From positions 1 to 64,000 of IMG/VR virus record IMGVR_UViG_3300020129_000672: DNA of 64,000 nucleotides. One strand, given 5' to 3'. A program made the position numbers and the translations under genes. The notes beneath the pieces were generated by a model that was not told the origin of the DNA, made no database searches, and saw only the letters and a program-made list of their open reading frames with translations. Positions within the stretch are counted from its first letter, which is position 1. Every line of letters begins with the position of its first letter. Below are positions 1 to 64,000 of this stretch, in pieces. This stretch comes from a virus.

Positions 1-1094
1 CGGCTGCCGCCCGTTCGGTTGTACTTCATCAGGTAGGGTTCGACCAGCGCGATCGCCCCATCGCAGCTGACGGTCGGGCACGGTTCACTCACCGGCCGCA
101 ACCGACCTGTGCTTTGCTGTGGTAGCAGGCATGGTTCGATCAACGCGAGGTCCCCGCGGTTACCGCAGATGGTGGGCGTCGGTTCATCGACCGATCGGGC
201 GCGGCGTGCTCCGCTGTGGGCGGTCGGGATCAGGAACGGCTGGCTGACGGCCATCGCCCCACCCTTGGCGGTCGTGATGGTCGGCAGCGGCCGGTTGATG
301 TCGCGGACCGCTCCGCCGTTCTCCATCACGATCAACGACGGTGTGAGGCCGAATTGTCGGAGCCCCTGCCAGATGCGCGCCATCGTCTTCGGACTGAGTG
401 GGCGCTCCCGCTGGTAGATCGATCGTCCTGGCGTATCCCAGTCGATGATAGACCGTGCGGCTTTCCACCCTGGCAGCCCGGTAGACGAACGAGAATGGGT
501 CGGGCTAGGCCAGACCACCCTCCGGTCTCCCCGCACGGCCTGGACGAACAGGCGGGGCCGCGTAGTGGGATCCCCGTAATCGGCGGCGACCAGCACACGG
601 TGGTCGACGGTGTACCCGAGGCTCGTCAGCGTGTTAAGCCATGCCTTGAATGTCTCGCCCTTCCGCGACTTGATTGGATGACCCGCCTGATCGATCGGGC
701 CCCAGTCCCGGAATTGTGGCACGTTTTCTACCATCACGACTGGTGGCATCAGCGCCTCAGTCCAGCGCGTGACGCACCAGGCGGTCGCCCGGCTTTGATC
801 GACCATTGGTTTACCACGGCGATTTGGACTGTGCATCGTGCACTCCGGACTGCCCCACAAGATGTCGAGCTCGCCAGGTTTGAATAGATGCCGCGGGTTG
901 AGACTGTCGATCGACGCACAGAGGTGGCGGGCCGTCGGGTGGTTCACGGTGTGCGTGTCGACCGCCGTCTGCCAGTGGTTGATGGCCGTAAGTGACGCGC
1001 GATAGCCGAGTCGCTCGATTGCTTGGATGGCTCCAGAGCTTGAGCCTCCGGCTCCGCAGAAAAGATCCGCGATTGTGAGTGTGTTGTTGATCAT
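1..1094 (-). CDS. DNA C5-cytosine methyltransferase (Dcm-like), 3' end off window
   Basis: This reading frame is open to the left edge, so the C-terminus is missing. It should transfer a methyl group from SAM to cytosine C5 in DNA. Near the N-terminus ADLFCGAGGSSSG is the SAM-binding motif I. WGSPECTMHS occupies the place of the catalytic PCQ loop (a variant seen in phage enzymes) and supplies the catalytic Cys. ENVPQFRDWG is motif VI and DYGDPTTRPRLF matches motif VIII. The ATG at 1094 follows ADLF by only a few residues, as expected. It is the last gene of a leftward group with the PAPS-reductase-like gene, and a TTGAGTTGAGTT motif lies just upstream of the start. The likely role is self-modification against host restriction (inference). 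Confidence 0.9.
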   Translation of the reverse strand, partial: MINNTLTIADLFCGAGGSSSGAIQAIERLGYRASLTAINHWQTAVDTHTVNHPTARHLCASIDSLNPRHLFKPGELDILWGSPECTMHSPNRRGKPMVDQSRATAWCVTRWTEALMPPVVMVENVPQFRDWGPIDQAGHPIKSRKGETFKAWLNTLTSLGYTVDHRVLVAADYGDPTTRPRLFVQAVRGDRRVVWPSPTHSRSSTGLPGWKAARSIIDWDTPGRSIYQRERPLSPKTMARIWQGLRQFGLTPSLIVMENGGAVRDINRPLPTITTAKGGAMAVSQPFLIPTAHSGARRARSVDEPTPTICGNRGDLALIEPCLLPQQSTGRLRPVSEPCPTVSCDGAIALVEPYLMKYNRTGGS

Positions 1095-1102
1095 CTGAGT
1101 TG

Positions 1103-1114
1103 TTGAGTTGAGTT
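1103..1114 (-). repeat. TTGAGTTGAG-type start-proximal motif (one of about nine)
   Basis: This 12-base copy sits 8 bases upstream of the methyltransferase start. On the coding strand it reads AACTCAACTCAA. Related copies lie at 2106-2116, 2473-2480, 3358-3365, 3718-3733, 4154-4161, 6066-6076, 6709-6717 and 8178-8198. A rightward copy is at 29591-29600. Its function is unknown. Confidence 0.6.
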
Positions 1115-1919
1115 ACATGTTCCATCGGCCATCCATACTGCCCGCCTGCTCGCCCGCCTGAATGGCCTGTTTGATGTCGGCGATTGGTTTACCATTCTGA
1201 AAAGTGTGTCCGATCTCGCGTTCGAGATCGACGTATCGGTCCAGCAGCTCGGGGTTTGCCCGACCGGCGATCATCAGCGCCGCCTTGGGGGCGAAGAGGC
1301 AGAAGCAACAGCTGAGCCGCGGCATGCCCAGCTTGTAGGCTGGATGAGACGGCACGCCCGATTGCTTAATGCTGTTCCACACCTGCTGTTCGTTCCAGTG
1401 ATGGATCGGTAGCCAGTCCCATACCTGGCGCGTACTGTTCGATTGACGAAGGTTCTGAGCGAACACCTTCTTCTTCGCCCTGGCCGTCGATTCATCGGCC
1501 CTGAAGCCGAAGATCTGAAGGACGTCGCCCGGTGATTCTTTGCATAGGGCGGTAATGACTCGTCCACCCGGTCCGCGCTTGAACTCCGACGTGCAGAACC
1601 GGTTCTTATTGTCCGGCCATCGTCGGCGTTTCTTCACGTAATCGAGGAGCGACAGTTGTTCGCCCTCCTTGTCGCGGTAGTTACTGACGACAAACCGCAG
1701 GTCATAATGGAACGCCTGCCGATGAGCGAGCTCCCTCGTGCCTGGCCATTCCATCTGTCCAAGGCATTGGTGACTGACGACGATTCGGTGTCGTGGTATT
1801 CCTTCGCGGTCACAGCGCTCGACCACCACCCGCAGCGCCGTCTGGCTGTCCTTCCCGCCACTGCTGTTGACGATTATCCAGCGGAAGCGTTCGAGCTCGG
1901 GGATTATCGCGTTAGTCAT
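1113..1919 (-). CDS. PAPS reductase / PP-loop adenine nucleotide alpha-hydrolase-like protein
   Basis: The protein has 268 residues. SSGGKDS (about residues 19-25) is the PP-loop ATP-binding motif of the PAPS reductase/ATP-pyrophosphatase superfamily. A C-terminal cluster LSCCFCLFAP (about 204-213) resembles the metal-binding cysteines of phage members and of DndC. Superfamily members activate a substrate by adenylation. Phage copies are often assigned to sulfur chemistry or nucleic-acid modification, but the substrate is not known here. The start codon overlaps the stop of the preceding small gene (ATGA). Its position next to a cytosine methyltransferase favours a DNA-modification role, which is inference. 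Confidence 0.85.
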   Translation of the reverse strand: MTNAIIPELERFRWIIVNSSGGKDSQTALRVVVERCDREGIPRHRIVVSHQCLGQMEWPGTRELAHRQAFHYDLRFVVSNYRDKEGEQLSLLDYVKKRRRWPDNKNRFCTSEFKRGPGGRVITALCKESPGDVLQIFGFRADESTARAKKKVFAQNLRQSNSTRQVWDWLPIHHWNEQQVWNSIKQSGVPSHPAYKLGMPRLSCCFCLFAPKAALMIAGRANPELLDRYVDLEREIGHTFQNGKPIADIKQAIQAGEQAGSMDGRWNM

Positions 1920-2140
1920 GATGTGATCCCATACTCCGGACGTCCGCCGTTACTGCGCGTGTCGTCCGTTGTGGTCGCCCAGCCCAAGGCCGCCGCCTCT
2001 TCCTCGATCCGGATCATCGCATCCACCGGATTGTCGTGTTCTTCGTTAAGGATCTGGCACACGCGTTCGGCGAATACCTTGTATTGGTTTTGAATCATAT
2101 GGTTTTTGAGTTGAGTATCACTGGTTAAAATTACTTCCAT
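1916..2140 (-). CDS. small hypothetical protein
   Basis: This encodes up to 74 residues. The ATG at 2140 overlaps the upstream stop (TGATG), which suggests translational coupling. An internal ATG at 2098 directly follows the ACTCAACTCAA motif and gives a 60-residue alternative beginning MIQNQYKVF. The C-terminal part is acidic and helical (IEEEAAALGW). No family is recognised. Both ends overlap neighbouring genes in one leftward transcription unit. Confidence 0.65.
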   Translation of the reverse strand: MEVILTSDTQLKNHMIQNQYKVFAERVCQILNEEHDNPVDAMIRIEEEAAALGWATTTDDTRSNGGRPEYGITS

Positions 2141-2451
2141 CAATTGTTCGACGGATTACCTCCAATTCGTTTGCTTGGCATCGTCTGGTACGTTCCACTT
2201 ACTCCACCCAAACTGGCCATTGGAGTGCCAGCAATCAGATCGCCCTTGGCGCACAACAAACACTTGTATTTAGCGTTCGTGTTCTGTTGTTTTGCTTCCT
2301 GCATTCTTGTTCCAGCCCACATCTGGGTGTCGCAGAATTCGCAGGTTACTTTCTTCCCTCCAGGTGGAGGTGTGTATTGTGAGATACCTACCAACTTGTA
2401 TAGTTTTCGATCAGACGGAGGTCCGACCAGTATCATTACTTGACTGCTCAT
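2140..2451 (-). CDS. small zinc-ribbon-like hypothetical protein
   Basis: The protein has 103 residues. Two CxxC pairs (CEFC and CLLC, about 27 residues apart) suggest a structural zinc site. The N-terminus (MSSQVMILVGPP) reads as a short beta strand and the C-terminus is low complexity. The function is not recognised. The stop overlaps the next start. A TTGAGTTG motif lies about 22 bases upstream of its ATG. Confidence 0.7.
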   Translation of the reverse strand: MSSQVMILVGPPSDRKLYKLVGISQYTPPPGGKKVTCEFCDTQMWAGTRMQEAKQQNTNAKYKCLLCAKGDLIAGTPMASLGGVSGTYQTMPSKRIGGNPSNN

Positions 2452-2535
2452 GGTTTTATATGTGTCTATTAATTGAGTTGCGTGCGAGACGTTATGGCCT
2501 CGATCGCACGGTCTGTCACACCGTGCTGCCCGAGG

Positions 2536-2724
2536 TCACTTGTTAGTAGTATTATTAAGGCGTATCGATTTCAGGATCTTTATGCACTTGATGCAGTTAA
2601 CAACATCGTCGTAGATTGTGTTTGGACAGACAGTTCCGCACAACGGTTTCCCGGGAGTTCGACCGCAAGTCACAGCGTTTATCACCCAGAATGATCGGGC
2701 GTGGAATCGTGTCAGCTTCTGCAT
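2536..2724 (-). CDS. small Cys-rich hypothetical protein
   Basis: The protein has 62 residues. It starts at an ATG preceded by a purine-rich GGAGG-type ribosome site and overlaps the end of the upstream gene by 13 bases. Cysteines (VTCGRT, PLCGTVC, NCIKC) could bind one metal ion. The function is unknown. The 84 bases between it and 2452 hold nothing recognisable beyond a TTGAGTTG motif. Confidence 0.6.
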   Translation of the reverse strand: MQKLTRFHARSFWVINAVTCGRTPGKPLCGTVCPNTIYDDVVNCIKCIKILKSIRLNNTTNK

Positions 2725-3380
2725 ATCGCCTCCGCTCGTTTAGCCGCTGTTCCGTGCGCGACGAACCCGACGATGACACTGCGGTCCGCCCGCTGACACA
2801 GCAGGCAGCTCTCGCAGGTGACACCCGCCCGGTACTGAGCGGGGCATAGCACGATCTTCCGACCGGCCGGGGTGTAGCTGGTGCGGGGTGTCCCACGGGG
2901 GACGACCACCACGACCGGGCCGCATTTCCATTCAGATAGGTTATCGGCCTCGGCCAACGTATCGGCACTCAGGTTGATGGTGAATCCCGATTGGTTTGCC
3001 CTATTGATGGCCGCCGAATCAGCGACTGTCAGAATCGGTTTGTGCGTGTAGGTCCAGCCACGACGCCCGGTATTTGCCGTCACCAGTTGGTTGAGCATCG
3101 GCCGATCAATCGTATCGCCCCAGCCCGGAAGGTCGCCCGCCTGATTATGACGCCATGGCTGACCGTCCGGCAGGTCCCTGATCTGTTGCAGGAAGGTCGG
3201 CCACCAACTGCCACGCTCGCCGCGGCTGACCGCCTGCCAGTGGTACTTAAGTGGCGGGAATTTGGCATAGCAGGTGTTGAACATTCCACACGATGGTGGG
3301 CAAGTGTAGGCCGGGCCTGTGCTGACAGGAATTTTTCCGGTCTTCCGGTTGTCTGACTTGAGTTGTAAATGGATTCTCAT
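2712..3380 (-). CDS. Cys-rich phage protein, DUF7227/GP88-like
   Basis: The protein has 222 residues. The N-terminal pattern (SDNRKTGKIPVST, then CPPSCGMFNTCYA and PLKYHW) resembles a widespread phage family annotated as DUF7227 or GP88-like. A second Cys group near the C-terminus (CESCLLCQ) completes a possible metal or Fe-S site. The biochemical role of the family is not established. It sits inside the modification-gene group. The start-proximal CAACTCAA motif falls inside its first codons, unlike most copies of that motif. Confidence 0.7.
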   Translation of the reverse strand: MRIHLQLKSDNRKTGKIPVSTGPAYTCPPSCGMFNTCYAKFPPLKYHWQAVSRGERGSWWPTFLQQIRDLPDGQPWRHNQAGDLPGWGDTIDRPMLNQLVTANTGRRGWTYTHKPILTVADSAAINRANQSGFTINLSADTLAEADNLSEWKCGPVVVVVPRGTPRTSYTPAGRKIVLCPAQYRAGVTCESCLLCQRADRSVIVGFVAHGTAAKRAEAICRS

Positions 3381-3383
3381 AGG

Positions 3384-3710
3384 TCACCAGTTGAAGGTTG
3401 GAAGGCCGTCGATCACATCACCGTCCGGATCGAACCGGACATAGTAGTAACCGAGCTTGTCGAATTCGATGATGATCGTTTGGAGTTCTGGGCAATCGTT
3501 GAACGCCGAAGGATCTTGGTCTTCGACGCAGATGATGCATCCTTGGATGTCGTTTAATCCCGCCGGCTTGGTTAGTCGGCAGATGTCGAGCGAGACAGCG
3601 ACGTCAAACGAATTGACTGTCAGATGTGAAGTGCTGATTACTGGAACGACCATCAGCCACAGTCCTTCCATGGTTTTGGGAAGTGATTCCGCGCGAGGAT
3701 ATTTTATCAT
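3384..3710 (-). CDS. hypothetical protein
   Basis: The protein has 108 residues and lies 3 bases from the next gene. The sequence alternates hydrophobic and polar residues (LWLMVVPVIS, TIIIEFDKLGYYYVRF), which suggests a small beta-rich domain. I do not recognise it. TTGAGTTGAGTTGTTG at 3718-3733 is immediately upstream and is the clearest copy of the leftward-arm motif. Confidence 0.65.
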   Translation of the reverse strand: MIKYPRAESLPKTMEGLWLMVVPVISTSHLTVNSFDVAVSLDICRLTKPAGLNDIQGCIICVEDQDPSAFNDCPELQTIIIEFDKLGYYYVRFDPDGDVIDGLPTFNW

Positions 3711-3717
3711 AGCAATA

Positions 3718-3733
3718 TTGAGTTGAGTTGTTG
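3718..3733 (-). repeat. TTGAGTTGAG-type start-proximal motif, extended copy
   Basis: TTGAGTTGAGTTGTTG lies 7 bases upstream of the start at 3710. On the coding strand it reads CAACAACTCAACTCAA. No Shine-Dalgarno sequence is present at this start, so the motif is the only obvious signal. Confidence 0.6.
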
Positions 3734-3742
3734 GTCGTTAGG

Positions 3743-4168
3743 TCAGCGCATGTCGTTCGCCATCGGGTTGGTCTTGGCCATCGCGTCAACCGCCATCCGA
3801 CTGTCGTGCGTGATGCCCATTGCCTGTAGGGCGAACGCATACGCGTCATTCATCGCCTCGTGCCGGAAGTCACTGCCGTCGGACGGGCACCAGGCGGAGA
3901 CCATGTGTTCAAGCGCCTCCTTATACGTCGGCCGGATCTCCAGCAGCTTGACCCGCTGCTTCTGTCTTTCGTGGCCGAGCGTTACGGTCTCTGCCAGATG
4001 CTGGGTGATCTTCCGATCATGATGCAGATCGTGAACGAACTGTGTCCAGTCGAGCACGACCTCTGGCGGGTAGTCAGATTGCGGCTTGTTCGGTCGGTAG
4101 TAGCGAGCGCGGTGTTCGCGGTGGTTATTCCAGAATAGGATCCGGACTTGCTGTTGAGTTGTGATCAT
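3743..4168 (-). CDS. hypothetical protein
   Basis: The protein has 141 residues, is His- and Arg-rich in its N-terminal half (FWNNHREHRARYY, FVHDLHHDRK), and is helical towards the C-terminus (HEAMNDAYAFALQAMG). No family is recognised. Like the gene at 2712, it carries the CAACTCAA motif within its first codons. Confidence 0.65.
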   Translation of the reverse strand: MITTQQQVRILFWNNHREHRARYYRPNKPQSDYPPEVVLDWTQFVHDLHHDRKITQHLAETVTLGHERQKQRVKLLEIRPTYKEALEHMVSAWCPSDGSDFRHEAMNDAYAFALQAMGITHDSRMAVDAMAKTNPMANDMR

Positions 4169-4201
4169 AGTTTCTTTGTAATGTTGAAGTGAGTGGTGAA
4201 A

Positions 4202-6061
4202 TCAGTTGGCATGTCCAGTCATGACCATCAACGCCGTGCGGACGGACGTGCCTTGGTCTTCAAACATGCTTGGCCCAAGACTTTCCCACGACCGGCAGAT
4301 TGGACGCAGCGCCGACTGCTGACGTGGTCCATCGGCGCAGATGGCGACCAATAGTCCTTCTGGCTTGAGGTACGACCGCGCCCGTTGAATGTGCTTGATG
4401 TCCAGCCCGTTCTCGAACGGTGGGTTCATCACCACCCGATCAAACGACCGAAGTTCAAGTCCTTCGATTTCCAAGAAATCACCATCGATGATCTGAAAGT
4501 TCTGTTCGTTGGCGTACAGGCTGCGATTGCGAAGATCTTTCAACCCGGCGATCAGGCCTAGGTGGAGTTCGACCGCCACCAGTCGGAAGCAATCATGTCC
4601 GGTGCAGCGGTCGCGGATTGCGGTAATTAGGTTGCCGGTCCCGGCGCTCGGTTCGAGGATGCGTTGGCCGGCCATGATCTGGCCGGCGTTCATCATCCTC
4701 TTCGCTAGTTCTGGCGGGGTAGGGAATAACTGGTTGGCCGTCACGATCTTTACCCCGACCTTCGCTTGGTCCTTCAACGCTCGGAACTGTTCGTCCTTCG
4801 GGTCGACTGGCTTCGGTGTGTAAACTGGAGCTATCATCGGCGGTTGTGGCGTTGGCGTGACCGGCGCCGGCTTCTCGTGCACTTTCCCGTCGGTTAGGAA
4901 GATCGCAAACATCGACCGCTCACCATTGTTTCGGACGTACGCCACTCGCACGCGGTGTGAGTTTTCGACCACGCGAGTTCCCTTATAATCGCTGTTGATT
5001 GCCGCGTACTCAGCCTGCGTCATCGTCACTTGCTTCACCGTTTCGAATTCCCCACGGTGGTACACGCTTGGATAAGTGATGGTCGCCGCCTTGTAATTGC
5101 AGATCGGCAGTTGCGTCGGACGTTTCTTTTTCTCCAGCAGATGACTGGCGCCGGCATCATCTAGCATCGCTTTCTCGTACGCCAGGCGGTTGGTGTAGTG
5201 CTCGACCCAGCGCGCACAGTGGGTGATCGACCGCGGGTAAACTTCCTTCGCGGCTTCAAGAACTTCTTCCAAAGTGCGAGGTGCATAGAGGTTGGGATAG
5301 CTGTTGGTCAGAGCGGCATAGGCGCTTGGTCGTTGATCGAAATCCTTTCGATCGCCCTCCTTTCGGCGGAGTTTAATATCACCACCAGACGATCCGCCGG
5401 CGATAGCGATCGCACGCTCCATCCGCTTTTCCTCCGGAAGCTCCATCACGGAATCCCATAGATCGGCGTTGCGCTTAAACTCCGCGATGTTCCTTTGTTG
5501 CTTACGCAGATCGGCCTCCAGTCCTTTGATGCGGCGGGCTCGAACGTCCGGCTCGGCCTTGTAGTCGGCGTGGGCGCGCGCGCCGGCCGCTCGTTCAATC
5601 CAGTATTTCGATGTCTCCCACATCTTGACCGCACGATCCATTCCGTTCTGGATCTTCTCCGCGTCCTTCCGCGCCCGGCGTTCGGAGTGATGGCCGATCA
5701 GGATCGGTTGGCCGAGTGGTATGTGCCGGGTGATGCTGTCGACACCGGCTTTCGCGCGGTCGGCATCGGCCTCGCGTTTCTCGCTGTATTCCTTGAATCG
5801 GGCAGAGCGTTCGGTCGCTCGTTCGGCCATTGATACCGATTCGTCGCCGATATCACCGCACAGTTCCTCGGTCAAGTCGGCGCGACCGGGCGTCCACATC
5901 GGGGCGACGAACAGTTCCTGTTTGGGTGCCCAGCTGTAGCCGGCGGCCTTCACGCGCTCGTATGTTTTAGGATCGAGACGTGAGAACGGATAGATCCGGA
6001 GCTTGTTGTCCTCCGGACTGTAGGTGGCTGTCCCGATATAATTTGTTTCGTTTGTGTCCAT
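4202..6061 (-). CDS. DUF3560 domain - class I methyltransferase fusion
   Basis: The protein has 619 residues. The N-terminal about 200 residues match the DUF3560 pattern (YSPEDNKLRI, RFKEYSEKREADADRA, PLGQPILIGHHSERRARKD). A middle part rich in Pro leads into a C-terminal methyltransferase with ILEPSAGTGNL (motif I, about 469) and MNPPFE (motif IV, about 543). NPPF is typical of amino-methyltransferases (N6-adenine or N4-cytosine). DUF3560-methyltransferase fusions are known from plasmids and phages. It may modify DNA as protection from restriction (inference). A TTGAGTTG motif lies just upstream of its ATG, and the following 106 bases contain a stable hairpin. Confidence 0.85.
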   Translation of the reverse strand: MDTNETNYIGTATYSPEDNKLRIYPFSRLDPKTYERVKAAGYSWAPKQELFVAPMWTPGRADLTEELCGDIGDESVSMAERATERSARFKEYSEKREADADRAKAGVDSITRHIPLGQPILIGHHSERRARKDAEKIQNGMDRAVKMWETSKYWIERAAGARAHADYKAEPDVRARRIKGLEADLRKQQRNIAEFKRNADLWDSVMELPEEKRMERAIAIAGGSSGGDIKLRRKEGDRKDFDQRPSAYAALTNSYPNLYAPRTLEEVLEAAKEVYPRSITHCARWVEHYTNRLAYEKAMLDDAGASHLLEKKKRPTQLPICNYKAATITYPSVYHRGEFETVKQVTMTQAEYAAINSDYKGTRVVENSHRVRVAYVRNNGERSMFAIFLTDGKVHEKPAPVTPTPQPPMIAPVYTPKPVDPKDEQFRALKDQAKVGVKIVTANQLFPTPPELAKRMMNAGQIMAGQRILEPSAGTGNLITAIRDRCTGHDCFRLVAVELHLGLIAGLKDLRNRSLYANEQNFQIIDGDFLEIEGLELRSFDRVVMNPPFENGLDIKHIQRARSYLKPEGLLVAICADGPRQQSALRPICRSWESLGPSMFEDQGTSVRTALMVMTGHAN

Positions 6062-6088
6062 GGTATTGAGTTGTTGTTGAGACTGGCA

Positions 6089-6140
6089 GTAGCCAGAATA
6101 GGGCCCGCCACTTGCGCGACAGGCCGTTGCTCTATCTACT
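6089..6140 (-). other. GNRA-capped RNA hairpin in leftward intergenic region
   Basis: Between two leftward genes, the minus strand forms a 10-bp stem (6116-6125 with 6102-6111) closed by a GCAA tetraloop. Flanking AGTAG/CTACT and GATAG/CTATT pairs extend it. Three of the ten stem pairs are G-U only if the minus strand is transcribed, and become A-C mismatches on the plus strand. The fold therefore fits a leftward RNA. No T-run follows, so a simple terminator is less likely than a leader or processing structure. Confidence 0.45.
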
Positions 6141-6167
6141 ACACGTAATTGGGCGGAAAGCTGGATT

Positions 6168-6497
6168 CTACCCCGGTTCGTTTCGGCAGCGACCGTACGT
6201 GTGGGTAACCTCCGGCAGGCCGGCCGACCGCCACAGCTCTTCCCGATGCGACCAGTCCATGACGTGGGCGATCGCGTGGTAGGCGAGGCGTCGCAAGTGT
6301 TGGTGCATTTCGATCACCACCAGTTTGAACGCTTGGGCAACGTGCGGCTGTCGGCCATCCCGCCAGAGTTCAACGATTTGAACGGCCGCCAGTAGTGCTC
6401 GCCAATCAGTTTCGGTCATTGGTTCGAGCACTGATAGTCCAAGCTCAGTGGCCAACCATGACCCGACATCCAAGTGATATAAGGATCGGCGTTTCAT
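6168..6497 (-). CDS. hypothetical protein
   Basis: The protein has 109 residues, mostly helical (WRALLAAVQIVELW, AQAFKLVVIEMHQHLRRLAYHAIAHVMDW). The His-rich helix could bind metal, but no family is recognised. The start overlaps the stop of the upstream gene (ATGA). Confidence 0.65.
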   Translation of the reverse strand: MKRRSLYHLDVGSWLATELGLSVLEPMTETDWRALLAAVQIVELWRDGRQPHVAQAFKLVVIEMHQHLRRLAYHAIAHVMDWSHREELWRSAGLPEVTHTYGRCRNEPG

Positions 6498-6694
6498 ACG
6501 TTAAACCGGAAGCCCGGTCTTTTGTCTTCGACCGCCACCCAAAGGCGACGGCCGTCTAGTCGTATCTTGGTCGGCCTGAGTCCGGCGCCGAACGCACTGT
6601 GCATGCGGTGGAGTTCCTGGCGGTTGTGGTCTGACTGCTGGACGATCTGCCGGACCTCCCGGATCGTCTGATATTGAACTGGTAGTAAGTTCAT
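6494..6694 (-). CDS. small hypothetical protein
   Basis: The protein has 66 residues and is basic, with a helical N-terminal half (TIREVRQIVQQSDHNRQELHRM) and a beta-like C-terminus (LWVAVEDKRPGFRF). The function is unknown. A TTGAGTTAA motif is about 15 bases upstream. The stop overlaps the next ATG. Confidence 0.6.
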   Translation of the reverse strand: MNLLPVQYQTIREVRQIVQQSDHNRQELHRMHSAFGAGLRPTKIRLDGRRLWVAVEDKRPGFRFNV

Positions 6695-6713
6695 GGTTGT
6701 ACAAGTTATTGAG

Positions 6714-6791
6714 TTAACTGAGGTAGCCGTCCATCCACAGGACGAGTAGGGCGGCCAGCAGGAAGCCGATCCACCAGTAGAGGCGGTTCAT
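6714..6791 (-). CDS. tiny single-span membrane peptide
   Basis: This encodes 25 residues beginning MNRLYWWIGFLLAALL, almost entirely one transmembrane helix followed by a short acidic tail. Its ATG overlaps the stop of the preceding gene (TGATG). It may be a small holin-like or accessory membrane peptide, but its length makes the call uncertain. Confidence 0.4.
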   Translation of the reverse strand: MNRLYWWIGFLLAALLVLWMDGYLS

Positions 6792-7036
6792 CAGAGGAGT
6801 TGTTTGACGAGCGTCGGTGGTACGGTCGTGATGTTGTAGACGTAGGCACGGAACGGCCCCCATCCTTGGGCGACGTCGGTAACCAGCTTGGTCGCCCATT
6901 CGATCGATCGGCACTCCTCGGTTGATACGTAGGTTGTGCCGTCGTCTCTGCGCCACTGACGCATTAGCGCCAGTTGAGGTTTAGATGTCGGTGGCTGGCG
7001 CCTGATCGGCGCGCGTGTAGCTTGAGGTGTTGTCAT
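6791..7036 (-). CDS. small hypothetical protein
   Basis: The protein has 81 residues from the ATG at 7036. A longer in-frame extension exists but lacks a better start. The N-terminus is basic and Pro-rich, followed by WRRDDGTTYVSTEECRSIEWATKLV, a beta-alpha segment. The function is not recognised. Confidence 0.6.
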   Translation of the reverse strand: MTTPQATRAPIRRQPPTSKPQLALMRQWRRDDGTTYVSTEECRSIEWATKLVTDVAQGWGPFRAYVYNITTVPPTLVKQLL

Positions 7037-7089
7037 AATAGAAATCTGCCAAGCCTGGCAGTTAGGTCTGTCTCGTGTTGAGCAGATGA

Positions 7090-7116
7090 CGCCACGCGAG
7101 ACCCTCTCGTGTGGCG
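7090..7116. other. 12-bp inverted repeat, terminator-like hairpin
   Basis: CGCCACGCGAGA at 7090-7101 pairs with TCTCGTGTGGCG at 7105-7116 around a 3-base loop, with one G-T pair. It lies in the gap between two leftward genes (7037-7125). No T-run follows on either strand. It could be a terminator, an mRNA-processing hairpin or a protein-binding site. Confidence 0.4.
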
Positions 7117-7125
7117 GAAGTCTGA

Positions 7126-7299
7126 TCACTCCTGGCAGTCGAGCGGCGGGTTTCGGTCGTCCGATACTTCGGTCAGAGCGTTGATCGCCGATTGGATCCA
7201 CGTTCGGTCGGACTCTGATAGGCTCTTACCGCGAGCCTTGATCTCCCGCAGGCGACACCTGACTTCAACGATCGCCTGGTCGGTCTCTTGAGCGTTCAT
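7126..7299 (-). CDS. small helical hypothetical protein
   Basis: The protein has 57 residues and starts at the ATG (7299) that overlaps the upstream stop. It is charged and helical (QAIVEVRCRLREIKARGKSL, TWIQSAINALTEV), like many small phage proteins that pair as helical hairpins. No family is recognised. Confidence 0.6.
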   Translation of the reverse strand: MNAQETDQAIVEVRCRLREIKARGKSLSESDRTWIQSAINALTEVSDDRNPPLDCQE

Positions 7300-7676
7300 G
7301 ATTTGAGCGGCCGGAGGGTGATGCACATACCGGGTCCATCACCGTTGCCCCACCAACGCCCGCCGTGGACGTCACGGGCTTTGACGTGGACGTACGTTCG
7401 TTCAACGCCACGTGTTCGACGCAGGCGCGTCTGCTCGTACGTGGTGTCCATCAATCGGCCGCCCGTCCATGTGGTTATGGTTTGAAGGTCACTTGAGATA
7501 TAGCCGGTGAATGGCCGGGTCCGATCCTTCAGGTCGGCCAGTTGCGCCCGGTTGGTGCACGGGTAGCACGTCCGCGCATTATCGGCCGCCCTGATGGCGT
7601 AGCCGGTGCCACCACTATAGCCTGGCGGATGAATTGGAAACGGCTGACCGCAATCAGCGCAATGGGTGTCGCTCAT
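7296..7676 (-). CDS. zinc-ribbon hypothetical protein
   Basis: The protein has 126 residues. CADCG near the N-terminus and CYPC about 30 residues later form a treble-clef or ribbon-like zinc site. The C-terminal half (TYVHVKARDVHGGRWWGNGDGPGMCITLRP) is beta-rich. The GTGYAI segment between the Cys pairs recurs in many phage small zinc proteins, to my knowledge. The role is unknown, possibly nucleic-acid binding. Confidence 0.65.
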   Translation of the reverse strand: MSDTHCADCGQPFPIHPPGYSGGTGYAIRAADNARTCYPCTNRAQLADLKDRTRPFTGYISSDLQTITTWTGGRLMDTTYEQTRLRRTRGVERTYVHVKARDVHGGRWWGNGDGPGMCITLRPLKS

Positions 7677-7680
7677 AATG

Positions 7681-8175
7681 TTAATCCTTCAGGTCGTGCC
7701 ATGACAGGTGTTCCAGCGTGTTGGGGACGGTGAACGGCAGGTCCTCATGATCATCCGACCAGCCGACGCCGTGGCCCATCGATTCCATCGCGAGGTAGTG
7801 GCCGAAGTCTTCGATCTCCGAACCATTCGCCGCCACTTCCTCGTAGGAATTTGGATTGATGCTCGGCTCATTCTGTTCCATCGCCTCGCCAAACACTTGC
7901 CATAGGCAGGCGATGTGTCGTGGCTTAATCGTGTCGGTCTTCGCCTGATCACGGGCGGCGATCAGCACAACATCAGCCAACCGCTGTGCGACCATCAACG
8001 CGCGGACGGGCAGTTCACCGCAGTGGTCCATCCAATCCTGACCGGGCCCGGCATGATCATCGTCACCCGGTATGTCGCCATTTTCGTATGCGTCGGCATA
8101 CACGCTGGCCCATAATGCACGCGCCATCGCCAGGACGATCCGTTCTTCTATGTTCTGAGGTATGAAGTCTTTCAT
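7681..8175 (-). CDS. hypothetical protein
   Basis: The protein has 164 residues. I chose the ATG at 8175, because an upstream TTG (8202) would place the TTGAGTTATTGAGTTGAG motif inside the coding sequence. The first half is helical (RIVLAMARALWASVYADAYENG, LMVAQRLADVVLIAARDQA) and the second acidic (IEDFGHYLAMESMGHGVGWSDDHEDLP). The pattern is common among phage accessory proteins. No function is recognised. Confidence 0.65.
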   Translation of the reverse strand: MKDFIPQNIEERIVLAMARALWASVYADAYENGDIPGDDDHAGPGQDWMDHCGELPVRALMVAQRLADVVLIAARDQAKTDTIKPRHIACLWQVFGEAMEQNEPSINPNSYEEVAANGSEIEDFGHYLAMESMGHGVGWSDDHEDLPFTVPNTLEHLSWHDLKD

Positions 8176-8177
8176 AA

Positions 8178-8198
8178 TTGAGTTATTGAGTTGAGTGG
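8178..8198 (-). repeat. TTGAGTT motif, longest copy
   Basis: Two TTGAGTT units occupy this stretch, at 8178-8184 and 8186-8196, directly before the start at 8175. It is the longest run of the leftward-arm motif. Confidence 0.6.
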
Positions 8199-8203
8199 CC
8201 AAA

Positions 8204-8467
8204 TCAGTTCCTACCCTTTCGTGCCGCCTGTTGTTTGAGCGCCGCCTCGACCGCGTCGTCCATCGTCAGGCCGACGCCCAGGATTGTCGCTTCGCCCTCG
8301 AGGTCACCCGCCAGTTTCATCCCGGCCTTGACCGATTCGATCAAGATCACGGCCTTCTGCTTTTCGTGCATGGTGGCGGTCGCCAGTTGCGCTTGGTCGG
8401 TCTGGACTGAGATGCCGACCGCCGGTTGGTCCGCCATCTGACGGACGGTAATGGTGATGGTTATCAT
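8204..8467 (-). CDS. small hypothetical protein
   Basis: The protein has 87 residues. It begins with a repetitive beta strand (MITITITVRQ) and ends with a helix (TMDDAVEAALKQQAARKG). The overall layout, strand-strand-helix with a DDAVEAAL helix, is reminiscent of small HicB-like or phage Imm-type folds, but the match is too weak to name. It overlaps nothing. Confidence 0.6.
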   Translation of the reverse strand: MITITITVRQMADQPAVGISVQTDQAQLATATMHEKQKAVILIESVKAGMKLAGDLEGEATILGVGLTMDDAVEAALKQQAARKGRN

Positions 8468-8470
8468 CTG

Positions 8471-8947
8471 TTAGGAGGGTAGCTGGCTGGCCGTCAGCAG
8501 GCCGATGACGACCGACATGTCACTGGCTAGCCCCCGCGGACTGATCGGCCCTGTAGGAGGCTGCTGGAGGGTCTGGCGCGGGCCGTACGGGACGATCGTG
8601 AGTTCACCCAGACGGCTGCCGTCGAGCATCTGGCATTCGAGCAGCATCCAGCCGTCGGGTTGCCGGACCTTCTGATGTAACAGGAGGATGCCGAGTAGAC
8701 CGGCCGGCGTATTGTCCTGCCGGGAGCAGTAACGGGCGGCCAGCTCTGGCCAAGTCATGTCGAGCTTGGTCGGTCGGTTGGCCGCATAGTAGTCGGCGAC
8801 GGCCAGCACGCTAGCCGGGTGTTGATCGACGATACTCAACAGCCGGAGCGCCTCTTTGTGCGGATCGAGCCCCGGTATCCGAAGATTGTTGGTCGTTACG
8901 GTATACGAGCGATTGGCCCGCAATTGTTTAGTAGTTTGTTTCTTCAT
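8471..8947 (-). CDS. hypothetical protein
   Basis: The protein has 158 residues. The ATG at 8947 is preceded by GGAGG seven bases upstream, a clear Shine-Dalgarno site and one of few in this arm, so the longer upstream extension is rejected. The N-terminus is basic (MKKQTTKQLRANRSY) and the body is helical (KEALRLLSIVDQHPASVLAVADYY). The function is unknown. Confidence 0.65.
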   Translation of the reverse strand: MKKQTTKQLRANRSYTVTTNNLRIPGLDPHKEALRLLSIVDQHPASVLAVADYYAANRPTKLDMTWPELAARYCSRQDNTPAGLLGILLLHQKVRQPDGWMLLECQMLDGSRLGELTIVPYGPRQTLQQPPTGPISPRGLASDMSVVIGLLTASQLPS

Positions 8948-8960
8948 GTTGTACCTCCGG

Positions 8961-9022
8961 CGCCCGGTGCGTGATTGCACTGGGCGGCCAGACGACGGCC
9001 CACCAGGTGAGCCTGATGGGCC
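8961..9022. other. two adjacent hairpins between leftward genes
   Basis: CGCCCGGTGC (8961-8970) pairs with GCACTGGGCG (8977-8986). An 11-bp arm at 8997-9007 pairs with 9012-9022 around a 4-base loop. The G-T pair in the second hairpin is compatible with a leftward RNA, whereas the first fits better in a rightward RNA. The site separates the gene at 9042 from the one at 8947 and may terminate or process the leftward message. Confidence 0.4.
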
Positions 9023-9041
9023 GGATGTCTGACAATGGGAG

Positions 9042-9467
9042 TTAAACTTTTTCCGGATTGGCCTTCCGCCACAGCCACGAGCTGGTGTCGGTATGTTCAA
9101 TCCCATCTTTGGTCACCCAAAGAGCACCGCCACCAAAGCCATCAACTCGCGGCTTGCTACAGGTGTTCGACCATGCAAACCCGGTGGGCGGTAGGTTGAA
9201 CTCGGTGATCAGAAGTTTGAGGAATTCCGCAACCGTATCGATGTCACCGTCTTCACCTTCGTCGGTGATGATCACCCCCGTTTCATCTGGGATTAGGTTG
9301 AACCCCAGATAGCCGGTGCTGATGTCCTTCCAGAATACCTCAGGAACAACCGCCGGTCGGTTTTCCGTGTCATGCTCGTCAAACGCATGATAGACGGCAA
9401 GTGCCCGCTCTTTAGCGACCGACGGGAGTGGAACGTGGAACGAGAAGTTAGTGTAGTAGTTTGCCAT
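9042..9467 (-). CDS. conserved phage hypothetical protein
   Basis: The protein has 141 residues. The N-terminus MANYYTNFSF, the acidic TDEGEDGDIDTVAEFL segment and the ANT/SNTCSKPRVDGFGGGA-type signature near the C-terminus belong to a protein I recall from many environmental tailed phages. The function is unassigned. It is a lone leftward gene bounded by hairpins. Confidence 0.75.
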   Translation of the reverse strand: MANYYTNFSFHVPLPSVAKERALAVYHAFDEHDTENRPAVVPEVFWKDISTGYLGFNLIPDETGVIITDEGEDGDIDTVAEFLKLLITEFNLPPTGFAWSNTCSKPRVDGFGGGALWVTKDGIEHTDTSSWLWRKANPEKV

Positions 9468-9495
9468 AACGGTAGTGGTTTGATCCGACAGAGAG

Positions 9496-10008
9496 TTACA
9501 GGCCGAGTTCGATCAGCCGGTGGGCGAGTGCCAGGTGGGCCGACCAGTCGTTGGTCCACGGTTCGTCGGCGAATATCCGAGCGTCATCGCATAATTGGGC
9601 GTACCCATCAATCAAATCTTGGCCAACTGACTCCCCGTACAATTCAAAGTATGCGCGGCTGACGTTACCGTTCCGAAGATGATTGATCGCGCGCATGCTT
9701 TTGACCGACCGATCACATTCGCTCGCGTCGTAGAATTCATCGGGCGTAATCTCTGTGTAGTTCTTCGGTCGGACGACCTTCGACAGGCCGTTCAATCGGC
9801 AGGCCATAGTCGCGCCAGCCAAACAGACTTCGCATAACTTACTCGGCTCGTTGTTGGTTCCGAAGTAGACGAGCCAGCTGCTCATTTCGAGTCGGAAGAT
9901 CGCGGGGTCGAGCGATCGGCAGTCGTTGATTGCGTCGAGCAGCAGGTGGCCAAGAGTGTCGGCCAGCCTGCCGGTTTGCGGAACAGATGGTATTGTTGAT
10001 GTTGCCAT
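9496..10008 (-). CDS. conserved phage hypothetical protein
   Basis: The protein has 170 residues. CEVCLAGATMA in the middle and a helical C-terminus (WSAHLALAHRLIELGL) resemble a family of unassigned phage accessory proteins. The ATG lies 2 bases after an inverted repeat (10011-10033), so the ribosome site would be inside or next to a stem, which suggests structure-dependent translation (inference). Confidence 0.7.
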   Translation of the reverse strand: MATSTIPSVPQTGRLADTLGHLLLDAINDCRSLDPAIFRLEMSSWLVYFGTNNEPSKLCEVCLAGATMACRLNGLSKVVRPKNYTEITPDEFYDASECDRSVKSMRAINHLRNGNVSRAYFELYGESVGQDLIDGYAQLCDDARIFADEPWTNDWSAHLALAHRLIELGL

Positions 10009-10010
10009 AG

Positions 10011-10033
10011 ACGCCAGAGCGGGTCTCTGGCGT
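10011..10033. other. 9-bp perfect hairpin abutting a start codon
   Basis: ACGCCAGAG (10011-10019) pairs with CTCTGGCGT (10025-10033) around a 5-base loop. For leftward transcription it lies between a stop at 10042 and the next ATG at 10008. It may end the upstream message or mask the downstream start. Confidence 0.5.
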
Positions 10034-10041
10034 TTCGTCCA

Positions 10042-10251
10042 TTAAGGACTCGACGGTATGGCTGTGGTTGAAAAGTAACCCCGTTGCTCAAGGTGACGAA
10101 TAACGGCCTTCAACGATGGCCAGTAACCCATCAGATTGCCGGCCGGGGCACGGAGTGAAGTTTGTCGGCCGGAAATTCGGGCGTCAAAGTCACCGGCCCG
10201 TGTGTGGATACGGTAGGAACCATTTCCAATTTTTGTGAACCGAGCATTCAT
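10042..10251 (-). CDS. small hypothetical protein
   Basis: The protein has 69 residues from the ATG that overlaps the upstream stop (ATGA). It is beta-rich (RFTKIGNGSYRIHTRAGDFDARI) with a C-terminal helix (SLKAVIRHLEQRGYF). No family is recognised. Confidence 0.6.
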   Translation of the reverse strand: MNARFTKIGNGSYRIHTRAGDFDARISGRQTSLRAPAGNLMGYWPSLKAVIRHLEQRGYFSTTAIPSSP

Positions 10252-10436
10252 GGCAGGAAGCACGTTAGAGCCCGCCCAAAGTCGGCCAAGCTGGTTTCAC
10301 CGACGCGTAGGGACTCGATAAGAACCGGCAGGTTGTTCCAAGCGGCAAGGATGATCGAGCGTTGATGGACCGCCGCGTAGGACAGTAGTAGGGCGAGGAC
10401 GACAATGCCGGTCGTGCAGGATTGACGTTCAGTCAT
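10248..10436 (-). CDS. small membrane-anchored hypothetical protein
   Basis: The protein has 62 residues. One N-terminal transmembrane segment (TTGIVVLALLLSYAAV) precedes a short helical domain. It ends in FLP and overlaps the next ATG. Its neighbour upstream also ends in FLP with the same CTTCCTGCCATGA junction. Confidence 0.6.
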   Translation of the reverse strand: MTERQSCTTGIVVLALLLSYAAVHQRSIILAAWNNLPVLIESLRVGETSLADFGRALTCFLP

Positions 10437-10717
10437 GGCAGGAAGGCGGTTAGAAGTTCACAGAGCTTGACCGTCGCCGACCGGAGGACCTCCCCGCGGT
10501 TGACCAACGTCCAATCCTGGCCGGCGTCGATTGATAGCCGGTCGTCCGGATTGTCGCACAAGGTGGTGACATACCAACTTCCGGGCGTCCCTTCAATTTG
10601 AAGGACCGGACCAAGTTGGCCGGGGCGGAGGATGACCGACCGGGGTTTATCCTCCGGCCGGCCTTTGTAGGTGCACCGTGCTTGAACGGGCAGAGTGATG
10701 GTAGTGAAGTGTTTCAT
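10433..10717 (-). CDS. small hypothetical protein
   Basis: The protein has 94 residues, predicted mainly beta (TTITLPVQARCTYKG, RSVILRPGQLGPVLQIEG, SWYVTTL) with a C-terminal helix ending in AFLP. The function is unknown. It heads a three-gene ATGA-coupled set (10717 to 10042). Confidence 0.6.
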   Translation of the reverse strand: MKHFTTITLPVQARCTYKGRPEDKPRSVILRPGQLGPVLQIEGTPGSWYVTTLCDNPDDRLSIDAGQDWTLVNRGEVLRSATVKLCELLTAFLP

Positions 10718-10730
10718 CAGGCTTGAGCAA

Positions 10731-10797
10731 CCGGCGCACCACGCTTGATTGCGCGGTGGCCGGAGAGGCGCCTACCCCACGAGATGTGCGATAGGCG
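10731..10797. other. hairpin-rich 104-base gap
   Basis: The gap 10718-10821 contains an imperfect long hairpin (CCGGC at 10731-10735 with GCCGG at 10759-10763, with further pairs inside) and a second stem CGCCTA (10769-10774) / TAGGCG (10792-10797). No ORF or T-run is present. It follows the stop of the gene at 10822 and precedes the start at 10717. Confidence 0.4.
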
Positions 10798-10821
10798 ACG
10801 CTCCGACGAACGGTCAGAGGA

Positions 10822-11271
10822 TTACTTCGCAGCCGGAGCGGGCAGACTGGCCTTGAGCGTCGCCAGTTCAGCTTCGGCCTTGGACGCCCGCTCTTCGGCG
10901 GCGCTGAGGGCCGCAACGTCCGCCCCATCACCTTGCGAGAAGAAGATGCCCAAGGTGCCTGTCTTCGACAACGTAGCGGACTTGAATGCCATCTTGCCCG
11001 TGCCATTGACATTCACCATCAAGGCCAGCATGGCACTCCCAATCTCCCGCTTCGCCTGCTTGATCGCCCCCTTGGCAGCCTGACCCTTAAGGCCAAGCCC
11101 AGCCAAGTCAGGTGCACCAGCTTTGGATTTCGTGGGCAGGAAACAGAACCGAATGGCCCCACTGTCCTTCGTGACGGTCCGGACGAGCCGGTGAACTCCC
11201 GGACTGAGGTTGACCGTAAGACCGTCGGCGATGGTGATGGGAAGGACCGAAACTGCATTGTTTGTGCTCAT
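10822..11271 (-). CDS. hypothetical protein with C-terminal coiled coil
   Basis: The protein has 149 residues from the ATG at 11271. The first half is beta-rich (VSVLPITIADGLTVNLSPGVHRLV), the middle basic (KGQAAKGAIKQAKREIG), and the C-terminus a heptad-like coil (AEERASKAEAELATLKASL). It is the first gene of the leftward arm and so is closest to the non-coding divide, a position typical of early, strongly expressed phage genes (inference). The function is unknown. Confidence 0.7.
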   Translation of the reverse strand: MSTNNAVSVLPITIADGLTVNLSPGVHRLVRTVTKDSGAIRFCFLPTKSKAGAPDLAGLGLKGQAAKGAIKQAKREIGSAMLALMVNVNGTGKMAFKSATLSKTGTLGIFFSQGDGADVAALSAAEERASKAEAELATLKASLPAPAAK

Positions 11272-11470
11272 GTGTTGTACTTTCAAAAGTAGGGTATTGG
11301 CCGGTCAGAAATTGACCGTTGAACCACTGGGCGACGATGACGCTCCCTTGATACCAGTGGATTGCCCCGGACGTTAAGGCGGGCCGGGAATTTCCTTGCG
11401 TGTTGAGTCACGCCGTTGATAGGTGACGCCCGTTACCGGGAAGTCCCGCAGGTTTGACCGTCCGCAATGT

Positions 11471-11595
11471 CCCGCCCACGTACCGCTCGCCTAAGGGTCC
11501 CATAAATCACCCGGCAACCATACCGTCTGTCACTGCCGGTAAATGGGATACTTCGGACCGAACTCCGTGGGCGGGCCGCTAAGTATTGGCCCGCC
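11471..11595. other. nested inverted repeats with mutually exclusive stems
   Basis: An outer 10-bp perfect repeat (CCCGCCCACG 11471-11480 / CGTGGGCGGG 11566-11575) encloses TCCCAT/ATGGGA (11498-11503 / 11543-11548) and CCGGCA/TGCCGG (11511-11516 / 11534-11539). GGCGGGCC at 11570-11577 can instead pair with GGCCCGCC at 11588-11595. The two folds share the same bases, as in attenuators, or the site could extrude as DNA. Confidence 0.5.
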
Positions 11596-11882
11596 TTGCT
11601 CCATGCTGGGATTCTTGGGACCGGCCGCGTTACCGCCGTCTCCATCCGTTACCCAGAGTTTGTAAAGAACCACCACGTTGCCGGAGACCGACCGAAGCCG
11701 AATCCCGACACCTTATCCACGTAAATGGGCGGAAAGGCGGGAATGGCAGAGGGAAGGGAGGGAAAGGATGCACATATCAGGATGGGGAGATGCGTAAATA
11801 GCAGGAAGGGAGGACAGGAATGGCAGAATGAGGGAGGGGGGACCGATGCCATCCATTCAACTCCCCCTTCCGGCCAGTTATT

Positions 11883-11928
11883 TGGGTGAATACACCCACT
11901 CTCAGCCAATTATGGGTGAATACACCCA
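11883..11928. promoter_or_regulatory. twin 16-bp palindrome, operator-like
   Basis: TGGGTGAATACACCCA occurs twice exactly, at 11883-11898 and 11913-11928. Each is a 6-bp inverted repeat around AATA, and the copies are 30 bp apart, close to three helical turns. This is the classic look of paired sites for a dimeric repressor. Candidate binders encoded nearby are the HTH protein at 12565 and the LexA-like protein at 13076. Confidence 0.55.
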
Positions 11929-12095
11929 ATTACCCCCATCCAGCCACCTACCCTTTCCACACCCCATAGCAGCCCCCACCGCCTTGCCGGTCAATCCCGC
12001 TCCCTTTGCCCACCCATCGGCCTATCGTGGCCCATATGGCAAGCTAGGGGGGCAAGAATGGGCATCCTAGGAGTGGGTGAGAATGACCAGGTGGC

Positions 12096-12124
12096 GGGGG
12101 AAGGGTGGGGGCGGCCGGGGTGGG
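12096..12124 (+). other. G-quadruplex-type tract
   Basis: Five runs of three to five G (12096-12100, 12103-12105, 12107-12111, 12117-12120, 12122-12124) are separated by loops of one to five bases. This meets the usual four-run G-quadruplex pattern. It lies in the non-coding divide. Confidence 0.5.
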
Positions 12125-12490
12125 CGGCCGTGACGTGACGGGTCCCCCTTCACAGAATCCCAAAAATGCTGGTGGGTGTTGTTGGCCTGGCTGGATTACT
12201 GGAATTTCGTTGGCGCAAAAATTGATTGGATTGGTTAATCTGCCAGCCGTGTCTAAATCGTCTCCTGAATCCCGGATCCTGCGTCATCAGTTGCGGCTGG
12301 CTCTGACTATCAGGCCACCCTACCGGCTTAGGCCACAGACCGTCAGGTATCTTCGTCTCCTCCGCGGCTTCCAGCGTGCGAGCTCGAGATCGACCTTAAG
12401 GTTTCGCTAGCGTCCCTAGGCGCCCATCTTTCATACAGCCTGCGGCTGATCGCTTGTCGGGCGCCGCCGGCTCCATGATGATCCCCATCA

Positions 12491-12508
12491 TTCCAGCCGG
12501 TTGGAAAG
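12491..12508 (+). repeat. TTCCA/TGGAA stem-loop element, copy 1
   Basis: TTCCA (12491-12495) pairs with TGGAA (12502-12506) around GCCGGT, 57 bases before the HTH gene start. It is the leftmost member of a recurrent element with further copies at 14185, 15548, 22014, 25175 and 27607. Confidence 0.5.
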
Positions 12509-12564
12509 ATCGCGAGACATGTGGAGTTGATCTTCAGAGAGACATGAGACATTGATTATAAGAC

Positions 12565-13083
12565 ATGACGATCTTACAACTGGCTGCGACATTGGGTGTC
12601 GCTAAGAAAACAATTGAGCGATGGGTGAAGCTCGGTCTTCCTCGGCAGCAGGTGGACGGTGTATATGATTACGATCTGCCAGCCGTTCGAGCCTGGCGTC
12701 AAACAACCACCAAGACTGATCAGACTCTTTCGTCCGGTCCGTATGTTACGGGCGTTGTTAAAAACCATTTGGTGTCCGACCTGATGGATCAGCCGATTCG
12801 GCCGCCCGACCGGATGAAGCTGCCGGTCATTCCCGCCCTGTCGGTCCCGGCCGGTCCGGACGGTCGGCAGCAGCTGATCAGCCGGCTGCTTGGCGAATCC
12901 CGGGCGCTCCTCGCCTCTCTTCTTCGGCCGCTGTCTGTCGCAGAGAAAGCGGTGGAGCAGGCCAAGACGCCGGCCCAGCGATTACAGGAGGCGAATGTCC
13001 AGCTCGCCCAGGCGGGCGGCCTGCACGGTCAGGCGCTGGCGTTGGGCGCTGTTGGGGGCAACAATCGGTGGGGAACTATCTGA
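12565..13083 (+). CDS. helix-turn-helix protein, Nu1/excisionase-like
   Basis: The protein has 172 residues. The N-terminal 50 residues form a MerR/excisionase-type HTH (TLGVAKKTIERWVKLGLP, then VYDYDLPAVRAWR). This domain is found in small terminase subunits of the Nu1 type, in excisionases and in small regulators. A C-terminal helical region with a heptad-like stretch (AEKAVEQAKTPAQRLQEANVQLAQ) could oligomerise. It is the first rightward gene after the non-coding divide, which favours a regulator. The terminase is 25 kb away, though a packaging role cannot be excluded. Confidence 0.75.
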   Translation: MTILQLAATLGVAKKTIERWVKLGLPRQQVDGVYDYDLPAVRAWRQTTTKTDQTLSSGPYVTGVVKNHLVSDLMDQPIRPPDRMKLPVIPALSVPAGPDGRQQLISRLLGESRALLASLLRPLSVAEKAVEQAKTPAQRLQEANVQLAQAGGLHGQALALGAVGGNNRWGTI

Positions 13084-13756
13084 CAATCTGCCTGAGCGAC
13101 GTCCACCAATCAGCCTTTGGCACCCACCGGCCGTCCACCAGGTTGGTCGCTCGGCCCGGTCTGTCTGGTGATTCCACCCATATGCCGTGCGCCAGGCAGA
13201 TCGGTCGATGCTCAAACAAATGGCATTCACCACGTTGATCGCGCGCCACCCACTCAGCCCAATCAGGAAGCTCCAAGCCGGGAGGTAGGGAAATCATCTT
13301 GTCCGGCGGTTGTTGCTGACTCCACTCCACGTCTTTTAAGCGCAGCTCGCCCGTCTTCATCCGCTCGATCAACCCTAGCTTGATCAACCGCGCGATTATC
13401 AGGTGGACACTCCGCGGGCTGCGGTAGCCTAGCCTGACCGTCAGATCACGGATCGACGGACTCTTCTTCTCCGTCTGCAGCAACTGCCGCAGCCACCGCA
13501 AGACCAGCCGTTCTTTCTGGCTGATCTTCGTCCCGACCGGCAGGTCGATCTCTGGCAGATCGTTCTCTGCCACCTGCTGCTGCTCCTGCCGCACGATCAG
13601 CGCCAGATCGGCCCACCGGTAACGCAGGCGAAGGTTGTCCATCATCTGCCTGTCCTGATCCTCCCTCGAGCATTGGAGTTCACCATCGGACAGCCGGGTG
13701 AGCGGCGCATGAATCGCCAGCCAGTCACGCAGGTCGCTAAATCGCCAATCTCTCAT
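13076..13756 (-). CDS. LexA-like winged-helix regulator candidate
   Basis: The protein has 226 residues. Residues about 80-143 (SQKERLVLRWLRQLL, SPSIRDLTVRLGYRSPRSVHLIIARLIKLGLIER) match the LexA N-terminal winged helix. There is no recognisable S24 autopeptidase. The C-terminal part (CHLFEHRPICLAHGIW) is unassigned. It overlaps the convergent HTH gene by 8 bases and follows the gene at 13760 by 3 bases. It may control the divergent rightward genes starting at 14250 or the twin palindrome (inference). Confidence 0.65.
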   Translation of the reverse strand: MRDWRFSDLRDWLAIHAPLTRLSDGELQCSREDQDRQMMDNLRLRYRWADLALIVRQEQQQVAENDLPEIDLPVGTKISQKERLVLRWLRQLLQTEKKSPSIRDLTVRLGYRSPRSVHLIIARLIKLGLIERMKTGELRLKDVEWSQQQPPDKMISLPPGLELPDWAEWVARDQRGECHLFEHRPICLAHGIWVESPDRPGRATNLVDGRWVPKADWWTSLRQIVR

Positions 13757-13759
13757 CTG

Positions 13760-14140
13760 TTAGAACGGTCCAATGTTGTGCTTCTTCTGGAACGCCAGTT
13801 CATTCATCTCGTGAGTTATATGACCGTCCAGCCAGTTGTAATGACCAATCGGTTGATCAGGATCGAGCCGTCCTGTCGCTTCGATCAGACCCTGCACATC
13901 CGGCTGTGGCAGTCGCAGGTTCTCTAATTTATCCCACGCTCTGTCTTGGGCGGCCGCCGTTAGTTCTGGATCTTTTACTAACGGTCGGCTCTTGATCTGT
14001 CCGCGGTGGAACCGGTCGGCCAGGAACGTCCGGCAGTTCTGGTTCAACCGCGGGACATCCAGATCGAGCTTAATGGTCGAACCCGTATCGATTCCCCGTC
14101 TTATTGCCTCCCGCTGATCGACGTCGAATATGAATTTCAT
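13760..14140 (-). CDS. hypothetical protein
   Basis: The protein has 126 residues, charged, with HYNWLDGHITHEMNELAFQKKH near the C-terminus. No family is recognised. It forms a leftward two-gene cassette with the LexA-like gene, divergent from the gene at 14250 across 109 bases that contain a stem-loop element. Confidence 0.6.
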   Translation of the reverse strand: MKFIFDVDQREAIRRGIDTGSTIKLDLDVPRLNQNCRTFLADRFHRGQIKSRPLVKDPELTAAAQDRAWDKLENLRLPQPDVQGLIEATGRLDPDQPIGHYNWLDGHITHEMNELAFQKKHNIGPF

Positions 14141-14184
14141 CTCCCGTCAGATCGGCCAACCAGCTTGGACGGTCAACGTCCGGC

Positions 14185-14204
14185 CTTTCCTCCCGGGTGG
14201 AAAG
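14185..14204 (+). repeat. CTTTCC/GGAAAG stem-loop element, copy 2
   Basis: CTTTCC (14185-14190) pairs with GGAAAG (14199-14204). The loop contains the palindrome CCCGGG. CTTGATC follows at 14211-14217. The next start codon is 46 bases downstream. Confidence 0.6.
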
Positions 14205-14249
14205 CACAAGCTTGATCTACCGCCGGTCAGTCAAATACCTATCAGACTG

Positions 14250-14717
14250 ATGAAACCAATGATGATCATCCCGCCCGACCTGATGAGTGAGACCGACCGC
14301 CAGTTGCTGAACGACAATGGCATTTGCGTGGTCGTCGCGCAGGATCCTGGCAAGGTTCGGTTTGTCGACCCCCTGCCGGTCGTCAGCAGCCGCAGTCAGA
14401 TCGAACAGGCGGCCATCCAGCTGTCACGGAAATTACTAAATCGAAAGGTGTTTAATACCGACTGGAGCGGCGAGAAGGAAGTTAGCTGGATTATTGCTCA
14501 AGCGTTCGCTCAATTATTGACCATCGGTACGCCTCTCTCAGGCGAACCAACCCAAGCTGAATTGGAACAAAAAGTGTATGACGAAACAAAGTTGCAGGAA
14601 ATGCGGGTGCTGGCCAAGGAAGACGCACGGGCTGATCACCTTCGTCAGAAGACACTGGCGGCCGAGGCAGTTAAATCACAGGTTAAGAAACTAACTCGAG
14701 AAGGAACTGGTCGATGA
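14250..14717 (+). CDS. hypothetical protein
   Basis: The protein has 155 residues from the ATG at 14250. Upstream codons overlap the stem-loop element and the divergent gene, so they are not used. A beta-like N-terminus (MKPMMIIPPDL, NGICVVVAQDPGKVRFVDPL) is followed by a long charged helix (YDETKLQEMRVLAKEDARADHLRQK). No family is recognised. The stop overlaps the next start. Confidence 0.6.
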   Translation: MKPMMIIPPDLMSETDRQLLNDNGICVVVAQDPGKVRFVDPLPVVSSRSQIEQAAIQLSRKLLNRKVFNTDWSGEKEVSWIIAQAFAQLLTIGTPLSGEPTQAELEQKVYDETKLQEMRVLAKEDARADHLRQKTLAAEAVKSQVKKLTREGTGR

Positions 14718-15208
14718 ATACCCTGCCACCGACAGAGCCTGATAGGTGGAGTTGGAAAATGCAGTACTGCAAAGACCGCGGAGTTCCACCGGCCAATCCT
14801 GCCATCTGGGAAGAGGCAGAACGAGCATGGCTTGCTAGAACAGCTCCGGCGGCAGATCCGCCTTCAACCTGCCGCACCTGCCGGCCTCAACCGATCGCCC
14901 AGCCGGTCAAGCCACTGACCGACCGGATCAACCTCTACCTGCGAAATCTCTCACCCCACATGCGCGGCCGCCTGGGCGTCCTGCTACTCGACGAGGCGGA
15001 GAGTCGGCTGAAGAACTTGGAGGAGACGGAGCGGCGGTATCAGGAGCTGATCATGCTGGTTGGTCAGAAGGTGGAGGGCGAGACGCGGCACCAGACGGCC
15101 GCGCGGTATATCACTCAGGCGGAAACTATTTCTTCTGCTGATCAATCAGCCATATCTCCCCACCGGCCAACCATCCCAAAAACCACCGATCCCGTTCCAC
15201 CGTCTTAG
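14714..15208 (+). CDS. hypothetical protein
   Basis: The protein has 164 residues. A CRTC motif follows a helical N-terminus (NPAIWEEAERAWLAR). The centre is a long helix (LGVLLLDEAESRLKNLEETERRYQELIMLV), and the C-terminal 27 residues overlap the convergent RMF-like gene. That tail is Pro/Ser/Thr-rich and may not be under strong selection. The function is unknown. Confidence 0.6.
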   Translation: MNTLPPTEPDRWSWKMQYCKDRGVPPANPAIWEEAERAWLARTAPAADPPSTCRTCRPQPIAQPVKPLTDRINLYLRNLSPHMRGRLGVLLLDEAESRLKNLEETERRYQELIMLVGQKVEGETRHQTAARYITQAETISSADQSAISPHRPTIPKTTDPVPPS

Positions 15209-15317
15209 GGTAATATGGATTATCATCTGACGTCAGGTTATTGCTACGGCCGGCGTCGAATCCTTCTTGATAGATCTCGCGCAACCGTCTTCGACTTGTA
15301 CTAAGTCGTCGCTTCAT
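15126..15317 (-). CDS. ribosome modulation factor (RMF)-like small protein
   Basis: The protein has 63 residues (RMF is about 55). A basic N-terminus is followed by YQEGFDAGR, NPYYP and RDRWFLGWLAGG, matching the GYxAG...CPY...RxxWLxGW layout of RMF. RMF dimerises stationary-phase ribosomes in proteobacteria. A phage copy could affect host translation (inference). It is coupled by TGATG to the YodC-like gene and runs antisense to the end of the gene at 14714. Confidence 0.6.
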   Translation of the reverse strand: MKRRLSTSRRRLREIYQEGFDAGRSNNLTSDDNPYYPKTVERDRWFLGWLAGGEIWLIDQQKK

Positions 15318-15505
15318 CAGCCAACGTATGGCTTTAACGCCTCGGGCCCGAACGTCGCGTCGTTATATTCCTGGTCGGGCGTGAACCAACAGCAGTCGAC
15401 TCGGTACCGGTCTTCCTCCGGATCGTGCCACACGAGGTCGACCGTCAGTGGCGGCCCACCGCTCTTGAGCTGCACGATGTCACCGGCCTTGAATTGATTG
15501 CTCAT
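15317..15505 (-). CDS. YodC-like DUF2158 protein
   Basis: The protein has 62 residues. The FKAGDIVQLKSGGPPLTVD start and the later CCWF and FGPEALKPY match DUF2158/YodC, a small SH3-like beta domain of unknown role that is common in prophages. I chose the ATG at 15505 because residues from MSNQFKAGD onward fit the family. Its stop overlaps the RMF-like start. Confidence 0.8.
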   Translation of the reverse strand: MSNQFKAGDIVQLKSGGPPLTVDLVWHDPEEDRYRVDCCWFTPDQEYNDATFGPEALKPYVG

Positions 15506-15547
15506 CCTGGCAATCATTGATCGCCATCATCGTCCATGCCAGTTCCA

Positions 15548-15569
15548 GCTTTCCATCCGGCTGGAAAGC
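15548..15569 (+). repeat. GCTTTCCA/TGGAAAGC stem-loop element, copy 3
   Basis: An 8-bp stem (15548-15555 with 15562-15569) has the loop TCCGGC and is followed by CTTGATC at 15575-15581. It lies between the divergent YodC-like gene and the gene at 15613. It is one of the two best copies. Confidence 0.65.
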
Positions 15570-15612
15570 CCGGGCTTGATCAGCCTCGATCACTACCACA
15601 ACAGTGCGGCTG

Positions 15613-16383
15613 ATGACGATCAGCGAACTCCTTCCGCCCTTCCGGCCCTACCGGCTGCAGGACGATCAGACCAGGCGCCAGGCCCACCACGATCTGCAAC
15701 AGCTGGCGGCCCAGGCCGATCTCCAACAGCTGACCCTCCCGGCCGACCTGCACGACCGCCTGGTCAGGCTGTGGATCCGCTTCACACCAGAGGCGGAAGA
15801 ACAGCAGGTACTGGCCGACCTGATGGACTGGCTGGAGCAGGCGCTGCGGAATTATCAACCGGCGGTTCATCCAGCCACACCAGCGGCCGCTCCGCGCGAC
15901 CAGAATGAACAGGAAGAAATATTATTGGCCGCTGAATTAACTGAAGTATGGAATCGGGCTCTTCGTGAGTCTAGTACTCTCACTCCATGTCCTTTTGGCG
16001 GTAATGACGATCAGGCCTGGCTGGCGGTCGCCCGGACGGTCTTGAAGCGCGAGCATAATCAGGTGTTCGCACTGAAACTCGAAGACATTTACGAAACGGG
16101 TAATGACCGACAGTCGGGTGTTCGAATGATTGCCATAGAGCGCGCACGTCAGATCGAACAGGAGGGCCATACGGAAGAGAGGGATGACCAATACGATCAT
16201 CAGCAATTAACCAATGCAGCAATTGCTTATGCCAGATCAAACTTAGCCGGACAAGGTATTGGTCAGGCCCATTGGCCATGGCAGCCATCGACGTTCAAGC
16301 CAACCACTTCGATTCGCAACCTTGTTAAGGCCGGAGCGTTGCTGGCGGCTGAGATCGATCGGCTTCAACGATTAGCCAAATGA
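15613..16383 (+). CDS. phage accessory protein with conserved C-terminal domain
   Basis: The protein has 256 residues from the ATG at 15613 (a GTG at 15604 is possible). The N-terminal half is Gln/Leu-rich and helical. The C-terminal part (IAIERARQIEQEG, then AIAYAR, a WPW motif, and LVKAGALLAAEIDRL) is a domain very common in phage accessory proteins of many hosts. Its function is unknown. It overlaps the next gene by ATGA. Confidence 0.7.
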   Translation: MTISELLPPFRPYRLQDDQTRRQAHHDLQQLAAQADLQQLTLPADLHDRLVRLWIRFTPEAEEQQVLADLMDWLEQALRNYQPAVHPATPAAAPRDQNEQEEILLAAELTEVWNRALRESSTLTPCPFGGNDDQAWLAVARTVLKREHNQVFALKLEDIYETGNDRQSGVRMIAIERARQIEQEGHTEERDDQYDHQQLTNAAIAYARSNLAGQGIGQAHWPWQPSTFKPTTSIRNLVKAGALLAAEIDRLQRLAK

Positions 16384-16772
16384 GCAACCACCGGCACGCT
16401 TATGGCTGGTCGGGCCATATCATCACTTCGACCGATGAGACTGACAGCAACCAACACCATAACCTGGTGGCCGTCCCGCCCGATCTGTTCAAGGCTCTGG
16501 CTGACGCCTACTATGAGGACACGCTGGACGACCGGGTGGAGGTCAAACAGCTGGGGGTTACTAATAGCGACACAATCTTCCTCGCCTGCGGATCTTCCTT
16601 CAGTGATGGGTTTACCTACTACGGAACGGTCTTTCAAGAAGCCGAATCCCGGTCAGCTCCGGGCCCTCAATCGGTAGATCATGACACTGAATACCTCAAG
16701 GCGATGAAAGACGTGTATGGGATTGATCTTCCGCCCTGTCAGTTGATGATCGGTTGTTCGTCTGAACATTAA
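16380..16772 (+). CDS. conserved phage hypothetical protein
   Basis: The protein has 130 residues. The C-terminal YGIDLPPCQLMIGCSSEH is a signature I recall from many phage hypothetical proteins. The N-terminal part contains a beta-rich domain with VAVPPDLFKALADAYYED. The function is unassigned. Confidence 0.7.
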   Translation: MSNHRHAYGWSGHIITSTDETDSNQHHNLVAVPPDLFKALADAYYEDTLDDRVEVKQLGVTNSDTIFLACGSSFSDGFTYYGTVFQEAESRSAPGPQSVDHDTEYLKAMKDVYGIDLPPCQLMIGCSSEH

Positions 16773-16776
16773 TTAG

Positions 16777-17028
16777 ATGATTAATATGAAGAACGATATC
16801 AAGATCGAACATCATTCCAGACAAGTAATCGAGAATCGCTTGTTGACCGCGCTTGAAGAAGACGACAGCAAGGTCGCCATCCTCTGTAACCGGGAAGATC
16901 TGGAGCTCATCATCTCCGGCCTGGTCTCTCTTCGTGGGCAATCAAATTGTCGACCGATCGACCGGCAGAAGGCCGATGAGTTTGTTAGAAACCTCGACCG
17001 CCTGCTGGTTGGAGCCTTTCAACGATGA
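16777..17028 (+). CDS. small hypothetical protein
   Basis: The protein has 83 residues, helical (QVIENRLLTALEEDDSKVAILCNREDLELIISGL). The pattern of short helices resembles phage proteins annotated as DUF7662-like, but I cannot assign it. The stop overlaps the next ATG. Confidence 0.6.
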   Translation: MINMKNDIKIEHHSRQVIENRLLTALEEDDSKVAILCNREDLELIISGLVSLRGQSNCRPIDRQKADEFVRNLDRLLVGAFQR

Positions 17029-17273
17029 GCGAAGATCAGGAATTGCAAGACGCACTTGAGCTGTTGAAAAAAGCAGCCCGATCGTTGGGTGAGCATTTTG
17101 ATTCTGTTCAGATCTATTGTACCCGTCACATTCCGGACGAAGGAGCAGAGTCATTTAACTTTGGAATCGGTAATTGGTATGCCCGGTACGGTCAGGTCGC
17201 TGAGTGGATGATCAAGCAGGATGAAGATGCGCGGCTGCGGGTGAGGAAGGACGATCAGGAGGAGGAAGATTAA
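17025..17273 (+). CDS. small hypothetical protein
   Basis: The protein has 82 residues. EDQELQDALELLKKAARSLGEHFDSVQIYCTR followed by a GNWYARYGQV segment and a strongly acidic tail (KDDQEEED) is a layout seen in unassigned phage proteins. The function is unknown. Confidence 0.65.
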   Translation: MSEDQELQDALELLKKAARSLGEHFDSVQIYCTRHIPDEGAESFNFGIGNWYARYGQVAEWMIKQDEDARLRVRKDDQEEED

Positions 17274-17274
17274 T

Positions 17275-17490
17275 ATGACGGACCAACGTCGCCAAGAGTT
17301 GTTCCGCGAATCGATGTACTGGCGATCGTGCCAGACCGACCTGCTGACCAAACAGGGTTGGATCCGGCTGGAAGAAGGGGAGTCACTCTACGCCCCCTAC
17401 CTCTGGCGTGATCCAACGACCGGCCTGATGTTTGGGCTTGAGCAGGCGTTCGAGATTGAGCTTCAACGCGCGGTTCAATTGGCTGGGTAA
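17275..17490 (+). CDS. small hypothetical protein
   Basis: The protein has 71 residues with three Trp residues, WRSCQTDLLTKQGWIRLEE and WRDPTTGLMFGLEQAFEIE. It is separated from its neighbour by one base. No family is recognised. Confidence 0.6.
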   Translation: MTDQRRQELFRESMYWRSCQTDLLTKQGWIRLEEGESLYAPYLWRDPTTGLMFGLEQAFEIELQRAVQLAG

Positions 17491-17536
17491 TCCACCCCCG
17501 TTGACCACCCGACCCTTCGGGCTTAACTTGGAGCTG

Positions 17537-17920
17537 ATGCAAAAACTTGTGCTCCGACTCTTACGTCAAGCGGCGATCGATCGTCGAATATTGATGGACC
17601 TGTTGGAGCGCGAGCATCATGAACGAAAGAAAATTATGAGTGCACTGACTAACCTTACCGAATCCATCTCCGCCCTTTCGACCTCGGTCGATAACGCGGT
17701 GGCCGCCTTGGCCGCCCAACCGTCAAACGATCCGGCGATCCAGGCGGCGGCCGACCAGGTGACGGCCCTGACCGCCCAGTTGGACGCCGCGGTCAACCCG
17801 CCGGTCGTCACCCCGCCCCAACCGCCGGTCGTGCCCCAACAGTCGCCACGCACCCCCGCGCCGGCCCCCCGGTCGGTACTTGGCCAGGGCCATCCTCGGC
17901 CGATGAGCAACCGCCGCTAA
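17537..17920 (+). CDS. coiled-coil hypothetical protein
   Basis: The protein has 127 residues. The ATG at 17537 has GGAG six bases upstream, and the longer frame back to 17432 overlaps the previous gene. The centre (TNLTESISALSTSVDNAVAALA, then QVTALTAQLDAAVN) is a coiled coil of the type found in phage small structural or anchor proteins. The C-terminus is Pro-rich and basic. Confidence 0.65.
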   Translation: MQKLVLRLLRQAAIDRRILMDLLEREHHERKKIMSALTNLTESISALSTSVDNAVAALAAQPSNDPAIQAAADQVTALTAQLDAAVNPPVVTPPQPPVVPQQSPRTPAPAPRSVLGQGHPRPMSNRR

Positions 17921-17930
17921 ATTGACGACC

Positions 17931-17967
17931 GGGCTTTCACCGGCGACCATCGGTCCCGTGAAAGCCC
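17931..17967 (+). other. 10-bp hairpin enclosing a GTG start codon
   Basis: GGGCTTTCAC (17931-17940) pairs perfectly with GTGAAAGCCC (17958-17967) around a 17-base loop. The second arm begins with the GTG start of the nuclease gene. When folded, the start would be masked. The GCTTTC/GAAAGC core resembles the recurrent stem-loop element of this arm. Confidence 0.55.
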
Positions 17968-18575
17968 TTCCCCTGCTGTTCCTCGTCGTCATCTGCCTGC
18001 TCGCCCGACCGGACGGCCTGAACCATCATGGAGCCCTCTGGCAGCCTCGTACAGCCTCGATTCCGCAGGAGACCACCAACTGGGCGGTCCTGACCGGTTG
18101 CACGCTCATATCGAACAGGAGCAACGACGGAGATAGCTTTCACGTCAGAGCTCAAGGAACCGACCGGATGTTCAGGCTGATCGGCGTTGATACGCTGGAG
18201 ACCGATTGGCGATACCCCCAGCGTGACCTCGAGCAGGCCGCACATTTCCGGATCAGCACCAATCTGGTCGTCCAGTACGGTCGGCAGGCGCAGCAGCTCA
18301 CAAGGAACCTGCTAAGCAGCGGCACCTTCACCGTCTACACCCGGTGGGCTGATGCACTGGGCGCCGGCCGACAACCGCGGTACCAAGCTTGGGTTGTTCT
18401 GGCCGACCGACGGGAACTGGGGGACGTCCTTCTTCAATCTGGTCTTGCCCGTGCACATGGCTACCGAGCGGACAATCCACTAACTCATCAGTCGGCCGCG
18501 GATGAGCAACTAAAATTGCTCGGTCTGGAGCGCCGAGCGATGACCAACCACGTTGGAATATGGAAAATAAATTAA
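17958..18575 (+). CDS. secreted staphylococcal-nuclease-like thermonuclease
   Basis: The protein has 205 residues from the GTG start. Residues 2-15 (KALPLLFLVVICLLA) are a hydrophobic signal segment. SNDGDSFHV, FRLIGVDTLETD and GLARAH match the SNase fold, including the Arg of RLIG and the Glu of LETD as catalytic candidates. SNases cleave DNA and RNA with Ca2+. Export would place it in the periplasm or outside the cell, where it could degrade competing DNA (inference). It overlaps the metalloprotease gene by 16 bases. Confidence 0.85.
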   Translation: MKALPLLFLVVICLLARPDGLNHHGALWQPRTASIPQETTNWAVLTGCTLISNRSNDGDSFHVRAQGTDRMFRLIGVDTLETDWRYPQRDLEQAAHFRISTNLVVQYGRQAQQLTRNLLSSGTFTVYTRWADALGAGRQPRYQAWVVLADRRELGDVLLQSGLARAHGYRADNPLTHQSAADEQLKLLGLERRAMTNHVGIWKIN

Positions 18576-19324
18576 TCTGCTGCACGCCCAAGAGCCTGCA
18601 CCCGTCAGTTCAAATCGCGGCCGCCACCCGGGCGATCGAGGTCAACCCGGTTAACGCCAACCTCGGCCTGGCGCTGACCCTTCCACCGATGCATCTGGCG
18701 CTCTTGACCGGCCGACTCTGGCCGTCAACGGGCGTTCGTCTCACCGTCTCGTTCTTGGACAACCCGGAGGCGGCACTTAGGAGCAGGATCCTGCTGCACA
18801 TGAATGCCTGGAACAAGACGGCGAACATCGAGTTTACTGAGACGGCCAAGGATGGTCAGGTTCGGATCGCCCGGACGGTCGGTGAAGGCTATTGGAGTTA
18901 CATCGGGACCGACATCTTGCACGTGCCGCTGACCGAACAGACGATGAACCTCGAGGCGTTCACCATGCAGACGCCTGATAGCGAATTTCATCGGGTGGTC
19001 AGGCATGAAACTGGCCATACTTTGGCGGCTGAGCATGAACATCTTCGACGAGAGTTCGTGAAGTTGATAGACCGAACGAAGGCTATTAAATACTTCATGC
19101 GGACCCAAGGATGGACGCGCGCGGACGTCCTATCTCAGGTGCTGACTCCCCTGGAAGACAAGCAACTGACAGCCACACCGATGGCCGATCAGCAATCGAT
19201 AATGTGTTACCAAATTCCGGGCGCGATCACCCGATCGGGCAAGCCCATCATCGGCGGCCTCGACATCGACGACCAGGATTACGCGCTGATGGGCCGGATC
19301 TACCCAAAGACGGTTTCTACCTGA
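18560..19324 (+). CDS. astacin/matrixin-like zinc metalloprotease
   Basis: The protein has 254 residues. RHETGHTLAAEHEH (H149, E150, H153, H159) is the extended HExxHxxxxxH zinc site of metzincins. SIMCYQIP about 65 residues later is the Met-turn candidate. Bacterial astacin-like enzymes share the HEHxR ending. No clear signal peptide is present, in contrast to the nuclease before it. Possible roles are capsid maturation, host-surface degradation or defence against host proteins, and none is proven. Confidence 0.8.
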   Translation: MENKLICCTPKSLHPSVQIAAATRAIEVNPVNANLGLALTLPPMHLALLTGRLWPSTGVRLTVSFLDNPEAALRSRILLHMNAWNKTANIEFTETAKDGQVRIARTVGEGYWSYIGTDILHVPLTEQTMNLEAFTMQTPDSEFHRVVRHETGHTLAAEHEHLRREFVKLIDRTKAIKYFMRTQGWTRADVLSQVLTPLEDKQLTATPMADQQSIMCYQIPGAITRSGKPIIGGLDIDDQDYALMGRIYPKTVST

Positions 19325-19375
19325 TTGGAAAGCTAAGGCTTGTTCTAACAAGTCAATTGGTCGACCGTCGCCTGG

Positions 19376-19813
19376 ATGAGAGAATCAATTCAGGACGTTG
19401 CCCGCCAGTACGCCCGGACGTTCACCATCATCCAGCACGCTCCGCGGTTGCCCTCCGCGGAGGAGTTTGCGCGGGCGAAAGAACTGACGGCGGCTGATCA
19501 GCAGGCGCTCGACCGGGCGAAGCTCAGGCGCCAACAGCGGGCGGACCGAAAGGCCGCTCAGGTTGAACGTGCAATTGATGGATTAATTAAGATGGTGACG
19601 CTCAGGTGGAAATGCCAATGCGCCTATGGTGCTCCGTATTGGCAGACGCTTGATATTTTTGAGAGCGATGAATGTGGCGCAGAGATTGAAACCGAGGAAC
19701 ATCCTGATGAAGTGGATCAACAACTTTGTTCCGTCGAATGCTCTCGGTGTCACAACATACTTAATCAGCATGACGACAGTCCAGAGATCGTTAAACCAAA
19801 AGGAAGCCAATGA
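19376..19813 (+). CDS. hypothetical protein with Cys-rich C-terminus
   Basis: The protein has 145 residues. A charged helical N-terminus (EEFARAKELTAADQQALDRAKLRRQQRADRK) is followed by a Cys-rich C-terminal region (CQCAYG, CSVECSRCHN) that may bind zinc. The function is not recognised. A degenerate stem-loop element copy (GATTGGAAAGC at 19323-19333, then GGCTTGTTC) lies about 45 bases upstream. Confidence 0.6.
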   Translation: MRESIQDVARQYARTFTIIQHAPRLPSAEEFARAKELTAADQQALDRAKLRRQQRADRKAAQVERAIDGLIKMVTLRWKCQCAYGAPYWQTLDIFESDECGAEIETEEHPDEVDQQLCSVECSRCHNILNQHDDSPEIVKPKGSQ

Positions 19814-20343
19814 AATCAGAACAGGTGGTTAAAGAGCTGGCGTACGGGACGGCCGTCATGCTGATCGTTCTGTTTGGCGCGGCGATCATTGTTCAGTTCC
19901 TGCCTAATCCAGCGCGCGAGACCGGGCAGGCTCGGGTGGTGGAGGGCAGAACGAACATCCTGCAGTGGACCAATAATGTCCCGGTTGTGGTGGGCAGTAA
20001 TATCTATAACCGTGATGATCTGCTTATCAAAATCACTCCGAAGTTCAAACTGTTCGTCACTGATCAATCGGCCACCAATGAGCATTTTGTTAACTCTTGG
20101 ATGGCCATTCAGAACGGCGCCACCAATTGGTTTTTGGCCGAAGAGTTTTGGCTGGAGACCGCGCTGGTGACCCGGACCATCACACTCGACCTTGGGCTAG
20201 GTCAGATCGAGATCGACCGAACACACCTTAACCGGACTGAATGTCCGTTAAACAGCGAGACACGCTTGATCTACCTCACGGACTACACGAACTTGGTGAT
20301 CCAACTTCCGGATGGAAGTCAGCTAACTATCTCAAAACAATGA
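19810..20343 (+). CDS. membrane-anchored hypothetical protein
   Basis: The protein has 177 residues. One N-terminal transmembrane helix (YGTAVMLIVLFGAAIIVQFL, residues 12-31) precedes a beta-rich domain likely outside the cytoplasm. No family is recognised. The gene is ATGA-coupled on both sides with neighbours that are also membrane-anchored. Confidence 0.65.
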   Translation: MKSEQVVKELAYGTAVMLIVLFGAAIIVQFLPNPARETGQARVVEGRTNILQWTNNVPVVVGSNIYNRDDLLIKITPKFKLFVTDQSATNEHFVNSWMAIQNGATNWFLAEEFWLETALVTRTITLDLGLGQIEIDRTHLNRTECPLNSETRLIYLTDYTNLVIQLPDGSQLTISKQ

Positions 20344-21065
20344 AACCATCGAGCGTCTTAAACTCCCTGCTCACCATTAGCGGCATATCGCTCATAAGTT
20401 TCGGTCTTGGATCGCTCACCGTCTCAGTCATGGACGCATATCATGAGGTCCACCGAAACAGAATGAATGCCTGGCTATCGTTATCACAGTCGAACGCTCT
20501 TCCATCCGCCCATACCGAGACTCAGATCGTCCGGTTCGAGCCACCAACCAACCTCCTAACACCTACGATTGATCCGTACACCAACAGTTTACTTCCAACC
20601 CCGCCACCGGCCTTCACCTTCGACCCTCGGCAGCAGACGCTCGATGACGTGCAAGACTGGTATGTCATAGTGATCGATCCAACGACCGGCCAGGTAATGC
20701 ATGTCTTGCGCGATCTCCCGACCGGCCGGCTGATCATCGCCGATATCGACCAGAACGGGGGGAGCACCAATATGCCCGAATATGTGACGGTCCGCGAGTT
20801 CAGGTCGACCAACGTCCAGGCGGCGGTCAAACCCCTGACGGTCCAACCACTGGTCGTTCTCCGCCGGGAGGTGGTGACCAACCGGATTGCCGCCCATACC
20901 GAGAGATCACCGCCGGTCAAAGAGGTGTGGGAAGGTCTAGAATTCTGGATCCAACACGCTGATACCCTGCTTGTCCCGGCCCAAAACGAGGTAGTCACCA
21001 ACTGGGTGATCGGCCTGCTGGTTGACGGCCGGCCGATCGAGCTCCAAACCTTGGTCCAGAAATGA
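20340..21065 (+). CDS. membrane-anchored hypothetical protein
   Basis: The protein has 241 residues from the ATG that overlaps the previous stop. An N-terminal hydrophobic helix (LLTISGISLISFGLGSLTVSV) is followed by a Pro/Thr-rich linker and a beta-rich domain (WYVIVIDPTTGQVMHVLRDLPTGRLIIADID). Like its neighbour it probably faces the periplasm. The pair may form an envelope-associated complex (inference). Confidence 0.65.
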   Translation: MKPSSVLNSLLTISGISLISFGLGSLTVSVMDAYHEVHRNRMNAWLSLSQSNALPSAHTETQIVRFEPPTNLLTPTIDPYTNSLLPTPPPAFTFDPRQQTLDDVQDWYVIVIDPTTGQVMHVLRDLPTGRLIIADIDQNGGSTNMPEYVTVREFRSTNVQAAVKPLTVQPLVVLRREVVTNRIAAHTERSPPVKEVWEGLEFWIQHADTLLVPAQNEVVTNWVIGLLVDGRPIELQTLVQK

Positions 21066-21379
21066 ACCTGACACTCGACGTCATCCTCTGGCAGGAACAC
21101 CGGCGGACCGGCCCTATCATTCTCGCCCAGGGCCTGCAGTACGACCTATCGGCCTCAGGGCCGACCCTGCCGGCCGTCCAACAGGCGTTTGCCCAGCAGG
21201 TGTTCAAGCAACTGGCGTTCGACCATATGCTGGGACAGCCGGCCTTCTGGGATACCGCCCAGGCTGCCCCCAGATACTGGCATATGCTGCGCGACTGTCC
21301 GGCCCGGTGGCAGCTGACGATCGTTCCCCCACCCGAAGATTCCACGGGAGAGGAAAGTTGGAAGACCGAAGCTGGTTGA
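21062..21379 (+). CDS. HicB-like fold phage protein
   Basis: The protein has 105 residues. WQEHRRTGPIILAQGLQYDLSASG, a helix beginning LPAVQQAFAQQVF, and the terminal APRYW follow a pattern common in phage HicB-like proteins (dsRBD-like beta-alpha-beta fold). No HicA toxin is seen next to it, so an antitoxin role is not implied. Confidence 0.55.
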   Translation: MNLTLDVILWQEHRRTGPIILAQGLQYDLSASGPTLPAVQQAFAQQVFKQLAFDHMLGQPAFWDTAQAAPRYWHMLRDCPARWQLTIVPPPEDSTGEESWKTEAG

Positions 21380-21409
21380 CCGCCCTCTTGACCGTCCGAA
21401 GATCAGCCG

Positions 21410-21628
21410 GTGATTCAACTCTTATACCGACAGTTCGTGATCAGGATTCAGCCGGTGCATGGCGGATTCGACTGGTTCGCCTACTCGATGGCCGCCAGCC
21501 CGGTGTCTGTCACCTTCAACTACAACGGGGCGGCGAAGAACCCACCGTTTGGCACCCAGCAACAGGCGGAACGGGCGGCCCAGTATGTGATCGATCAGTG
21601 GATTCGGCCGGTCGGAACTGCCAGCTGA
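21410..21628 (+). CDS. small hypothetical protein
   Basis: The protein has 72 residues from a GTG start. Beta strands (FVIRIQPVHGGFDWFAYSM) lead to a C-terminal helix (QQQAERAAQYVIDQWIRP). The layout is typical of small phage proteins of unknown role. The last 113 bases overlap a leftward ORF. Confidence 0.6.
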   Translation: MIQLLYRQFVIRIQPVHGGFDWFAYSMAASPVSVTFNYNGAAKNPPFGTQQQAERAAQYVIDQWIRPVGTAS

Positions 21629-21977
21629 CGACCGTCCAGCCGGGGTAAGTCTGCTGGATCCGGCCGTCCACACGGGTCTTCAGCCGTGGATCGTCCGCCC
21701 GGCCTTTGAAATGCAGATGACCCGTCCGCCGGTCTTGGAGGCGAACCACCACGTAGTCGACGACCAGCCACTGCTTTTTAGGCCGCTGGCTGACCGTCTG
21801 GGGCGTTTGTCTTGGCTGGTCCTCCCAAGGTCGCCACTCGGCAATCAACTTCATCTGGCGGTGGCTTAGCGATGGATTGGCCAACCGGCAGGTCAGACCA
21901 TCGTGAAACCGCACTTCGACCGCCCCCTGGTGTTTCCAGAACGGCCGGTCCGGCTGATTCTTCTGCCAGGCATGCAT
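21516..21977 (-). CDS. hypothetical protein, convergent overlap
   Basis: The protein has 153 residues and is basic, with beta-like segments (GAVEVRFHDGLTCRL, QWLVVDYVVVRLQDRRTGHLHFKG). It fills what would otherwise be a 447-base gap in the rightward strand. The composition up to about residue 115 is protein-like. The final part, antisense to the gene at 21410, is not. It may be a real leftward gene of this arm or a chance frame. Confidence 0.45.
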   Translation of the reverse strand: MHAWQKNQPDRPFWKHQGAVEVRFHDGLTCRLANPSLSHRQMKLIAEWRPWEDQPRQTPQTVSQRPKKQWLVVDYVVVRLQDRRTGHLHFKGRADDPRLKTRVDGRIQQTYPGWTVVSWQFRPAESTDRSHTGPPVPPVAGCQTVGSSPPRCS

Positions 21978-22013
21978 CGGCAGATCGTCAGGGCTGGCCG
22001 ATGGTGGGTCAAC

Positions 22014-22033
22014 CTTTCCACCCGGATGGAAAG
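22014..22033 (+). repeat. CTTTCCA/TGGAAAG stem-loop element, copy 4
   Basis: A 7-bp stem (22014-22020 with 22027-22033) has the loop CCCGGA. It lies 43 bases before the gene at 22076 and just upstream of the leftward gene start at 21977, again in a divergent junction. Confidence 0.6.
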
Positions 22034-22075
22034 AACGGGCTGGCGGTCAAAACCCAAAAGGCAGACAACTCTGGG

Positions 22076-22492
22076 GTGAATAATATTGAACCGGCAGCAA
22101 TCGGGCGACTGGCCGCAGAATCGGTATCGCATATCAATGATCCGTCGGAGCTGCGAAAGATCATCGGCCAACAAGCTGAATCTTTGAGTAATTATATTCG
22201 TGAACTAACGGAGATCAAAAAGCAGCCGCTGATCACGCCGGATAATAAGCAACAAATAGCCGATCAACTTCAACTAGAACTCCATCAAGATTTTTGTCTG
22301 CGAGTTGGCCAAGCATTGATCGATGGAGTTAATGGGATTGATATTCTGCGTTTCAAGGAAGCCTACGAAGGATATGATGAATTGCGTGAACAGCAGGAAT
22401 GCCTGGTCGGCCGACGGATGATCGTAATTGAATCGATAGCGGAGGCTCGTAATCGAGATTGCGCTCCGGCTCAAAAAGAGCCACCCTTCTGA
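22076..22492 (+). CDS. hypothetical protein
   Basis: The protein has 138 residues from a GTG start preceded by TGGG. It is helical throughout (AESVSHINDPSELRKIIGQQAESLSNYIREL). The C-terminus MIVIESIAEARNRDC is charged. No family is recognised. Confidence 0.6.
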   Translation: MNNIEPAAIGRLAAESVSHINDPSELRKIIGQQAESLSNYIRELTEIKKQPLITPDNKQQIADQLQLELHQDFCLRVGQALIDGVNGIDILRFKEAYEGYDELREQQECLVGRRMIVIESIAEARNRDCAPAQKEPPF

Positions 22493-22598
22493 TCAGCCCG
22501 CAGGAAGCTGTAGAATTTAAGGACCGGTCGTAGTCTCCTCCGGTCTGGGCGGTCGGCGGGGGTTCACACTGGGTTCAACCACGTCGGCCGCCATTTTC

Positions 22599-22796
22599 AT
22601 GAAGAGGCCACAGCCAAAGATCGACCCCGACCGCCGGTACTTCCAAGTACGGTGCGCCCGCTGTTGGTCGCCCATGCGGTTCTCCGCCCGGTCTGACGGC
22701 CGAGGCAATTACTTGCGGTGCGAGCGCGATCCGGCCTTCTGCCAGGCTCAGCCGATCAATCCGCTTAGAAAAAGAGATGACCCTGAGTGGTATTAA
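22599..22796 (+). CDS. small zinc-ribbon protein
   Basis: The protein has 65 residues and is basic. CARC and a later CERDPAFC form a zinc-ribbon-like site (CxxC...C...C). It is a candidate nucleic-acid-binding or structural phage protein. The 106 bases before it hold nothing recognisable. Confidence 0.6.
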   Translation: MKRPQPKIDPDRRYFQVRCARCWSPMRFSARSDGRGNYLRCERDPAFCQAQPINPLRKRDDPEWY

Positions 22797-22835
22797 ACTC
22801 TTGATCGGCTATCAGACGGCTATAGCCTTCCGAGG

Positions 22836-23177
22836 ATGACACTCGATGAAATTAAAAAACTGATTAAACTCCATGTTGGTGAATTTGTAGAGTTCACTCC
22901 AACGAACGATCATTCAATTACTTCTTTAGCTCTAGAGTTTGAAAAACAGATCAACCTGACAAAGCACCAGGAACAGGTGCGGCTTGTCGCGGTCTTCAAA
23001 ATCTGGCTCGAAGGGCTGTCGAACAAATTTGCCGGTGACGGCAACATGGATGCCTATAACATCCTGAATTATATTTCAACCCGGGTGGAGCTCATTCTGG
23101 GTGGCCTGCAACAAACGACGGTCGAAGCCCAAGAGATCCCGACCCGGCCGACCTTGCCAGCCCCTCCTCAAGGATGA
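22836..23177 (+). CDS. hypothetical protein
   Basis: The protein has 113 residues, helical, with KIWLEGLSNKFAGDGNMDAYNILNYISTRVELILGGL followed by a Pro-rich tail. It is more AT-rich at its 5' end than its neighbours. No family is recognised. The stop overlaps the next ATG. Confidence 0.6.
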   Translation: MTLDEIKKLIKLHVGEFVEFTPTNDHSITSLALEFEKQINLTKHQEQVRLVAVFKIWLEGLSNKFAGDGNMDAYNILNYISTRVELILGGLQQTTVEAQEIPTRPTLPAPPQG

Positions 23178-23542
23178 AAGCCCTGCACGCCACGCCCCCG
23201 CTCTACCAGCGGATCCAGTTCCTGCAGCTGCCGGAGGCCGAACAGGCGCGCCAGCGGTTCCACAACCTGGTGCGCCTTCGTTGTTGCCCCGTCTGTGCCC
23301 GGCAGGCTGGCCCAGACGGACCGTTCTGCCCATTTCACCAATTCAGAGTGGCCGAACTGGAGCGCGAACGCCATGAGCGGCTCCGGCTGGCCGGCCGTTG
23401 CCAAGTCTGTGAGAGGCAGATGCGCCACCGCTCGTGCCCAGAGTGCAATCGAACGAGCCGAACGATCGACAGCTACCACGGGCTGCCCGTCGCCCCGTCC
23501 GTCCTTGAGCAGCTGATGCGGCAACAGGCGGAGGAGAGTTGA
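23174..23542 (+). CDS. Cys-rich zinc-binding hypothetical protein
   Basis: The protein has 122 residues. Two clusters, CCPVCARQAG...CPFH and CQVCERQMRHRSCPEC, look like two zinc knuckles separated by a charged helix (VAELERERHERLRLAG). It may bind DNA or RNA. It is the last protein gene before the structured non-coding region. Confidence 0.65.
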   Translation: MKALHATPPLYQRIQFLQLPEAEQARQRFHNLVRLRCCPVCARQAGPDGPFCPFHQFRVAELERERHERLRLAGRCQVCERQMRHRSCPECNRTSRTIDSYHGLPVAPSVLEQLMRQQAEES

Positions 23543-23560
23543 CAACCGGCGATGGGAAGC

Positions 23561-24525
23561 CGACAGTCAGCTCGTCAGTTTTACGACTGACTGTGCCGAC
23601 TCCCGATTCATTGCTCGCCGCATTAGATCTCCATTGGCACGTCCGGCCCGGGTGAGAAATCGCCCGGGCCGAATCATTTTCTTGACCCTCACTGTTTCGG
23701 AACGACTCATCCGTCGGCGAGCAAGGTGAATAGGGAGTATCAAAAACCCCATTATTCACCTGGCCGGCCCTCGGCTCTGCCAGGAGACTTGGCAGGTTCT
23801 TTGACAGGCGGTTGTCTGTCGGTCGGTCAATCCAGCTCGGACGGGTACCGGATTTCCGGTCAGGTTGGTAGCTAGTGACCTGTTGCTGGCCTCAATTATT
23901 TGGAGCCCGTACGGGTTGGATTGACCGACCAGGCAGGTCTGTGTGACGAACGGTCAGGCGCCGAAAGGTGCCACGGCTGACTTAAAATTAGTCGGAATAC
24001 CCTATGATCGTTCGTCACACAGACCTGCCAGTAAGTTAGGTCGGCCGCCCGAGGTGGCGCGCCGGCTGACTCCTTCCCGCTGTAGCACCAGGGTGTGTAA
24101 CGATCAGCGGGAGTCACGTAGAGTGATCCACCCAGTCGGGCGAAAGCCCACAACGGGCCAGAGATGAGACGGTGTCCGGGCGAATAAGAACTTGAAGGAG
24201 CGCCCGCAAGAATCTGGTCCACCCGCGAAAGCAGCGAGACCCCAGCATTGGGGCACGGATCGAAGGCTGTCCGAAAGGGCGGCAGTTCGAGTTGAATCAG
24301 CAAACAAGTCCCAGAGACAACCAACAGTCAGAGAATGGGTGAGTACGGTGGCGGCGCTAGCGGGCCGGGAGTAATCCTACCTGTATGCTTGGGATGTTTC
24401 CCGCCATCAGAAGACCAGGAACCTACCACCAGGGATTTTGAGGACAAATCCCTAGGCCAACCGCGTGCGTCGTACGGCTCGAAGTCGATCCGGCAGCAAG
24501 GGAATGAGAGTAGAGGAAAGTTTTT
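23561..24525 (+). ncRNA. large highly structured non-coding RNA candidate (about 0.96 kb)
   Basis: No coding sequence is credible here. Many long perfect stems fit one rightward RNA. Stems: 23563-23570/23587-23594 (8 bp); 23611-23620/23715-23724 (10 bp), enclosing 23645-23652/23663-23670 (8 bp); 23724-23732/23753-23761 (9 bp); 23777-23782/23790-23795; 23821-23833/23918-23930 (13 bp); 23932-23956/24005-24029 (25 bp, one G-U). Hairpins 23957-23972, 24138-24149 and 24267-24282 have GAAA tetraloops. Further stems are 24177-24182/24201-24206, CCCCA/TGGGG at 24240-24253, and 24431-24438/24446-24453. G-U pairs in several stems favour the plus strand. Size, density and phage location recall GOLLD and ROOL RNAs. 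I could not match either, so it may be a new class. Confidence 0.65.
23932..24029 (+). repeat. 21-bp perfect inverted repeat closing a three-way junction
   Basis: Bases 23932-23952 pair perfectly with 24009-24029, and four more pairs (one G-U) extend inward to 23956/24005. Inside are a GAAA-capped 6-bp hairpin (23957-23972) and a CTGAC/GTCGG stem (23977-23981 with 23991-23995). It is the longest stem in the window. Confidence 0.7.
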
Positions 24526-25002
24526 ATGTGTAGAATTCAGTTAACCAGAGGAAAGTTTGCCACTGTTGACCAGCGTGACTTCGATTACCTGAATCAATTT
24601 CGTTGGTACTGTTTAGAGATGGATCACACTAATTACGCCGCACGATCGGTTAAAGATCCAGAAACAGGGAAATGGCAATTGATCCTGATGCACAGAGACA
24701 TTTTAGGGGTCGACCGATCCATTAAGATCGATCACAAAAACGGAAATGGACTTGATAATCAGCGAAAAAATCTGAGGCCAGCTACCAGTTCACAAAATGG
24801 TTGTAACAGGTTAAAATCACGCTCGAACAAAAGCGGATTCAAGGGGGTCTATTGGCATAAAAGGATCGGAAAATTTAGGTCTGAAATAAGGCTTTTAGGA
24901 AGGCGATTCCATCTTGGTTACTTCAATACGGCGCTATCTGCTCACGCTGCTTATTGCGAAGCGGCCAATCGTCTCCATGGAGAATTTGCTAGAACATCGT
25001 AA
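24526..25002 (+). CDS. HNH homing endonuclease with AP2 DNA-binding domain
   Basis: The protein has 158 residues. MHRDIL (H56), IDHKNGNGLDNQRKNLR (H70, N85 region) is the HNH_3 core. Residues about 103-155 (SGFKGVYWHKRIGKFRSEI, LGYFNTALSAHAAYCEAAN) are an AP2 domain. This pair defines a common free-standing phage homing endonuclease that nicks cognate DNA and spreads with flanking sequence. It is more AT-rich than its surroundings, a sign of transfer. GAGGAAAG lies just upstream of the ATG. It may have inserted beside the structured RNA, or the two may travel together. Confidence 0.9.
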   Translation: MCRIQLTRGKFATVDQRDFDYLNQFRWYCLEMDHTNYAARSVKDPETGKWQLILMHRDILGVDRSIKIDHKNGNGLDNQRKNLRPATSSQNGCNRLKSRSNKSGFKGVYWHKRIGKFRSEIRLLGRRFHLGYFNTALSAHAAYCEAANRLHGEFARTS

Positions 25003-25080
25003 CCGTAATCAGGGTGATCAGCCTGATGGGTAATCCACCCCATTCCATGGTCAGCCAAGATAGCGGAATATCTGACCGCT

Positions 25081-25170
25081 ATGATGTTCAACATGTATCT
25101 CGGAATCATGCTGGCGCTGACGATCGTCGTCGGCCTGACTGATACGATGGAGGCGCTGACAGTCGATTGA
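25081..25170 (+). CDS. tiny membrane peptide candidate
   Basis: This encodes 29 residues, MMFNMYLGIMLALTIVVGLT followed by DTMEALTVD, one transmembrane helix with an acidic tail. It lies in the 220-base gap after the HNH gene. No strong ribosome site is visible. It resembles tiny phage membrane peptides, but its length limits certainty. Confidence 0.35.
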   Translation: MMFNMYLGIMLALTIVVGLTDTMEALTVD

Positions 25171-25174
25171 TCTG

Positions 25175-25190
25175 TTCCATCAGGATGGAA
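25175..25190 (+). repeat. TTCCAT/ATGGAA stem-loop element, copy 5
   Basis: A 6-bp stem (25175-25180 with 25185-25190) has the loop CAGG, followed by CCTTGAAC at 25199-25206 in the position of CTTGATC in other copies. It is 33 bases before the gene at 25223. Confidence 0.55.
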
Positions 25191-25222
25191 AGGTTGGCCT
25201 TGAACGACCAGCCAGAAAGGCG

Positions 25223-25774
25223 ATGGTCGGGCTGATGAAAACCAAGTTGATCACCGCTCTTCGCCAATCAGCGGCGGCTGTTCGTAACCAGACGTTTGGC
25301 TATGAATGGTCGAACATGAAGTCCTGCAACTGTGGAGTCGTTGCCTGCGCGCTGCTGGGTTACGACCAGGAAAAATTAAATACCTCTCTTCCAACTAAGC
25401 CGCAATACAACTGGCTGAAATTTGTTGGTGAATATTGCCCAGTTACGGGCCTGCCAGAACATCTGGTTTTGCGAGCGATGACCGATGCTGGCCTTTCTCC
25501 GCGCGATATCATTGAACTTGAGGCGATGAGCAATCAACAGGTTTTGGCCCGCATGCCCGTGCAATACCAGACGAAGATCGTTGGCGGTTGGTGGGCGATG
25601 TTGTTCGGCCGTACGCGTGAAGTAAAACAACCTCGGCCGTTTCATTACACCAATCGTCAAGATCTCGTGCTGTACCTTGAGGCCTGGGCAGACCTGTTGG
25701 AGGAACAGGCGGATCCTCTTCGTCAGCCGGCCCGTCGGGACGATCCATTCATGCAGGCGATAGGGAGAAATTAA
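25223..25774 (+). CDS. hypothetical protein
   Basis: The protein has 183 residues (an alternative ATG at 25235 gives MKTKLITALR). The first half (LRQSAAAVRNQTFGYEWSN, then CNCGVVACALLG) resembles phage proteins with a helix plus CGTxxCALG pattern. The second half contains PVTGLPEHLVLRAMTDAGLSPRDIIELE. No function is assigned to the family. Confidence 0.65.
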   Translation: MVGLMKTKLITALRQSAAAVRNQTFGYEWSNMKSCNCGVVACALLGYDQEKLNTSLPTKPQYNWLKFVGEYCPVTGLPEHLVLRAMTDAGLSPRDIIELEAMSNQQVLARMPVQYQTKIVGGWWAMLFGRTREVKQPRPFHYTNRQDLVLYLEAWADLLEEQADPLRQPARRDDPFMQAIGRN

Positions 25775-25785
25775 TCCACAACAAG

Positions 25786-26109
25786 ATGAAACGACAACTG
25801 ACCGGCCGCTGGCTGGCGCTTAATCTGCTGACCGTCTGGAATCTTCTTCTGGCCTTTCTGGTCGCCAAGGGTGATCTGGGACTGCTGCTGGTCTTTGCCT
25901 CCGTGGCGGTCGTTCAGCGCCTGACCGTCGGTCGGTGGGTGGCTGACAGTTACAAGTGGCTCGCAACATTCGGTGACAGTGCTCGGCTTGCGACCCTCCT
26001 TCAGATTCGGTCGGATGAACGTGGCGATGTCCAAACACCCCCATCCGAACAGTGTGTTGAAGACCGTTCGGTGGCCGCCAACGACAAGAATGCGTTTGGT
26101 CACCCATGA
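25786..26109 (+). CDS. small membrane protein
   Basis: The protein has 107 residues. Two hydrophobic segments (LALNLLTVWNLLLAFLVA and LGLLLVFASVAVV) precede a polar C-terminus. The role is unknown. It is coupled by ATGA to the next membrane-anchored gene. Confidence 0.65.
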   Translation: MKRQLTGRWLALNLLTVWNLLLAFLVAKGDLGLLLVFASVAVVQRLTVGRWVADSYKWLATFGDSARLATLLQIRSDERGDVQTPPSEQCVEDRSVAANDKNAFGHP

Positions 26110-26540
26110 ACACCTTCCGTCTGACCATCCTGCTGACGGCCGCCCTTCTGGTCGGGCTGGTCCTGACCATCATCGGACGCCCCTCTCCGGCCGCCCGGGG
26201 GCTCATTCTGTGGCGACGGCTGACCAATCCCTATCTCCACCGCCATTATGGGTCGTGCGCCCGCTGTGCGCGATCCTGGGACGTGCTGGGCACCAACTAT
26301 CACACAACTGTCTACTGGCGGGGCCGGCGGGAGATCGGCCGCTCAGAACCAACGGAGGTCGGCAATTTTGCTACCATGGACTTGGTGGTCCATCTGACGG
26401 AGAAGGGGGCGGCTCCATTGTGCCAAGACTGTTGGTTGGCGCTTCGAACGGGTCCGGCACGGCTTCCTTATTATCTCCCAATCTACGCGACGGATCCAGA
26501 ATTCCCGGCCGTCATGACCGCCGTATTGGCCGAACAATGA
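26106..26540 (+). CDS. membrane-anchored protein with Cys pairs
   Basis: The protein has 144 residues. One N-terminal transmembrane helix (LTILLTAALLVGLVLTIIG) is followed by CARCARSWD and, 60 residues on, CQDCW, a possible zinc-ribbon. The GSCARCxRSWD...CxxCW layout recurs in phage hypothetical proteins. The function is unknown. Confidence 0.65.
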   Translation: MNTFRLTILLTAALLVGLVLTIIGRPSPAARGLILWRRLTNPYLHRHYGSCARCARSWDVLGTNYHTTVYWRGRREIGRSEPTEVGNFATMDLVVHLTEKGAAPLCQDCWLALRTGPARLPYYLPIYATDPEFPAVMTAVLAEQ

Positions 26541-26923
26541 ACATCTCCGATCTTCCGACCGTCGCCGGCCGTATGGAATGTTCGAACGCTGAGTTTGAGC
26601 ACCGGTGCTTGGCCCACCTCGAGGAGGAACAGCAGAAGCTGTTGCCCGATACGGCGCTGATCGCCCTGCTGTGCGACGCCGTGCGGTGTGTCAGGGAATA
26701 CAGCGAGGCAATGCAGGGGCAGCCGTTGGAGCTGATGCCGACCCAGTTTGTTGATCGGAACAATCGGCCAGAGATGACCGTCAATTGGATGACTGATTTG
26801 GTTCGGATGTCGGCTTATCGGATCCACCAGGTGATCGGCAGCAACATTCAGCATTATCGGACGCCGACCGAGCAGGAGCTGATGGTGGTCGTCCAGAGGG
26901 CAATTGAGAGGAATAAGTCATGA
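26537..26923 (+). CDS. hypothetical protein
   Basis: The protein has 128 residues from the ATG overlapping the previous stop. It is helical and acidic (FEHRCLAHLEEEQQKLLPDTALIALLCDAVRCVREYSE). It ends in a charged helix and overlaps the next gene by ATGA. No family is recognised. Confidence 0.65.
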   Translation: MNISDLPTVAGRMECSNAEFEHRCLAHLEEEQQKLLPDTALIALLCDAVRCVREYSEAMQGQPLELMPTQFVDRNNRPEMTVNWMTDLVRMSAYRIHQVIGSNIQHYRTPTEQELMVVVQRAIERNKS

Positions 26924-27141
26924 TTGTCTCGGCCGATCAAAAACCGCCGGTCGGTGGAATGGGCGGGTCGATCCACGATTGGGAGCGCGGGCTCGATCCG
27001 TGGCATGCTCAGGCCTTCCCCGCCCATCTGGCAGATCGGGCGCCCAATCAGGCAGAGCGCAAGGGTGGATGGTTTGCCCTCGATTACTGGAAGAACGAGA
27101 TTGGTTTTATTGCCGACGGAGACGCCTATGATCAAAGTTAG
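26920..27141 (+). CDS. small hypothetical protein
   Basis: The protein has 73 residues. It contains FALDYWKNEIGFIADGDAYDQ at the C-terminus, a segment typical of small conserved phage proteins with a final DG turn. The function is unknown. It overlaps the next gene by 14 bases. Confidence 0.6.
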   Translation: MIVSADQKPPVGGMGGSIHDWERGLDPWHAQAFPAHLADRAPNQAERKGGWFALDYWKNEIGFIADGDAYDQS

Positions 27142-27607
27142 AAAATCACCAACGGCCGATACACGTACCTGCGATTTTGCGAACGTCACCCGGCAGACGC
27201 TTGAGGCTTCGAGCTGTCAGCACATCGCGGATGTCGTTCAGGCCCTGGCATTTTTTCAGACTTACCTGACCAAGGCGGCAGGCGTTCACGACCAAGATAA
27301 GCTGACGGACATTGAATGGTTCCACCGCGACTTCATTACCGGCTTCAAGCAGACTGGGTGGTGGGATAACCATCGTCAGATCTGGCGCCACCACCTGAAT
27401 AATACCGACGGCATTCCGCCGGACGTAAACCTGCTGGACGTTCTGGAATACGTCGCCGATTGCGTGATGGCCGGGATGGCTCGGTCGGGCTCGGTCTATG
27501 AGCTGAAGCTGCCGCCGGAATTATTGGAACGAGCGCTGAAGAATACGGTCGAGCTGCTGAAGGCTCAGGTGGTGGTCGACGATTCGGTTGAGACCAGTAC
27601 AACCTAG
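27128..27607 (+). CDS. DUF5662-like protein
   Basis: The protein has 159 residues from the ATG at 27128. HDQDKLTDIEWF, then WRHHLNNTDGIPPDVNLLDVLEYVADC, match the HDxSK...HHxxN...LLDxLE layout of DUF5662, a phage family with an HD-like metal-binding pattern and no assigned activity. It is the last gene of a five-gene ATGA-coupled run beginning at 25786. Confidence 0.75.
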   Translation: MIKVRKSPTADTRTCDFANVTRQTLEASSCQHIADVVQALAFFQTYLTKAAGVHDQDKLTDIEWFHRDFITGFKQTGWWDNHRQIWRHHLNNTDGIPPDVNLLDVLEYVADCVMAGMARSGSVYELKLPPELLERALKNTVELLKAQVVVDDSVETSTT

Positions 27608-27628
27608 CTTTCCACCCGCCTGGAAAGC
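27607..27628 (+). repeat. GCTTTCCA/TGGAAAGC stem-loop element, copy 6
   Basis: An 8-bp stem (27607-27614 with 27621-27628) has the loop CCCGCC, and ATTGATC follows at 27634-27640. It begins at the stop codon of the DUF5662-like gene and precedes a small gene at 27674. Confidence 0.65.
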
Positions 27629-27673
27629 CCGCTATTGATCAACCCTCCGGATTCGGACTAAGCTGGTCCGGCT

Positions 27674-27850
27674 ATGAACTTGGTCGATCAAGCCCGATTG
27701 GCCGTCTGGCGCCGGCAGAGTATCCGTGCGCGTTCGGCCCCGTCTAAACCGCAACCACGAGTGTCGGTGATGAAAATCCTGTTCATCAACGGTCGTCCGT
27801 GCTTTCAGCCGACGGTCGACCAGATCCAACAGTTCTCGCTCAGTGAATGA
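27674..27850 (+). CDS. small hypothetical protein
   Basis: The protein has 58 residues beginning MNLVDQARLAVWRRQSIRAR. The C-terminal part KILFINGRPCFQPTVDQIQQF is beta-strand-turn-helix-like. It sits in the usual position after a stem-loop element. The 144 bases after it (27851-27994) contain only a possible 34-residue GTG frame (27843 start) of doubtful reality. Confidence 0.5.
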   Translation: MNLVDQARLAVWRRQSIRARSAPSKPQPRVSVMKILFINGRPCFQPTVDQIQQFSLSE

Positions 27851-27994
27851 CCGGTTTGACATCCAACCAGACAGGCCTATCAGTCTGCTGCACCTGGCGC
27901 CTGAGAATCGTACGGTTGCCCGCAGTTTGAGTTGTTTAAGTGGTTTCATCTGAATTGGCCGGGGTGACGAGTGTCATCCCGGTTTTCCCCTTTT

Positions 27995-28276
27995 ATGAAT
28001 CGTCGTCGCCTCTTCAAATCCCTGGCCGCTCTGGCCGTCACTCCCTGGCAATCGTTTGTCTGTTCTGGCCCGTTACGTCGAATGTTCTGGCTTCCGCCCA
28101 TATGCGAGGCGCGTTACATCGATCTGGTCGTCGGCAAGCGATTGGAAGATATAAAAATGGCAGATTTGAAGATTGGAGACCTGTCAGAGATCTACCAGGA
28201 GGATGATGGCAAATGGCGGTTGATCGGTCATTGGTCTCCGGACGATCACTCGATCGTCTGGAAGTCAAACATTTGA
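27995..28276 (+). CDS. small protein with Tat-like N-terminus
   Basis: The protein has 93 residues from the ATG at 27995. MNRRRLFKSLAALAVTP has twin arginines before a short hydrophobic stretch, like a Tat signal. The C-terminal domain (IGDLSEIYQEDDGKWRLIGHW) is small and beta-like. Export is inference, and the hydrophobic part is short. The gene is followed by a strong terminator. Confidence 0.55.
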   Translation: MNRRRLFKSLAALAVTPWQSFVCSGPLRRMFWLPPICEARYIDLVVGKRLEDIKMADLKIGDLSEIYQEDDGKWRLIGHWSPDDHSIVWKSNI

Positions 28277-28347
28277 CGGCCCGCCCGCCAGACCGAAGGT
28301 CGGCCGTGCAGGAACTGATGGAATAGTCTCAGTGTTGTACAGACCAG

Positions 28348-28378
28348 CCGCCGGGGAACTTGAGGCCCCGGCGGTTTT
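28348..28378 (+). terminator. rho-independent terminator between convergent genes
   Basis: CCGCCGGGG (28348-28356) pairs with CCCCGGCGG (28366-28374) around a 9-base loop and is followed by TTTT. It ends the rightward accessory block. It lies 6 bases past the end of the convergent DUF6378-like gene and may act in both directions. Confidence 0.8.
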
Positions 28379-28383
28379 GGCCG

Positions 28384-28791
28384 TCAGAACGTGATCTTCT
28401 TCGTCGCCGGCAATCCTTGTTGGCGCATCTGTAGGGCGGTCATGATTCCGGCGTATCCCACGGTGTCCCGGCCGTTATCGAGATTCCCATCGTTGTAGGC
28501 AAAGCGAACAAGTTTGGTGGCTGCCATACAGGCCGAGATGTCGATCGCCGTGATCGGTGCCTTTAACTTCTTCTTCAGCAGGATCGACCAGACGATCGCC
28601 AGGTCAGCCAGCTGATATTCCGGTTCTCCATGCTCGGCCGTTCGGTCGCGCAGGATCAGCTCAGCCGCTTCAGCCAGCACATGGCTGCGGAGTTCGCTGG
28701 GGGTGGATACGACGGGCTTGGCAGGTGTTTCTTGAGGCACGGGCCGACATTCCACCACAATGGAAAGGTCGTCCAAAATCTTTCTTTCCAA
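28384..28791 (-). CDS. DUF6378-like phage protein
   Basis: The protein has 135 residues. Its helical body (VLAEAAELILRDRTAEHGEPE, then LADLAIVWSILL) and the terminal GRDTVGYAGIMTAL match DUF6378, a phage family with a MazG-like flavour and no proven activity. It is a single leftward gene between rightward blocks. The N-terminal 30 residues are variable and include a chance TTTCCA/TGGAA inverted repeat. Confidence 0.75.
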   Translation of the reverse strand: MERKILDDLSIVVECRPVPQETPAKPVVSTPSELRSHVLAEAAELILRDRTAEHGEPEYQLADLAIVWSILLKKKLKAPITAIDISACMAATKLVRFAYNDGNLDNGRDTVGYAGIMTALQMRQQGLPATKKITF

Positions 28792-28821
28792 CCGCTACGC
28801 CGGTGGCTAAACCACTGACCG

Positions 28822-28854
28822 CACTTCGGTGCATTTAACAGATCTAAATATTAT
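28822..28854 (+). promoter_or_regulatory. possible promoter and UUCG hairpin before the replication block
   Basis: The 77-base divergent gap holds GCAC-TTCG-GTGC (a UUCG tetraloop hairpin, 28821-28832) and a -10-like TATTAT at 28849-28854. An 18-base spacer leads back to TTCGGT, a poor -35. It is the only AT-rich start-proximal stretch before the SSB-like gene. Confidence 0.3.
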
Positions 28855-28868
28855 TAACCGTTATTACC

Positions 28869-29579
28869 ATGTTTAACACCCGTATTAGCCCGCCACGTGA
28901 ACACGTTCCTCCGGGACTTCAAGTTGGCCGCTTCACCGCCCTGATCGACTGTGGAACTCAACAGGAATCGATTAAGGGGAAAACCAAGGAACTACCGATC
29001 CTTAAAATCTCCGCCGAGTTTCCGGCGCACGTTTACAAAACAGGCGAACTCAAAGGTCGGCCGTTGGTCATAACCCGCAAGTTTACCAACTCGATGAGCG
29101 AGAAGGCTAACCTCTATCACTTTATCGCCGGTTACCGCGGTAAGGACTTCAACACCGAAGAGGAGATCAAAGCGTGGTTGCAGGACACGTTTCATACGTT
29201 GGTTGGGCGGGTGGCGAAATTCACCGTCGTCCACAAGACGCTGGCAAAGGGAGACATTTTTTCGACCTTTGACTCCGCCGCTCAGGAGGCTGGTATGGTT
29301 TGCCCTCCGGCGATCAACAAGCCGGTGCTATTCAGCATGTCGGACATTCGGATTTGGAATCCGTCAACGGCCGAGCGGTCGATCCTGCCCGAGCCTTACA
29401 AATCGATCGTCGCCAAATACGGTACGATGCTTGAAGTTTTCAAGGGCCTGCACGAAAAAGCTCAGGAGTACATCAGCCAAAGCCCGGAGTTCAAAGCCAT
29501 CAACGCCGGTCGTTCGATCGACCGTTCGGCCGTTCAGGCTGATGCGCCATTATCAGGCGACGACGACGTTCCGTTCTGA
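28869..29579 (+). CDS. single-stranded DNA-binding protein-like
   Basis: The protein has 236 residues. The body is a phage ssDNA-binding-like fold by context (LPILKISAEFPAHVYKTGELKG, LVITRKFTNSMSEKANLYHFIAGYRGKDF). The C-terminus SGDDDVPF mimics the acidic DDDIPF tip with which SSB recruits partner proteins. It is first in the replication-recombination block. The OB fold itself cannot be shown from motifs. Confidence 0.7.
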   Translation: MFNTRISPPREHVPPGLQVGRFTALIDCGTQQESIKGKTKELPILKISAEFPAHVYKTGELKGRPLVITRKFTNSMSEKANLYHFIAGYRGKDFNTEEEIKAWLQDTFHTLVGRVAKFTVVHKTLAKGDIFSTFDSAAQEAGMVCPPAINKPVLFSMSDIRIWNPSTAERSILPEPYKSIVAKYGTMLEVFKGLHEKAQEYISQSPEFKAINAGRSIDRSAVQADAPLSGDDDVPF

Positions 29580-29590
29580 ACCACCCAGAC

Positions 29591-29600
29591 CTCAACTCAA
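29591..29600 (+). repeat. CTCAACTCAA motif, rightward copy
   Basis: This is the reverse complement of the leftward-arm motif, 13 bases before the ATG of the RecF/SbcC-like gene. It is the only clear start-proximal copy found outside the left arm. Confidence 0.5.
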
Positions 29601-29613
29601 ACTTCTTCCTAAG

Positions 29614-31179
29614 ATGCTTAAATCTCTTGGCGTACGAAACCTCAAAGGACTGTCCGGAGACTACACCTTTACCGCCCGCGTGGTGATCACCGGCGAGGAC
29701 AACGGGGTGGGCAAGACCGCCCTCTTGCAGGCGGTGGTGCTCGACATGTTCGGCCACCTGCCGGAGCTGGGTATGCGTCCGATCGACACCCGGGAACTCT
29801 CGTCCGGCGAGGTGATGGTCGTCATGAGCCAGCACACGGACTGGACGGCCACTCAGAAGTGGGGGAAGAAGTATGAGTCGACGTTCGTTCCTGAGAGTCA
29901 CCTGCATCTGCCGGTTGAGATGGTGAGTCTCGGGAACTTTTTCAAACTCTCACAGCTCGACCAGGCACGGGCGCTCCTCCGGTGCTCGACTGATCGACCC
30001 CAACCAGCCGATGTGTTCTTCAACATTAAGACCGAGCTGATGAGCCACGGCTTGGGCAAGGACGAGCTGAAGCTGGCTGAGCAGTTCAATCCCGCGGCCT
30101 TCCTTGATAACGAGGGCGACTGGCTGTCGGACGTCGTCGACCTGGCGAAGGCTCGGGCGGCCAACCTGAAGCAGCAGATCAAGGGGGCTAAAGCCGCCAC
30201 CAGCGAGTTGGTGACCCAAACAACCTCTCAGACGGCTGATCAGGCGCCGACCGATCTCCAGCCGCAGATCGATGAAAAAGATCGCCTCCTGTCAGATATA
30301 CGCAAAAGTGTGACAGAGCTGACGGCACTCAAGCAGACGGCAACCACCAGCCGTCAGCAGATCATCAAATCGGGGACCGAGCTGTCGGCCGAGATCGAAC
30401 AGCTGAAGCGGCAGCCCCAGCAACCGGCCTGCCGGGTCTGTGGCGGGCCGATCGACTGCCCGACCTGCCGGAAGGCCAGTCTGGACCTTCCGGTCGTTCC
30501 TGAGGCAAAATTGAAGCAATTGGAGCAGTTACGGCTGGACGCCCGGGCGCAGAAGGCGCTGATCGATGAGCGGACGAAGGATATCGAGGCGATCGCCGCC
30601 TCTGAGCAGCAGGTGTTGGCCGAACTGGCGGACCTCCGTCAACGCCAAGCCCTATGGCATCAGGCGCAGGGCAAGCGGGTGGCGGCCGAGCAAGCTCAAT
30701 CAACGACCGGTACCCAAGAGCTCGAGCTGAAGGTCGTTCAGTTGTTCGTCGACCAAGCGGCGGCTAAGATCGGCCAGATCCTCAACCAGTCGCTGACCGC
30801 CAGCCTGGCGGTCGCTAATCAGTTGGTGAATCCCGTGCTGGGGTTTGACCTGCAGTATCAGGATGGCCGATTCGGCTATCTTCGCCGAGGCCGATTTGTC
30901 GGCTACGCCACTCTTAGCGGATCAGAGCGGGCGGTCATGACGGCCGGGATCGGCATGGCCCTCACATCCGACTCGCCAGAGCGGATCCTCCTGCTGGACG
31001 AGCTGGGGACAATGCGGGTCGGGACGAAGAAGAAGTTTATCGACACTGTCGGCCGGCTGATCAAAGACGGGGTGATCCACCAAATGATCGCCACCACGCC
31101 ACAGGTCTCGAAGCAGGAGCTCGATTACTACGCCGCTCAGGGCGTTCAGGTGATCGATCTGAAGGGACGACAGCCCTAA
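29614..31179 (+). CDS. RecF/SbcC/Rad50-like ATPase
   Basis: The protein has 521 residues from the ATG at 29614. Walker A GEDNGVGKTALL (about 27-38), a coiled-coil middle with a zinc-hook-like CRVCGGPIDCPTC (about 272-284), ABC signature TLSGSERA (about 433) and Walker B RILLLDELG (about 456) define an SMC-like recombination ATPase. It is shorter than SbcC (about 1000). No SbcD-type nuclease is visible in the window. It probably acts in DNA-end processing or recombination with the SSB-like protein and the helicase. Confidence 0.85.
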   Translation: MLKSLGVRNLKGLSGDYTFTARVVITGEDNGVGKTALLQAVVLDMFGHLPELGMRPIDTRELSSGEVMVVMSQHTDWTATQKWGKKYESTFVPESHLHLPVEMVSLGNFFKLSQLDQARALLRCSTDRPQPADVFFNIKTELMSHGLGKDELKLAEQFNPAAFLDNEGDWLSDVVDLAKARAANLKQQIKGAKAATSELVTQTTSQTADQAPTDLQPQIDEKDRLLSDIRKSVTELTALKQTATTSRQQIIKSGTELSAEIEQLKRQPQQPACRVCGGPIDCPTCRKASLDLPVVPEAKLKQLEQLRLDARAQKALIDERTKDIEAIAASEQQVLAELADLRQRQALWHQAQGKRVAAEQAQSTTGTQELELKVVQLFVDQAAAKIGQILNQSLTASLAVANQLVNPVLGFDLQYQDGRFGYLRRGRFVGYATLSGSERAVMTAGIGMALTSDSPERILLLDELGTMRVGTKKKFIDTVGRLIKDGVIHQMIATTPQVSKQELDYYAAQGVQVIDLKGRQP

Positions 31180-31224
31180 ATTATGAGACGATCCGGCTGT
31201 CTTATGACACGAACAGCCTGATCC

Positions 31225-33027
31225 ATGCAACAAACGATCCGAATTATGCAAACCTCAAGAACTCTCACGGCCGAGCAGGAGCGGATGATCTCCTGCACTA
31301 AGCTCAGTCGAGTCGCCCTGGCCGGGCCCGGCAGCGGTAAGACCACAACGATTGTCGAACTCGTCAGCCGTCTATCGCCGGACGAGGCGAAGAAAACAGC
31401 CCTCTTGACGTTCACCCGGGCCGGCGCGGGCGAGATCAAGCGCCGCCTCCCGCCCGGCACACAGCTGATGTTTAGCGGCACAACCCACGCCTATGGTCTG
31501 TGCCTGCTCAACCGAGAGGGTACGCGGATCGGTCTTCGGCAAAAACTTCAGGTGATTGATGAAGACAGCGAGGCCGACACGCTGAATGACGCGATTCACG
31601 AGCTGTCGTACAAGGGTGAGCTCGATCTGGTGAAGAAGGAGATCGAGCGCAATCCCAAGGCCTTCAAGTTTGACCGACCGCTGGCGCGTGAAGACGCCTA
31701 CCGGGTGGCCTTGCTCTACCATCAGAAGCTGTTTGAAGGCGGTCAGCTCGATTTTGACTCGATCCTGACCTACACGGTGGCGCTCCTTCGGTCTGGAAAA
31801 GCTAGCTGGCGGCCAGAGCTTTTGATAGTTGATGAAGCACAGGACTCGGCCGAGATAGAGTGGGATATCTACCGGCTGATAAAGGCGCCGAGAATTGTTT
31901 TTTGCGGAGACGTTGACCAGTCGATTTATGAATGGAGGGGCGCATCTCCGGCCGATCTCTTGGACCTAACAAAGCATCCGGAAACCGGGTTGCATTTGTT
32001 GACGCTCAACCACCGATCGGGTCCTGAATTGTGCAAGGCAGCGACCTCCTTGATCAGCAACAATCGCGATCGGCACAACAAGCCGGTCGTGTCTGTTCGG
32101 CAACCGGAAGGTCGGGAGATTCACGAGGTGGCGCTCGATGACCGAACGAAGGAGATGCAGTACGTTCTTCAGTGGGTGCGCGAACGGTCGGACAAGGATG
32201 TGGCGGTTCTCTGCCGGTGGAACGATGGGCGGAAGGAGATCAAGGACATGTTGGAAAAGGCGGGCTTGAAGGTCCAAGGAACGGCCGAACGTCCTAAACG
32301 ATTGTCGGAGGCCATCGCCTACGCGTCAGCCTGCGGTGACCCGGCGAATGATCAGCTGGTGTTTCACGCCATCCGGACCAAACGAGGGAAGAAGACCGCG
32401 ACGTTGATCAAGCAGCAGGCACGGGCGCAGGCCCGACCGATTGCTGGTCTGCTGCAGGACGAACCAATCCCGTTCTTTCCCCGTGGGTGGTGCAAGGTCC
32501 AAGGATTGTCTGTTAACGTCACCACGACCGGCCCAGCTGCCTTGGCGGCCTTCCTGATCGCAACCCATCATCTGTCGGACTTCGGCCAGGACGTGGCGGA
32601 CCTCGCGCGGAAGGTCCTGCAGCTGGCGACCGATACGACGGATCTCGCGGAATTCGCAATGATGTTGCGGGAGGAGATCGACGCTCAGAAGGAACAGGGA
32701 ATTTGGGTTTCGACCGTCCATCGCGCTAAAGGACTTGAGTGGGATTACGTGCTCCTCCCGTTCTGGACCCAAGGACTGTTCCCGCGGAAGAACCCAACCG
32801 AGGAAGATCGACGGACGGCCTTCGTCGCCCTTACACGGGCCAAACTGGAGGCGTACATTACGTGGACGCGGTCAACTCCCATGTGGGGCGACGTGCGGGC
32901 AACCACCCGTAGCCAGTTCATTCGCGAGATGAACGTGCCGGTCAATCCGACGGGCGAGAAGCCTACTCCAGTGACTGCCAGCCCCGTCCCAACCGTCGTG
33001 GAGAAAGGACCGGACGATGAATTCTAA
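31225..33027 (+). CDS. UvrD/Rep-family SF1 DNA helicase
   Basis: The protein has 600 residues. Walker A AGPGSGKTTT (about 32-41), LTFTRAGAGEIKRRL (motif Ia), VDEAQD (Walker B, about 202), GDVDQSIYEWRGA (motif III) and STVHRAKGLEWD (motif V/VI, about 496) are present, with FVALTRA near the end. These enzymes unwind DNA 3' to 5' using ATP. The protein ends in GPDDEF, an acidic-aromatic tail similar to the SSB-like tail. It overlaps the next gene by 11 bases. Confidence 0.95.
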   Translation: MQQTIRIMQTSRTLTAEQERMISCTKLSRVALAGPGSGKTTTIVELVSRLSPDEAKKTALLTFTRAGAGEIKRRLPPGTQLMFSGTTHAYGLCLLNREGTRIGLRQKLQVIDEDSEADTLNDAIHELSYKGELDLVKKEIERNPKAFKFDRPLAREDAYRVALLYHQKLFEGGQLDFDSILTYTVALLRSGKASWRPELLIVDEAQDSAEIEWDIYRLIKAPRIVFCGDVDQSIYEWRGASPADLLDLTKHPETGLHLLTLNHRSGPELCKAATSLISNNRDRHNKPVVSVRQPEGREIHEVALDDRTKEMQYVLQWVRERSDKDVAVLCRWNDGRKEIKDMLEKAGLKVQGTAERPKRLSEAIAYASACGDPANDQLVFHAIRTKRGKKTATLIKQQARAQARPIAGLLQDEPIPFFPRGWCKVQGLSVNVTTTGPAALAAFLIATHHLSDFGQDVADLARKVLQLATDTTDLAEFAMMLREEIDAQKEQGIWVSTVHRAKGLEWDYVLLPFWTQGLFPRKNPTEEDRRTAFVALTRAKLEAYITWTRSTPMWGDVRATTRSQFIREMNVPVNPTGEKPTPVTASPVPTVVEKGPDDEF

Positions 33028-33358
33028 AAAACCTCCAGTCAGCCCAGAAGAGCAGGAGCGTAAGGACAAGCACGTTCAATTCACCAAGGCCTTTGTTGAG
33101 GCCTTTCAAGAGCAGTTCAGCCAGCCGTATGTCCATCAGGGAGCAAAAGACGGCAGCCCGCTCAAGGCATTCATCCTGGCCGCCCCGGCCGTTACGGTCG
33201 ACCGTTGGACACAGGTGGCGCGCGCGACGTGGAACAGTCCAAACCGTTGGCAGCGGGAGAACGTGGTGACGATCGCCATGCTGTGCAGCCAGTGGAATCA
33301 GGTGGCGTCAAAGGTTCAACCGGCAGGCCAAACCCCAACCGACGACCGATGGATCTAA
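33017..33358 (+). CDS. hypothetical protein in replication block
   Basis: The protein has 113 residues. A charged N-terminus precedes ILAAPAVTVDRWTQVARATWN and a helical C-terminus. No family is recognised. Its position between an SF1 helicase and a helicase loader suggests a replication accessory role (inference). Confidence 0.65.
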   Translation: MNSKKPPVSPEEQERKDKHVQFTKAFVEAFQEQFSQPYVHQGAKDGSPLKAFILAAPAVTVDRWTQVARATWNSPNRWQRENVVTIAMLCSQWNQVASKVQPAGQTPTDDRWI

Positions 33359-33362
33359 TCCA

Positions 33363-33989
33363 ATGCTATGTCGCTATTGTCGGACGGCCGTCGGTGGCGG
33401 TCAACCGTGCTGCCGGCGGTGTGTCGCCCTCCACGAGGCTGCCTGGGAGACCATTCTGGACAGGCGCTCGATCTACCGCGAGACCGATCTGAAGGTTCTT
33501 CAGATCAAACACCCACACCTTATGACGCGCTACAGCGATGTCTTGGCCTACAACCATCACTCGGATAAAGGACTGGTTCTGCACGGTGATTCCGGGACGG
33601 GCAAGACCCGCATCACCTGGCTTTTGATGCGGCGCCTTCATGATGACGGAGTGCCGGTCGGTGCAATTTCTGCACCAGCCCTTGGCGAGGGCCTTTCTAA
33701 CTCAGCGTTTGACGGCGAGATGACGGACTGGATCGTTCAGCTCTCCAACTGTGAGGTGCTGTTTATTGATGATCTGGATAAGCTGGTGGCTACCCCACGG
33801 GTTCAGCAGGGGCTTTACACAGCGATTGAGCACATGACGTCGACCGGTCGGAAGTTGGTGATTACAACCAACCTGACGGGCCCGGCCTTCCGTCAGCGGT
33901 TTGATCCAGCGATCGGTCCGGCGATCGGGCGGCGGATCGGCCAGTTCTGCCGGCAGATCAAATTCTGGAACGTGGAGGAGGCCCAATGA
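33363..33989 (+). CDS. DnaC-like helicase loader (AAA+ ATPase)
   Basis: The protein has 208 residues. An N-terminal zinc site (CRYC...CCRRC) is followed by Walker A GDSGTGKTR (about 75-83) and Walker B LFIDDLDK (about 133), then VITTNL (sensor 1). It would load the DnaB-type helicase encoded next to it. The two genes overlap by ATGA, a strong functional link. Confidence 0.85.
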   Translation: MLCRYCRTAVGGGQPCCRRCVALHEAAWETILDRRSIYRETDLKVLQIKHPHLMTRYSDVLAYNHHSDKGLVLHGDSGTGKTRITWLLMRRLHDDGVPVGAISAPALGEGLSNSAFDGEMTDWIVQLSNCEVLFIDDLDKLVATPRVQQGLYTAIEHMTSTGRKLVITTNLTGPAFRQRFDPAIGPAIGRRIGQFCRQIKFWNVEEAQ

Positions 33990-35302
33990 TTGTCCTTCCC
34001 CCGACCGCCCCAGACGCCGAGGCCGGTGCTCTTGGCTGCATCCTGCTCGATCCTGATCAGGTGATCCCAAAAGCTCGACAGGTGTTGACCACCCATCAGA
34101 TGTTCCACGACGAGCGTAATCAACAGATCTTTCGAACTGCCTTGGCAATGAACAGCGCCGGTCAGTCGATTGATCTCATTACGTTCAGTCAACGTCTGCA
34201 GGACGAGAAGAAGCTGGATGATATCGGTGGTCGCGGGTATCTGGCGGCCTTGCAGGACACAACGCCGTCGCCTGCCAATTTTTCCTACTACGCTGATATT
34301 TTGATCGAGAAATATCGTCTGCGCGAACTACTCGAACGGGCGAATGAGATTACAGAGATGGTTGCTCGTAGCCAGTCGGCGGCCGAAATTTTTGCCCGGT
34401 GGTCGGACGTAGCGGTCGAGCTGTCGGGCGCCGCCCCTTCGAAGTCGATAAAGGAGTTGGCAACCGAGGCATATGACGATCTCATGGCGTCGGCCGAGCG
34501 GGTTCAAAAAGGTGGAGCGATTGGGCTTAACATCGGGATCCGGTCGGTCGACCAAAAGACCCGGGGCCTGATGTCGAAGGAACTGGTGATTCTGGCCGCT
34601 CGGCCCGGTCTTGGAAAGACCAGTGCTCTGTTGAGTGTCGCGCGCAACATCGCGCTGGCCGGTGGGCCGGTTGCCTATCTGTCGTTTGAGTCCGACACGG
34701 ACGAGCTGACCAAGCGGCTGATCGGTATCGAGTCGATGATCGACCAGCAGCGGCCAGAGCTGTGGGATGAGGCGGATCACCTGCTGCTCAACCAGTCATC
34801 GACCAGGATTGGAAAACTGCAGATCCATATGCGGTTCCTGCCGGACGCTCGGATCGACCAAGTGTGCGCCCTGGCGATCGCCCTTAATAATCAGCACGGC
34901 CTCAAGGCCCTCCTCCTTGACTCGCTGGGAATGATTCCCGGTACGCGCGACCACTACCAAGACAAAGATCGGGTGAATGAGGTGGTGGCCTATCTTCACC
35001 GGTTAAAGAGCAAGCTCAATATCCCGATCATCGCCGCCCATCATCTCAATCGTGAGGCCGAGACGGAGAAGCGGCCGAAGCTGCGGCACCTGGGCCAGAC
35101 GGGTGATGTCGAGAAGTACGCGAATGTCGTGGTCTTCCTCCATCAACCGGGGGCCGATCAGAACAAGCTTCATCTCCCGACCGTCAGCGCCAGTTGGATT
35201 GTGGAGAAACGGCGGGGGGGTGAGACCGGAGACTGCGATGCACAATTTCGGCGTTATTGTGGGCGATGGGAGGACCTTCCGCTCGATCACGCCAATAGTT
35301 AA
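33986..35302 (+). CDS. dnaB: DnaB-like replicative helicase
   Basis: The protein has 438 residues (E. coli DnaB has 471). The N-terminal domain (PDAEAGALGCILLDP, IGGRGYLAAL) is DnaB-type. Walker A ARPGLGKTS (about 206), LSFESDTDELTKRL, LLLDSLG (Walker B) and AHHLNRE...GQTGDVEKYANVVVFLHQP cover the RecA-like domain. It is a hexameric 5' to 3' fork helicase. No primase or polymerase gene is in the window. Confidence 0.95.
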   Translation: MIVLPPTAPDAEAGALGCILLDPDQVIPKARQVLTTHQMFHDERNQQIFRTALAMNSAGQSIDLITFSQRLQDEKKLDDIGGRGYLAALQDTTPSPANFSYYADILIEKYRLRELLERANEITEMVARSQSAAEIFARWSDVAVELSGAAPSKSIKELATEAYDDLMASAERVQKGGAIGLNIGIRSVDQKTRGLMSKELVILAARPGLGKTSALLSVARNIALAGGPVAYLSFESDTDELTKRLIGIESMIDQQRPELWDEADHLLLNQSSTRIGKLQIHMRFLPDARIDQVCALAIALNNQHGLKALLLDSLGMIPGTRDHYQDKDRVNEVVAYLHRLKSKLNIPIIAAHHLNREAETEKRPKLRHLGQTGDVEKYANVVVFLHQPGADQNKLHLPTVSASWIVEKRRGGETGDCDAQFRRYCGRWEDLPLDHANS

Positions 35303-35321
35303 TAGATAACACAAAATTAAA

Positions 35322-35582
35322 ATGACAGTTGATCAGGAAATTATCGCGGATAAAGAACTTCGCCGTGATACCGACGCAATCATTCAGCGAGTTAAGGCGC
35401 TTCCGTCAACCCGGGAGCGTTCGCTGACTATCACCAAGCTCCAAGAGGGCGTGATGTGGCTCGGTATGGACTTGAAGCGTATTAATGATGCGGCACCCGG
35501 GGCGGTAGCAAACCCATACCCGAACAGTAAAGATCCATCGAACACGAAGATTGAACCAACGGCGGATAATCTAAAGCTGTAA
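35322..35582 (+). CDS. possible Acb2/Tad1-type hairpin protein
   Basis: The protein has 86 residues. The helical first half leads to EGVMWLGMDLKRI, then NPYPNSKDPSNTKIEPTADN. This MWLGxxLKxI plus NPYPxSxxP...IEPTAD pattern is one I associate with small phage proteins annotated as Acb2/Tad1-like. Acb2 binds cyclic nucleotides and blocks CBASS defence. The binding residues cannot be checked here, so an anti-defence role is inference. Confidence 0.5.
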   Translation: MTVDQEIIADKELRRDTDAIIQRVKALPSTRERSLTITKLQEGVMWLGMDLKRINDAAPGAVANPYPNSKDPSNTKIEPTADNLKL

Positions 35583-35623
35583 ATCCATCCAGTGGGATCA
35601 AACCACTTAACCAGAATCAAACA

Positions 35624-36118
35624 ATGAGCAGCAAAATACAGCCCGCCAGTTGGGCGGCCGCATACGAAGCGTGCTTGGCGCAGATCCAGGCACTCTTGGA
35701 GGAACACAGCAAGGCGATGGCTAAAGACTGCGACAACAGTCCGGTCAATCGATTGAAGTTCACGGTCAAGGGTGAGCTCGATCTGAGCGCCAAGGCCCAT
35801 CACATCGAGCTTGATCTGAGTTACGAGCCGGTGGTGGTGAAGCAGAAGGACACGCGGTCGATCCAAGGAGAGGATCCGGACCAGCTTCGGCTGTCGTTGT
35901 CTGGCGCGCCCGGCATGCCGCTCGAACCTGAGACAAAGAAGCCGAAGGCTGAGCCGGCTAAAGTGCCGCCCGTTCCGCCTCCGCCTGTCACCCCGCCTCC
36001 GCCACCGGCAGCGGTGGATGACGATGAGGATGCTTGGGGATCACCGCCGAAGGTTACTCAACCAACAGCGGTGTCCGAGCCCGAGGCGCCAAAGGGAAAG
36101 AAAAAGAAGGCCAAGTGA
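35624..36118 (+). CDS. hypothetical protein with Pro-rich acidic tail
   Basis: The protein has 164 residues. The N-terminal half includes a beta hairpin (RLKFTVKGELDLSAKAHHIELDLSYEPV). The second half is Pro-rich with a DDDEDAW acidic patch and a Lys-rich C-terminus. The first part resembles small phage proteins of replication regions. The stop overlaps a GTG start. Confidence 0.6.
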   Translation: MSSKIQPASWAAAYEACLAQIQALLEEHSKAMAKDCDNSPVNRLKFTVKGELDLSAKAHHIELDLSYEPVVVKQKDTRSIQGEDPDQLRLSLSGAPGMPLEPETKKPKAEPAKVPPVPPPPVTPPPPPAAVDDDEDAWGSPPKVTQPTAVSEPEAPKGKKKKAK

Positions 36119-36516
36119 CGGTCTGGCCGGTCGCGCACGAGCCCCTGCGGTTCGAGGTCGGCAGCCGGAGTCGACCAGACTTGAAACATCTGGTCGACCT
36201 TGGGGCCGGTCGGGGCTGGTGTGGGTGTGAGGATTTCTCGATCAACATCATGCGGGAGATCCAGCAGGGGGCATCCCACCGGCCGTGCCGGCATATTGAG
36301 GCGGCTACCAGGTGGCACCGCCAGCTGCTCCTCATGTGGTTTACATCGGTGTTGAATATTAAACTCAATGAAAAAGAAGGCTCATACGTCGGTCGGCGGC
36401 TCCAGCAAATCGCGTTCGCCCAGGCGCGCGTTGTGGGTCAGCGCCTTCCCAAACCAACGACCGACGTCGATCAAGGGCGGCTGCCAGTCAGGCAAGCGCG
36501 CAAATACCATCTCTGA
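36115..36516 (+). CDS. SWIM-like Cys/His phage protein
   Basis: The protein has 133 residues from a GTG overlapping the previous stop. FEVGSRSRPDLKHLVDL, GWCGCEDFS and CRHIEAA form a CxC...CxH pattern typical of SWIM-like zinc motifs in a family common near phage resolvase genes. The role is unknown. Its last 149 bases overlap the HNH gene in another frame, so its C-terminus may be shorter in practice. Confidence 0.6.
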   Translation: MTVWPVAHEPLRFEVGSRSRPDLKHLVDLGAGRGWCGCEDFSINIMREIQQGASHRPCRHIEAATRWHRQLLLMWFTSVLNIKLNEKEGSYVGRRLQQIAFAQARVVGQRLPKPTTDVDQGRLPVRQARKYHL

Positions 36517-36793
36517 GATGAAGCGCCACTACTTGGTGGCGCGAAAGCAGTTTCTGAAGGATAATCCATATTGTTGGTGTACAGCTCAGCTTTATTTATT
36601 AGGGCAGGAATGTCACAAGGTTAGCCGAGACGTTCATCATATACGTGGACGACTTGGTCCATTATTGATCGATCAAAGGTTCTGGATGCCAGTTTGTAGA
36701 GAGGCTCATGACTGGATTGATCGGAACCGTAATAAAGCCCGTCAATTCGGATGGCTAGCGCCAGTGGGAGAATACAACACTTTACCACGATGA
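36368..36793 (+). CDS. small HNH endonuclease-like protein
   Basis: The protein has 141 residues. CWCTAQ..., DVHHIRGRLGPLL and FWMPVCREAHDWI fit the HNH pattern of small phage nucleases (CxC, HHxRGR, CxxxH). A basic RSPRRA-type N-terminus supports the ATG at 36368, but an ATG at 36518, directly after the upstream stop, would avoid the 149-base overlap. The DNA is AT-rich in the middle. Such HNH proteins often sit near terminases and may aid packaging. Confidence 0.75.
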   Translation: MKKKAHTSVGGSSKSRSPRRALWVSAFPNQRPTSIKGGCQSGKRANTISEMKRHYLVARKQFLKDNPYCWCTAQLYLLGQECHKVSRDVHHIRGRLGPLLIDQRFWMPVCREAHDWIDRNRNKARQFGWLAPVGEYNTLPR

Positions 36794-37383
36794 ATGTCGT
36801 GGCATGGGACCCAGGGGCGTCTGGTTCATTTGCATGGGAATCGGGCGGCAAATTGTTTACTCGAAAGTTTCCGGATGATCTGGAAAACTTGTCCAAGCTA
36901 TTATATTCCATATTGAGTAACCCATTGTCGGTATTGGTATATGAATCTCAAACTGGCTTCGCCGGCACGCGCAACAGCGCGCCCGCCATGTTCTCTTTCG
37001 GCTGTTCCTACCAATCTCCGCTGAGTGCCATCGCGATGCTTAACGTCATCCGGGCTCATAATCGGATTCCAGATATAGATTTTATGGCGTTCACTCCCGT
37101 CGAGTGGCAATCGATGTTAGGGATCGACGATCGAAAGCAGAAGAAGGAGCAGAAGATTTCTAAAAAGAAGTGGGATGGTCCGATCGATGACTACGATTCA
37201 TATTGCCGAGCAGTGGATGCTCGGAACCAGCCACTCAAACGAGCGTGGAAGACTGCGCTGTATGATCGGGCGGTTGAGATCTATCGAGGTCGCAATCTCG
37301 CTCAGCCGATCACGATGTCGAACTGCGATGCTCTATTGTTGCTGGAATGCGGTCAGTTGGCCATTCGCCTAAGACTATTTTGA
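36790..37383 (+). CDS. RuvC-like Holliday junction resolvase
   Basis: The protein has 197 residues from the ATG overlapping the HNH stop. VVAWDPGASGSFAW (D7), VYESQTGF (E52) and NCDALLLLECG (D180) supply acidic residues in the order and spacing of the RuvC/RNase H fold. A basic insert (DRKQKKEQKISKKKW) is consistent with DNA binding. Phage RuvC-like enzymes resolve branched DNA before packaging. Confidence 0.75.
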   Translation: MNVVAWDPGASGSFAWESGGKLFTRKFPDDLENLSKLLYSILSNPLSVLVYESQTGFAGTRNSAPAMFSFGCSYQSPLSAIAMLNVIRAHNRIPDIDFMAFTPVEWQSMLGIDDRKQKKEQKISKKKWDGPIDDYDSYCRAVDARNQPLKRAWKTALYDRAVEIYRGRNLAQPITMSNCDALLLLECGQLAIRLRLF

Positions 37384-37647
37384 ATGAACTTACCACAGGT
37401 CGGCAATTTGGCGGTCAGGTCCTACCCAAATTCCACTAAACGCTGGATGATCGTGATCATCACCGGTGCGGGCGAGAACGTCCTGACCTCCCGTGATTAC
37501 CAATTGCATCAGTCGAACAACCCCGGGCAGTATCCGGCCATCAAGTCGGTCGAGCGGGCGACCGAGCTGATGAACGACTGGCATCGGGCGCTCCAAGCTC
37601 AACCAAAGACGAAGTCCAAAGGTCAGCGTCACCAGCCCTCGTCCTGA
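37384..37647 (+). CDS. small hypothetical protein
   Basis: The protein has 87 residues. A beta-rich start (RWMIVIITGAGENVLTS) is followed by a helix (VERATELMNDWHRALQAQ) and a basic tail. The function is unknown. It converges with the leftward gene ending at 37629 (19-base overlap). Confidence 0.6.
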   Translation: MNLPQVGNLAVRSYPNSTKRWMIVIITGAGENVLTSRDYQLHQSNNPGQYPAIKSVERATELMNDWHRALQAQPKTKSKGQRHQPSS

Positions 37648-38018
37648 TCTGGAAGGTTCTCCCGCAGCCAGCACTTCTTCTTCGGCAACCGGGCGGCCAG
37701 GCGGAGGTTGCACCAGCAGCCTAACTGTTGATCGCTCTGATCATCCACGAACTGCCCGGGCGTGCCGCAGAAGCCCCGATCGTTCATCCAGCAGTCGTCA
37801 CAGACGGCCAACCGTCGGACGGTCTCCGGTGTGTCACGCGTTAGGAACGCCCGTACGGCCATCAGGGAGGCCCTTAGGAGGCTCGTACAGGCGTCTTTCA
37901 CCCCCCACCGCGACTTCCATGCCCTCCACACTGTCGGCGTGCTGGCGGCCGCCCTAAGCAATTCTAGTGATGGTTGTCGCCTGAGGAGTGAGTGGGATGC
38001 TAAAAATTCCGATTTCAT
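37629..38018 (-). CDS. Cys-rich DUF6171-like protein, start uncertain
   Basis: The frame encodes up to 129 residues. The C-terminal half (RLAVCDDCWMNDRGFC, GCWCNLRLAARLPKKKCW) resembles the Cys pattern of DUF6171, small zinc proteins found next to phage terminases. The ATG at 38018 lies 65 bases inside the terminase gene. A start nearer residue 54 (MAVRAFLTRD) is possible. It is the last gene of the leftward terminase pair. Confidence 0.6.
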   Translation of the reverse strand: MKSEFLASHSLLRRQPSLELLRAAASTPTVWRAWKSRWGVKDACTSLLRASLMAVRAFLTRDTPETVRRLAVCDDCWMNDRGFCGTPGQFVDDQSDQQLGCWCNLRLAARLPKKKCWLRENLPDQDEGW

Positions 38019-39432
38019 ACATCAGCATGTAGGTCAGTGCGTCAAAAATATGCTTCAGCGGATCTTTCGGGTCGATGTCGCCGTCAGAGTCGGTTTCGAT
38101 CTGTTCCAGCATTTGGATGATGCAGGTGCAGCGCGCGCTGATGAACAGCCGATTGTTGTTCAGCATCCGCTTCAGCAGCTCCTGCCGTTTGAACACACTG
38201 CCTGCCCCCTTCTTGATCCCCTTGAGCAGGATCCGACCGTCGGTTCCCAGGCGAATTTCTCTGGCGACCGAGCTGTCGGCGGCCGATGAATAGTTGAGGG
38301 ACGAACTGTCGGACCAATGGCGCCAACGGAGGTAGGGAGTATTTTTGCCCTCCATGTGATTTTCCCAGAAATCCATTTTGGACGCAAATTCCCGCCCAAA
38401 CCGGCCGGCCGAATAGTTGACGCCCGTTCGGACATGCTCGTCGATCACGTAGATCTGCTGCGTGCCGTCTTCGACCATCACTTTGCAGCCGATGACCGCC
38501 GCGTGATTCATCGCGTCCCCCATGTCCCAGCCGGTCGGGAATTCCGAACAGCCCTCGGGCGGCATCAGGGCCGACCTCATCCGCGGATCGGACGGCGCGA
38601 GGTCGCCAATCACGTGGTGCTCCGCCCGGAACTGATCTTTGAAGGCCGTTCCCTCCCGGCTGGCCACCCATTCACCGCGGTAGTTCCGGGCCAGCTCGAT
38701 TTCATCGTGACTGTTGTTCTCCCGGATGCTGTCTTTTACCGACTGCGGAATGAACTGATTGTCCTCCAGAGTGAACGCCACTTCCATCAGGTGGGGCTTT
38801 ATATCCGGTGGGTAATTGCCATCCCGGTCGCGCAGGAATTTTTGGTACAGCCAGCTCTTTCGGCCGGTCCGGGGTGGATTGCAGTCGAGGAAGATCTCGT
38901 GCTTGTGGTCCGGGATATGCCAGATCCGGAGCTGATCGCTCAGCTTGTTCAGCACGTCCTCGCTGTCCCACCGGTCGGCCTCCACCAGGTAGAAGCCGCT
39001 GAATCGACTGTCCTTGAACTTCTCGACCGCCCGGTCGGTCTCCAGCGTGTGGAGCTGCACCTCGGATTGGCCGCCATGCTTGTTCCAAATCCGAAAATAC
39101 CGCATTTTAGTGTCACGTACGAACGATGGTCTGACCGCGTATTCGCATCCATCAAGCTCCTTGAACCATTGGTCCTCGAGGATCCCATAGGGCCCAACAA
39201 TATCGTCCCAAACACCGTTGACCGACAGCTTCAATCCTTTCACGACCACGCCAAACACCGCGCCATTATTGAGCCAGCAGTGGTTGATCACCATATTCTG
39301 GATCGTATTACTCTTGGTCGATCGCCTAGGACCGTGCAGAAGGGTGATTCGTCGGTGGTTTAGGTAGACCTCAATTCCCTTGTCTGACATGCGGGGCACC
39401 CAAAACCGCTGCTTGTTCCGGCTGATAATCAT
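37954..39432 (-). CDS. terL: large terminase subunit
   Basis: The protein has 492 residues. LLHGPRRSTKSN (about 31-42) is the Walker A variant of phage terminases, GFYLVEAD (about 150) the Walker B, DMGDAMNHAAVIG (about 298) the first nuclease Asp and HIFDALTYM (about 465) a late one. It packages DNA into proheads using ATP and cuts concatemers. It is transcribed leftward while the head genes run rightward from 39469, leaving only 36 bases for two divergent start regions. Confidence 0.95.
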   Translation of the reverse strand: MIISRNKQRFWVPRMSDKGIEVYLNHRRITLLHGPRRSTKSNTIQNMVINHCWLNNGAVFGVVVKGLKLSVNGVWDDIVGPYGILEDQWFKELDGCEYAVRPSFVRDTKMRYFRIWNKHGGQSEVQLHTLETDRAVEKFKDSRFSGFYLVEADRWDSEDVLNKLSDQLRIWHIPDHKHEIFLDCNPPRTGRKSWLYQKFLRDRDGNYPPDIKPHLMEVAFTLEDNQFIPQSVKDSIRENNSHDEIELARNYRGEWVASREGTAFKDQFRAEHHVIGDLAPSDPRMRSALMPPEGCSEFPTGWDMGDAMNHAAVIGCKVMVEDGTQQIYVIDEHVRTGVNYSAGRFGREFASKMDFWENHMEGKNTPYLRWRHWSDSSSLNYSSAADSSVAREIRLGTDGRILLKGIKKGAGSVFKRQELLKRMLNNNRLFISARCTCIIQMLEQIETDSDGDIDPKDPLKHIFDALTYMLMYEIGIFSIPLTPQATTITRIA

Positions 39433-39468
39433 TGCGAATCCGGCCGGACCGTACCATCATGATGGCCG

Positions 39469-39879
39469 ATGAGCACGACAGATTTGGGAGTAATGCCCGA
39501 AAAGAAAGGGCCAATGTGTTGTGACGACCAGCCCAAAGGTCCATGTTACCCAACTGTCTGCCTGCGAGATGAGGCGCTTGATAAGTTCCTCGAGTCGATG
39601 CCGGACCTGAAGGGCGAACTCCCACCGATTGAAGATACCATCAATTGCCGGGCGACGTTCGAGGTCAGTGGAATGTCGGACAATGAGTACGGACGATCGC
39701 TTGATCTGAAGCTCATATCGGTCGCCGACGTATCGGTCGATGCGACAGATCCGACGGCGGATGAGCCGGCTGAGGGCGAAACGGCGGATGAGCCGACGGA
39801 TAAGTCCAATATTCCGGCCAAGACCAAAACTCCACCAATCAATCAGCCGGCCAAGAAATCCGCGTCGGGCGGCTACTGA
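39469..39879 (+). CDS. hypothetical head-region protein
   Basis: The protein has 136 residues. An N-terminal Cys group (MCCDDQPKGPCYPTVC) is followed by a beta-rich core (CRATFEVSGMSDNEYGRSLDLKLISVADV) and an acidic disordered tail. Short proteins with this layout precede portal genes in many phages. The function is unknown. It starts the rightward virion operon. Confidence 0.65.
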   Translation: MSTTDLGVMPEKKGPMCCDDQPKGPCYPTVCLRDEALDKFLESMPDLKGELPPIEDTINCRATFEVSGMSDNEYGRSLDLKLISVADVSVDATDPTADEPAEGETADEPTDKSNIPAKTKTPPINQPAKKSASGGY

Positions 39880-39882
39880 GCT

Positions 39883-42276
39883 ATGGGTCTGATCGCGGCG
39901 CTGAAGGAGAAGGGTTACGACCCGAAGAAACTTCAGGCGATATTTGAAAACAAGAAGCTTGGCAAGGAAACCAAGGGCGATCTGGCACTGACGCAGAAAT
40001 TGATTGAGCGTCATCGAGGGTTGATCAGGGACGGTCTGGACCAGAATTGGCAGTCGGCCAGGCATTGGCGGGCGATTGACGATGCGTATGACGCCGGCCA
40101 GGAGCAGATCACGGTGTCGATCATGCGGGGTCTGATCGGCAAGAAGCCAGATTCAGAGGAAGTACTTTCGGCGATCAAGCACTGGAAGCTCGATAGCATG
40201 CTGACCTGGACGGGTGAGGGGGTTAACCGAAAGGCCGTTCTGGATCTCCCGATCTTCTTCAACATTTTCGTCCCCCTGACCGCCGCCTACACGAAGGTCA
40301 GGTGGGCAAAGCTCTGGACCGATCGCGATACGGTTCCGCTTTACAAATATTCGCCCACCAGCTCGACCGTCGAGGCGAAGCTCGCTTGCCAGGTGGTGAC
40401 CGATCAGGTGGCGTTTGCGGCGGAAACCATGCAGTACCGTGTGATCGAGCGGGAGGTCATCCTGCCGGCCTTGCTTTACTCCTACGCTTGGACGATGCCA
40501 CGGTCGGACTGTGTGGTGGAGAAATCGTTGTGGAAGGGCAAGGGGGCGGTTGAGGAGTACATCACGCGTGAGGGCATCGACTGGATGGTCGTTCACCCTG
40601 CCAAGTCGTTCTTTGATCGGTCGTACCCACTGAGTTCGATCAACGCTGATTGCGGGATCCGGTGGTTCGGCAATTGGACGGTTGTGGCCTTCAGTTCGAT
40701 CGAAAACAATGAGGCGTATTGGAATAAGGACACGATCTCGGTCTACAGCGGGGAGCAGGCCAACACGTGGGTGCGGCCCAGCGAGTGGAAGGTCTATCAG
40801 CAGTTTTATCCCTGCACGCTTAAGATGCCTGACTGTTGGTCGAACGAATTATCGAACTCCCGGGACGCCGTTTATTACAACCAGTCGATTACCGACCATG
40901 GTGTACAGATCATCAATTTCTTCGATAAGCTGGTGCCGTCCCAGTACGGGCTCTACGCGTGCGACACGCCGGTCTGGCACCACTTTATTTACGCCGGGGA
41001 TGGAACGGTCATCCATTGCGTCCCGGTCGCCTACACGCCCGGGACGGTTGATCTCTACGACTACGACACCAACCGCGCGCGCAACACCTCGCTCGCCCAG
41101 GAGCTCCTGCCGTTCCAAGATCACATAAGCAATCTCCTTACCCAATATCTGCTGAGCGTTAAGCAGAATCTGGCGAACCTGACGTTCGTCGATCAGCGGC
41201 AGATTCCGCCGGAGACGATCGACAAGGTGGAGAATCTCGCGAAGTCATCTTACGTCGGGATGAACCTCATCCGGTACAACCGGCTGGACTTTGATCAGAT
41301 GGGGGCGACCGCCACTCAGGCGATCACGCCCCTGGCATTTCCGAAGCACAACACACAGGAGATCGTTCAGGCGATCAACACCACGATCTCGATCGCCGAG
41401 CGGATGCTCGGGTTTTCCCCACAGGAGATTGGTGCGGCCGCCAGCCACGAGCAGTCGGCGACCGAAGTGGCGGTCATCAGCCAAGGGACGTCCACCAGGC
41501 TGGCCCTTACCGGGTCGTTCATTGACGACGGTCGATCGGCCCGTCAGAAACGGGCGTACGACGCGTGGCTTGAGTATTCGGAGCGGGAGATCAGCCAGAC
41601 CCTATCAGGCATGCAGCCGCTGCATATCAAGGCGCTGAAGGATATGGGATTTACCGTCACCGAAACGCCGGGCACCGATCTGGTGAAGATCGAAGGCAGC
41701 CGGGAGTTGGTGGACATCGATTCGTTCACCCAGACACGGGCGCCGCAGGACCGGTTCAACGACTCGAAGGTCGCCATCGCGATGATCCAGGCGATCCAGA
41801 TGTTGATGAGCAACCAGCTGATTGTTGAACGGTTTGGCGTCGACTTCTTTGTCCGGCGGTTTAACGAGATCCTTGAATTTTCTGGCGTACCCGGTGATTG
41901 GCGGTTTGATCTCGACAACGCCAAGGGCGCCCAACCGTCTCAGCAGCAGATGATGCAGCAGGTCACTCAGTTCATCGAGCAGGCGTTGCAGAAGAATAAC
42001 CAGGCGATCACCGGAGAGCTGCAGCAGGTGATTAATTCGACGGGTGAACATTTCAAACAGACGGACCAGCAGGTCTCTTCACTTGCCCAGGCGACGGGCG
42101 GTAAGTTGCAGGAGCAGCAGCAGATATTGGCCGCCCTGCTCGATCAGGTTCGGGGGATCATTCAACCGCAGTTCTCACCCCAGACGGCGGTTGTCCCCGC
42201 CCCGCCGGTCGAACTCCCACCACCGCCCGAGCCGGCGCTTAATCCGCCCGTTGGCCAGCCGGTAGCTCCTGTGTGA
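39883..42276 (+). CDS. portal protein
   Basis: The protein has 797 residues. Size, position after the terminase and the helical C-terminal barrel-like region (SKVAIAMIQAIQMLMSNQL and long Gln-rich helices) fit the long portals of podovirus-like phages (P22 portal is 725). The AERMLGFSPQEIGAAASHEQSATEV segment is portal-like. Portals form the dodecameric DNA channel at one capsid vertex. The tail end is Gln-rich then Pro-rich. Confidence 0.8.
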   Translation: MGLIAALKEKGYDPKKLQAIFENKKLGKETKGDLALTQKLIERHRGLIRDGLDQNWQSARHWRAIDDAYDAGQEQITVSIMRGLIGKKPDSEEVLSAIKHWKLDSMLTWTGEGVNRKAVLDLPIFFNIFVPLTAAYTKVRWAKLWTDRDTVPLYKYSPTSSTVEAKLACQVVTDQVAFAAETMQYRVIEREVILPALLYSYAWTMPRSDCVVEKSLWKGKGAVEEYITREGIDWMVVHPAKSFFDRSYPLSSINADCGIRWFGNWTVVAFSSIENNEAYWNKDTISVYSGEQANTWVRPSEWKVYQQFYPCTLKMPDCWSNELSNSRDAVYYNQSITDHGVQIINFFDKLVPSQYGLYACDTPVWHHFIYAGDGTVIHCVPVAYTPGTVDLYDYDTNRARNTSLAQELLPFQDHISNLLTQYLLSVKQNLANLTFVDQRQIPPETIDKVENLAKSSYVGMNLIRYNRLDFDQMGATATQAITPLAFPKHNTQEIVQAINTTISIAERMLGFSPQEIGAAASHEQSATEVAVISQGTSTRLALTGSFIDDGRSARQKRAYDAWLEYSEREISQTLSGMQPLHIKALKDMGFTVTETPGTDLVKIEGSRELVDIDSFTQTRAPQDRFNDSKVAIAMIQAIQMLMSNQLIVERFGVDFFVRRFNEILEFSGVPGDWRFDLDNAKGAQPSQQQMMQQVTQFIEQALQKNNQAITGELQQVINSTGEHFKQTDQQVSSLAQATGGKLQEQQQILAALLDQVRGIIQPQFSPQTAVVPAPPVELPPPPEPALNPPVGQPVAPV

Positions 42277-42569
42277 CGCAGCCAGAGGTAATTCTGGTGA
42301 CGCCCGAAATGCGGGGGCGGATCATCGAGATGTGGCGATCACAGCCGATGGAGGCGCTTATCCGGTCAATGCGGTTGAGGCACGAACTGTTGATGAGGCA
42401 GATCGTTCAAGAATGCGCGACGGCTGCTCATGGTATAGCTCAGGCCGGTATTCAGGGAATTCCACCAACCACCGGTGGACCATTTCGAACCGCTGCGCTG
42501 TTGCTCCTGGCGATCGAGGCGATCGAGCGGGAGGCAACGGGTGAACAAATAATCCTAAAACTAGTATGA
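42273..42569 (+). CDS. hypothetical head-region protein
   Basis: The protein has 98 residues and starts at a GTG overlapping the portal stop. It is helical (MRGRIIEMWRSQPMEALIRSMRLRHELL). The position between portal and scaffold is typical of small head proteins. No family is recognised. Confidence 0.65.
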   Translation: MTQPEVILVTPEMRGRIIEMWRSQPMEALIRSMRLRHELLMRQIVQECATAAHGIAQAGIQGIPPTTGGPFRTAALLLLAIEAIEREATGEQIILKLV

Positions 42570-44047
42570 GTGAAGAAACAACATTAGCCGCCCCACCGGC
42601 GGCATCAACAACCACCACCGCCGCGTCCAAACCAGATCAGGCAGCAACACCGCCCGATCTGTTGGCGACGATTGCCGCCCGGATGACGGCTGTTCGGAAG
42701 ACGCATAATCTCTCAGACTCCGTTACGCCGGAGAAAAAGACGGAACAGCCGAAAGAGCCGCCAAAGGAGGAGGCCAAACCAGAGGCAAAGACCGAGGCTA
42801 AGATTGAGGCCAAGACGGAGGAAAAACCTGAATCAAAGACGGAAGAAAAACCGGCGGTTAAGCCGGAGCCGAAGCCAAAGGACGAACGGCCGCCGCGGCG
42901 CCGGACGCATCACACGGTGGCCGAGCCGCGGGTGGACACCAACCAGGTGGTTAAGGACGTCGTGGCGCAGGTCGTTCCGCAGGTGATCAAAGCCAGCCAG
43001 CCCAAGCCGGAGCCAAAGGAATCGCCGATCCCCGAGATGTTTCGGCATGATCTCGATCTCTACGAATCGCTCGAGCGGGTGTATCCCGATAAGTACGGGG
43101 GTGACAAACTGACTCGGGCGCTCGCTGATTCGGCTAAGCGGATCGATCTCTATCGTGACCGGTGGGAGAAGGAGAATCCGGATCAGCCGTTTGTAGAGGC
43201 CGACCACCAGGACGAGATCGACAAGCTGCTACCGCCCATCAGTTCGCGCGAGATCGCGCGCGCACAGTCGGAGCTGACGACCCGGCAGCTCCAGGAGTCT
43301 CAGCGGGAGAAGCAGCAGGAGACCACCCGGGTGGCTCAGAAGGAGGAACGTCAGCAGAAGATCACCCAGACGGCCGGCCAGGCGGCCGGTGAGTTCCGAC
43401 GAGCGATCGCCACGGCGGTCGATCCGGAGATGGAGCAGGCGCTTAAATCGGGCGACCAGCAGAAGATCAATGAACGCCTCGAGGCCGAGCCGCTGGCCCA
43501 TATGGTGGGTGATCAGGTGGCGCGCCGGTTCGAGCCACTATATGCCCGGGCGGCCGTGATGTTCACTCCCGAAGGAGGGCCGACGATTGATCCGGCGACC
43601 AACCCAGTGGATGGCCATATCCTGAATGAGCTGCTGCCGCAGATGGAGGACTATCTGGACGGTCGACAGATCAATGGTCGTCCGTACGTTCCGATGCAGG
43701 AGTATCTGGAGATGAATCCGCGGGAGCAGCGCCGACACTCAACCTTCAGCCGCGAGCTGATGTTGGACTACATTAAGGCGCTGGCGGCCGGTGAAATTAC
43801 GCAGCTGAGCCAGAAGGTGGGACTCAAGCCGCGCACTAATGGTCAGCCGAATGCGAGTAAAACATCGCAACCGGCTGAAACCAAGGAGGAGAAGAAAGCG
43901 GAGGAAACAAAGGCCAGTTCGGCCAGTGGGGTGGGATCTCCCGGTGGTGGACCTGCGTTATCAACCGGCTCGGCCGCCCCGTCGAGCGCCAGAAATTTGC
44001 GGGCAAAGTTCATATCCGGCGCATTGGGAAGTACGATGGCGGCGTAA
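42566..44047 (+). CDS. scaffold-like protein
   Basis: The protein has 493 residues. A long Lys/Glu/Pro repetitive N-terminal part (EAKTEAKIEAKTEEKPES) precedes a helical core (ELTTRQLQESQREKQQETTR) and a C-terminal Ala/Ser-rich tail. Highly charged helical proteins just before the capsid gene are usually scaffolds. A clear enzymatic motif is absent, including for a protease. Confidence 0.7.
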   Translation: MSEETTLAAPPAASTTTTAASKPDQAATPPDLLATIAARMTAVRKTHNLSDSVTPEKKTEQPKEPPKEEAKPEAKTEAKIEAKTEEKPESKTEEKPAVKPEPKPKDERPPRRRTHHTVAEPRVDTNQVVKDVVAQVVPQVIKASQPKPEPKESPIPEMFRHDLDLYESLERVYPDKYGGDKLTRALADSAKRIDLYRDRWEKENPDQPFVEADHQDEIDKLLPPISSREIARAQSELTTRQLQESQREKQQETTRVAQKEERQQKITQTAGQAAGEFRRAIATAVDPEMEQALKSGDQQKINERLEAEPLAHMVGDQVARRFEPLYARAAVMFTPEGGPTIDPATNPVDGHILNELLPQMEDYLDGRQINGRPYVPMQEYLEMNPREQRRHSTFSRELMLDYIKALAAGEITQLSQKVGLKPRTNGQPNASKTSQPAETKEEKKAEETKASSASGVGSPGGGPALSTGSAAPSSARNLRAKFISGALGSTMAA

Positions 44048-44050
44048 ATT

Positions 44051-45823
44051 ATGCCAGCCATAGCCGTACCTGTAACGGACGACATCTTCGCAAAGTGTAT
44101 CCCCAATTACTCGTTGGGGACCAAGATGTGCACCGGTCTGACGTTGACCGAGCTGTCCCCGACGACCGTTGATGAATGGACGGCCATCTATACCGACGAG
44201 AGCGGTAAGTGGCGGTTGATGGGAGCGCTGATCGAAAGCGATTTCATCGGCCGATCGTGCCAGACCCGGCAGAATACGCTGTGGGATTGGATCAGTCAGA
44301 CGGCCCGGGCGTGGGACAGCAAGCGACTTTCGATCAGCGGTGTCGACCGCGGGATTCGCGAGGTCGCGCCGTATGTGAAGATGGGCCGCAAGGGCATCAT
44401 CAATAACAATTACTGGTCGGTCACCAACGGGGCGGCCGGCGGTGGTACGAGTCCGAATAACAGCAGCACCTACACTCATCACTTTGATCTGACGAGCCAA
44501 ACGGGTATTCCGCCGGGGGATGTGGGCGAACAGTCGGGGTGGTTTACCAACAAGATCCCGATCTACATCCGTGGCAAAAACACCGGCAGCGGCGTGGTAA
44601 CGACCACCGAGTGGGAGATCTTGGATTCTGACGTGCTGAACGACACGACGGTCCGTGTCTACTGCATCGACAAGAACACTGCGAGCTTCCTCTCCAGCGG
44701 CCATCTTCAGGTGCCGATCACCGGTCTGGCCATGCGCGGCACCCCGCGTGTCAGCGACTACGAAAGCTATTGCGCGCAGGTGCCGGGCATCAATCCAAAC
44801 CAGCAGGCGCTGTTCTGGATCGATAGCACGCGTTGGACACTCTGCGTCGATGAGGAGATGGAGAAGCTGATGGCGATGATCCGGGACAATAACCCGCTGT
44901 ACAAACAGTATGGCGATGTTCCGTCGGTCGAGCTCAACCGGCAGATCCTCGAGGACTTTCAGAATCGGTTGGTCAACCAGTTTTTCTGGGGCAAACCCCT
45001 GCCGAACCAGACGGCCGAGCTGTGGAAGAATCTCGATCTGATCAAGACGCCGGACGGCGCGATCGTCACCGACTTCTTCGACCTTCCGGATACGCTTGGT
45101 CGCAACATGGGTCGTCGCGCGGCGGCCGTTGGGATGTACGAGCAGCTGGCGGAGTGCAGTCGGATCAAGGATCTGGGCGGCCTGGCGCTGAACATTCCGG
45201 AACTCCTGGGTGAGCTCTATCTGATCTGGCGAACCCGGATGGATAATCGGGTGGACGCCAGCGTGATCGAGCTGGTGACGTCTACGTCTTACGCGCCGCT
45301 TCTGCGTCAAGGGTTCTTTAACTACATGCAGTCGAAGTACAACGGGGCGATGCGGATTAATTTCGACGGCAGTGACATTCTGAAGCCTAAGCGCCTACCC
45401 GGTGGCTTTACCTTCAGCGAGATCGATGTCGATTACCCGGCGGGTGTGACGGTCCGGATCGTCACCAGCCTGGCGTTTGACGATTTGTTGGACGCCCATG
45501 TGCGAGCCGCCTCCGGCTTGGAAGACGCTGGTCGCTGGGTGTTGATCCTCGACATCGGGAACTCGATGTACATGTCGGTCCTGGAGAGCAACACGGTGAC
45601 CAACAGCTCGGGCGATCTTTCGGTCTTGAGTCAGCTCAACCAGACTCTGCTGTGCACCATGAAGGTGCCGAAGAAAAAGCAGACGATGAAGAGCATGAAG
45701 TACACGTTCGTCAACGAATGCCCGGGCGCCTCGCTCTGGATCGAGGGGATCGCCAACCAAGTTCCGGAGCATTGTGCGCCGGTCGGGGACGTGACGGATT
45801 TGGCGGGCTCGCTCAGCGACTAG
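44051..45823 (+). CDS. major capsid protein candidate
   Basis: The protein has 590 residues, large for a HK97-type capsid protein (often 300-450). The position after the scaffold candidate and the strong terminator immediately downstream support a highly expressed capsid gene. The sequence is mixed alpha/beta (ALNIPELLGELYLIWRTRMDN, VRIVTSLAFDDLLDAHV, LSQLNQTLLCTMKVPKKKQ). It shows no motif that proves the fold. A long antisense frame here is a shadow. Confidence 0.7.
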   Translation: MPAIAVPVTDDIFAKCIPNYSLGTKMCTGLTLTELSPTTVDEWTAIYTDESGKWRLMGALIESDFIGRSCQTRQNTLWDWISQTARAWDSKRLSISGVDRGIREVAPYVKMGRKGIINNNYWSVTNGAAGGGTSPNNSSTYTHHFDLTSQTGIPPGDVGEQSGWFTNKIPIYIRGKNTGSGVVTTTEWEILDSDVLNDTTVRVYCIDKNTASFLSSGHLQVPITGLAMRGTPRVSDYESYCAQVPGINPNQQALFWIDSTRWTLCVDEEMEKLMAMIRDNNPLYKQYGDVPSVELNRQILEDFQNRLVNQFFWGKPLPNQTAELWKNLDLIKTPDGAIVTDFFDLPDTLGRNMGRRAAAVGMYEQLAECSRIKDLGGLALNIPELLGELYLIWRTRMDNRVDASVIELVTSTSYAPLLRQGFFNYMQSKYNGAMRINFDGSDILKPKRLPGGFTFSEIDVDYPAGVTVRIVTSLAFDDLLDAHVRAASGLEDAGRWVLILDIGNSMYMSVLESNTVTNSSGDLSVLSQLNQTLLCTMKVPKKKQTMKSMKYTFVNECPGASLWIEGIANQVPEHCAPVGDVTDLAGSLSD

Positions 45824-45850
45824 GCATTTGTCGGTGTTGTTTGATTCACC

Positions 45851-45885
45851 ACCCGGCCGCCGCCGCAGCAGCGGTCGGGTTTTTT
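45851..45885 (+). terminator. rho-independent terminator after capsid gene
   Basis: ACCCGGCCGC (45851-45860) pairs with GCGGTCGGGT (45871-45880), one G-U, around a 10-base loop, and is followed by a six-T run. The next ATG is at 45890, so downstream genes need read-through or their own promoter. Such terminators after capsid genes set high capsid mRNA levels. Confidence 0.9.
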
Positions 45886-45889
45886 GCAG

Positions 45890-46234
45890 ATGACGACTTG
45901 GAATACTGGTTTTAATCCGACTCGCATTGTTCCAACGAACATATGCGGGGAGAATACCGTGCAGTTTCCGGGTATCGTCGTGTGGGGCAACAGTTCAGTC
46001 AGGATTCCGGATGGCCGGTTTGGAGTTTCGTACGCCTATGGATTTGGTACGGCTCCCGGATCGACCGGAAGCTTTTCAATCGTCAGTGGCCTACCGCCTG
46101 GCATTAGCATTGATTCGGGAGGAAATCTTTCAGGCACCCCGAGTGGCAGTGGTCTCTATACGTTTGATGTGACGCTAACAAACGCTGCGGGCACGCACAC
46201 CGTTCCGGTCGAACTTTTGATTAATCCGCCATGA
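45890..46234 (+). CDS. small protein with He_PIG Ig-like domain
   Basis: The protein has 114 residues. The C-terminal domain (SIVSGLPPGISIDSGGNLSGTPSGSGLYTFDVTLTN pattern) is a putative Ig-like (He_PIG) fold, with the GLPPGISI and GTP turn signatures. Phage Ig-like domains usually decorate capsids or tails and bind carbohydrates. It overlaps the next gene by ATGA. Confidence 0.8.
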   Translation: MTTWNTGFNPTRIVPTNICGENTVQFPGIVVWGNSSVRIPDGRFGVSYAYGFGTAPGSTGSFSIVSGLPPGISIDSGGNLSGTPSGSGLYTFDVTLTNAAGTHTVPVELLINPP

Positions 46235-47283
46235 GCACCCCTTTTATTCCCATTCCACGACCGCCGAACACTCAAAACTGTGAGGATGGAATTTACGCCG
46301 GCACCCTGCCGAGTCAGATCTGCAACCCGGATGTCATTTGCAATCTCCGGTGTATTGATGTGGTGATCGATGATCGTCAGGAGTTTGATACGCCGCTCAA
46401 TGGTGGGGTCTACAGTTACACCATTCAGAAGACGCGCGGTAGTAGTCCGATTGTGTGGACGATTACGACCGGTGCACTCCCGGCCGGCCTGGCGCTCAAC
46501 GCATCAACCGGAGCGATTACAGGGACGGTGACTGAGACGGAAGATAACACTGGATCGGTCGAGTTCACGGCCACTAATTGCGATACCGGAACCAGCACCA
46601 TCACCTGGGAATGGACGGTTGGTGGATGTACTGCACCGTCCGATCTGTTGCCGGCGTCGGGTGATATTGCTCAGCCGGTGGTTGGTGTGGACTATACGGT
46701 TGCGTTCACCGCCAGCGGCAGTGGTCCTTTGGTGTTCACCGTTACCTCTGGAGCGGCTGGTCTAACAGCGGCCGGTATTACGCTGGCGCCGGACGGGACA
46801 CTCACCTGGGCGGGGGCGGATGTTGATACGGCTGAGCATGTGTTTGAGGTGACGGCCACCGGGCCCTGCGGATCGGTCGCTGAGACATACACAATTCAAG
46901 GGACTGAGCCGGTGACGCCGAAGACTCTTCGTTGGGGTAACCTCGCCTATCCTGGAGCTCCGGCAGCGGCACCGACATTCGTCGAGGGCGACTTTATTAG
47001 CGGTGGTCCGCTATTCAGCGACTACACTGAGGCGGGCGCAACGGCGGCCGTCACCCGCGTTGGATCCTACATCTTCCCGTCGATCGCCGGTACGCGTCAA
47101 GTGATGTGGATCGCCGACAGTCTTTTGGTGGGGACCGAAACCTTCATGGTTAGTGGTCTTCCATGGGGACTCGACCCGGGAGATAACACCTATCTCCAAT
47201 CACTGACGATCGCCGGGGTGGCCGGAAAGGTATTTTTTACCAGCGATCGCAATGGCGGAAGCTATACCGTAGATGTCACATAA
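46231..47283 (+). CDS. He_PIG Ig-like virion protein with RWGN/SDRNGGSY domain
   Basis: The protein has 350 residues. A Cys-rich N-terminus is followed by two He_PIG-like domains (TTGALPAGLALNASTGAITGT; then a second around GGCTAPSDLLPASG). The C-terminal about 120 residues (TLRWGNLAYPGAPAAAPTFVEGDF to SDRNGGSYTVDV) recur in the next gene. It is probably a virion surface protein. Confidence 0.75.
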   Translation: MSTPFIPIPRPPNTQNCEDGIYAGTLPSQICNPDVICNLRCIDVVIDDRQEFDTPLNGGVYSYTIQKTRGSSPIVWTITTGALPAGLALNASTGAITGTVTETEDNTGSVEFTATNCDTGTSTITWEWTVGGCTAPSDLLPASGDIAQPVVGVDYTVAFTASGSGPLVFTVTSGAAGLTAAGITLAPDGTLTWAGADVDTAEHVFEVTATGPCGSVAETYTIQGTEPVTPKTLRWGNLAYPGAPAAAPTFVEGDFISGGPLFSDYTEAGATAAVTRVGSYIFPSIAGTRQVMWIADSLLVGTETFMVSGLPWGLDPGDNTYLQSLTIAGVAGKVFFTSDRNGGSYTVDVT

Positions 47284-47791
47284 GGGGTTCAAAATTCTGG
47301 TCGCCCTGGCGGCCTTGTTGCTGGTTGCCGCCGTTCCGCAAAAGACGGTGGTGATTCCGCCGGTTATTACCGTCACGCCGGCGACAGGCGCACCACCAAC
47401 CCAAGTGTCGGTCAAACCGACGACCATAAGGTGGGGAAATTATCTTTGGGCCGGCGCGCCCGATGCGGCCCCGAAATTCGTGGAGTTTGATCTGGCAGGC
47501 CGAAGTCCGTTGTTCGTCGATTGGAATCGGTCGGTGGCGACCAATCTGGTTGGAGACTATCTTTTCAAGTCAAGGCGGGGAGCCCGTCAGGTGTTTTGGG
47601 TGGCTGATCAGTTGCTTAAAAATCGACAAACCACATTTACCAGCAGTGGATTTCCCGTCGGGTTTGATCCCGGGGACGATCAGGCACACCAATCGCTGAC
47701 CATTCAGAAAGTGCCGGGTAAGGTCTACGTAACGTCCGATCGCAATGGCGGGAGTTATGTGGTGAGTGTAAAGCAAACACCTAATCGATGA
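47273..47791 (+). CDS. signal-peptide protein sharing the RWGN/SDRNGGSY domain
   Basis: The protein has 172 residues. Residues 6-21 (FKILVALAALLLVAAV) are a signal peptide or anchor. The rest is a close paralogue of the preceding protein's C-terminal domain (RWGNYLWAGAPDAAPKFVE, GARQVFWVADQLL, FDPGDD, SDRNGGSYVVSV). The domain has no name that I recognise. A signal peptide on a domain shared with a virion-region protein is unusual. Confidence 0.7.
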   Translation: MSHKGFKILVALAALLLVAAVPQKTVVIPPVITVTPATGAPPTQVSVKPTTIRWGNYLWAGAPDAAPKFVEFDLAGRSPLFVDWNRSVATNLVGDYLFKSRRGARQVFWVADQLLKNRQTTFTSSGFPVGFDPGDDQAHQSLTIQKVPGKVYVTSDRNGGSYVVSVKQTPNR

Positions 47792-50526
47792 AGACCGTTC
47801 GTCTGTTCTTTTTTTTTCTCCTGATTTTTCGGGCGTTTCCGCAAGCGACTCCCCCGCAGTATCCCTATCCTGATCCGCTTCCAATTTCGGGCGACATCCC
47901 GTCCCTCCATAGCCTCAAGGTAACGAAGGCTATCACCCCTACGGCCTATGAGGATGAGCGGCCGGTCGTGTGGGATGATTTTGTTGGTGGTGGTTATCAC
48001 ACGTGCCTCAACGGAACAGAGCGCGATAATATACTGCAGGGCCGCCGGAAGGAGGGGATGCTCGTTTGGGTGGCGTTCGACAATCATACATACCGTTTGG
48101 CGTCGGACCTGACGACCTGGACCGATCTGGGGATCCTTGCCGCCGGTGGGAGTGTCACCACGATCTACACCGGAAACGGCACATTGGCAGGAAACAGAAC
48201 GATCACCGGATCGAACTTCAATCTCGATCTGGTTGGGCTTGGAAATTTTAGCGCGCTGGCCAATACATCGATCACACTGGCGGCGCCGACCATCACGCTC
48301 AACGGTGGGAGTTTTACTCGGATCAACAACAGCGGGCCCTATCCCTTTCTGTTCGCCGCCGCTCCGTCAGTCGCCGGATCAACCCATCAATTGCTGGCCC
48401 GCAATCCTTCGACCGGGGAAGTGACATTCACACCCGACGCAACGATCGGTGGGTCGTCCGGTGTTTATCGCGGCGTGACGTCTGGGACGCCCGGATTTTG
48501 GGTGGCCGCCACTTCTGCACTGACCCCTCCCTACAGTAGCGCCAGCCAGCCGCCAGAGGCCACTGTGGCGGTCCTGAAGTTCCCGTCCAACTCGGTTGGC
48601 AACGATACGCTCCAGTTGGGCGACAGCACGACCGGCATCGCGATCAAGCGAAAGGACGGAAGCGCCGTTCAGGCGGATGACATCACGGCCGGTCAGTACA
48701 TTCTGTTTACCCGGGCGGGCACCCTATCTGGCGCCCACTGGACGTGCGAGTCGTGTGGCCAGGGAGGATCACCCTCACCGGACGTCAACGGCGTGGTGTC
48801 GGTCGATACCATTTCGGAGCTCATCAATTCGACGGCCAACGTGGTTATCACTCGCGGGTACTACACCATAGGTGACGGCGGTCACGGAGCTTATCGGCTG
48901 GATACTGCGGCGGTTGACGCTACGAACACGGTGACGACCTTCGAGGCGGCGACCGGTCGGTACTTCCTGATGCAAAGTGGATCGATCAGCGCCTTGCAGG
49001 CGGGGGCGCCGACTGATGGAACGACCGATGCCGGTCCGTACCTTCAGGCGCTGCTCGATGCCTGTCCGAACCTGACGGCTCGGATTGATCCCTTTCCCTA
49101 CCGGGTAGTCGGACAGCTGAACCCACCAGATGACGTCAAGGTGATTGCCCGCGGTGCGACTCTCACGATCGAAACGACGTCTGAGTGCGGAGTGGCTGTC
49201 AGTTCTAATTTCATCTGGGACGGCGGAACGGTCGTTGATGCTGCTCAGGACGGGGGATCGTCCGATAATGTACACTGTCCGTTTCGATTCGGGGATTATA
49301 GCGGAGTATCCAATGCTGGGGTCAGCAATTCGACGATCCGAAATGTTACTTTTTACTCAACTGGCTATGACGGAGTCGGGGCGCTTGTCACTCAAAATAG
49401 CCATAACATTACGATTGAACATTTTGAAATCCCGAACAACAGTTCGATGGGTGGCGGGATCGAAGTGCACTGGGGATATGTGACGTCCGGAAATGCCGCG
49501 TTAGGTACCAGGCACCCGCATGGAGTGAAGGTCAGCCAGGGACATATTGGAAACCTCACTCACTCCGATTCGGCCGGTCTGATCGTCTCCGCCAGTTACA
49601 GCCTGCAGTACGACAATGTGACGATCGACCAGTGCCGGTATCCGATCTTTGCCGTCTGTGGTGATTTTGGGTTTCATTACTCGGGCTTTCAGGGGCAGCA
49701 ACTTGGTTCGGTTGTATATCGGACTGTCACCTGTCTCGATTCATTGTTGGCCGGTGCGTACGTCCGAGGCTTGGATTCCGACTCGATTCAGCGGACGGTC
49801 AATTACGTGATCGACAGCTGCACTCTAATCGGCCCGAACGCCGGGGCCGGTTTGGGCGGCCTGTATCTCGATAACGTCCGGAACCTGACGGTCCAGAACT
49901 CGGTTATCTCCGTTCATCAATATGGGACGGTCCTGACCAACGGGTGTTCAAATATCGGTCTGATCGGAAATCTTTTCACGACCAACGCACTGGGTGGGAT
50001 CGTCCTATCTGACCCGAGTAGTAGTGGGGTGACCGTCAGGGGTAATCGGCTGCAGAACAATTGTGCCAGCCTGAGTGGCACTAATGCGGCGGCCATCAGA
50101 ATCGTTGCTGGCAGCAACCACCGGATCATCGATAACGACATTGGAAACCCAATTACCGAGGCCAACCAGGAGGTGGGCATTCTGTGTATTCCGCCGGCCA
50201 GCAACATTACGATTACGGGCAATAACGTGATCAACGTGAAGGGTGGAGGAGTTAGCGAAGGTTACTATCTTGGTAATGCTGCAGACTTTGGTCATCTCTG
50301 GCTAGTATCTGGAAATCAATCCAACTCAACTACTCTGATGGCCGTGCCGCAGAATCTCCCGTTCTTGGTCAGGGGTAAGTACCGAACTTTTGCGGGCACC
50401 ACCACACCGAGCGTTGGGACATTTATCAAGGGAGATCGTGTGGAGTTCAATGAAGCGACTTCTACGCCGTTTGCCATTATCTGCACGACTGGCGGATCAA
50501 GCGGGAGCTGGGCAACAATTTACTGA
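47788..50526 (+). CDS. fibre/spike-like protein with signal peptide and beta-helix
   Basis: The protein has 912 residues. MKTVRLFFFFLLIFRAFPQ is a signal-peptide-like start. The next about 70 residues (PQYPYPDPLP, SLHSLKVTKA, PVVWDDF) form a module shared with the protein at 53462. Residues about 330-870 show parallel beta-helix repeats (SNSTIRNVTFYS, SHNITIEHFEI, VRNLTVQNSVI, GVTVRGNRLQNN), like pectate-lyase-type phage spikes that bind or degrade polysaccharide. Catalytic residues cannot be assigned. Confidence 0.75.
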   Translation: MKTVRLFFFFLLIFRAFPQATPPQYPYPDPLPISGDIPSLHSLKVTKAITPTAYEDERPVVWDDFVGGGYHTCLNGTERDNILQGRRKEGMLVWVAFDNHTYRLASDLTTWTDLGILAAGGSVTTIYTGNGTLAGNRTITGSNFNLDLVGLGNFSALANTSITLAAPTITLNGGSFTRINNSGPYPFLFAAAPSVAGSTHQLLARNPSTGEVTFTPDATIGGSSGVYRGVTSGTPGFWVAATSALTPPYSSASQPPEATVAVLKFPSNSVGNDTLQLGDSTTGIAIKRKDGSAVQADDITAGQYILFTRAGTLSGAHWTCESCGQGGSPSPDVNGVVSVDTISELINSTANVVITRGYYTIGDGGHGAYRLDTAAVDATNTVTTFEAATGRYFLMQSGSISALQAGAPTDGTTDAGPYLQALLDACPNLTARIDPFPYRVVGQLNPPDDVKVIARGATLTIETTSECGVAVSSNFIWDGGTVVDAAQDGGSSDNVHCPFRFGDYSGVSNAGVSNSTIRNVTFYSTGYDGVGALVTQNSHNITIEHFEIPNNSSMGGGIEVHWGYVTSGNAALGTRHPHGVKVSQGHIGNLTHSDSAGLIVSASYSLQYDNVTIDQCRYPIFAVCGDFGFHYSGFQGQQLGSVVYRTVTCLDSLLAGAYVRGLDSDSIQRTVNYVIDSCTLIGPNAGAGLGGLYLDNVRNLTVQNSVISVHQYGTVLTNGCSNIGLIGNLFTTNALGGIVLSDPSSSGVTVRGNRLQNNCASLSGTNAAAIRIVAGSNHRIIDNDIGNPITEANQEVGILCIPPASNITITGNNVINVKGGGVSEGYYLGNAADFGHLWLVSGNQSNSTTLMAVPQNLPFLVRGKYRTFAGTTTPSVGTFIKGDRVEFNEATSTPFAIICTTGGSSGSWATIY

Positions 50527-50529
50527 GCC

Positions 50530-51234
50530 ATGAGGATTTTCTTTCTTGCCGCATGGCTGACTGCTCAATCGGTGCTGGCCGACTGGAAGTCTGACTTGGT
50601 CGTTTACTGGATGACAGGTCACCCGTCGATCGCCATTACGTCGTCCAATATCTTTGGCATCGAGCACGCGGCCGGATCGTTCACCGGCGTCAGTATCGGC
50701 GATCAGACGGGCCCACTGTCCGGCCTGTGCACCGGGTTCGTCACCGACGGTGTTTGTGGCGGTAGTGTTCAGAATTGCACGTGGACCAGGCGATACCGCA
50801 ATTCAACCAACGACGCATTTCTCTACCGAACGTGTCGTCCGCTTTCCAGTGGTATCTCCTACGTGGCGACCAACACTGTTCCGGGCACGCCTGTTCAATG
50901 GTTGTCAATCGTCGATCGCGTGTGGTACACCGGAACGGTCTTTGGCGACTGTTGTGGTTTTCCCTACACGTTTCCTGACGGGATGGTTGCCTACTACGGC
51001 GTACTCTATTTTGACGGCCACATGCCGGTGGCTGGCGACAGCGATAGTCCGTTGTTTGCCCGGAACCAGGATGGAGTTCATTGGGACTTTGCTGGCGCGG
51101 TGGCCGGTACTGACAGCGGTCATGTGGTGGCGTACTTTCTGTGGCCGGAGGGAGTTCAGTACCGACCGTCTTCACCGGCTGTCATTTCAAATGTTGGTCT
51201 ATCGCAACTTTTCAACTCTGATCCCGATCGTTAA
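50530..51234 (+). CDS. trypsin-like serine protease-fold candidate, secreted
   Basis: The protein has 234 residues. A signal peptide (MRIFFLAAWLTAQSVLA) precedes a Cys-rich domain. AGDSDSPLF near the C-terminus (S171) matches the GDSGGP-type catalytic turn, GIEHAAGS (H46) could be the histidine of a TAAHC-like turn, and LSIVDRVW offers a candidate Asp. This suggests a chymotrypsin-like fold, active or decayed. It may also be a structural relative. Confidence 0.5.
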   Translation: MRIFFLAAWLTAQSVLADWKSDLVVYWMTGHPSIAITSSNIFGIEHAAGSFTGVSIGDQTGPLSGLCTGFVTDGVCGGSVQNCTWTRRYRNSTNDAFLYRTCRPLSSGISYVATNTVPGTPVQWLSIVDRVWYTGTVFGDCCGFPYTFPDGMVAYYGVLYFDGHMPVAGDSDSPLFARNQDGVHWDFAGAVAGTDSGHVVAYFLWPEGVQYRPSSPAVISNVGLSQLFNSDPDR

Positions 51235-51238
51235 ATTT

Positions 51239-51622
51239 ATGGACCAACCAATACCCGCGCCACTACCGCCATCACCGATTCCGCCTGGTACGCCAACGTC
51301 CGATGTAATCAGGTACCTGATTGGATCGAGCAATTTAGGAAGCTCGATCAAGAGTATCCTGGTGGCGATTGTTGTTGCCTGGTTCGGGTCGGACAAGACC
51401 CGGTCGTTCTGGAACAACACGAGCCTGACGGCCGTGACCGACAGCCACGTTGCTCTGGCGACGAATGTGCTGGACCGGCTTGACCGGATGGAGACACTGA
51501 TGGCTCGTCCGCGCACCCAGGGAGGAATGGGGGTGGATCTGACGGACCCGCGGAACAGCCGGCCTGGACCGTTCTACCCACCGCTGCCATCAACCAACCG
51601 CCTGCTTCGAAAGGTTCCGTGA
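51239..51622 (+). CDS. holin-like membrane protein
   Basis: The protein has 127 residues. A Pro-rich N-terminus precedes one transmembrane helix (IKSILVAIVVAWFG) and a polar C-terminus. It heads a three-gene membrane cluster of the kind that forms lysis cassettes. No endolysin is recognised beside it. Confidence 0.5.
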   Translation: MDQPIPAPLPPSPIPPGTPTSDVIRYLIGSSNLGSSIKSILVAIVVAWFGSDKTRSFWNNTSLTAVTDSHVALATNVLDRLDRMETLMARPRTQGGMGVDLTDPRNSRPGPFYPPLPSTNRLLRKVP

Positions 51623-51625
51623 CCG

Positions 51626-51940
51626 ATGGCTCCGCCCGTCAAACAAAACACCAATGTCGTTATCACGACGTTGATCTTGGCGGCGTTTATTCCAACGCTT
51701 TCTTCGATTGCGACTTATATTCAGAGCCGGGCATCGGCCGCTACGGTTGAAAAAGTACACGAGCTGGTGAATAGTAAGAGCGATGCCCAGACCGCTCAGA
51801 TTAAGGAACTCATTCAGGCCAACAAAGATCTGGCATCCAAGCTGGCGGTGCTTGAAGAACGGCTTAGGCCGATACCGGAATCGACCAAGACTACGACTTT
51901 AACTGACGAGCAATTAAATCGCCTGATAAATAGAAAGTAA
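51626..51940 (+). CDS. membrane-anchored coiled-coil protein, spanin/holin-like
   Basis: The protein has 104 residues. One N-terminal transmembrane helix (VVITTLILAAFIPTLSSIATY) is followed by a heptad-rich helix (IKELIQANKDLASKLAVLEERL). The layout fits an inner-membrane spanin or similar lysis-related anchor. The function is inferred from topology only. Confidence 0.5.
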   Translation: MAPPVKQNTNVVITTLILAAFIPTLSSIATYIQSRASAATVEKVHELVNSKSDAQTAQIKELIQANKDLASKLAVLEERLRPIPESTKTTTLTDEQLNRLINRK

Positions 51941-51944
51941 TTAT

Positions 51945-52121
51945 ATGTCTCTAGGATTATGCTTTTGGATTTTGATGATGTTATGGCTTGTGTTTGGACT
52001 TTGGTCTAACTGGCCAGCCACTGGATCATCTGGAATTCGACCGTTGGGTGGAACCTTGTTACTATTTTTTGTAATTTTTATACTTGGATGGGCTCAATTT
52101 GGGCCTCCTGTTCATCGGTGA
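51945..52121 (+). CDS. small two-span membrane protein
   Basis: The protein has 58 residues. MSLGLCFWILMMLWLVFGLW and a second segment (GGTLLLFFVIFILGWAQFG) are transmembrane. This FWILMxLWLVFG...GWxxFGPP pattern recurs in small phage proteins of unknown role beside lysis genes. The gene is AT-rich and fills the gap before the GIY-YIG gene. Confidence 0.75.
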   Translation: MSLGLCFWILMMLWLVFGLWSNWPATGSSGIRPLGGTLLLFFVIFILGWAQFGPPVHR

Positions 52122-52123
52122 CT

Positions 52124-52963
52124 ATGACCGGAATATACATGATTAGGAATACGATGAGCGGTAGACAATATGTCGGATCTGCGTTGAACATACATCAACG
52201 GTGGCATTCTCATCGATCTTTGCTTTCCAAAGGAAAGCATCACTCGGTTACTTTGCAGCGTTCATGGATAAAACATTCTCCCGAGGCGTTTTTGTTTGAA
52301 ATATTGGAGCAGGTTGAGGATGCCAACCAACTTGTTCCTCGTGAGCAGTTCTGGATCGACAAACTTAACTCAGCTTGCCCGCGTACTGGATTCAATATAT
52401 CACCAACGGCTGGAAGCCCGCTTGGAGTAAAGCACTCTTTTGAAACTCGTGCCAAGATGTCAGCAATTAGAAAAGGAGTAAAGTTTGGGCCACAAAGCGA
52501 CGCTCACAAAGCCGCGTTGAGAAAGTCGAGACTTGGAACAAAGCATTCGCTTGCAACTCGATGTAAAATGTCAGCAGCGCGAAAGGGTGTTCCAAAACCT
52601 CCGTTTAGCGAGGATCACAAAGCTGCAATGAGCTTAGCAAGGTTACGGTACGAAAGCGATACGGGAAGAACGGCTATAAGAAACAAATCGGATCATATGC
52701 GTGAGATGGTTAGGGCATCTAAAATTAAGCGTTATTCCACACCAGAAGGGATTGAAGAATTAAGATCTATGGCCATAAAACGGTGGGCAATTAAAAGATT
52801 ATCAGGAGAACCGCTTGGCCGTCCGATGTCTGATGAAACAAAGCTTAAATTAAGCATTGCTGAGAAAGGAAAAATGACAGACCAACACAAAGCTGCAATC
52901 GCGGCAAGCAATCGAAGACGATCAACTTCAAATCACGCATTCGGTCCACCGATCCATAACTAA
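52124..52963 (+). CDS. GIY-YIG homing endonuclease with NUMOD3 repeats
   Basis: The protein has 279 residues. GIYMI and YVGSA (residues 3-20) form the GIY-YIG core, with REQFWIDKLN carrying the Glu. C-terminal NUMOD3-type repeats (LGVKHSFETRAKMSAIRKG, LGTKHSLATRCKMSAARKG, SEDHKAAMS) bind DNA. It is distinctly AT-rich against GC-rich neighbours, a sign of recent insertion. The lysis-like cluster may be its landing site. Confidence 0.9.
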   Translation: MTGIYMIRNTMSGRQYVGSALNIHQRWHSHRSLLSKGKHHSVTLQRSWIKHSPEAFLFEILEQVEDANQLVPREQFWIDKLNSACPRTGFNISPTAGSPLGVKHSFETRAKMSAIRKGVKFGPQSDAHKAALRKSRLGTKHSLATRCKMSAARKGVPKPPFSEDHKAAMSLARLRYESDTGRTAIRNKSDHMREMVRASKIKRYSTPEGIEELRSMAIKRWAIKRLSGEPLGRPMSDETKLKLSIAEKGKMTDQHKAAIAASNRRRSTSNHAFGPPIHN

Positions 52964-52964
52964 G

Positions 52965-52984
52965 TTGGTCCGCTATCGGACCGA
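52965..52984 (+). terminator. hairpin after GIY-YIG gene
   Basis: TTGGTCCG (52965-52972) pairs with CGGACCGA (52977-52984) around CTAT, with one G-U. No T-run follows, so it may be a weak terminator or a stabilising 3' hairpin. Confidence 0.4.
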
Positions 52985-52995
52985 TATGCTATTGA

Positions 52996-53340
52996 ATGAA
53001 AAGCTTTTCCTCAGATTCGAAAAGCAACATACTGTCGGTACTAATCGATGGTATGGCGACGAATAAAAAAATGACGGCCAGCCACCGGGCGTTTGTCTGG
53101 CTGGCGCTTGGTTCATTGATCGGTGGAATGATCGATGTACGAGGTTCGCTCGCGCCGTTGGCCAAACTGCCGCTTGTGCTATCGACCTTGGAGGAACACA
53201 CGGCCGAACTGAAGGAACTCCGAAAATTACGGGAGGAAGACCATCGGGCGTTGGAGGAGGTTAAGGATATTTTGCGGCGTAACAAGCTGGCGGCCGGCCA
53301 GGATGAAAAAGGCCTATCAACCGTTAAATATTCCGAATGA
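52996..53340 (+). CDS. membrane-anchored coiled-coil protein
   Basis: The protein has 114 residues (an ATG at 53053, MATNKKMTASH, is a plausible later start). One transmembrane helix (FVWLALGSLIGGMIDV) precedes a charged coil (EEHTAELKELRKLREEDHRALEEVKD). The topology is like the protein at 51626. It overlaps the next start by ATGA. Confidence 0.55.
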   Translation: MKSFSSDSKSNILSVLIDGMATNKKMTASHRAFVWLALGSLIGGMIDVRGSLAPLAKLPLVLSTLEEHTAELKELRKLREEDHRALEEVKDILRRNKLAAGQDEKGLSTVKYSE

Positions 53341-53465
53341 AGACCAAGAAGTTAAAGAAGCGTCGACCGGCTGTTCAGCGGGATATCCCAAAGCCGGTTC
53401 AACCTGGAACGATTCCGCCGTCGACCCCGATTGATCCGGATAATCCTAAGAAAGAAATTGTATGA
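53337..53465 (+). CDS. tiny Pro/Lys-rich protein
   Basis: This encodes 42 residues with a Lys-rich start (MKTKKLKKRR) and a Pro-rich tail. It is ATGA-coupled to both neighbours, which is the main support for its reality. The function is unknown. Confidence 0.5.
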   Translation: MKTKKLKKRRPAVQRDIPKPVQPGTIPPSTPIDPDNPKKEIV

Positions 53466-56400
53466 AAGCTAAATATCTATTTTTAATTTCAATGCTGCTG
53501 ATGACCGCACTGACGGTCGTTGGGCAGATCACGCCACCGCAGTACCCGTATCCGGATCCGCTGCCGGCCTCTGGTGATATTCCTAATCTTCACAGTCTGA
53601 AGGTGACAAAGGCGCTGAGCACAACCGCCTATGAGGATGAGCGTCCAGTGGTGTGGGATGATTTCATTGGTGGTGGTATGCGATCGGTCGGTTCGACGAA
53701 CGAGCGGAATGCGATTGTTCAAGGTCGACGGAAGGAGGGAATGATGGTGATGGTGAAGTCTGTAAGTCCGGATACCAATGCTTTTGGACTTTACATGCTT
53801 CTGAAGGGGATCAGCAACACCAATTGGTACAAGATCGCTGACATCACGACGACCAACGGTTTTAACATACCGTCCCTGAAGTCGGTGAATATCTTTAACA
53901 GCGACGGTCAGTTGACGACCAACCGATTGCTGAGTGGCGTTGGGACGTATTCGCTGGGTCTGGCGGGACTCACGGGGTTCAACACGTCGGCCGATAGTTC
54001 TCTAATACAGGCAAACAACCAGAATGTGGTTGGGCTTAATAACCTGACACTAGCGTCGCTCGATCAACTTGATTTATTGGCGCCAAACATATCGATCACC
54101 AGTTCGAACAGTTTTTTGTCGCTCGACCATAACTCAACAACGGTCGGTGCCTATGGTACTAATGGTCTGATTATATTAACTCCGGCAGTTCATGCGACTA
54201 CCGCCACTGCCGGGCAGGTCCTGACGTTGATCGACACGAATGGGATTGCTGATTTTGCAACGATCACCGGTGGAACAAACGTCTTTAACATCACGTACAC
54301 CACGAACTACGTGAATGATAACTTCGCCAACACCGACCTGACGTTCACGGGGAACCGGACGCATGATGCGGCGGGGAATAGTTTAGCTATTGATAACATT
54401 TCTACTCTTCAATTATTTGGATCAAGTTTGGCTCAAATTAGATTTCCTTTTATTCAAGTAGACTTGTCCGGAGGAGGAGAAGGAGAAGGATTGTCAATTG
54501 CTAATTCTCCAAATATATCAATAGATGGAGATGGAATGTTCAACGGAGGATTTTTTGTTGGGTCTGGTACTCCAATGTATGGAATAACTCTCGCCAGTAG
54601 TGGCGATGTTATTTCTCTTGACGTCGATACAACGCAAGGAATAGCATTTAAGAACAAGCAAATCCATGATGGTGTCGCCACTCTAGGTCAGGTTTGGACA
54701 CTAACGAACGTCACTACTGGGAAAGGTGTTTGGGCCAACCCGCCCGCCGGACAGAACTTCGCGAATGCGGATTTGACGGCGACTGGTGATAGATACCACG
54801 ATTTCACTGGGTATCGCTTAACAATTAACAGCCCTCGCGGTTTTTCAGTAAATTCTATTGATGACACTTTAAGTATTGGTTCTAACTACGAATTAGATAT
54901 TTCAACTCCAGATGTTAATAACACAGCGTTGGTTGGCCAATACCTTCAGCTTCAAACTGCTGACGCGGGTGCTGTGGAATACCAAACCATCTACTTCAAA
55001 GGCACCGCAACCGACTCCGGTGGCGGAGCGTTCGTTGCCGCAACGGCCTCAATCGTTCCGGCCTACAACGATTCGTCTGATCCGCCGGAGTTCATGCAGT
55101 TCTACATGAAACCGACGTCCGATGCGGTGGCTGATAGTCAACTTCAATTAGGTGACAGTGGAAGTCCTCATTACATAACACGTAAGGATGGCGTGACGCA
55201 CCTGGCTGATGGTGATTTCAAAGCTGGCGCGACGATCATGTTGACGATGGTCGATAGTGGGGCAGGCGCTCATTGGGTGTGCGAGAGTTGTGGAGGTGGC
55301 GGTGGACAGAACATAGCCAACGCCAATCTTACATTTGATGGTTCTCACACAACCGATGCTGCCGGTTATGATTTCAGCTTAAATAATGTCGCTAATCTTA
55401 GTCTTGGAGGTTCTAGCTCAATATCTGCATCTTTGGGCGGAGGTGTTCAAGCGCAAATTAGCAGTTCGGCCGCGCAATTCCTAATCGTTACAAATACCAT
55501 TCAGATGAATACTCTGACTGGAGACATATATATGGTAGATCAGGATGTATATGGCGGTAGTTCAACTAATGGAATGGTGTTGACGATGATTGATCAAACA
55601 ACCGGTAAAGTGGGATTTAGGAATGCGTCTGGTGGCTCATCAACTAATTTTGCAAACGCCAACCTCACAGCGACCGCCAGCCGGGTCCACGATTGGGCGG
55701 GCCACAATCTGACGATCGAGAATCTGCTGTCGTTCACGATGAGCGATCTTACTGGATCATACATTCAGGTCGGGCCCGCCATTTATCTTTCTAACGGAGC
55801 TGGCACGAGCTTTATCAACATGACGGACAGTGAGACGGAGATTGGTGGAACCAGCACGAACGGTATCAGGCTATTTTCCAAGGGGGTCAATAATGCCACG
55901 GTATCCACCAACTGGGTGTGGACGTTGCTGAACGCCGCGACGGGCGCCGGTGAATGGGTGGCGGGCAGGAATATGTTCGATGCAAATGGAACACTGGCGG
56001 GGAATCGCGTGGTTTCTGGCGGTGGTCATAGCCTTACCTTCCAAACCGCGCTCTCTGATTTTAATGTGCTGGCGACGAATGTCATTTCCCAGGCGAGCTT
56101 GAACAACACGATTAATGGCGCATTGATCGGGATGACCGCCAGTTCGTCGGTGACGGTCAATACGCCACTTTTCACAATCAACAACAGTAGCGCCGATGAC
56201 TTCCTTTTTACCTCGACGCCTAATGACGGTACGGACGCCGATCATACGCTCGAACGAAACCCATCGACGGGCGAGGTGCGGTGGAATACCGGCCGGTTTG
56301 TCTTTCCGCGGACGGGCGTCCCGTCGGTCGCCGCCGGTACGGGTGCTGGTACTGGGCCGACCGTTACGCTCGTCCGTCAAAGTGATTCGGCGTTCACCCT

Positions 56401-56641
56401 CAGTGTCATTCCCGGATCGACGCCGGCTGTCAATGCGACGGTTGCGACCGTGACGTTCGCCAGCGCCTATGCGGCGGCCCCTCATTGGTCGCTGGCGGCC
56501 GGTAATGCAGCGACCGCTCTACTGTCGGGCAACAGCGCCTGCTACGGTCAATCGACGACCACCACCTTTGTGTTGAAGAGCGGCCCGACGGCGCTTACTC
56601 AAAGTACGACCTACCTTTTTGAAGTGATAATCGTAAAGTAA
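53462..56641 (+). CDS. large modular fibre-like protein with signal peptide
   Basis: The protein has 1059 residues. A signal-peptide-like start (MKAKYLFLISMLLMTALTVV) is followed by the PQYPYPDPLP/SLKVTKA module shared with the protein at 47788. Five imperfect repeats of the FANxDLTxTGxRxHDxxGxxL type begin near residues 288, 433, 618, 730 and 838. A CESCGGGG module (about 604) and an RNPSTGEV module (about 930) also occur in the 47788 protein. AT-rich stretches (about 54380-54700, 54800-54960, 55320-55560) interrupt GC-rich sequence, suggesting module exchange. Confidence 0.75.
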   Translation: MKAKYLFLISMLLMTALTVVGQITPPQYPYPDPLPASGDIPNLHSLKVTKALSTTAYEDERPVVWDDFIGGGMRSVGSTNERNAIVQGRRKEGMMVMVKSVSPDTNAFGLYMLLKGISNTNWYKIADITTTNGFNIPSLKSVNIFNSDGQLTTNRLLSGVGTYSLGLAGLTGFNTSADSSLIQANNQNVVGLNNLTLASLDQLDLLAPNISITSSNSFLSLDHNSTTVGAYGTNGLIILTPAVHATTATAGQVLTLIDTNGIADFATITGGTNVFNITYTTNYVNDNFANTDLTFTGNRTHDAAGNSLAIDNISTLQLFGSSLAQIRFPFIQVDLSGGGEGEGLSIANSPNISIDGDGMFNGGFFVGSGTPMYGITLASSGDVISLDVDTTQGIAFKNKQIHDGVATLGQVWTLTNVTTGKGVWANPPAGQNFANADLTATGDRYHDFTGYRLTINSPRGFSVNSIDDTLSIGSNYELDISTPDVNNTALVGQYLQLQTADAGAVEYQTIYFKGTATDSGGGAFVAATASIVPAYNDSSDPPEFMQFYMKPTSDAVADSQLQLGDSGSPHYITRKDGVTHLADGDFKAGATIMLTMVDSGAGAHWVCESCGGGGGQNIANANLTFDGSHTTDAAGYDFSLNNVANLSLGGSSSISASLGGGVQAQISSSAAQFLIVTNTIQMNTLTGDIYMVDQDVYGGSSTNGMVLTMIDQTTGKVGFRNASGGSSTNFANANLTATASRVHDWAGHNLTIENLLSFTMSDLTGSYIQVGPAIYLSNGAGTSFINMTDSETEIGGTSTNGIRLFSKGVNNATVSTNWVWTLLNAATGAGEWVAGRNMFDANGTLAGNRVVSGGGHSLTFQTALSDFNVLATNVISQASLNNTINGALIGMTASSSVTVNTPLFTINNSSADDFLFTSTPNDGTDADHTLERNPSTGEVRWNTGRFVFPRTGVPSVAAGTGAGTGPTVTLVRQSDSAFTLSVIPGSTPAVNATVATVTFASAYAAAPHWSLAAGNAATALLSGNSACYGQSTTTTFVLKSGPTALTQSTTYLFEVIIVK

Positions 56642-56648
56642 CCACACT

Positions 56649-56930
56649 ATGAAAAAACTGATCATTGCGTTTTGTGCTGCTCTGTTGGTCGTCGCCGTTA
56701 GGGCGGCAGATACCGCGGTTGAAACCGTACCACCCCGACCGAAGGTCGTTCGATCGGCGCCGAATAAGGTGGAACTGCCGGTCACCCGTGCGGAGTTCAA
56801 TGCGCTGAAGGCGGAGGTCGCGCAATTGAAGGCCGCTAGCAGGCGACCGACCGTTGCCGTACCACCGGCACGGACGGCCAGGACCAATCAGGTGGCGGTC
56901 CCACGTAAGCCGCCGGTCAGCCCTCCTTGA
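56649..56930 (+). CDS. small secreted coiled-coil protein
   Basis: The protein has 93 residues. A clear signal peptide (MKKLIIAFCAALLVVAVRAAD) precedes a short coil (EFNALKAEVAQLKAA) and a basic Pro-rich tail. The function is unknown. Confidence 0.6.
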   Translation: MKKLIIAFCAALLVVAVRAADTAVETVPPRPKVVRSAPNKVELPVTRAEFNALKAEVAQLKAASRRPTVAVPPARTARTNQVAVPRKPPVSPP

Positions 56931-56934
56931 ACCT

Positions 56935-57102
56935 GTGCCGATCAAGTCACAGAAGGAGTGGAAGTTTCTGGCGGTAAATCACCCAGATGTGCTGCACAAG
57001 CTGCAGCAGGATCAGCCGGTGGTTTATTCCAAACTGCCGGTCGCGGTCGGCCAGAAGGATCGGCTCAGACCGCGGTTGAAGGCCTGGCGCAAGCGACGTT
57101 AA
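56935..57102 (+). CDS. small hypothetical protein
   Basis: The protein has 55 residues from a GTG start. PIKSQKEWKFLAVNHPDVLHK resembles a short phage protein family with a PxKSxxQWxxMxxxxPxxxxK opening. It is basic at the C-terminus. The function is unknown. Confidence 0.55.
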   Translation: MPIKSQKEWKFLAVNHPDVLHKLQQDQPVVYSKLPVAVGQKDRLRPRLKAWRKRR

Positions 57103-57138
57103 TTGCCTTCAGGTTGGGCAGGCCCTACTGTTTCAAGC

Positions 57139-57459
57139 GTGAAAAGAATTTTAATCGTCCTCGGCCTGACCGTCTTTTGTGGCGGATGCTTTTCTGGTTG
57201 CGCGACCGGCAGTGCCGCCAAGTTGGTTAAGGCATTAGCAAACGATCCGGCCGGCTATTCGCTGAACGTGGATACCCCGTGGGGCAAAGTTCATTTGGTT
57301 CGTGCCAACCCCGGAAGCAATACTCCACCATACAGATTGAGCCCGGATGGAGGGGTTCAAGTGTTGGAGAATATCCAAGGAGCAGCGCCCGCGACGTCCA
57401 ACAACGACGTGTTGATGCAGGCGATTCAGCGGATCCCGGTTCAACCACCAGTTCAGTAA
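57139..57459 (+). CDS. small lipoprotein candidate
   Basis: The protein has 106 residues from a GTG. KRILIVLGLTVFCGGCFSGC is a lipoprotein-type signal with a Cys cluster, and Cys16 or Cys20 may be the lipidated residue. The rest is short and polar. Phage lipoproteins can be outer-membrane spanins or superinfection-exclusion proteins, and neither is shown. Confidence 0.55.
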   Translation: MKRILIVLGLTVFCGGCFSGCATGSAAKLVKALANDPAGYSLNVDTPWGKVHLVRANPGSNTPPYRLSPDGGVQVLENIQGAAPATSNNDVLMQAIQRIPVQPPVQ

Positions 57460-57462
57460 CCG

Positions 57463-57978
57463 ATGCCGACCGACACCGAACAGCAGAAGCCGACGGAGAG
57501 CGAACGGCGGATCACCCGGGTGGTCGACCGCGGGATGCAGATGATCGTCTCGATGGCGAACAACGGCCGGGCCCATCGTCAGGCGTCGGGCACCGTCAGT
57601 GATCTCAAGATCGGCATCTGCGTCGATGTGATCAGCAACTTTCGAGATTTGTACCAGAAGGCACTGCGGGAGTTGAATAAAAGCACTGATCACGAGACCA
57701 AGCGCGCGTACTTCAAGGTCGCCCACCATTCGCTGGAGGCCATAACAGAGGCGGTGGAGGTCATGCCGGATATCGATGGCACTCCGCCCCTACCAGCCTC
57801 CCCAGTTCCGACGGAGGATAAGGCGGTAAAGAAACGCCGACAATTTTCAGCCGCTGAGCCGGTGGATCAAACCCAGGTACCGGTCAGGCTGACGAACATA
57901 ACGATCAATAATCATGCAAGAAACGGCAGAGCAATCAAGCCAGTCGATGGAACGAGCCAAACCATCGACGGAGAGTAG
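57463..57978 (+). CDS. hypothetical protein
   Basis: The protein has 171 residues, helical in the centre (DVISNFRDLYQKALRELNKSTDHETKRAYFKVAHHSLEA), with a polar C-terminus that overlaps the next gene by 65 bases. No family is recognised. Confidence 0.6.
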   Translation: MPTDTEQQKPTESERRITRVVDRGMQMIVSMANNGRAHRQASGTVSDLKIGICVDVISNFRDLYQKALRELNKSTDHETKRAYFKVAHHSLEAITEAVEVMPDIDGTPPLPASPVPTEDKAVKKRRQFSAAEPVDQTQVPVRLTNITINNHARNGRAIKPVDGTSQTIDGE

Positions 57979-58591
57979 ACCACGGTTCTACTTTCTGCGG
58001 ACGGGCGACCGGTCGGTCGTTTACAACGGAAAGCCCGTACCGTTCGTGAAGATCGGTGACGACCTGTCGTACTACATCACGGAAGACCAGCAGCTGGCGG
58101 ACGGCCTACGTCAGGCGTACATCAAGCGGCTTCTGGCGGGTGTTGAAGAGGTGACGCGCGAGGTCTGGGCGGAAAAAAAAAGAATGGCTATCGAGCGGCA
58201 GTTCGAGCGCGATCGATCGTCACAGCAGCCGCTCAACCAGGTGCGGCTGCAAGGCAAGGTCGACCCGTTCGTGGGATCAGCCCGCCCCGCCGCAAATGTT
58301 GCGGGGGTTAGGCCCCGGCTGTCGACCGTCGTGCCCGACCCAAAGAACCCCACGCAGGAGAAGATCGCGCGTGACACCGCTCACGTCGTGGTGCCGCCCC
58401 CAACGAGTGCCGTCCCCAAGGCGGAGCTGATTGCACCGGCCGGCCCGTCGGACGTCGTGGCAGGCCCGCCAGGGCCCTTGCCGGCCCCTTCTGTACCGCT
58501 ACCTAAACCACCACCTGCTCCCCCAAAGGGCCAGAAGACGGGAAAGGTTCCAGCCAAAGCGGTGGTCAAGGCGGTGGACGATGAGTTCTGA
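57914..58591 (+). CDS. hypothetical protein with DDEF tail
   Basis: The protein has 225 residues. The first third is a folded domain (RFYFLRTGDRSVVYNGKPVPFVKIGDDLSYYI). The rest is Pro/Ala-rich and ends KAVDDEF, an acidic-aromatic tip also found on the SF1 helicase. The start may be later than 57914, because the first 65 bases overlap the previous gene. Confidence 0.6.
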   Translation: MQETAEQSSQSMERAKPSTESRPRFYFLRTGDRSVVYNGKPVPFVKIGDDLSYYITEDQQLADGLRQAYIKRLLAGVEEVTREVWAEKKRMAIERQFERDRSSQQPLNQVRLQGKVDPFVGSARPAANVAGVRPRLSTVVPDPKNPTQEKIARDTAHVVVPPPTSAVPKAELIAPAGPSDVVAGPPGPLPAPSVPLPKPPPAPPKGQKTGKVPAKAVVKAVDDEF

Positions 58592-58628
58592 CCTTCCTAC
58601 GTTTTGATCTGCTTCCTACATTTAACCC

Positions 58629-59396
58629 GTGACCTACCTAGATTTACTTCAGCTGGTAAAGCCACAGGTTTGGCCGGAGGAGATTGCGACGAACCTGATC
58701 GCGCAATTCCGCCAGGACTTTCGGACCGCCTTGGTCGACCTGCAGGGGAATGTCAAAATGCTGCAGGTCGGTCAGTCGGACACCAAGGATTTTGGTAGCA
58801 CCTTCTGGCGGTGTAACGCCACCTATCTGTACATTCCGCCGCTCGTGCGGTTCTCCCGCGTTCAGATCGTGGATCAGACAGATCCGGATCCAAAGATCTG
58901 TTGTGTTACCCGGGCCGACCCGGTGTCGGCCGATCGGATGGAGTGTCATGAGCGAACGTGCCGAACGCTCGTTCTGCCCGATACGGGTGAGCCTAACAGT
59001 GATGGGTTTTACACACCAGATCCGGCGCTTGATCCGACGGTTGATCCATCGAGCTACGAGACGGCGATCGTCAACGGCAACCTCGCGATCTGGCCGGCCA
59101 TCCCGAGCACTAAAGGAGTGCAATATTCGTACTCTGGGGTGAAGCGTACTTGGCTTGATGCCGACCCATTGCCTGATCTGTGGGTGATCGACAACGAGTG
59201 TGACCCGGAGATCATTGACTACATCTGCTGGTTCTTGCGGCGGATCAAAGACCGGTGCGACCTCGCGAAGTACCAGACGGCTGATCGGGAATTTGTCGCC
59301 CGTCGGCAGAACATGATGAGCGATCTGGCGCGGGACGAGAAATGGCGGTTGGATCTCCTGCGTCCGTGTGCCATCAGTTGCCCCAATAGTTGCTAG
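58629..59396 (+). CDS. hypothetical virion-region protein
   Basis: The protein has 255 residues from a GTG. It is Cys-rich (CCVTRADP, CHERTCRTLVLP, CAISCPNSC) and alpha/beta, with helical C-terminal YICWFLRRIKDRCDLAKYQTAD. Position before two large putative tail proteins suggests a head-tail connector or tail component. No family is recognised. Confidence 0.6.
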   Translation: MTYLDLLQLVKPQVWPEEIATNLIAQFRQDFRTALVDLQGNVKMLQVGQSDTKDFGSTFWRCNATYLYIPPLVRFSRVQIVDQTDPDPKICCVTRADPVSADRMECHERTCRTLVLPDTGEPNSDGFYTPDPALDPTVDPSSYETAIVNGNLAIWPAIPSTKGVQYSYSGVKRTWLDADPLPDLWVIDNECDPEIIDYICWFLRRIKDRCDLAKYQTADREFVARRQNMMSDLARDEKWRLDLLRPCAISCPNSC

Positions 59397-59399
59397 CTT

Positions 59400-60341
59400 A
59401 TGCCAGTTCCAGACGGAGCCCTACCACCGGTCTTCACCGGCCCGCTTAACCCAAGCAGCGACATCTGCGATGCGTTCACCCGGTTGATCGGCCTGCGTGA
59501 GCAGCTGGGGATTCTCATCAGCTGGATGTTCAAGGACGATGGGACGATCAATGACGGTCTCAATGCCGAGCTCTACAAGTGGATTTACGGCCCACTGACA
59601 GCCAGCGGGACGGGCGGGGAGTATGTACTGACATCGACCCTGCCGTACGCCAATCCCTACACGATTAACTACCCGGGTCGAATCGTCTTCTTCATCGCCT
59701 CGCACGACTCGCCCGACAGTTCGGTCGGCAGCACGATCAAGCTCTATCTGATTGACCCACTGCCGTTGCTCAACCTTTACGGCGTGTCGCTCGAGGCGGG
59801 TGATATTCGAAACGGCCAGGTGGTGGGGGCGATTTTTGACGGAACGAACTGGCGGGCGTTTACCAGCATCAGCCGGATTTCGCTCGACCAGCTTGAGGGT
59901 GGAGCAGAGGGTGATTTTCTACGCAGCCGAGATGTTGGCGGAAAACAACACGTGGTGTCGGAAGGGTATTACCGAACGCCCGATGATGGACTGGTGGCAG
60001 TTCCGGCCGCCGGATCGGCCGCGACGTTCTCGCATGGGTTCTCCAAGAAGCCGTTGTTCTACGGTGTGGATCTGGTCTGTATCGCGACCGATCTTGGATA
60101 CTCGGCCGGGACCGGACCGGATGATGCGGACGAAGTTCAGGTGGCAGCCACCTCTTATTTTGATTCAACCTTCAATGATCAGAATTCGCCTACCATTTCC
60201 GTCAGCCCGACGACCATCCGGATGATTCAACGGCCGGTCGGTCAGCCAAATGCTTTACGGATCGCCAACAAGACGACGGGCGCCCAGTCGGAGATTGATC
60301 CAACTAAATGGAAACTTCGCGCCTGGGCAGTCGCACGATGA
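59400..60341 (+). CDS. hypothetical tail-associated protein
   Basis: The protein has 313 residues. The N-terminal part is helical (FTRLIGLREQLGILISWMFKDDG), then a beta-rich region (EYVLTSTLPYANPYTINYPGRIVFFIASHDS) and a C-terminal ...AWAVAR end. It resembles short-fibre or baseplate-type proteins only in general layout. Confidence 0.55.
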   Translation: MPVPDGALPPVFTGPLNPSSDICDAFTRLIGLREQLGILISWMFKDDGTINDGLNAELYKWIYGPLTASGTGGEYVLTSTLPYANPYTINYPGRIVFFIASHDSPDSSVGSTIKLYLIDPLPLLNLYGVSLEAGDIRNGQVVGAIFDGTNWRAFTSISRISLDQLEGGAEGDFLRSRDVGGKQHVVSEGYYRTPDDGLVAVPAAGSAATFSHGFSKKPLFYGVDLVCIATDLGYSAGTGPDDADEVQVAATSYFDSTFNDQNSPTISVSPTTIRMIQRPVGQPNALRIANKTTGAQSEIDPTKWKLRAWAVAR

Positions 60342-60344
60342 TCT

Positions 60345-63300
60345 ATGCCATGCGGGAAGGAGATCACGAATGAACCTCTGTTGGGCGGGCTCGATCTTCG
60401 CAACCAACGGGGAACCGGTCGGCAGCAGGATTTTGAGCTGCTGCTGAATGTCGATGGGTCGGCCGAAGACGGGTACTTTCGCGGCAGTGGCTGGCGCCGT
60501 TACCTCTACGACCAACTTTGCCCGGGCGGGACGATCATCACCCCGCCACCAAGCTTTGCCATTTGGTCAGGCCGGGTTGGGTTGGATGCGGCCGGCACGT
60601 GGATTACCGATGAGTCGTCACTGCTGGCCCCCCAGTTCCTGTTTTGGGGTGGGCTCGAGCAGAGCAAGCTGGCGACCGTCACGCAGGATACACCGGCCGG
60701 TAACTTCGCGTTCACCACTCCGGATGGTGCGGCACTGACCGTCACTTATTCCGACTCGATCGTCGTTCAATCCGGACCATGGAGCCTTCCACTGTCGATC
60801 CAGCAGTTCGATGACACGGCGCTTGGTCGACCACTGTCGGTCGACATCCAGTACACGACGCTCCTCCGGACGGCCCCTGCGGTGGAGAATCTGGATGGCG
60901 GGGCCCAGACGGTGACAATCGGCGCGACCGGCACGGTTGATTTCAGCTACCCGTCGACCGACGTCCTTGATTCATTACCATCAACCGCAACGGTCAACGT
61001 CCCGCTCCTGGCGTACGACGGGGTGACGGACGACGCCGAGACATCCGGCTTCACCCAAAGCCCATCGATCGCCCACAATGAAACGCTGAGTACAACCCTC
61101 ACCAGTTCGAGTCCCGAGTGGCCGGATCTGATTGGCCAGACGTCCGCTGTGTTCGGCGCCGCTGGAAGTGTCAGCCCTATCGGATCGTCCAGTCCGGGCC
61201 CGACCAATCTTGATCTGCACTTTGGCGAGAACGGGGTGGGCGCTCAGATGGATCTGACGTGGCACTACCGGCCGTTCGTCGGCTACTGGATCTACTTGAT
61301 CGACGACCTCGCCCAATGGCACCCCACGTCGTTCAAGCTGCTGTCGGACGACAGCAACCTTCCGATGGCCAGCCTGGCCGATCTGGGCGGGCCGGCGGTA
61401 AACAGGGGAGAGATCAATGGATTTGGCTACGAGGTGGTGCAGGATTTTGGGAGCGGCGTGTTCAAGCTCTTTCGTTCAAAATTTCAACTGACGGACGGCT
61501 CGGACGACACGGTGGTTGTGACCGGCACCAGCCCGGGTCCAACGACCTCCACCACCCCCGGCTCGTACGGCAATCAGGATCTGCACGATCAGATGTGGCA
61601 GTCGCGGCAGGTGGTGGACATCAGTCCGGAGGTCGTGCTGGCCAACCCATCGGCCGGCAGTAGCCCCTGTCTGGAGTGGAAGATCCGGCTGAAGGCCAAC
61701 CGTTATGCCGTGCGGATCGGTCATCTGTATCTTCGGCTCGAGTATCAGTCGGGGGCTGGCAATGGCTTCAAAGAGGTGGACATCGTGGTGGCGATGACGA
61801 CCGCCGTGTGGCTGACGTTTGCCCTGCCGGGTGACGCACACGATATTCACATCACCCGACTGTCCGGCCTGATCGATTCGAAGTTCACCCAGACGGCGAC
61901 GACCATCGACTGCGGGGCCAGTACGATCATTGAGAGTGGAGATGATGCGTGCAGCCCGTATTTGCCGTATGAACGGTCAGAGATATCCCTGCTGAAGAGC
62001 GTCACGAGCTCGAGCAAGAAGCGTCGGCTGTTTGCCGGTACGCGTGACACGCTGTTCGTCAACGACGATCTGGCGGGCAACTGGCGGGTGATCGCCGATG
62101 GGTTGGGCGGTGAGTGTGGGGCGGAGGATAAGGATACCAGCCTGTCGTTCAAGGTCGAGACGCTGGGAGACATCGCGATCTTTACCAACGGCCTTGATCT
62201 GGTTTTGGAGTTTCAACTGAACGATCCACCGCTGGGGGCCCTTCAGTGGTCGGCCGATTATGTGGCGGACCTCCAGGCGCTGCGGATCACCTCCGCTAAA
62301 GTCATAGGGAAGTACCAGGGATTTATCCTGCTGGCGGATATCACGCAGGACGGCCGGTCAAAACCCGGGACGATCATCTGGAGCGACTACAACGATGCTC
62401 GGTCGTGGGTGCCGGGCGGTAACTCAGCCGCCGGCTTTCAGGACTTTGGACGGGGTGAGATCGTCCTGGCGATTGAACCGATCGGTGGATCGCTCAGGGT
62501 CTACACCAGCCAAGCGATCTACGACGGTCGGTTGGTCGATGGTCCAGCGATCTTTGCCTTCGATGAGATCCACCGGTTTGAGGACGATGAGGCGTCGGTC
62601 CTGCGGTATCCCAACACGTTGGTCAATGTCGGGAACGTCCATTACTACCTGGGGGTCGACAGCATTTACAGCACGACCGTCTACGATCGGGCACCTCAGC
62701 GAGTGGAATGGATGTATGTGGCGGCCGGCGCAATCTTTGTCGGCCTGCCGGCGGTGGTCGTCCAGGGCCTGCCTGATCTCGCCAGTTACGGACCGGTCGA
62801 TAAAGGGCGGTGTCGCCTGCCGGTCGGTGGGTTTGATGCACTGCACGGTGCCGTCTGGTTCAGCTGGCCGACCACCACACAGGGGTCGAATGATCTGACA
62901 CTTGTGCTGTGGCCGCGGTATCATAAGGCCAGCCTTATCAACCAGGGGTTCACTGCTTTTACCAACCACCGGCCGGACCGGATGATGACGCTCAGGGATT
63001 GGGAGGACCGACAGGGAATCTGTTCGGCCAACGATCAGCTGCTGCCAAAGGAGGGGGCGGCCTGTGATGCCGGTAACGAGATGGTGGCCTACCCCTATTT
63101 GTACAACGCGACGGAGAGCACGGCCCTGCCGATGGATCCCGCCAGCGCGATCGCCGCCATGTGCGGTCAGTGTCTGGAAGACCTGTGCGCCGATTGTGAT
63201 GCTGACAGTCGGTTCCTAATGGCGATCACCGGTGACGATATATCGATCAAAGAGTATACCGGGTGCGGCGTACGGGAGGCTCTGACCGGTCACATCGTTC

Positions 63301-63698
63301 AGCCGTTTCCTGCCCTGTCAGTCGGTTGCTACGAGAATCGCGGTTACCTGTCGGTCCTCCAACGCCGGCTCTTTCGGTACGGGACGACGAATGATAAGGA
63401 GTGTAGTGGGATGAAGCTCAACGTGTCGTCCGATGGCTTAACCATGATGGTCGGGCAGATCGGGATGACCGACTGTGCGGACACCACCAGGTGGTCCTTG
63501 CCGTTCACCCGACAGGTCTGCGACTCGAACCTGACGGTCATCACCGATCCTCTCGCCTCAGGCGCGCGGTTCAAGGACGGCCAGTATTTCCCGTTCTATG
63601 AGCGTGGGCAGTTCGTTACCTGTCGTATTTATGTCACGGGGTTGGACGGTTGTTTCCGGATCAGCGCTTCGACGCTTAAACTGATGGAGGTCTGTTAA
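60345..63698 (+). CDS. large tail/stabilisation-like protein
   Basis: The protein has 1117 residues and is beta-rich throughout. RRLFAGTRDTLFVNDDLAGNW, RPGTIIWSDYNDARSW and GSLRVYTSQAIYDGRLVDGP read like beta-propeller blades, as in P22 gp10-type DNA-stabilisation/tail proteins. The C-terminus is Cys-containing (CGQCLEDLCADCD). The assignment is by size, composition and position; no catalytic motif is seen. Confidence 0.55.
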   Translation: MPCGKEITNEPLLGGLDLRNQRGTGRQQDFELLLNVDGSAEDGYFRGSGWRRYLYDQLCPGGTIITPPPSFAIWSGRVGLDAAGTWITDESSLLAPQFLFWGGLEQSKLATVTQDTPAGNFAFTTPDGAALTVTYSDSIVVQSGPWSLPLSIQQFDDTALGRPLSVDIQYTTLLRTAPAVENLDGGAQTVTIGATGTVDFSYPSTDVLDSLPSTATVNVPLLAYDGVTDDAETSGFTQSPSIAHNETLSTTLTSSSPEWPDLIGQTSAVFGAAGSVSPIGSSSPGPTNLDLHFGENGVGAQMDLTWHYRPFVGYWIYLIDDLAQWHPTSFKLLSDDSNLPMASLADLGGPAVNRGEINGFGYEVVQDFGSGVFKLFRSKFQLTDGSDDTVVVTGTSPGPTTSTTPGSYGNQDLHDQMWQSRQVVDISPEVVLANPSAGSSPCLEWKIRLKANRYAVRIGHLYLRLEYQSGAGNGFKEVDIVVAMTTAVWLTFALPGDAHDIHITRLSGLIDSKFTQTATTIDCGASTIIESGDDACSPYLPYERSEISLLKSVTSSSKKRRLFAGTRDTLFVNDDLAGNWRVIADGLGGECGAEDKDTSLSFKVETLGDIAIFTNGLDLVLEFQLNDPPLGALQWSADYVADLQALRITSAKVIGKYQGFILLADITQDGRSKPGTIIWSDYNDARSWVPGGNSAAGFQDFGRGEIVLAIEPIGGSLRVYTSQAIYDGRLVDGPAIFAFDEIHRFEDDEASVLRYPNTLVNVGNVHYYLGVDSIYSTTVYDRAPQRVEWMYVAAGAIFVGLPAVVVQGLPDLASYGPVDKGRCRLPVGGFDALHGAVWFSWPTTTQGSNDLTLVLWPRYHKASLINQGFTAFTNHRPDRMMTLRDWEDRQGICSANDQLLPKEGAACDAGNEMVAYPYLYNATESTALPMDPASAIAAMCGQCLEDLCADCDADSRFLMAITGDDISIKEYTGCGVREALTGHIVQPFPALSVGCYENRGYLSVLQRRLFRYGTTNDKECSGMKLNVSSDGLTMMVGQIGMTDCADTTRWSLPFTRQVCDSNLTVITDPLASGARFKDGQYFPFYERGQFVTCRIYVTGLDGCFRISASTLKLMEVC

Positions 63699-63703
63699 CG
63701 ACG

Positions 63704-63892
63704 ATGGCCACCCAGAATTCCAATGCGAGCCGGATGATTCCGCCGCAGGTTCCGCGGCTCAAAGAATTCCCGCCCTTCCCGACCCTTGAGGAATCGTGTC
63801 CGGATCTGGTCCGGCGTTTCCCGGAGTTGCGGGAGTTTGATCGACGGGCTAAGCAGTGGATCGAACGGATCAAACAGGGAAATCAAGTCTAA
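63704..63892 (+). CDS. small hypothetical protein
   Basis: The protein has 62 residues, Pro-rich at first then helical (LREFDRRAKQWIERIKQGN). It is a short protein in the virion operon. The function is unknown. Confidence 0.55.
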   Translation: MATQNSNASRMIPPQVPRLKEFPPFPTLEESCPDLVRRFPELREFDRRAKQWIERIKQGNQV

Positions 63893-63928
63893 GTTGCTTC
63901 CGTCTTTCCAACCAACCATCATCTCATC

Positions 63929-64000
63929 ATGTCGAGCGTATTCAATCTCGGGGGAGTCCTCGGCGCAATCTTCCCCGGGAAGGACCAGCAGATCTATTAC
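63929..64000 (+). CDS. start of a further virion gene, truncated by window edge
   Basis: The ATG at 63929 opens a frame of 24 codons (MSSVFNLGGVLGAIFPGKDQ) running off the right end. A Gly-rich hydrophobic start like this is common in tail or internal virion proteins. Too little is visible to assign. Confidence 0.5.
   Translation, partial: MSSVFNLGGVLGAIFPGKDQQIYY

Follow-up and report, generated by a model that had tools for sequence, protein, structure and literature searches.

We begin with the question that the locus itself raises: what is encoded by 983 nt (23543-24525) that lie between two genes of an unclassified phage and hold no convincing gene? The window considered here is the whole 64-kb stretch of DNA that was analysed, and it is contained in a 77,210-base virus record. 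Upstream of the gap is a small zinc-ribbon-like gene (23174-23542) that ends in a stop codon at 23540-23542; downstream are an HNH/AP2 homing-endonuclease-like gene and then an open reading frame (ORF) with its own start at 25223 and a plausible ribosome-binding site. The flanking genes are all rightward and appear complete, with none visibly interrupted, and their completeness is consistent with an independent RNA gene. The GC content of the stretch is about that of the phage. There is no second copy elsewhere in the 77,210-base record, no target duplication is seen in the flanking sequence, and no sigma-70-like promoter is seen upstream, judged by a consensus that may not be the host's.

Does the stretch code for protein? 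A preliminary description, made from the sequence alone, had pointed to almost 1 kb without a gene, and hexamer statistics derived from 26 of the phage's own genes agree with it, with one caveat. Real genes have a mean score of 0.29, against -0.31 for spurious ORFs, whose 95th percentile is -0.04. In the stretch itself, most ORFs have scores around zero or lower, and nearly all lie far below the phage genes; 23896-24324 (minus strand) and 23943-24167 (plus strand) reach about -0.01, just over the spurious 95th percentile. The caveat is a 69-codon ORF (24335-24544) in the 3' part, which overlaps the start of the HNH gene and has a coding-like score of 0.163, above the spurious 95th percentile. 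It has no Pfam match and sits in a purine-rich stretch, and purine richness alone raises hexamer scores; we keep it as a possible small gene and not as a gene call.

The predicted folding of the stretch is summarised in Table 1. The whole 983 nt reaches -459.7 kcal/mol (z = -10.5 against dinucleotide shuffles), and none of 62 other 983-nt windows is as stable on the plus strand. Most of this excess stability comes from two adjacent Y domains (23821-24029), which fold at -134.5 kcal/mol against a control mean of -69.2 (sd 11.8), an energy that 0 of 251 plus-strand controls reach. When the Y domains are kept and the remainder is shuffled, the native energy remains 5.6 sd lower than that of the shuffles. 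The two domains have a common topology and unrelated sequence: in both, the stem runs without a linker into a hairpin, followed by one unpaired base, a second hairpin and 10-12 bases. Their stems are also the two longest inverted repeats in the 64-kb window among those with arms within 150 nt (23821-23845/23906-23930, 25-nt arms, 88% complementary; 23932-23956/24005-24029, 25-nt arms, 96% complementary). The stems that had been described, and their coordinates, are real. Elsewhere in the window, a 19-nt inverted repeat (29366-29384/29516-29534, 95% complementary) is coding and lies near the end of the gene 28869-29579.

Table 1. Predicted RNA features of the gene-free stretch and the adjoining HNH/AP2 gene.
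Feature	Position	Strand	Basis or detail
Gene-free stretch, read as a large structured RNA; RNA ends not fixed	23543-24525	+	fold z, control windows, GAAA enrichment
12-bp hairpin ACAGUCAGCUCGU/ACGACUGACUGU	23563-23594	+	predicted fold
12-bp GC-rich hairpin with GAAA loop; terminator-like, followed by AATCATTTTC	23644-23671	+	
Long imperfect hairpin; arms include GGUGAAUA/UAUUCACC	23711-23774	+	
8-bp hairpin CUGCCAGG/CUUGGCAG	23777-23795	+	
Y domain 1: three-way junction closed by a 25-bp stem	23821-23930	+	
Y domain 1, inner hairpins	23847-23860, 23862-23892	+	linkers 0, 1, 12 nt
Y domain 2: three-way junction closed by a 25-bp stem	23932-24029	+	
Y domain 2, inner hairpins	23957-23972 (GAAA), 23974-23994	+	linkers 0, 1, 10 nt
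Hairpin AGUUAGGUCGGCCGCC/GGCGCGCCGGCUGACU	24034-24071	+	
8-bp stem UCCCGCUG/CAGCGGGA	24075-24112	+	
GAAA-capped hairpin	24135-24151	+	
8-bp helix GGGCCAGA/UCUGGUCC around a purine-rich internal loop and hairpin	24155-24220	+	mean pair probability 0.99
Candidate 3' three-way junction: CGGAUCGA/UCGAUCCG, GAAA hairpin 24266-24283, 9-bp helix	24256-24492	+	
HNH/AP2 homing-endonuclease-like gene, 158 aa	24526-25002	+	foreign composition

On either side of the Y domains the stability is lower. The first 278 nt (23543-23820) have a z of about -5 on both strands, which are equally stable. The last 496 nt (24030-24525) have a z of about -2 and a stability that is ordinary for their GC content and for phage DNA, with 37 of 78 control windows at least as stable. 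The earlier picture of a stretch filled with structure is therefore overstated as regards the last ~500 nt. The long-range pairing energy (-35.2) is no better than the shuffle mean of -36.1, so a single nested global layout is unsupported, and the fold of lowest overall energy is best taken as one candidate among many. The 8-bp helix of the candidate 3' junction (24256-24263/24485-24492) has a rival pairing in the global fold, and the 5' arm of the hairpin at 24034-24071 can pair instead with 23974-23985. We also considered an RNA that continues past the HNH gene; this is unsupported, as 25003-25222 pairs with the region no more strongly than shuffled sequence does.

The next question is whether the tetraloops and the strand point to an RNA. 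Counting GAAA-capped hairpins with a stem of at least 4 bp, we find four on the plus strand of the stretch and none on the minus strand. Shuffles have a mean of 0.08, with four reached in 0 of 2000, and other plus-strand windows of the phage have at most one each; the preliminary description had counted at least three such hairpins. Two of the four are in the 3' half, where they are the strongest evidence for folding because the total stability of that part is by itself uninformative. As for direction, 23821-24029 is 29 kcal/mol more stable on the plus strand than on the minus strand, a difference that 1 of 251 control windows equals or surpasses. The preliminary description had argued for a rightward RNA from G-U pairs; in a strand-symmetric count, G-U and A-C oppositions stand at 9:3 (p = 0.066), which leans to the plus strand without being significant, and the rightward direction is better carried by the Y-domain energy and by GAAA caps that occur on the plus strand only. 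In composition, 24113-24525 is skewed towards purines (A 27%, T 16%) to a degree that 5 of 622 control windows attain. As a prediction from single-sequence statistics, a large, rightward, tetraloop-rich RNA encoded by the stretch is well supported.

Is such an RNA known from elsewhere? A cmscan of the window gives no match at gathering scores and, at E <= 10, only subthreshold matches, mostly to eukaryotic miRNA and snoRNA models; a miRNA or snoRNA identity is rejected, the scores being far below gathering and reflecting long hairpins. The Rfam models whose use had been suggested at the outset were run singly and none matches at E <= 10: GOLLD (RF02032) and HEARO (RF02033) in the record, each with a control that was detected, and group I (RF00028, catalytic core P3-P8/P7) and group II (RF00029, domain V/VI) introns in both window and record, with detections in several control genomes. 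The ROOL model (RF03087) is also unmatched at E <= 10; it was silent in every control genome, so this negative is weaker and rests mainly on cmscan.

We looked for homologues of the stretch with blastn against phages and plasmids, with exact sequence patterns taken from its 3' part against IMG/VR and GTDB genomes, with back-translated segments of its sense and antisense ORFs against GTDB, and in 388 genomes from the phylum of an Akkermansia locus (a guess at the host from an impression of TN-rich protein). None is found, in the pattern search among the matches listed; all matches are at chance level by nhmmer or inspection, in collections from which very near records may be left out. When the small upstream protein and the likely portal, terminase and capsid-region proteins serve as queries, no sister phages emerge. 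The structural proteins, which follow the terminase, match hardly any PHROG, and neither the phage collection nor IMG/VR yields a relative of them; the phage is therefore highly diverged, and since these proteins are equally without relatives, the absence of RNA homologues says little about age or conservation.

Several other features of the window deserve mention. The terminase large subunit (37954-39432, minus strand) is weakly recognisable and lies inside a long rightward gene block. The long proteins encoded at 47788-50526 and 53462-56641 are 45% identical in N-terminal and other segments (BLASTP 4e-40) and are likely duplicated virion or tail-type proteins; between these paralogues is a second homing-type gene (52088-52963), of the GIY-YIG type with NUMOD3 repeats. 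A near-palindrome, TGGGTGAATACACCCA, has two exact copies (11883-11898 and 11913-11928) 30 bp apart, and five matches with up to 3 mismatches against 0.39 expected; the copies are near the junction of leftward and rightward gene blocks and look operator-like.

We turn our attention to the HNH/AP2 gene, for which phrog_99 and the AP2 domain of Pfam are the matches. At about 43%, its GC content differs from that of the phage genes, its hexamer score of 0.008 is the lowest of the gene set, and its codon use is unlike the phage's. The 80 relatives of the gene from IMG/VR reach no more than about 55% identity over the best segment, and none of them has a similar RNA upstream or beside it; in 50 HNH-bearing viral records no homologue of the stretch was found. 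On these relatives, a conserved unit of RNA and HNH gene is rejected. Because the relatives lack the RNA, the GC content and codon use differ and no gene is interrupted, the gene is best read as a free-standing foreign homing endonuclease that settled beside the RNA and not as its partner, and it is probably outside the RNA system.

Which explanation, then, accommodates these observations? The one we prefer, with a probability of roughly 0.45, is a stand-alone large folded phage RNA with a structural or scaffolding role, GOLLD- or ROOL-like in its action without being assigned to either. The main rival is a cis-acting intercistronic region, made of terminator-like and processing hairpins and giving no free-standing RNA product, which would serve to terminate, cleave, protect or attenuate the rightward transcript of the operon. 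We regard it as possible, if rather unlikely. The operon setting with its rightward genes, the terminator-like sites at 23644-23671 and 23776-23796 and the missing long-range support, with structure residing mainly in local hairpins, favour such a leader or processing region. The 25-bp stems, which have the length of RNase III substrates, would suit it, as would the alternative pairing 23974-23985/24036-24047 that competes with local hairpins. However, the terminator-like sites are not enriched (4 against 3.4 in shuffles), and for a phage region with this role a length of 1 kb is large. The GAAA enrichment and the three-way junctions favour the stand-alone folded RNA, four tetraloops and two junctions being more elaborate than a cis-acting region needs.

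Mobile phage introns classically combine GAAA tetraloops with an adjacent HNH gene, and both are present here. A self-splicing group I or II intron, diverged or decayed, together with its homing gene is nevertheless improbable: neither intron model matches although the controls were detected, no gene is interrupted (the upstream gene has its stop, the downstream ORF its own start and plausible ribosome-binding site), and no domain V-like match occurs downstream of the HNH gene. HEARO, the IsrB-associated RNA, resembles the stretch in lying immediately upstream of an HNH gene and differs in its unmatched model and in its protein, which here is a 158-aa HNH+AP2 enzyme and not IsrB. More doubtful than the intron are DNA-level palindromes (an origin, packaging or recombination site) or mobile-element remnants, with RNA folding as a by-product; the concentration of long inverted repeats and the equal stability of the two strands in 23543-23820 would fit, but the Y domains strongly prefer the plus strand, the GAAA caps are confined to it, and the stretch is a single copy with no flanking target duplication seen. 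The least likely explanation is a diverged member of GOLLD or ROOL, which the preliminary description had brought to mind; the likeness is one of size, GAAA loops and phage setting only, and neither model matches, singly or in cmscan. GOLLD is, like the stretch, phage-borne, about 0.8-1 kb long and rich in stems, with GAAA loop(s), and it is often found beside tRNA genes, of which the 64-kb window has none. Its covariance model, which describes the conserved 3' region, is unmatched, and the ~410-nt 3' half seen here is a coincidence of size only. The GOLLD env-38 construct, at 833 nt (PMC12286853), is near the stretch in size. ROOL is likewise a large ornate phage or prophage RNA; the stretch is longer than ROOL and without tRNAs, and the silent controls weaken the negative from the ROOL model.

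Returning to the stand-alone folded RNA, we propose that the stretch is transcribed rightward into a large non-coding phage RNA, up to ~1 kb long and with a tertiary fold. Its core would be the two tandem Y domains, with single hairpins and a 3' part rich in purines around them. The GAAA tetraloops probably dock into helices through A-minor contacts and would give a compact RNA, which may act in trans as a particle with a structural or scaffolding role, comparable to GOLLD and ROOL, and may form oligomers. GOLLD and ROOL form RNA-only cages whose function is unknown; the GOLLD cage is homo-oligomeric, and GOLLD expression goes up at lysis (PMC12286853). More tentatively, the RNA could represent a new class of large tertiary-folded phage RNA, built on tandem three-way junctions and GAAA docking, unrelated to GOLLD, ROOL and the introns, and belonging to a phage lineage for which the collections searched contain no relatives. 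Few large structured RNAs are known from phages. If an unrelated RNA of similar size and style is indeed encoded here, this would suggest that such RNAs arose more than once, and this phage would offer a new system to probe what phages use large RNAs for.
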